A DNA stretch of 5,651 bases from Candidatus Micrarchaeum sp. (GTDB taxonomy: Archaea > SpSt-1190 > DYHY01), in assembly GCA_020723935.1 (NCBI GenBank), contig DYHY01000006.1:45860-51510 (forward strand), in the 5' to 3' direction. Below, piece after piece: positions 1 through 5,651 of the stretch. The position numbers and the translations under genes were made by a program. Every line of letters starts with the position of its first letter. The stretch's first letter is position 1. Below the pieces are notes generated by a model that saw only the letters and a list, made by a program, of their open reading frames with translations, made no database searches and had not been told where the DNA came from.

Positions 1-115
1 CAAGCAGAGACGAGCGAAATCCCTGCACGACGAGCGTAGGCGAGGAGTGCAGGGGTTGAGCAAGCAGAGACGAGCGAAATCCCTGCACGACGAGCGTAGG
101 CGAGGAGTGCAGGGG
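1..115. repeat. Two-copy direct repeat, 55 nt exact, 60-nt period, abutting tRNA-Leu
   Basis: Positions 1-55 and 61-115 are identical; only the five bases between units differ (ttgag at 56-60, aagag at 116-120). The right copy includes the last eight bases of the minus-strand tRNA-Leu gene, so each unit carries a copy of the tRNA acceptor 3' strand (CCCCTGCA on the minus strand). Within each unit the word gacgagcg recurs 20 nt apart (9-16 and 29-36). The first copy starts exactly at window base 1, so the array may extend left, or the exact 55-nt match may reflect an assembly-graph end. It could be a tRNA-derived tandem repeat or a duplicated attachment-type site; no integrase is visible. Confidence 0.9.
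81..114 (-). repeat. Inverted repeat overlapping the tRNA-Leu 3' end (also at 21-54)
   Basis: CCCTGCAC (81-88) and GTGCAGGG (107-114) are perfect 8-bp complements separated by 18 nt; the same arrangement sits at 21-28/47-54. On the minus-strand transcript the left arm is the tRNA-Leu acceptor 3' strand and the right arm lies in the 3' trailer, where it resembles the tRNA's own 5' strand (GCAGGGG). The trailer could therefore compete with the tRNA 5' end for pairing. The arrangement is seen in the sequence; a processing or termination role is inference. Confidence 0.65.
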
Positions 116-193
116 AAGAGATTTGAACTCTTGAAGGCCCTACGGCCACAGGATCTTAAGTCCCGCCCTTTTTCCGGACTCAGGCACCCCTGC
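108..193 (-). tRNA. tRNA-Leu (anticodon UAA)
   Basis: An 86-nt class II tRNA can be folded by eye on the minus strand. The acceptor stem GCAGGGG/CCCCTGC is perfect, with discriminator A at 108. The D stem is CCT/AGG with GG in the D loop. The anticodon stem CGGGA/TCCTG encloses loop CTTAAGA, giving anticodon UAA (genome 158-156). The long variable arm pairs GGCC with GGCC. The T arm is AAGAG-TTCAAAT-CTCTT. The long variable arm and the discriminator A agree with leucine identity. No CCA is encoded and no intron is seen. It decodes UUA/UUG. The 3' end lies inside the 55-nt repeat. Confidence 0.95.
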
Positions 194-212
194 GCGGGGG
201 GCTCGCCGATTT

Positions 213-224
213 CGATTTATAGAT
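213..224 (-). promoter_or_regulatory. TATA box for tRNA-Leu
   Basis: The minus strand reads ATCTATAAATCG, with TATAAA centred about 25 nt upstream of the tRNA 5' end at 193. That places the start of transcription at or just before the mature 5' end. It is an AT-rich island in a GC-rich stretch. Confidence 0.65.
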
Positions 225-272
225 GTTCTGTGGGCGCGCGGGCGCAGGCCGGGAACTGGCCGGGAAAACCGG

Positions 273-285
273 CGAAAGCTTATAA
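273..285 (+). promoter_or_regulatory. BRE/TATA promoter of the 63-aa gene
   Basis: CGAAAG followed by CTTATAA matches an archaeal BRE plus TATA arrangement. The predicted start is near 306-310, about 16-20 nt before the ATG at 326. It is divergent from the tRNA-Leu promoter in the same 132-nt gap. Confidence 0.6.
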
Positions 286-308
286 CCGTCCGCGGGGGGT
301 TGCTTCCC

Positions 309-313
309 AGGAG
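309..313 (+). promoter_or_regulatory. Shine-Dalgarno AGGAG
   Basis: AGGAG lies 12 nt before the ATG at 326 and supports that start rather than the longer open frame beginning near 47, which would run through the tRNA-Leu gene. The spacing is slightly long. Confidence 0.5.
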
Positions 314-325
314 CTGCGAGCAATA

Positions 326-517
326 ATGCCAGAAGGGCCGTTCGTAACAAAGTTCATCGGCGCGATAATAGTCGTATTCGTGATCTTCGTCATAGCGCGG
401 CCCGGGAGCCTCGGCCTCTGGACGATAGCGCTCCTCGCGTTAGTCATGTTCTTCTTCATGGGCTTCCACGATCCGACGAGCGACTATCCGGAGAACAAGT
501 ACAAGAACGTGAAGTAG
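326..517 (+). CDS. Small two-helix membrane protein, 63 aa, unknown function
   Basis: Not recognised as a named family. The 63-residue product has a short N-terminus, a first hydrophobic segment at about 10-24 (IGAIIVVFVIFVI), a short RPGS turn at 25-28, a second segment at about 30-47 with three consecutive Phe, and a polar Tyr/Lys-rich tail. It is probably an inner-membrane hairpin protein with both ends on the same side. The start at 326 is chosen because a BRE/TATA box (273-285) and AGGAG (309-313) precede it; the open frame further upstream crosses tRNA-Leu and is not credible. The stop is TAG at 515-517. Reading past it would run through the tRNA-Glu promoter and gene, so here UAG most likely really terminates. 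Monocistronic. Confidence 0.75.
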   Translation: MPEGPFVTKFIGAIIVVFVIFVIARPGSLGLWTIALLALVMFFFMGFHDPTSDYPENKYKNVK

Positions 518-533
518 CCGGGGCAATCAAATC

Positions 534-541
534 ATTTAAAA
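534..541 (+). promoter_or_regulatory. TATA box for tRNA-Glu
   Basis: ATTTAAAA is centred about 29 nt before the tRNA 5' end at 567, preceded by CAATCAAATC as a possible BRE. The predicted start is near 563-565, giving a very short leader. Confidence 0.6.
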
Positions 542-566
542 GGGCGCGCGAAGCCTGTTATCCCGA

Positions 567-641
567 GCTCCTGTCGTCTAGCCCGGCCAAGGATTCGGGC
601 CTTTCGAGCCTGAGACCCGGGTTCAAATCCCGGCGGGAGCA
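567..641 (+). tRNA. tRNA-Glu (anticodon UUC)
   Basis: A 75-nt class I tRNA. Acceptor GCTCCTG pairs with CGGGAGC (one T-G pair), discriminator A at 641. The D stem is GTC/GAT. The anticodon stem CGGGC/GCCTG encloses CTTTCGA, giving anticodon UUC at 603-605. The T arm is CCGGG-TTCAAAT-CCCGG. The 5' part (TCGTCTAGCCCGG) is typical of tRNA-Glu/Asp. No CCA is encoded. It decodes GAA/GAG. Confidence 0.97.
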
Positions 642-648
642 CTCGCGC

Positions 649-657
649 TTATTTTTT
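649..657 (+). terminator. Oligo-T terminator of tRNA-Glu
   Basis: TTATTTTTT begins 8 nt after the tRNA 3' end with six uninterrupted T residues (652-657). This is the usual form of intrinsic archaeal termination, with no hairpin required. Confidence 0.6.
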
Positions 658-763
658 CACAAGTGAGTCTTGGCGCTCGCGTTCCCGTCGATTCCGCCTA
701 ACTAATTTTCACACTTGGCTTGTTCCTCAGAGCATCGGTGCCGCAGCACGGACAGCCTGCGGC

Positions 764-1030
764 CTACGCCTTCAGGAACATCAGCAGCTTGTGGACGAGG
801 AACGCTGGCCACACGATCGCCTTGAGGACGCCTATAACTCCGTCCCAGAAGCTCGTCGCGGTCTGGATGTAGTAGCCGGCGGCGCCGATGAAGCCGAGGC
901 CGTAGATGCCGCTTCCCGCGGCATGCGCATGGCAGTGGCCTATCTTCCACATCCTTTTTCCGTCGCCGCCGCCGCCACAGCACTCGATCTTCACAGTGAC
1001 TTCCTTCTTGGCGGGTTGCTTTACGGCCAT
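764..1030 (-). CDS. Small Cys/His-containing membrane protein, 88 aa
   Basis: A lysine-rich N-terminus (1-9) is followed by ECC at 16-18, a glycine/basic turn, and a GHCHAH cluster at 31-36. Then comes a Gly/aromatic segment (about 40-58, IYGLGFIGAAGYY) and a C-terminal hydrophobic segment ending VWPAFLVHKLLMFLK. The WPAFLV part resembles small conserved membrane proteins I associate with archaea and candidate-phyla bacteria, but I cannot name a characterised family. The two Cys, the third Cys and the flanking His could bind a metal or heme; that is inference. The start at 1030 is supported by a TATA box about 28 nt upstream, making the mRNA almost leaderless. The stop is TAG at 766-764. The frame stays open for 21 more codons containing CPCCG before another TAG at 703-701. 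Confidence 0.75.
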   Translation of the reverse strand: MAVKQPAKKEVTVKIECCGGGGDGKRMWKIGHCHAHAAGSGIYGLGFIGAAGYYIQTATSFWDGVIGVLKAIVWPAFLVHKLLMFLKA

Positions 1031-1054
1031 GATGCGCAGTGCCGGCCCGCCCGC

Positions 1055-1062
1055 GTATTAAT
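1055..1062 (-). promoter_or_regulatory. TATA box of the 88-aa gene
   Basis: The minus strand reads ATTAATAC, preceded by GAACAAACGC as a possible BRE. It is centred about 28 nt before the ATG at 1030, so transcription would start near 1033, practically at the start codon. Confidence 0.55.
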
Positions 1063-1113
1063 GCGTTTGTTCCCGGCGGCCTGGCGCCCGACCCGTGGCC
1101 CTTCCCCGCCCGC

Positions 1114-1127
1114 CCAAAAAGTTATAT
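1114..1127 (+). promoter_or_regulatory. BRE/TATA promoter of the 1161 gene
   Basis: CCAAAAAGTTATAT has an A-rich BRE-like run then TTATAT (1122-1127). The predicted start near 1150 leaves about an 11-nt leader before the ATG at 1161 and argues against the longer open frame that begins at 1095 upstream of this box. Confidence 0.6.
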
Positions 1128-1160
1128 CGGGCACCCCCATACCGTCCTCCGAGCCAACGG

Positions 1161-1613
1161 ATGTTTCCGAAGAAGAAAGGGGGCCTCTTCAAGCCGTTCA
1201 GGGAGTACGAGGACTTCCTGTCGGTCCCCTTCGCGGCTCTCAGAAGGGAGTTCGGCTTCAGGGGCCTCGCCGGGACAAAGCCCGCTGAGGGGAACGCCCC
1301 GTCCTACCTCGCGATCTATCTTCCCGATTTCTTCCCCGACGACAAACTCGGGTATGTCGGGCTCGGGGCCGCGGGCGTGGTAATCGTGAGCCCGCTCGCC
1401 CGGCCTGAGATAGTTGGCGACGTCGTCGCGGCATCGCCGGCGGGAACGCAGATATCGTCCCAGAACATCGCCTAGGAGGCGATGGTCCACGACCAGGTCG
1501 TCCAGTCGGTCATGAACAGCTTCAACACCCACTTCGGCAGCGGATCGAGCTGCTACGACACGGGCGCCAGCGGCACTGGAAGCCCGGAGCCCAAAGACGA
1601 GGAAAGCGACTGA
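1161..1613 (+). CDS. Unrecognised protein, about 150 aa, interrupted by in-frame UAG at codon 105
   Basis: No known family recognised. The frame from 1161 encodes a Lys/Phe-rich N-terminus (FPKKKGG), a mixed segment to about 60, a short hydrophobic stretch GYVGLGAAGVVIVSPLA at 64-80 and TQISSQNIA to residue 104. Codon 105 is TAG (1473-1475). The same frame then continues for 45 codons (EAMVHDQVVQSVMN..., then a Ser/Gly/acidic tail) to TGA at 1611-1613. The downstream part has almost exclusively G or C at third positions, like the upstream part, so it looks translated. Options are UAG readthrough or recoding, a recent nonsense mutation or base-call error, or a second small gene restarting at ATG 1482 after AGGAGG (1474-1479). 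That Shine-Dalgarno is only 2 nt from the ATG, closer than usual. The start at 1161 rests on the TATA position. Confidence 0.65.
1473..1475 (+). other. In-frame UAG inside an otherwise continuous reading frame
   Basis: TAG splits the frame 1161-1613 with no shift in phase. Thirteen bases later a perfect 5-bp hairpin, ACGAC-CAG-GTCGT (1489-1501), is present. The TAG itself also forms part of an AGGAGG motif. Confidence 0.6.
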
Positions 1614-1628
1614 GCGGGGACTTTGGGG

Positions 1629-1646
1629 AAAGAAAAAGGCTTTAAC
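1629..1646 (+). promoter_or_regulatory. BRE/TATA promoter of the FkbM operon
   Basis: An A-rich BRE-like run (AAAGAAAAAGG) precedes CTTTAAC. The TATA centre is about 31 nt before the ATG at 1675, predicting a start near 1669 and a leader of only a few bases. Confidence 0.6.
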
Positions 1647-1674
1647 GGCCCGCCGGGGCCCTTCGATTTCCGAC

Positions 1675-2523
1675 ATGGGAGGGATCTTCCAGATAAGGCC
1701 GCTATTCAGAATCATCCGCAAGGCGACCCTGCGCTACTATTTCCCCCTCCTCTACATCGGCGAGAGGCGGCGGGAGGGTGGCGAGACGATCATACGGGCG
1801 GATGCGGCGACCTCCTTCCGGACGAGGACGAACACCTCCGACAAGTACGCCGTGATGGAGGTTTTCTTCCGGAAGGAATACGGGGATCTCAAGATAGGGG
1901 AGCGCGACGTGATACTGGACATAGGCGCGAACATCGGTGCCTTCTCCGTCTACTGCGCCCAGCGGGCGAGCCTGGGCAGGGTGATCTCCTACGAGGCCCT
2001 CCCAGCCAACTTCGGGATGCTCCTGAAGAACGCGAAGCTCAACGGCCTCCCCAACATCCGGGCGAGGAACCTCGCCGTCTGGGACAGGAGCACGCGGGTG
2101 CGCCTCCCGGTTGGGGACTCTTACACCGGCGTCTCCATCTTCAGGAAGGAGAAGCGGGCGGTCGGCGTGAGGACGACGACGCTGGAGGAGATCTTCAGGA
2201 AAGAGCGCCTCTCCCGCGTCGACGTGATGAAGCTGGATGTGGAGGGGGCCGAATACGAGATAATCGCCGGGGCGCCGGCCGGCCTCCTGGAGCGGATACG
2301 CACGATCGTCCTCGAATACCACGACGGCCTAAGGCCCGGGAAGCACCGGACGGAGATCGAGGCGCGCCTGAGGGGCGCGGGCTTCGCGGTCAGGGTGAAG
2401 AACCGCTCCCTGGACAACCTGGTCTTTGACACTGGCCTGATATACGCGACAAGGCCGCGGGCGCAACAGATAAAAAAGAGGGGCTTCTCGCGCAGGGAGC
2501 CCGAGGCGGCCGGAACCAAATGA
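1675..2523 (+). CDS. FkbM-family SAM-dependent methyltransferase
   Basis: The 282-residue protein shows the class I methyltransferase signature of the FkbM family: the SAM-binding loop VILDIGANIGAF at about 79-90, the acidic end of strand 2 in YEALP (E107), NAKLNGLPNI at 119-128 and the MKLDVEGAEYEII motif at 185-197 that typifies FkbM proteins. Family members usually O-methylate sugars or natural products; the substrate here cannot be read from sequence. The C-terminus (262-282) is basic and low complexity. The N-terminal 1-30 are basic/aromatic with a short hydrophobic part (YYFPLLYIG) that could touch the membrane. The start at 1675 is supported by the TATA box at 1641-1646. The last codons overlap the next gene as ATGA (2520-2523), so the two are probably translationally coupled. 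Confidence 0.9.
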   Translation: MGGIFQIRPLFRIIRKATLRYYFPLLYIGERRREGGETIIRADAATSFRTRTNTSDKYAVMEVFFRKEYGDLKIGERDVILDIGANIGAFSVYCAQRASLGRVISYEALPANFGMLLKNAKLNGLPNIRARNLAVWDRSTRVRLPVGDSYTGVSIFRKEKRAVGVRTTTLEEIFRKERLSRVDVMKLDVEGAEYEIIAGAPAGLLERIRTIVLEYHDGLRPGKHRTEIEARLRGAGFAVRVKNRSLDNLVFDTGLIYATRPRAQQIKKRGFSRREPEAAGTK

Positions 2524-3251
2524 ACAAGACAGACGAGCTATTCCTTGCAATAATCATCGTCCTCGCGGCCCTCGCCGGCTACGAGGCGCTCTTCCCCCCA
2601 CCCGCATCTACGGCCCTGATAAGGTTCCTCGCGCTCGGCGGCTTCTTCCTCGTCTGCGCCGCTCTCTCCATCGGGCCCCTGGCAGTCCTCTCGCCGAAGA
2701 CCTTCGCGGCGATGATGGAGCCGAGGCGAGCGGTGGGGATCGCCTCCTTCGCCTTCGTCCTGTTGCACTTCCTCCTCGTCCTCTCTGTCTAGTTCGGCTG
2801 GAGGTTCGGCCTCGTTTTCAGCAGCCCCCTGCTGATAGGCGGCTTCATCGCCCTCGCGATATTCCTCCCGATAACGGTGACCTCGGCGGACTGGGCGGTG
2901 CGCGCGATGGGGAACGCCAGTTGGAAGACGCTGCAGCGGTTCGTCTATCTCGGGTTCGTCTTCTCCTTCTCGCATTTCCTGAACAAGGCGACGGGCCTCT
3001 TCACCCGGCTTGCGGACGGGACGGTGTTTGTCAACCTCGGCGAACTCTTCGCCCTGCTGATGGGGGTGGCGACGATCCTCCTGCAGGTCGTCGGGTTCTT
3101 CGTGATGAGGCAGAGAAAGGCGCTCGCGCAAGCCTCGGAAGCCGCAGCGGCCGCGGCGGCCAAGAAGGCGGCGGCCGCCCGGGCCGGAGCCGCCCCCCCG
3201 GCGCCCGCACAGGCCCTGGAGGCTCCCGCCCCGGCCGGTCAGCATAACTGA
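2520..3251 (+). CDS. Ferric-reductase-like (MsrQ/YedZ-like) membrane protein with in-frame UAG at codon 91
   Basis: The frame encodes 243 positions, with TAG at codon 91 (2790-2792). Six hydrophobic segments are visible: about 8-26, 34-58, 71-90, 103-122, 139-155 and 174-196. RRAVGIASFAFVLLHFLL (69-86) followed by a fourth helix, an ITVTSADWAV loop and TLQRFVYLGF (138-147) matches the pattern of ferric-reductase-like/MsrQ-type heme membrane proteins; H83 and H152 are candidate heme ligands. The UAG lies at the end of helix 3, and helices 4-6 continue in frame without any ATG for about 38 codons, so a separate second gene is unlikely. The C-terminus (about 197-243) is an Ala/Pro-rich, probably disordered tail. 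It overlaps the FkbM gene by 4 nt. It is either a readthrough/recoded gene or a pseudogene by one nonsense change. Family assignment is from motif memory. Confidence 0.7.
2790..2835 (+). other. In-frame UAG followed by a 7-bp hairpin
   Basis: TAG (2790-2792) interrupts the membrane protein frame. Twenty-five bases later TCAGCAG-CCCC-CTGCTGA (2818-2835) forms a perfect 7-bp stem with a 4-nt loop. The position is compatible with a readthrough-stimulating structure, but GC-rich coding DNA makes such stems common. Confidence 0.5.
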
Positions 3252-3273
3252 GCGGTCCCCCCGAAGCGATACG

Positions 3274-3280
3274 CATTTAT
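3274..3280 (+). promoter_or_regulatory. TATA box of the 3310 gene
   Basis: CATTTAT, preceded by CGAAGCGATACG as a possible BRE, is centred about 33 nt before the ATG at 3310. The predicted start near 3303 gives a leader of about 7 nt. Confidence 0.55.
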
Positions 3281-3309
3281 GCACCCTCGGGCCGACCTTC
3301 CGAGACACG

Positions 3310-3972
3310 ATGCCCGACAAGGATTCCAAGGTCCAACAGCAGCAGCAACAGCAGGCCAAGGAGAGGAAGGCCGCGGCAGCCTCGGACAGGGACGATGACG
3401 ACGGATCCGGGCAGCCAGCCGACGACATCTCCGACCCCTCCGACAACTGGAACATCAGCCTGATGCTTGACACCTACGACGACATCTTCTCATACTTCGA
3501 CGCGCGCCACTATTCCGAGCGCGCCATCTCCCACGACTTCCTCGCCGAATGCAGGCGCGCCTCGATCGAGAAGGTCGAGAAGGGCTTGGAGATACGCATG
3601 ATGATGCCCGAGAAGCTGCGCGACCCCATCTCCGAGGGCCTGATACAGGCGCGCCTCAGGAAGCATTTCAAGAAGCACCTCAAGGAGCTCCAGGAGGAGG
3701 TGGCGGGAATCAAGCGCAAGGGCTTCGCATGGGCGGCCCTCGGCGCCGGATGCATGCTCCTCTCCGGGATAATAAGGAGCATACCCTTCAGCATCCTAGA
3801 CCTTCCCGGGCACCTCTTGAACAACATGCTCCTCGTCGCCTTCGAGCCTGCGGGCTGGTTCCTCATGTGGACTGGCCTTGACACGATCATCGTGGACTCG
3901 CGCGAGCATGCGGACGACCTCGCGTTCTACGCGAAGATGGCCGGCGCCGACTTCAAGTTCCTGAGCTGTTGA
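3310..3972 (+). CDS. Conserved-type membrane protein with polyQ/acidic N-terminus, 220 aa
   Basis: Residues 9-15 are seven consecutive Gln (mixed CAA/CAG), followed by a charged stretch with DRDDDD (26-31), giving a disordered N-terminus of about 45 residues. The folded part begins at NWNISLMLDTYDDIFSYFD (46-64) and continues YSERAISHDFLAE, then RMMMPEKLRDPISEGLIQARLRKHFKKH (96-123). I have seen similar unnamed proteins across prokaryotes but know no function. A likely coiled segment (119-136) leads into two hydrophobic segments at about 137-158 and 166-191, with P180-W183 and WTGLD near the second. The topology suggests a cytosolic N-domain with a membrane hairpin and short C-tail ending in Cys. 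The start is supported by the TATA box and the stop is TGA. It is transcribed alone. Confidence 0.8.
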   Translation: MPDKDSKVQQQQQQQAKERKAAAASDRDDDDGSGQPADDISDPSDNWNISLMLDTYDDIFSYFDARHYSERAISHDFLAECRRASIEKVEKGLEIRMMMPEKLRDPISEGLIQARLRKHFKKHLKELQEEVAGIKRKGFAWAALGAGCMLLSGIIRSIPFSILDLPGHLLNNMLLVAFEPAGWFLMWTGLDTIIVDSREHADDLAFYAKMAGADFKFLSC

Positions 3973-3992
3973 GTTCCGGAATTTAATGACTA

Positions 3993-4020
3993 TTTTTAAA
4001 GGACAAAAACAGACAAATTA
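3993..4020 (+). promoter_or_regulatory. AT-rich terminator/promoter region before the ParB-like gene
   Basis: TTTTTAAA (3993-4000) gives a five-T run 20 nt after the preceding stop that could terminate that gene, and it also reads as a TATA box with a start near 4022. A second candidate, ACAAATTA (4013-4020), would place the start near 4042. The sequence does not decide between them. Confidence 0.45.
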
Positions 4021-4046
4021 AGGCAGACTGACGCCGGGATGGCGGA

Positions 4047-4319
4047 GTGCGAAGCATAGTGAAGGTGCGCTTGGGCGACCTGGTCCCGACGAAAGGGCAG
4101 ACGGACGGGGACAGCCGGTCCTTCGACAAGCCGATAGAGGCGTATGAAGGATGCGACGGGGCCCTGCGCATAAACAACGGCCACCCCCGCTACGACCGCT
4201 ACATGGAAGAGCACGGGGCCGATTACGAGACCGAAGTCAGGCTGGTCTCCCCCCTGTACCACGATTCCGCGCCTCAGGCGCTGAAGGAACGGCTGGACCG
4301 AAACCCGCGGCAGGGCTGA
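4047..4319 (+). CDS. Small ParB/sulfiredoxin-like domain protein, about 90 aa
   Basis: The core VKVRLGDLVPTKGQ (5-18) followed later by INNGHPRYDRYMEEHGADYETEVRLVS matches the layout of small ParB/Srx-fold proteins: an N-terminal strand with DLVP, then a GHxR-type motif before a helix. The usual GHHR reads GHPR here, so nuclease or CTPase activity cannot be assumed; the protein has only this one domain and no HTH. There is no in-frame ATG. GTG at 4047 is the longest start and suits a near-leaderless mRNA from the 4013-4020 TATA. GTG at 4059 is an alternative with GGAG (4044-4047) 11 nt upstream. An out-of-frame ATG at 4039 opens a six-codon frame ending in TAG that overlaps GTG 4059. The gene is convergent with the Nudix gene, 12 nt away. 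Confidence 0.7.
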   Translation: MRSIVKVRLGDLVPTKGQTDGDSRSFDKPIEAYEGCDGALRINNGHPRYDRYMEEHGADYETEVRLVSPLYHDSAPQALKERLDRNPRQG

Positions 4320-4331
4320 GCGGGCTCTCTC

Positions 4332-4766
4332 TTATTTCCCGCCCGCAAGGCCGGAGTGGAAGAACTCCGGCAGCTTCCTCATTTTCGAATAGACCGCCGC
4401 ATAATCCTCGACAAGGGGCTTGAACTTCGGCAGCTTCCTTGATGTCGATTTCGCCTTGGCGTCCGCCCAGTCGTATTCGGTGTGCTCCTCGGAGAGGCGC
4501 AATCTTCCGCCCGCCGGCCTGCAGAGGAAGATGATCATCGTTATCGGCTGCCCGTCGTAGCGCACGAAATGGTGTAGGCCGATGGCCGGCCCGGCCGATA
4601 TCCTCAGGCCGGTCTCCGCGAGGGCTTCGCGCTTCAGCCCTTCCACGGGATTTTCCCAGGGCGCAAGGCGCCCGCCGGGGATGTCCCATGTCCCGGGCAT
4701 GCGCACGTCGTCGGGGCGCCTCCTGAGGAAGAGGGCCTTGCCATTTTTGACGATGAAAGCCTTCAC
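4332..4766 (-). CDS. Nudix hydrolase, about 144 aa
   Basis: The first strand (AFIVKNGKALFLRRR) and PGTWDIPGGRL lead into a Nudix box from G32 to L54: G-x5-E38-x7-R46-E47-A-L-A50-E51-T-G-L. The consensus has two adjacent Glu; here the first is Ala (A50) and the second (E51) is kept, so metal binding may be altered. The family hydrolyses nucleoside diphosphates linked to another group; the substrate is not predictable. Length is normal for a single-domain member. The open frame extends far upstream, but residues before 4766 are Pro/Gly-rich and unlike a Nudix N-terminus. GTG at 4766 is the best start, since no in-frame ATG lies between the TATA box and the domain. The stop is TAA. Divergent from rpl18e. 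Confidence 0.85.
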   Translation of the reverse strand: MKAFIVKNGKALFLRRRPDDVRMPGTWDIPGGRLAPWENPVEGLKREALAETGLRISAGPAIGLHHFVRYDGQPITMIIFLCRPAGGRLRLSEEHTEYDWADAKAKSTSRKLPKFKPLVEDYAAVYSKMRKLPEFFHSGLAGGK

Positions 4767-4819
4767 CGCTATAGCGGGGGACTGGGGGCCATTTCTGCAG
4801 CCGGGCCGCCCCCGCACGA

Positions 4820-4828
4820 AATTTAAAA
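4820..4828 (-). promoter_or_regulatory. TATA box of the Nudix gene
   Basis: The minus strand reads TTTTAAATT in a GC-rich stretch. The predicted start is near 4798, leaving about a 32-nt leader to GTG 4766. An ATG at 4792 lies in this leader but in another frame. Confidence 0.5.
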
Positions 4829-4890
4829 CAGTTCCCTCCCGCTTCCCCGCCTTCCGGCGCCCGCCGGGCCCCGAAGGGCGCGAAAAGGCT

Positions 4891-4908
4891 TTCAAAAGAC
4901 TTAAAAAG
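4891..4908 (+). promoter_or_regulatory. BRE/TATA promoter of the ribosomal protein operon
   Basis: TTCAAAAGAC then TTAAAAAG forms an archaeal BRE/TATA arrangement centred about 34 nt before the ATG at 4938. The predicted start near 4929 gives a short leader. A GCGCCC/GGGCGC inverted repeat (4857-4862/4876-4881) lies just upstream. Confidence 0.6.
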
Positions 4909-4937
4909 CGCCGGGGGAGCCAGAAAAACTGCACAAA

Positions 4938-5291
4938 ATGGTGAAAAGAGGGCCGACGAACCCGCTGACGCTTTCGCTGATTGCAAAACTGCGCGCCACA
5001 AAGGCTCCCGTCTGGAGACGGGCCGCGGAGCTCCTGCAGAAGCTGACGAGGGACAAGGTGGAGGTGAACCTCACAGAGATAAGCCGCTTCGCAGCGGAAG
5101 GCGAGACGATCGTCGTGCCGGGCAAGGTCCTCGGCACGGGCAGCCTTTCGGCGGGGAAGCTCTCCGTCGCGTCCCACGGCATATCGCTCGCCGCGGCCGA
5201 GAAGGTCAAGAGGTCCGGCGGGAAGGTCTACACCCTCGAGGAGCTCGCCAAGCAGAACCCGGAAGGGAAGAACTTGAGGTTGTTTTCCTAA
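4938..5291 (+). CDS. rpl18e: Large-subunit ribosomal protein L18e
   Basis: The 117-residue, basic protein has the features of archaeal eL18, a relative of bacterial L15: a KRGPTNPLTLSLIAKLR start, WRRAAELL helix (26-33), VNLTEISRFA (43-52) and the VVPGKVLGTGSL core (59-70), then a GGKVYTLEELA segment near the end. Length is normal for the archaeal protein. It is a structural component of the 50S subunit. In archaea this gene commonly leads an operon with rpl13 and rps9, and here rpl13 starts one base after its stop codon (TAA at 5289-5291). The start at 4938 is supported by the TATA spacing and by family length. Confident. Confidence 0.97.
   Translation: MVKRGPTNPLTLSLIAKLRATKAPVWRRAAELLQKLTRDKVEVNLTEISRFAAEGETIVVPGKVLGTGSLSAGKLSVASHGISLAAAEKVKRSGGKVYTLEELAKQNPEGKNLRLFS
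5276..5280 (+). promoter_or_regulatory. Shine-Dalgarno GAGGT for rpl13
   Basis: GAGGT lies 12 nt before the ATG at 5293, inside the end of rpl18e. This internal operon gene has a Shine-Dalgarno motif, while several first genes with short leaders do not. Confidence 0.5.
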
Positions 5292-5292
5292 G

Positions 5293-5651
5293 ATGGCTGA
5301 AACGCACGAAACCAGGGAACCCATGAAGAAGGCGAAGGGGAAGCAGGACACTTCCAAGGTCCTCGAGAGCGTCACAGTCATAAGCGTCTCGGGCTGCTCG
5401 CTGGGAAGGGCTGCATCGCTCATATCCAAGCGGCTCCTCCTCGGAGAATCTATAGACGTCATCAACGCGGAGAAGGCGCTCGTGAGCGTCCACTCGGCCG
5501 ACGACTACGACATAAACTCGAAGCGCGGCACGCGCGACTGGGGACCCTTCGTCCCCAAGACGCCGGAGCTGTGGTTCAGGCGCACGATCAGGGGGATGGT
5601 CCCCTCGACGATAACGCGCGGAAGGCTCGCGATGAAGCGCTTCAGGGCCTA
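5293..5651 (+). CDS. rpl13: Large-subunit ribosomal protein L13, 3' end beyond the window
   Basis: 119 complete codons are present and the frame is open at the window edge. After a charged, Lys-rich N-terminal extension of about 25 residues, the L13 fold begins: VTVISVSGCSLGRAAS (27-42), SKRLLLGESIDVINAEKALV (45-64), then KRGTRDWGPFVPKTPELWFRRTIRGMVP (77-104) and RGRLAMKRFRA. These match archaeal uL13, which sits in the 50S subunit. The family usually starts close to the first strand, so the extension is a little long; an alternative ATG lies at 5323 (residue 11). The start at 5293 follows the rpl18e stop by one base with GAGGT at 12 nt. About the last quarter of the protein is missing. Confidence 0.95.
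   Translation, partial: MAETHETREPMKKAKGKQDTSKVLESVTVISVSGCSLGRAASLISKRLLLGESIDVINAEKALVSVHSADDYDINSKRGTRDWGPFVPKTPELWFRRTIRGMVPSTITRGRLAMKRFRA

Follow-up and report, generated by a model that had tools for sequence, protein, structure and literature searches.

We analysed a window of 5,651 nucleotides (G000:C29:45860-51510) from the genome assembly of a Candidatus Micrarchaeum sp., which comprises 1.14 Mb in 47 contigs, is 91% complete and has a G+C content of 63%; 1.04 Mb of the 1.14 Mb was read as stretches with slight overlap. The window carries a gene of the MsrQ/Ferric_reduct type that contains an in-frame TAG, flanked by two intact genes, one for an FkbM-family methyltransferase directly upstream and one for ribosomal protein L18e 1.7 kb downstream (Table 1). 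Because its ATG overlaps the FkbM stop and the L18e gene follows at this short distance, we place the MsrQ-like gene on the archaeal chromosome; a plasmid search with the MsrQ-like protein gave no match. An orphan open reading frame further upstream holds a second in-frame TAG, but none of 60 relative genomes yielded a homolog, which leaves its interruption no more than possible. At the very start of the window (positions 1-115), a unit of about 55-60 bases (caagcagagacgagcgaaatccctgcacgacgagcgtaggcgaggagtgcaggg) occurs in two tandem copies adjoining a tRNA-Leu gene.

Table 1. Features of the analysed window (positions are those of the window).
Feature	Position	Strand	Basis and remarks
Orphan ORF with second in-frame TAG (1473-1475)	1161..1613	+	Composition is coding-like before and after the TAG
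FkbM-family methyltransferase, intact	1675..2523	+	Profile match; 4-base overlap with the MsrQ-like gene
MsrQ/Ferric_reduct-like gene, 5' part	2520..2792	+	90 codons and premature TAG; ATG overlaps the FkbM stop (ATGA)
Premature in-frame TAG, codon 91	2790..2792	+	Tyr in the four closest homologs
MsrQ/Ferric_reduct-like gene, 3' part, in phase	2793..3251	+	H152, WK, R140 and Y143 intact; Ala-rich tail; terminal TGA
Ribosomal protein L18e, intact	4938..5291	+	Profile match

Translation of the frame 2520-3251 gives 90 codons, the TAG as codon 91, 152 further codons and the terminal TGA. When the TAG is read through, the Pfam domain Ferric_reduct (PF01794) matches residues 44-149, with codon 91 inside the match, at 28.5 bits, which is barely above the gathering score of 28 bits; neither half of the gene scores with this profile alone. 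The NCBIfam MsrQ model (NF003831) matches residues 10-154 of the read-through protein, and scores 27.5 bits with the 5' half alone. The protein resembles MsrQ (PRK05419, NF003831) and PF01794 in domain coverage, in its conserved pair of histidines and in its RR and WK motifs, but its NF003831 score (55.9 bits) is far below the curated cut-off of that equivalog (130 bits), the gene is interrupted by TAG, and the partner MsrP (NF003767) was not found in the 91% complete assembly. Hydropathy analysis of the read-through protein revealed five strong segments and a weaker one at about residues 139-158, a profile compatible with six helices.

The nearest homologs, at 44-51% identity, come from Micrarchaeota assemblies (L109-L111) and genome G049, and the relatives point to a probable affiliation with Micrarchaeota. 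The initial annotation had suggested reading position 91 in an alignment of close homologs. All of the four closest are uninterrupted and carry Tyr there, so the stop is absent from each of them, as expected of a pseudogene; among 86 homologs the residue at this site varies (K, D, M, L, F, Y and others). Ten residues are near-invariant in the same 86 homologs (R69, R70, G73, H83, S122, W135, K136, R140, Y143 and H152) and all are intact here, on both sides of the TAG. No homolog was seen to be split at the TAG position. The initial reading of one protein broken only by the TAG, with its downstream half in phase and H152 preserved, is thus borne out by the translation, by the domain span across the stop and by the uninterrupted homologs.

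We examined whether UAG serves as a terminator or as a sense codon in this genome. Among 225 genes whose ends agree with that of an ortholog from the same family, TAG closes 84 (37%), TGA 108 and TAA 33. Since 84 of these ortholog-matched ends are TAG, UAG is a working terminator; this use, together with the genes shared with a same-family genome, led us to reject a genome-wide reassignment of UAG. The gene for the release factor aRF1 is present, complete and uninterrupted. The 43 tRNAs detected cover nearly all codons and none has a CUA anticodon; tRNAs Trp CCA, Gln CUG and Leu GAG are absent from this set, which fits an incomplete assembly (lacking about 9% of the genome). With introns allowed for, a cloverleaf scan of 1.04 of the 1.14 Mb likewise returned no CUA tRNA, and recovered the Tyr, Phe, Lys and Met controls. 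At G000:C38:1989-2105 (L051:1501-1617) lies an intron-containing tRNA whose anticodon seems to be UAU (Ile); it takes the place of the Ile tRNA that normally has CAU. The N-terminal domain of PylS (TIGR03912) was found neither in this genome nor in 10 genomes of its class, and the C-terminal domain (TIGR02367) gave sub-threshold matches only, as it did in most of 14 control genomes. The searches for a CUA tRNA and for pylS that the initial annotation had proposed therefore came back empty. In-frame TAG followed by intact sequence recalls the pyrrolysine decoding of UAG in archaea; the present genome differs from that system in having no PylS N-domain, no CUA tRNA and UAG as a common terminator. 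A literature search returned no more than passing mentions of pseudogenes or of UAG recoding in Micrarchaeota.

The gene is not the only one in the genome with an internal stop. A coding-potential screen flagged stops with coding sequence on both sides in one frame; over the first 659 kb, this held for 54 of 297 TAG, 27 of 309 TGA and 6 of 93 TAA entries, raw counts that resembled recoding. Since many of these cases are adjacent genes that share a frame, later counts were restricted to homology-backed stops, interrupted genes being told apart from adjacent ones by Pfam, by PDB sequences and by the same-family genome G001 (0.69 Mb read). A six-frame comparison with G001 was confounded by antisense frames and was replaced by a protein-against-DNA comparison; in-frame stops in L079 were set aside because they lie within a probable rRNA region, as were frame breaks in L071 and L067, which are N gaps. 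The homology-backed set comprises 15 TAG sites in 11 genes, 4 TGA sites in 4 genes and no TAA, about 18 of these stops lying elsewhere than in the MsrQ-like gene. TAG interrupts, besides the latter, genes for glutamate dehydrogenase (GDH; two sites), a P-type ATPase (three), an ABC-2 permease (two), and NUDIX, MEDS, DoxX, EamA, PEMT-like methyltransferase, SecD and another FkbM protein; TGA interrupts genes for a sulfatase, LPG_synthase_TM, a metallopeptidase and a methyltransferase. The Pfam matches of PEMT, DoxX and EamA are below cut-offs, and the FkbM protein, the TGA methyltransferase and one ABC-2 site were assigned by alignment or inspection rather than by a Pfam span.

These genes differ in how far they are damaged. 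In the P-type ATPase, MEDS and ABC-2 genes, frame changes accompany the TAGs, and one of these genes shifts frame through an apparent 4-base duplication. On the minus strand of L074 (4.6-7.6 kb; G000:C34), the ATPase gene combines three in-frame TAGs with several frame changes, among them an apparent duplication of CTTC. The GDH gene (minus strand of L075, about 16.1-17.6 kb; G000:C36) has two in-frame TAGs and is otherwise full length, with no frame break; its motif KGGIRY reads KEGIRY, one glycine being lost. In the SecD gene (minus strand of L260, about 474-1784; G000:C31), a single TAG near the start is followed by more than 400 intact codons. The first 244 genes shared with the same-family genome (67,675 aligned amino acids) contain no genuine in-frame stop; extended to 332 shared genes (92,306 amino acids), the comparison yields one TAG in SecD and one TGA in the metallopeptidase, plus TAGs in FkbM and ATPase homologs. 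In-frame TAG is therefore very rare in conserved genes, and the few stops that they do contain include TGA.

TAG is over-represented among the homology-backed stops. With the codon usage of this genome, several mutation models predict that 54-57% of single-base nonsense changes yield TAG, against 15 of 19 sites observed (P = 0.02-0.04) or, counted by gene, 11 of 15 (P = 0.11-0.16). This is a mild excess and a lead at most, because some of the candidates were picked by eye. Shulgina and Eddy (2021; PMC8629427) described false signs of reassignment that arise from in-frame stops of pseudogenes in yeasts devoid of suppressor tRNAs. The present case is similar in that the stops lie inside recognizable domains and no suppressor tRNA gene is found, a situation that those authors attribute to pseudogenes; it differs in that the yeast signal concerned UAG or UGA as Trp, whereas here the codon use of an archaeal genome with 63% GC favours TAG.

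How, then, is the TAG at codon 91 to be explained? The initial annotation took it to be either decoded or a very recent mutation. Recency gains support from the in-phase downstream half and its preserved near-invariant residues; decoding is not supported. If UAG coded for pyrrolysine, Tyr or some other amino acid, either throughout the genome or in part, in competition with termination, a full six-helix protein would be made. The undamaged in-phase downstream halves of the MsrQ-like, GDH, DoxX, EamA, NUDIX and SecD genes and the modest surplus of TAG relative to TGA and TAA are in favour of decoding, but we consider it very unlikely given the frequent termination at UAG, the lack of CUA tRNA and PylS in the 91% complete assembly beside an intact aRF1, and the presence of TGA interruptions and frameshifts as well. 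The homolog residues at the TAG sites also vary, being Tyr in the MsrQ-like protein, Trp and approximately Leu in GDH, Arg in SecD, Glu in FkbM, and Tyr and Glu in the ATPase; they do not converge on the single residue expected if UAG were assigned to one standard amino acid. Equally improbable is a partial suppression by a tRNA encoded in the unassembled 9%, through which TAG-interrupted accessory genes would yield some full-length protein while UAG stayed a common stop. Least credible is a reading in which each half is a gene of its own, or both are expressed as two polypeptides by re-initiation: the initial annotation had judged a second independent gene improbable from the lack of any ATG for about 38 codons, and the first ATG indeed lies 38 codons past the TAG. 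A GTG, which we add to that description, occurs at 28 codons and could serve re-initiation, but both the Pfam and the NCBIfam domain cross the TAG and the close homologs are all single polypeptides.

We conclude, with a probability of roughly 90%, that the standard code holds and this TAG is simply a premature stop, caused either by a recent nonsense mutation that hit a dispensable gene of the MsrQ type or by a base error in the metagenome assembly. A Tyr codon (TAC or TAT) would become TAG in one step, by change of the third base from C or T to G, whether in the sampled cell or strain or in the assembly. The youth of this event, or its presence in the assembly alone, would account for the undamaged remainder of the gene. 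Of these two origins, the error, by which the true codon 91 would be TAC or TAT and other stops might likewise be spurious, is possible and yet the less favoured. The fragmentation of the assembly, the N runs inside its genes, the single-base nature of the event in an otherwise perfect gene and the occurrence of a stop even in SecD agree with it. Random error, however, would not be expected to spare conserved shared genes, in which stops seem far less frequent than in accessory ones (none in the first 67,675 amino acids, where about 7 would be expected, a contrast that the later sample weakens). This rarity favours real mutations in dispensable genes, while the interruption of SecD favours error or strain variation. 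Translation would end after 90 residues, past helix 3 and before helix 4 and the second heme histidine, and the product would probably be a non-functional, inert fragment. Counting against an ordinary premature stop are the TAG excess, the GDH gene with its two TAGs and no frame break, and SecD, which is no obvious gene to lose.

The finding is an ordinary one, and its main value lies in the caution that it imposes. In a GC-rich genome, where more than half of random nonsense changes produce TAG, a few clean TAG-interrupted genes in a metagenome assembly can mimic amber recoding. If UAG were nevertheless decoded here, an archaeal lineage in which no pyrrolysine system is detectable would have recoded a stop codon.
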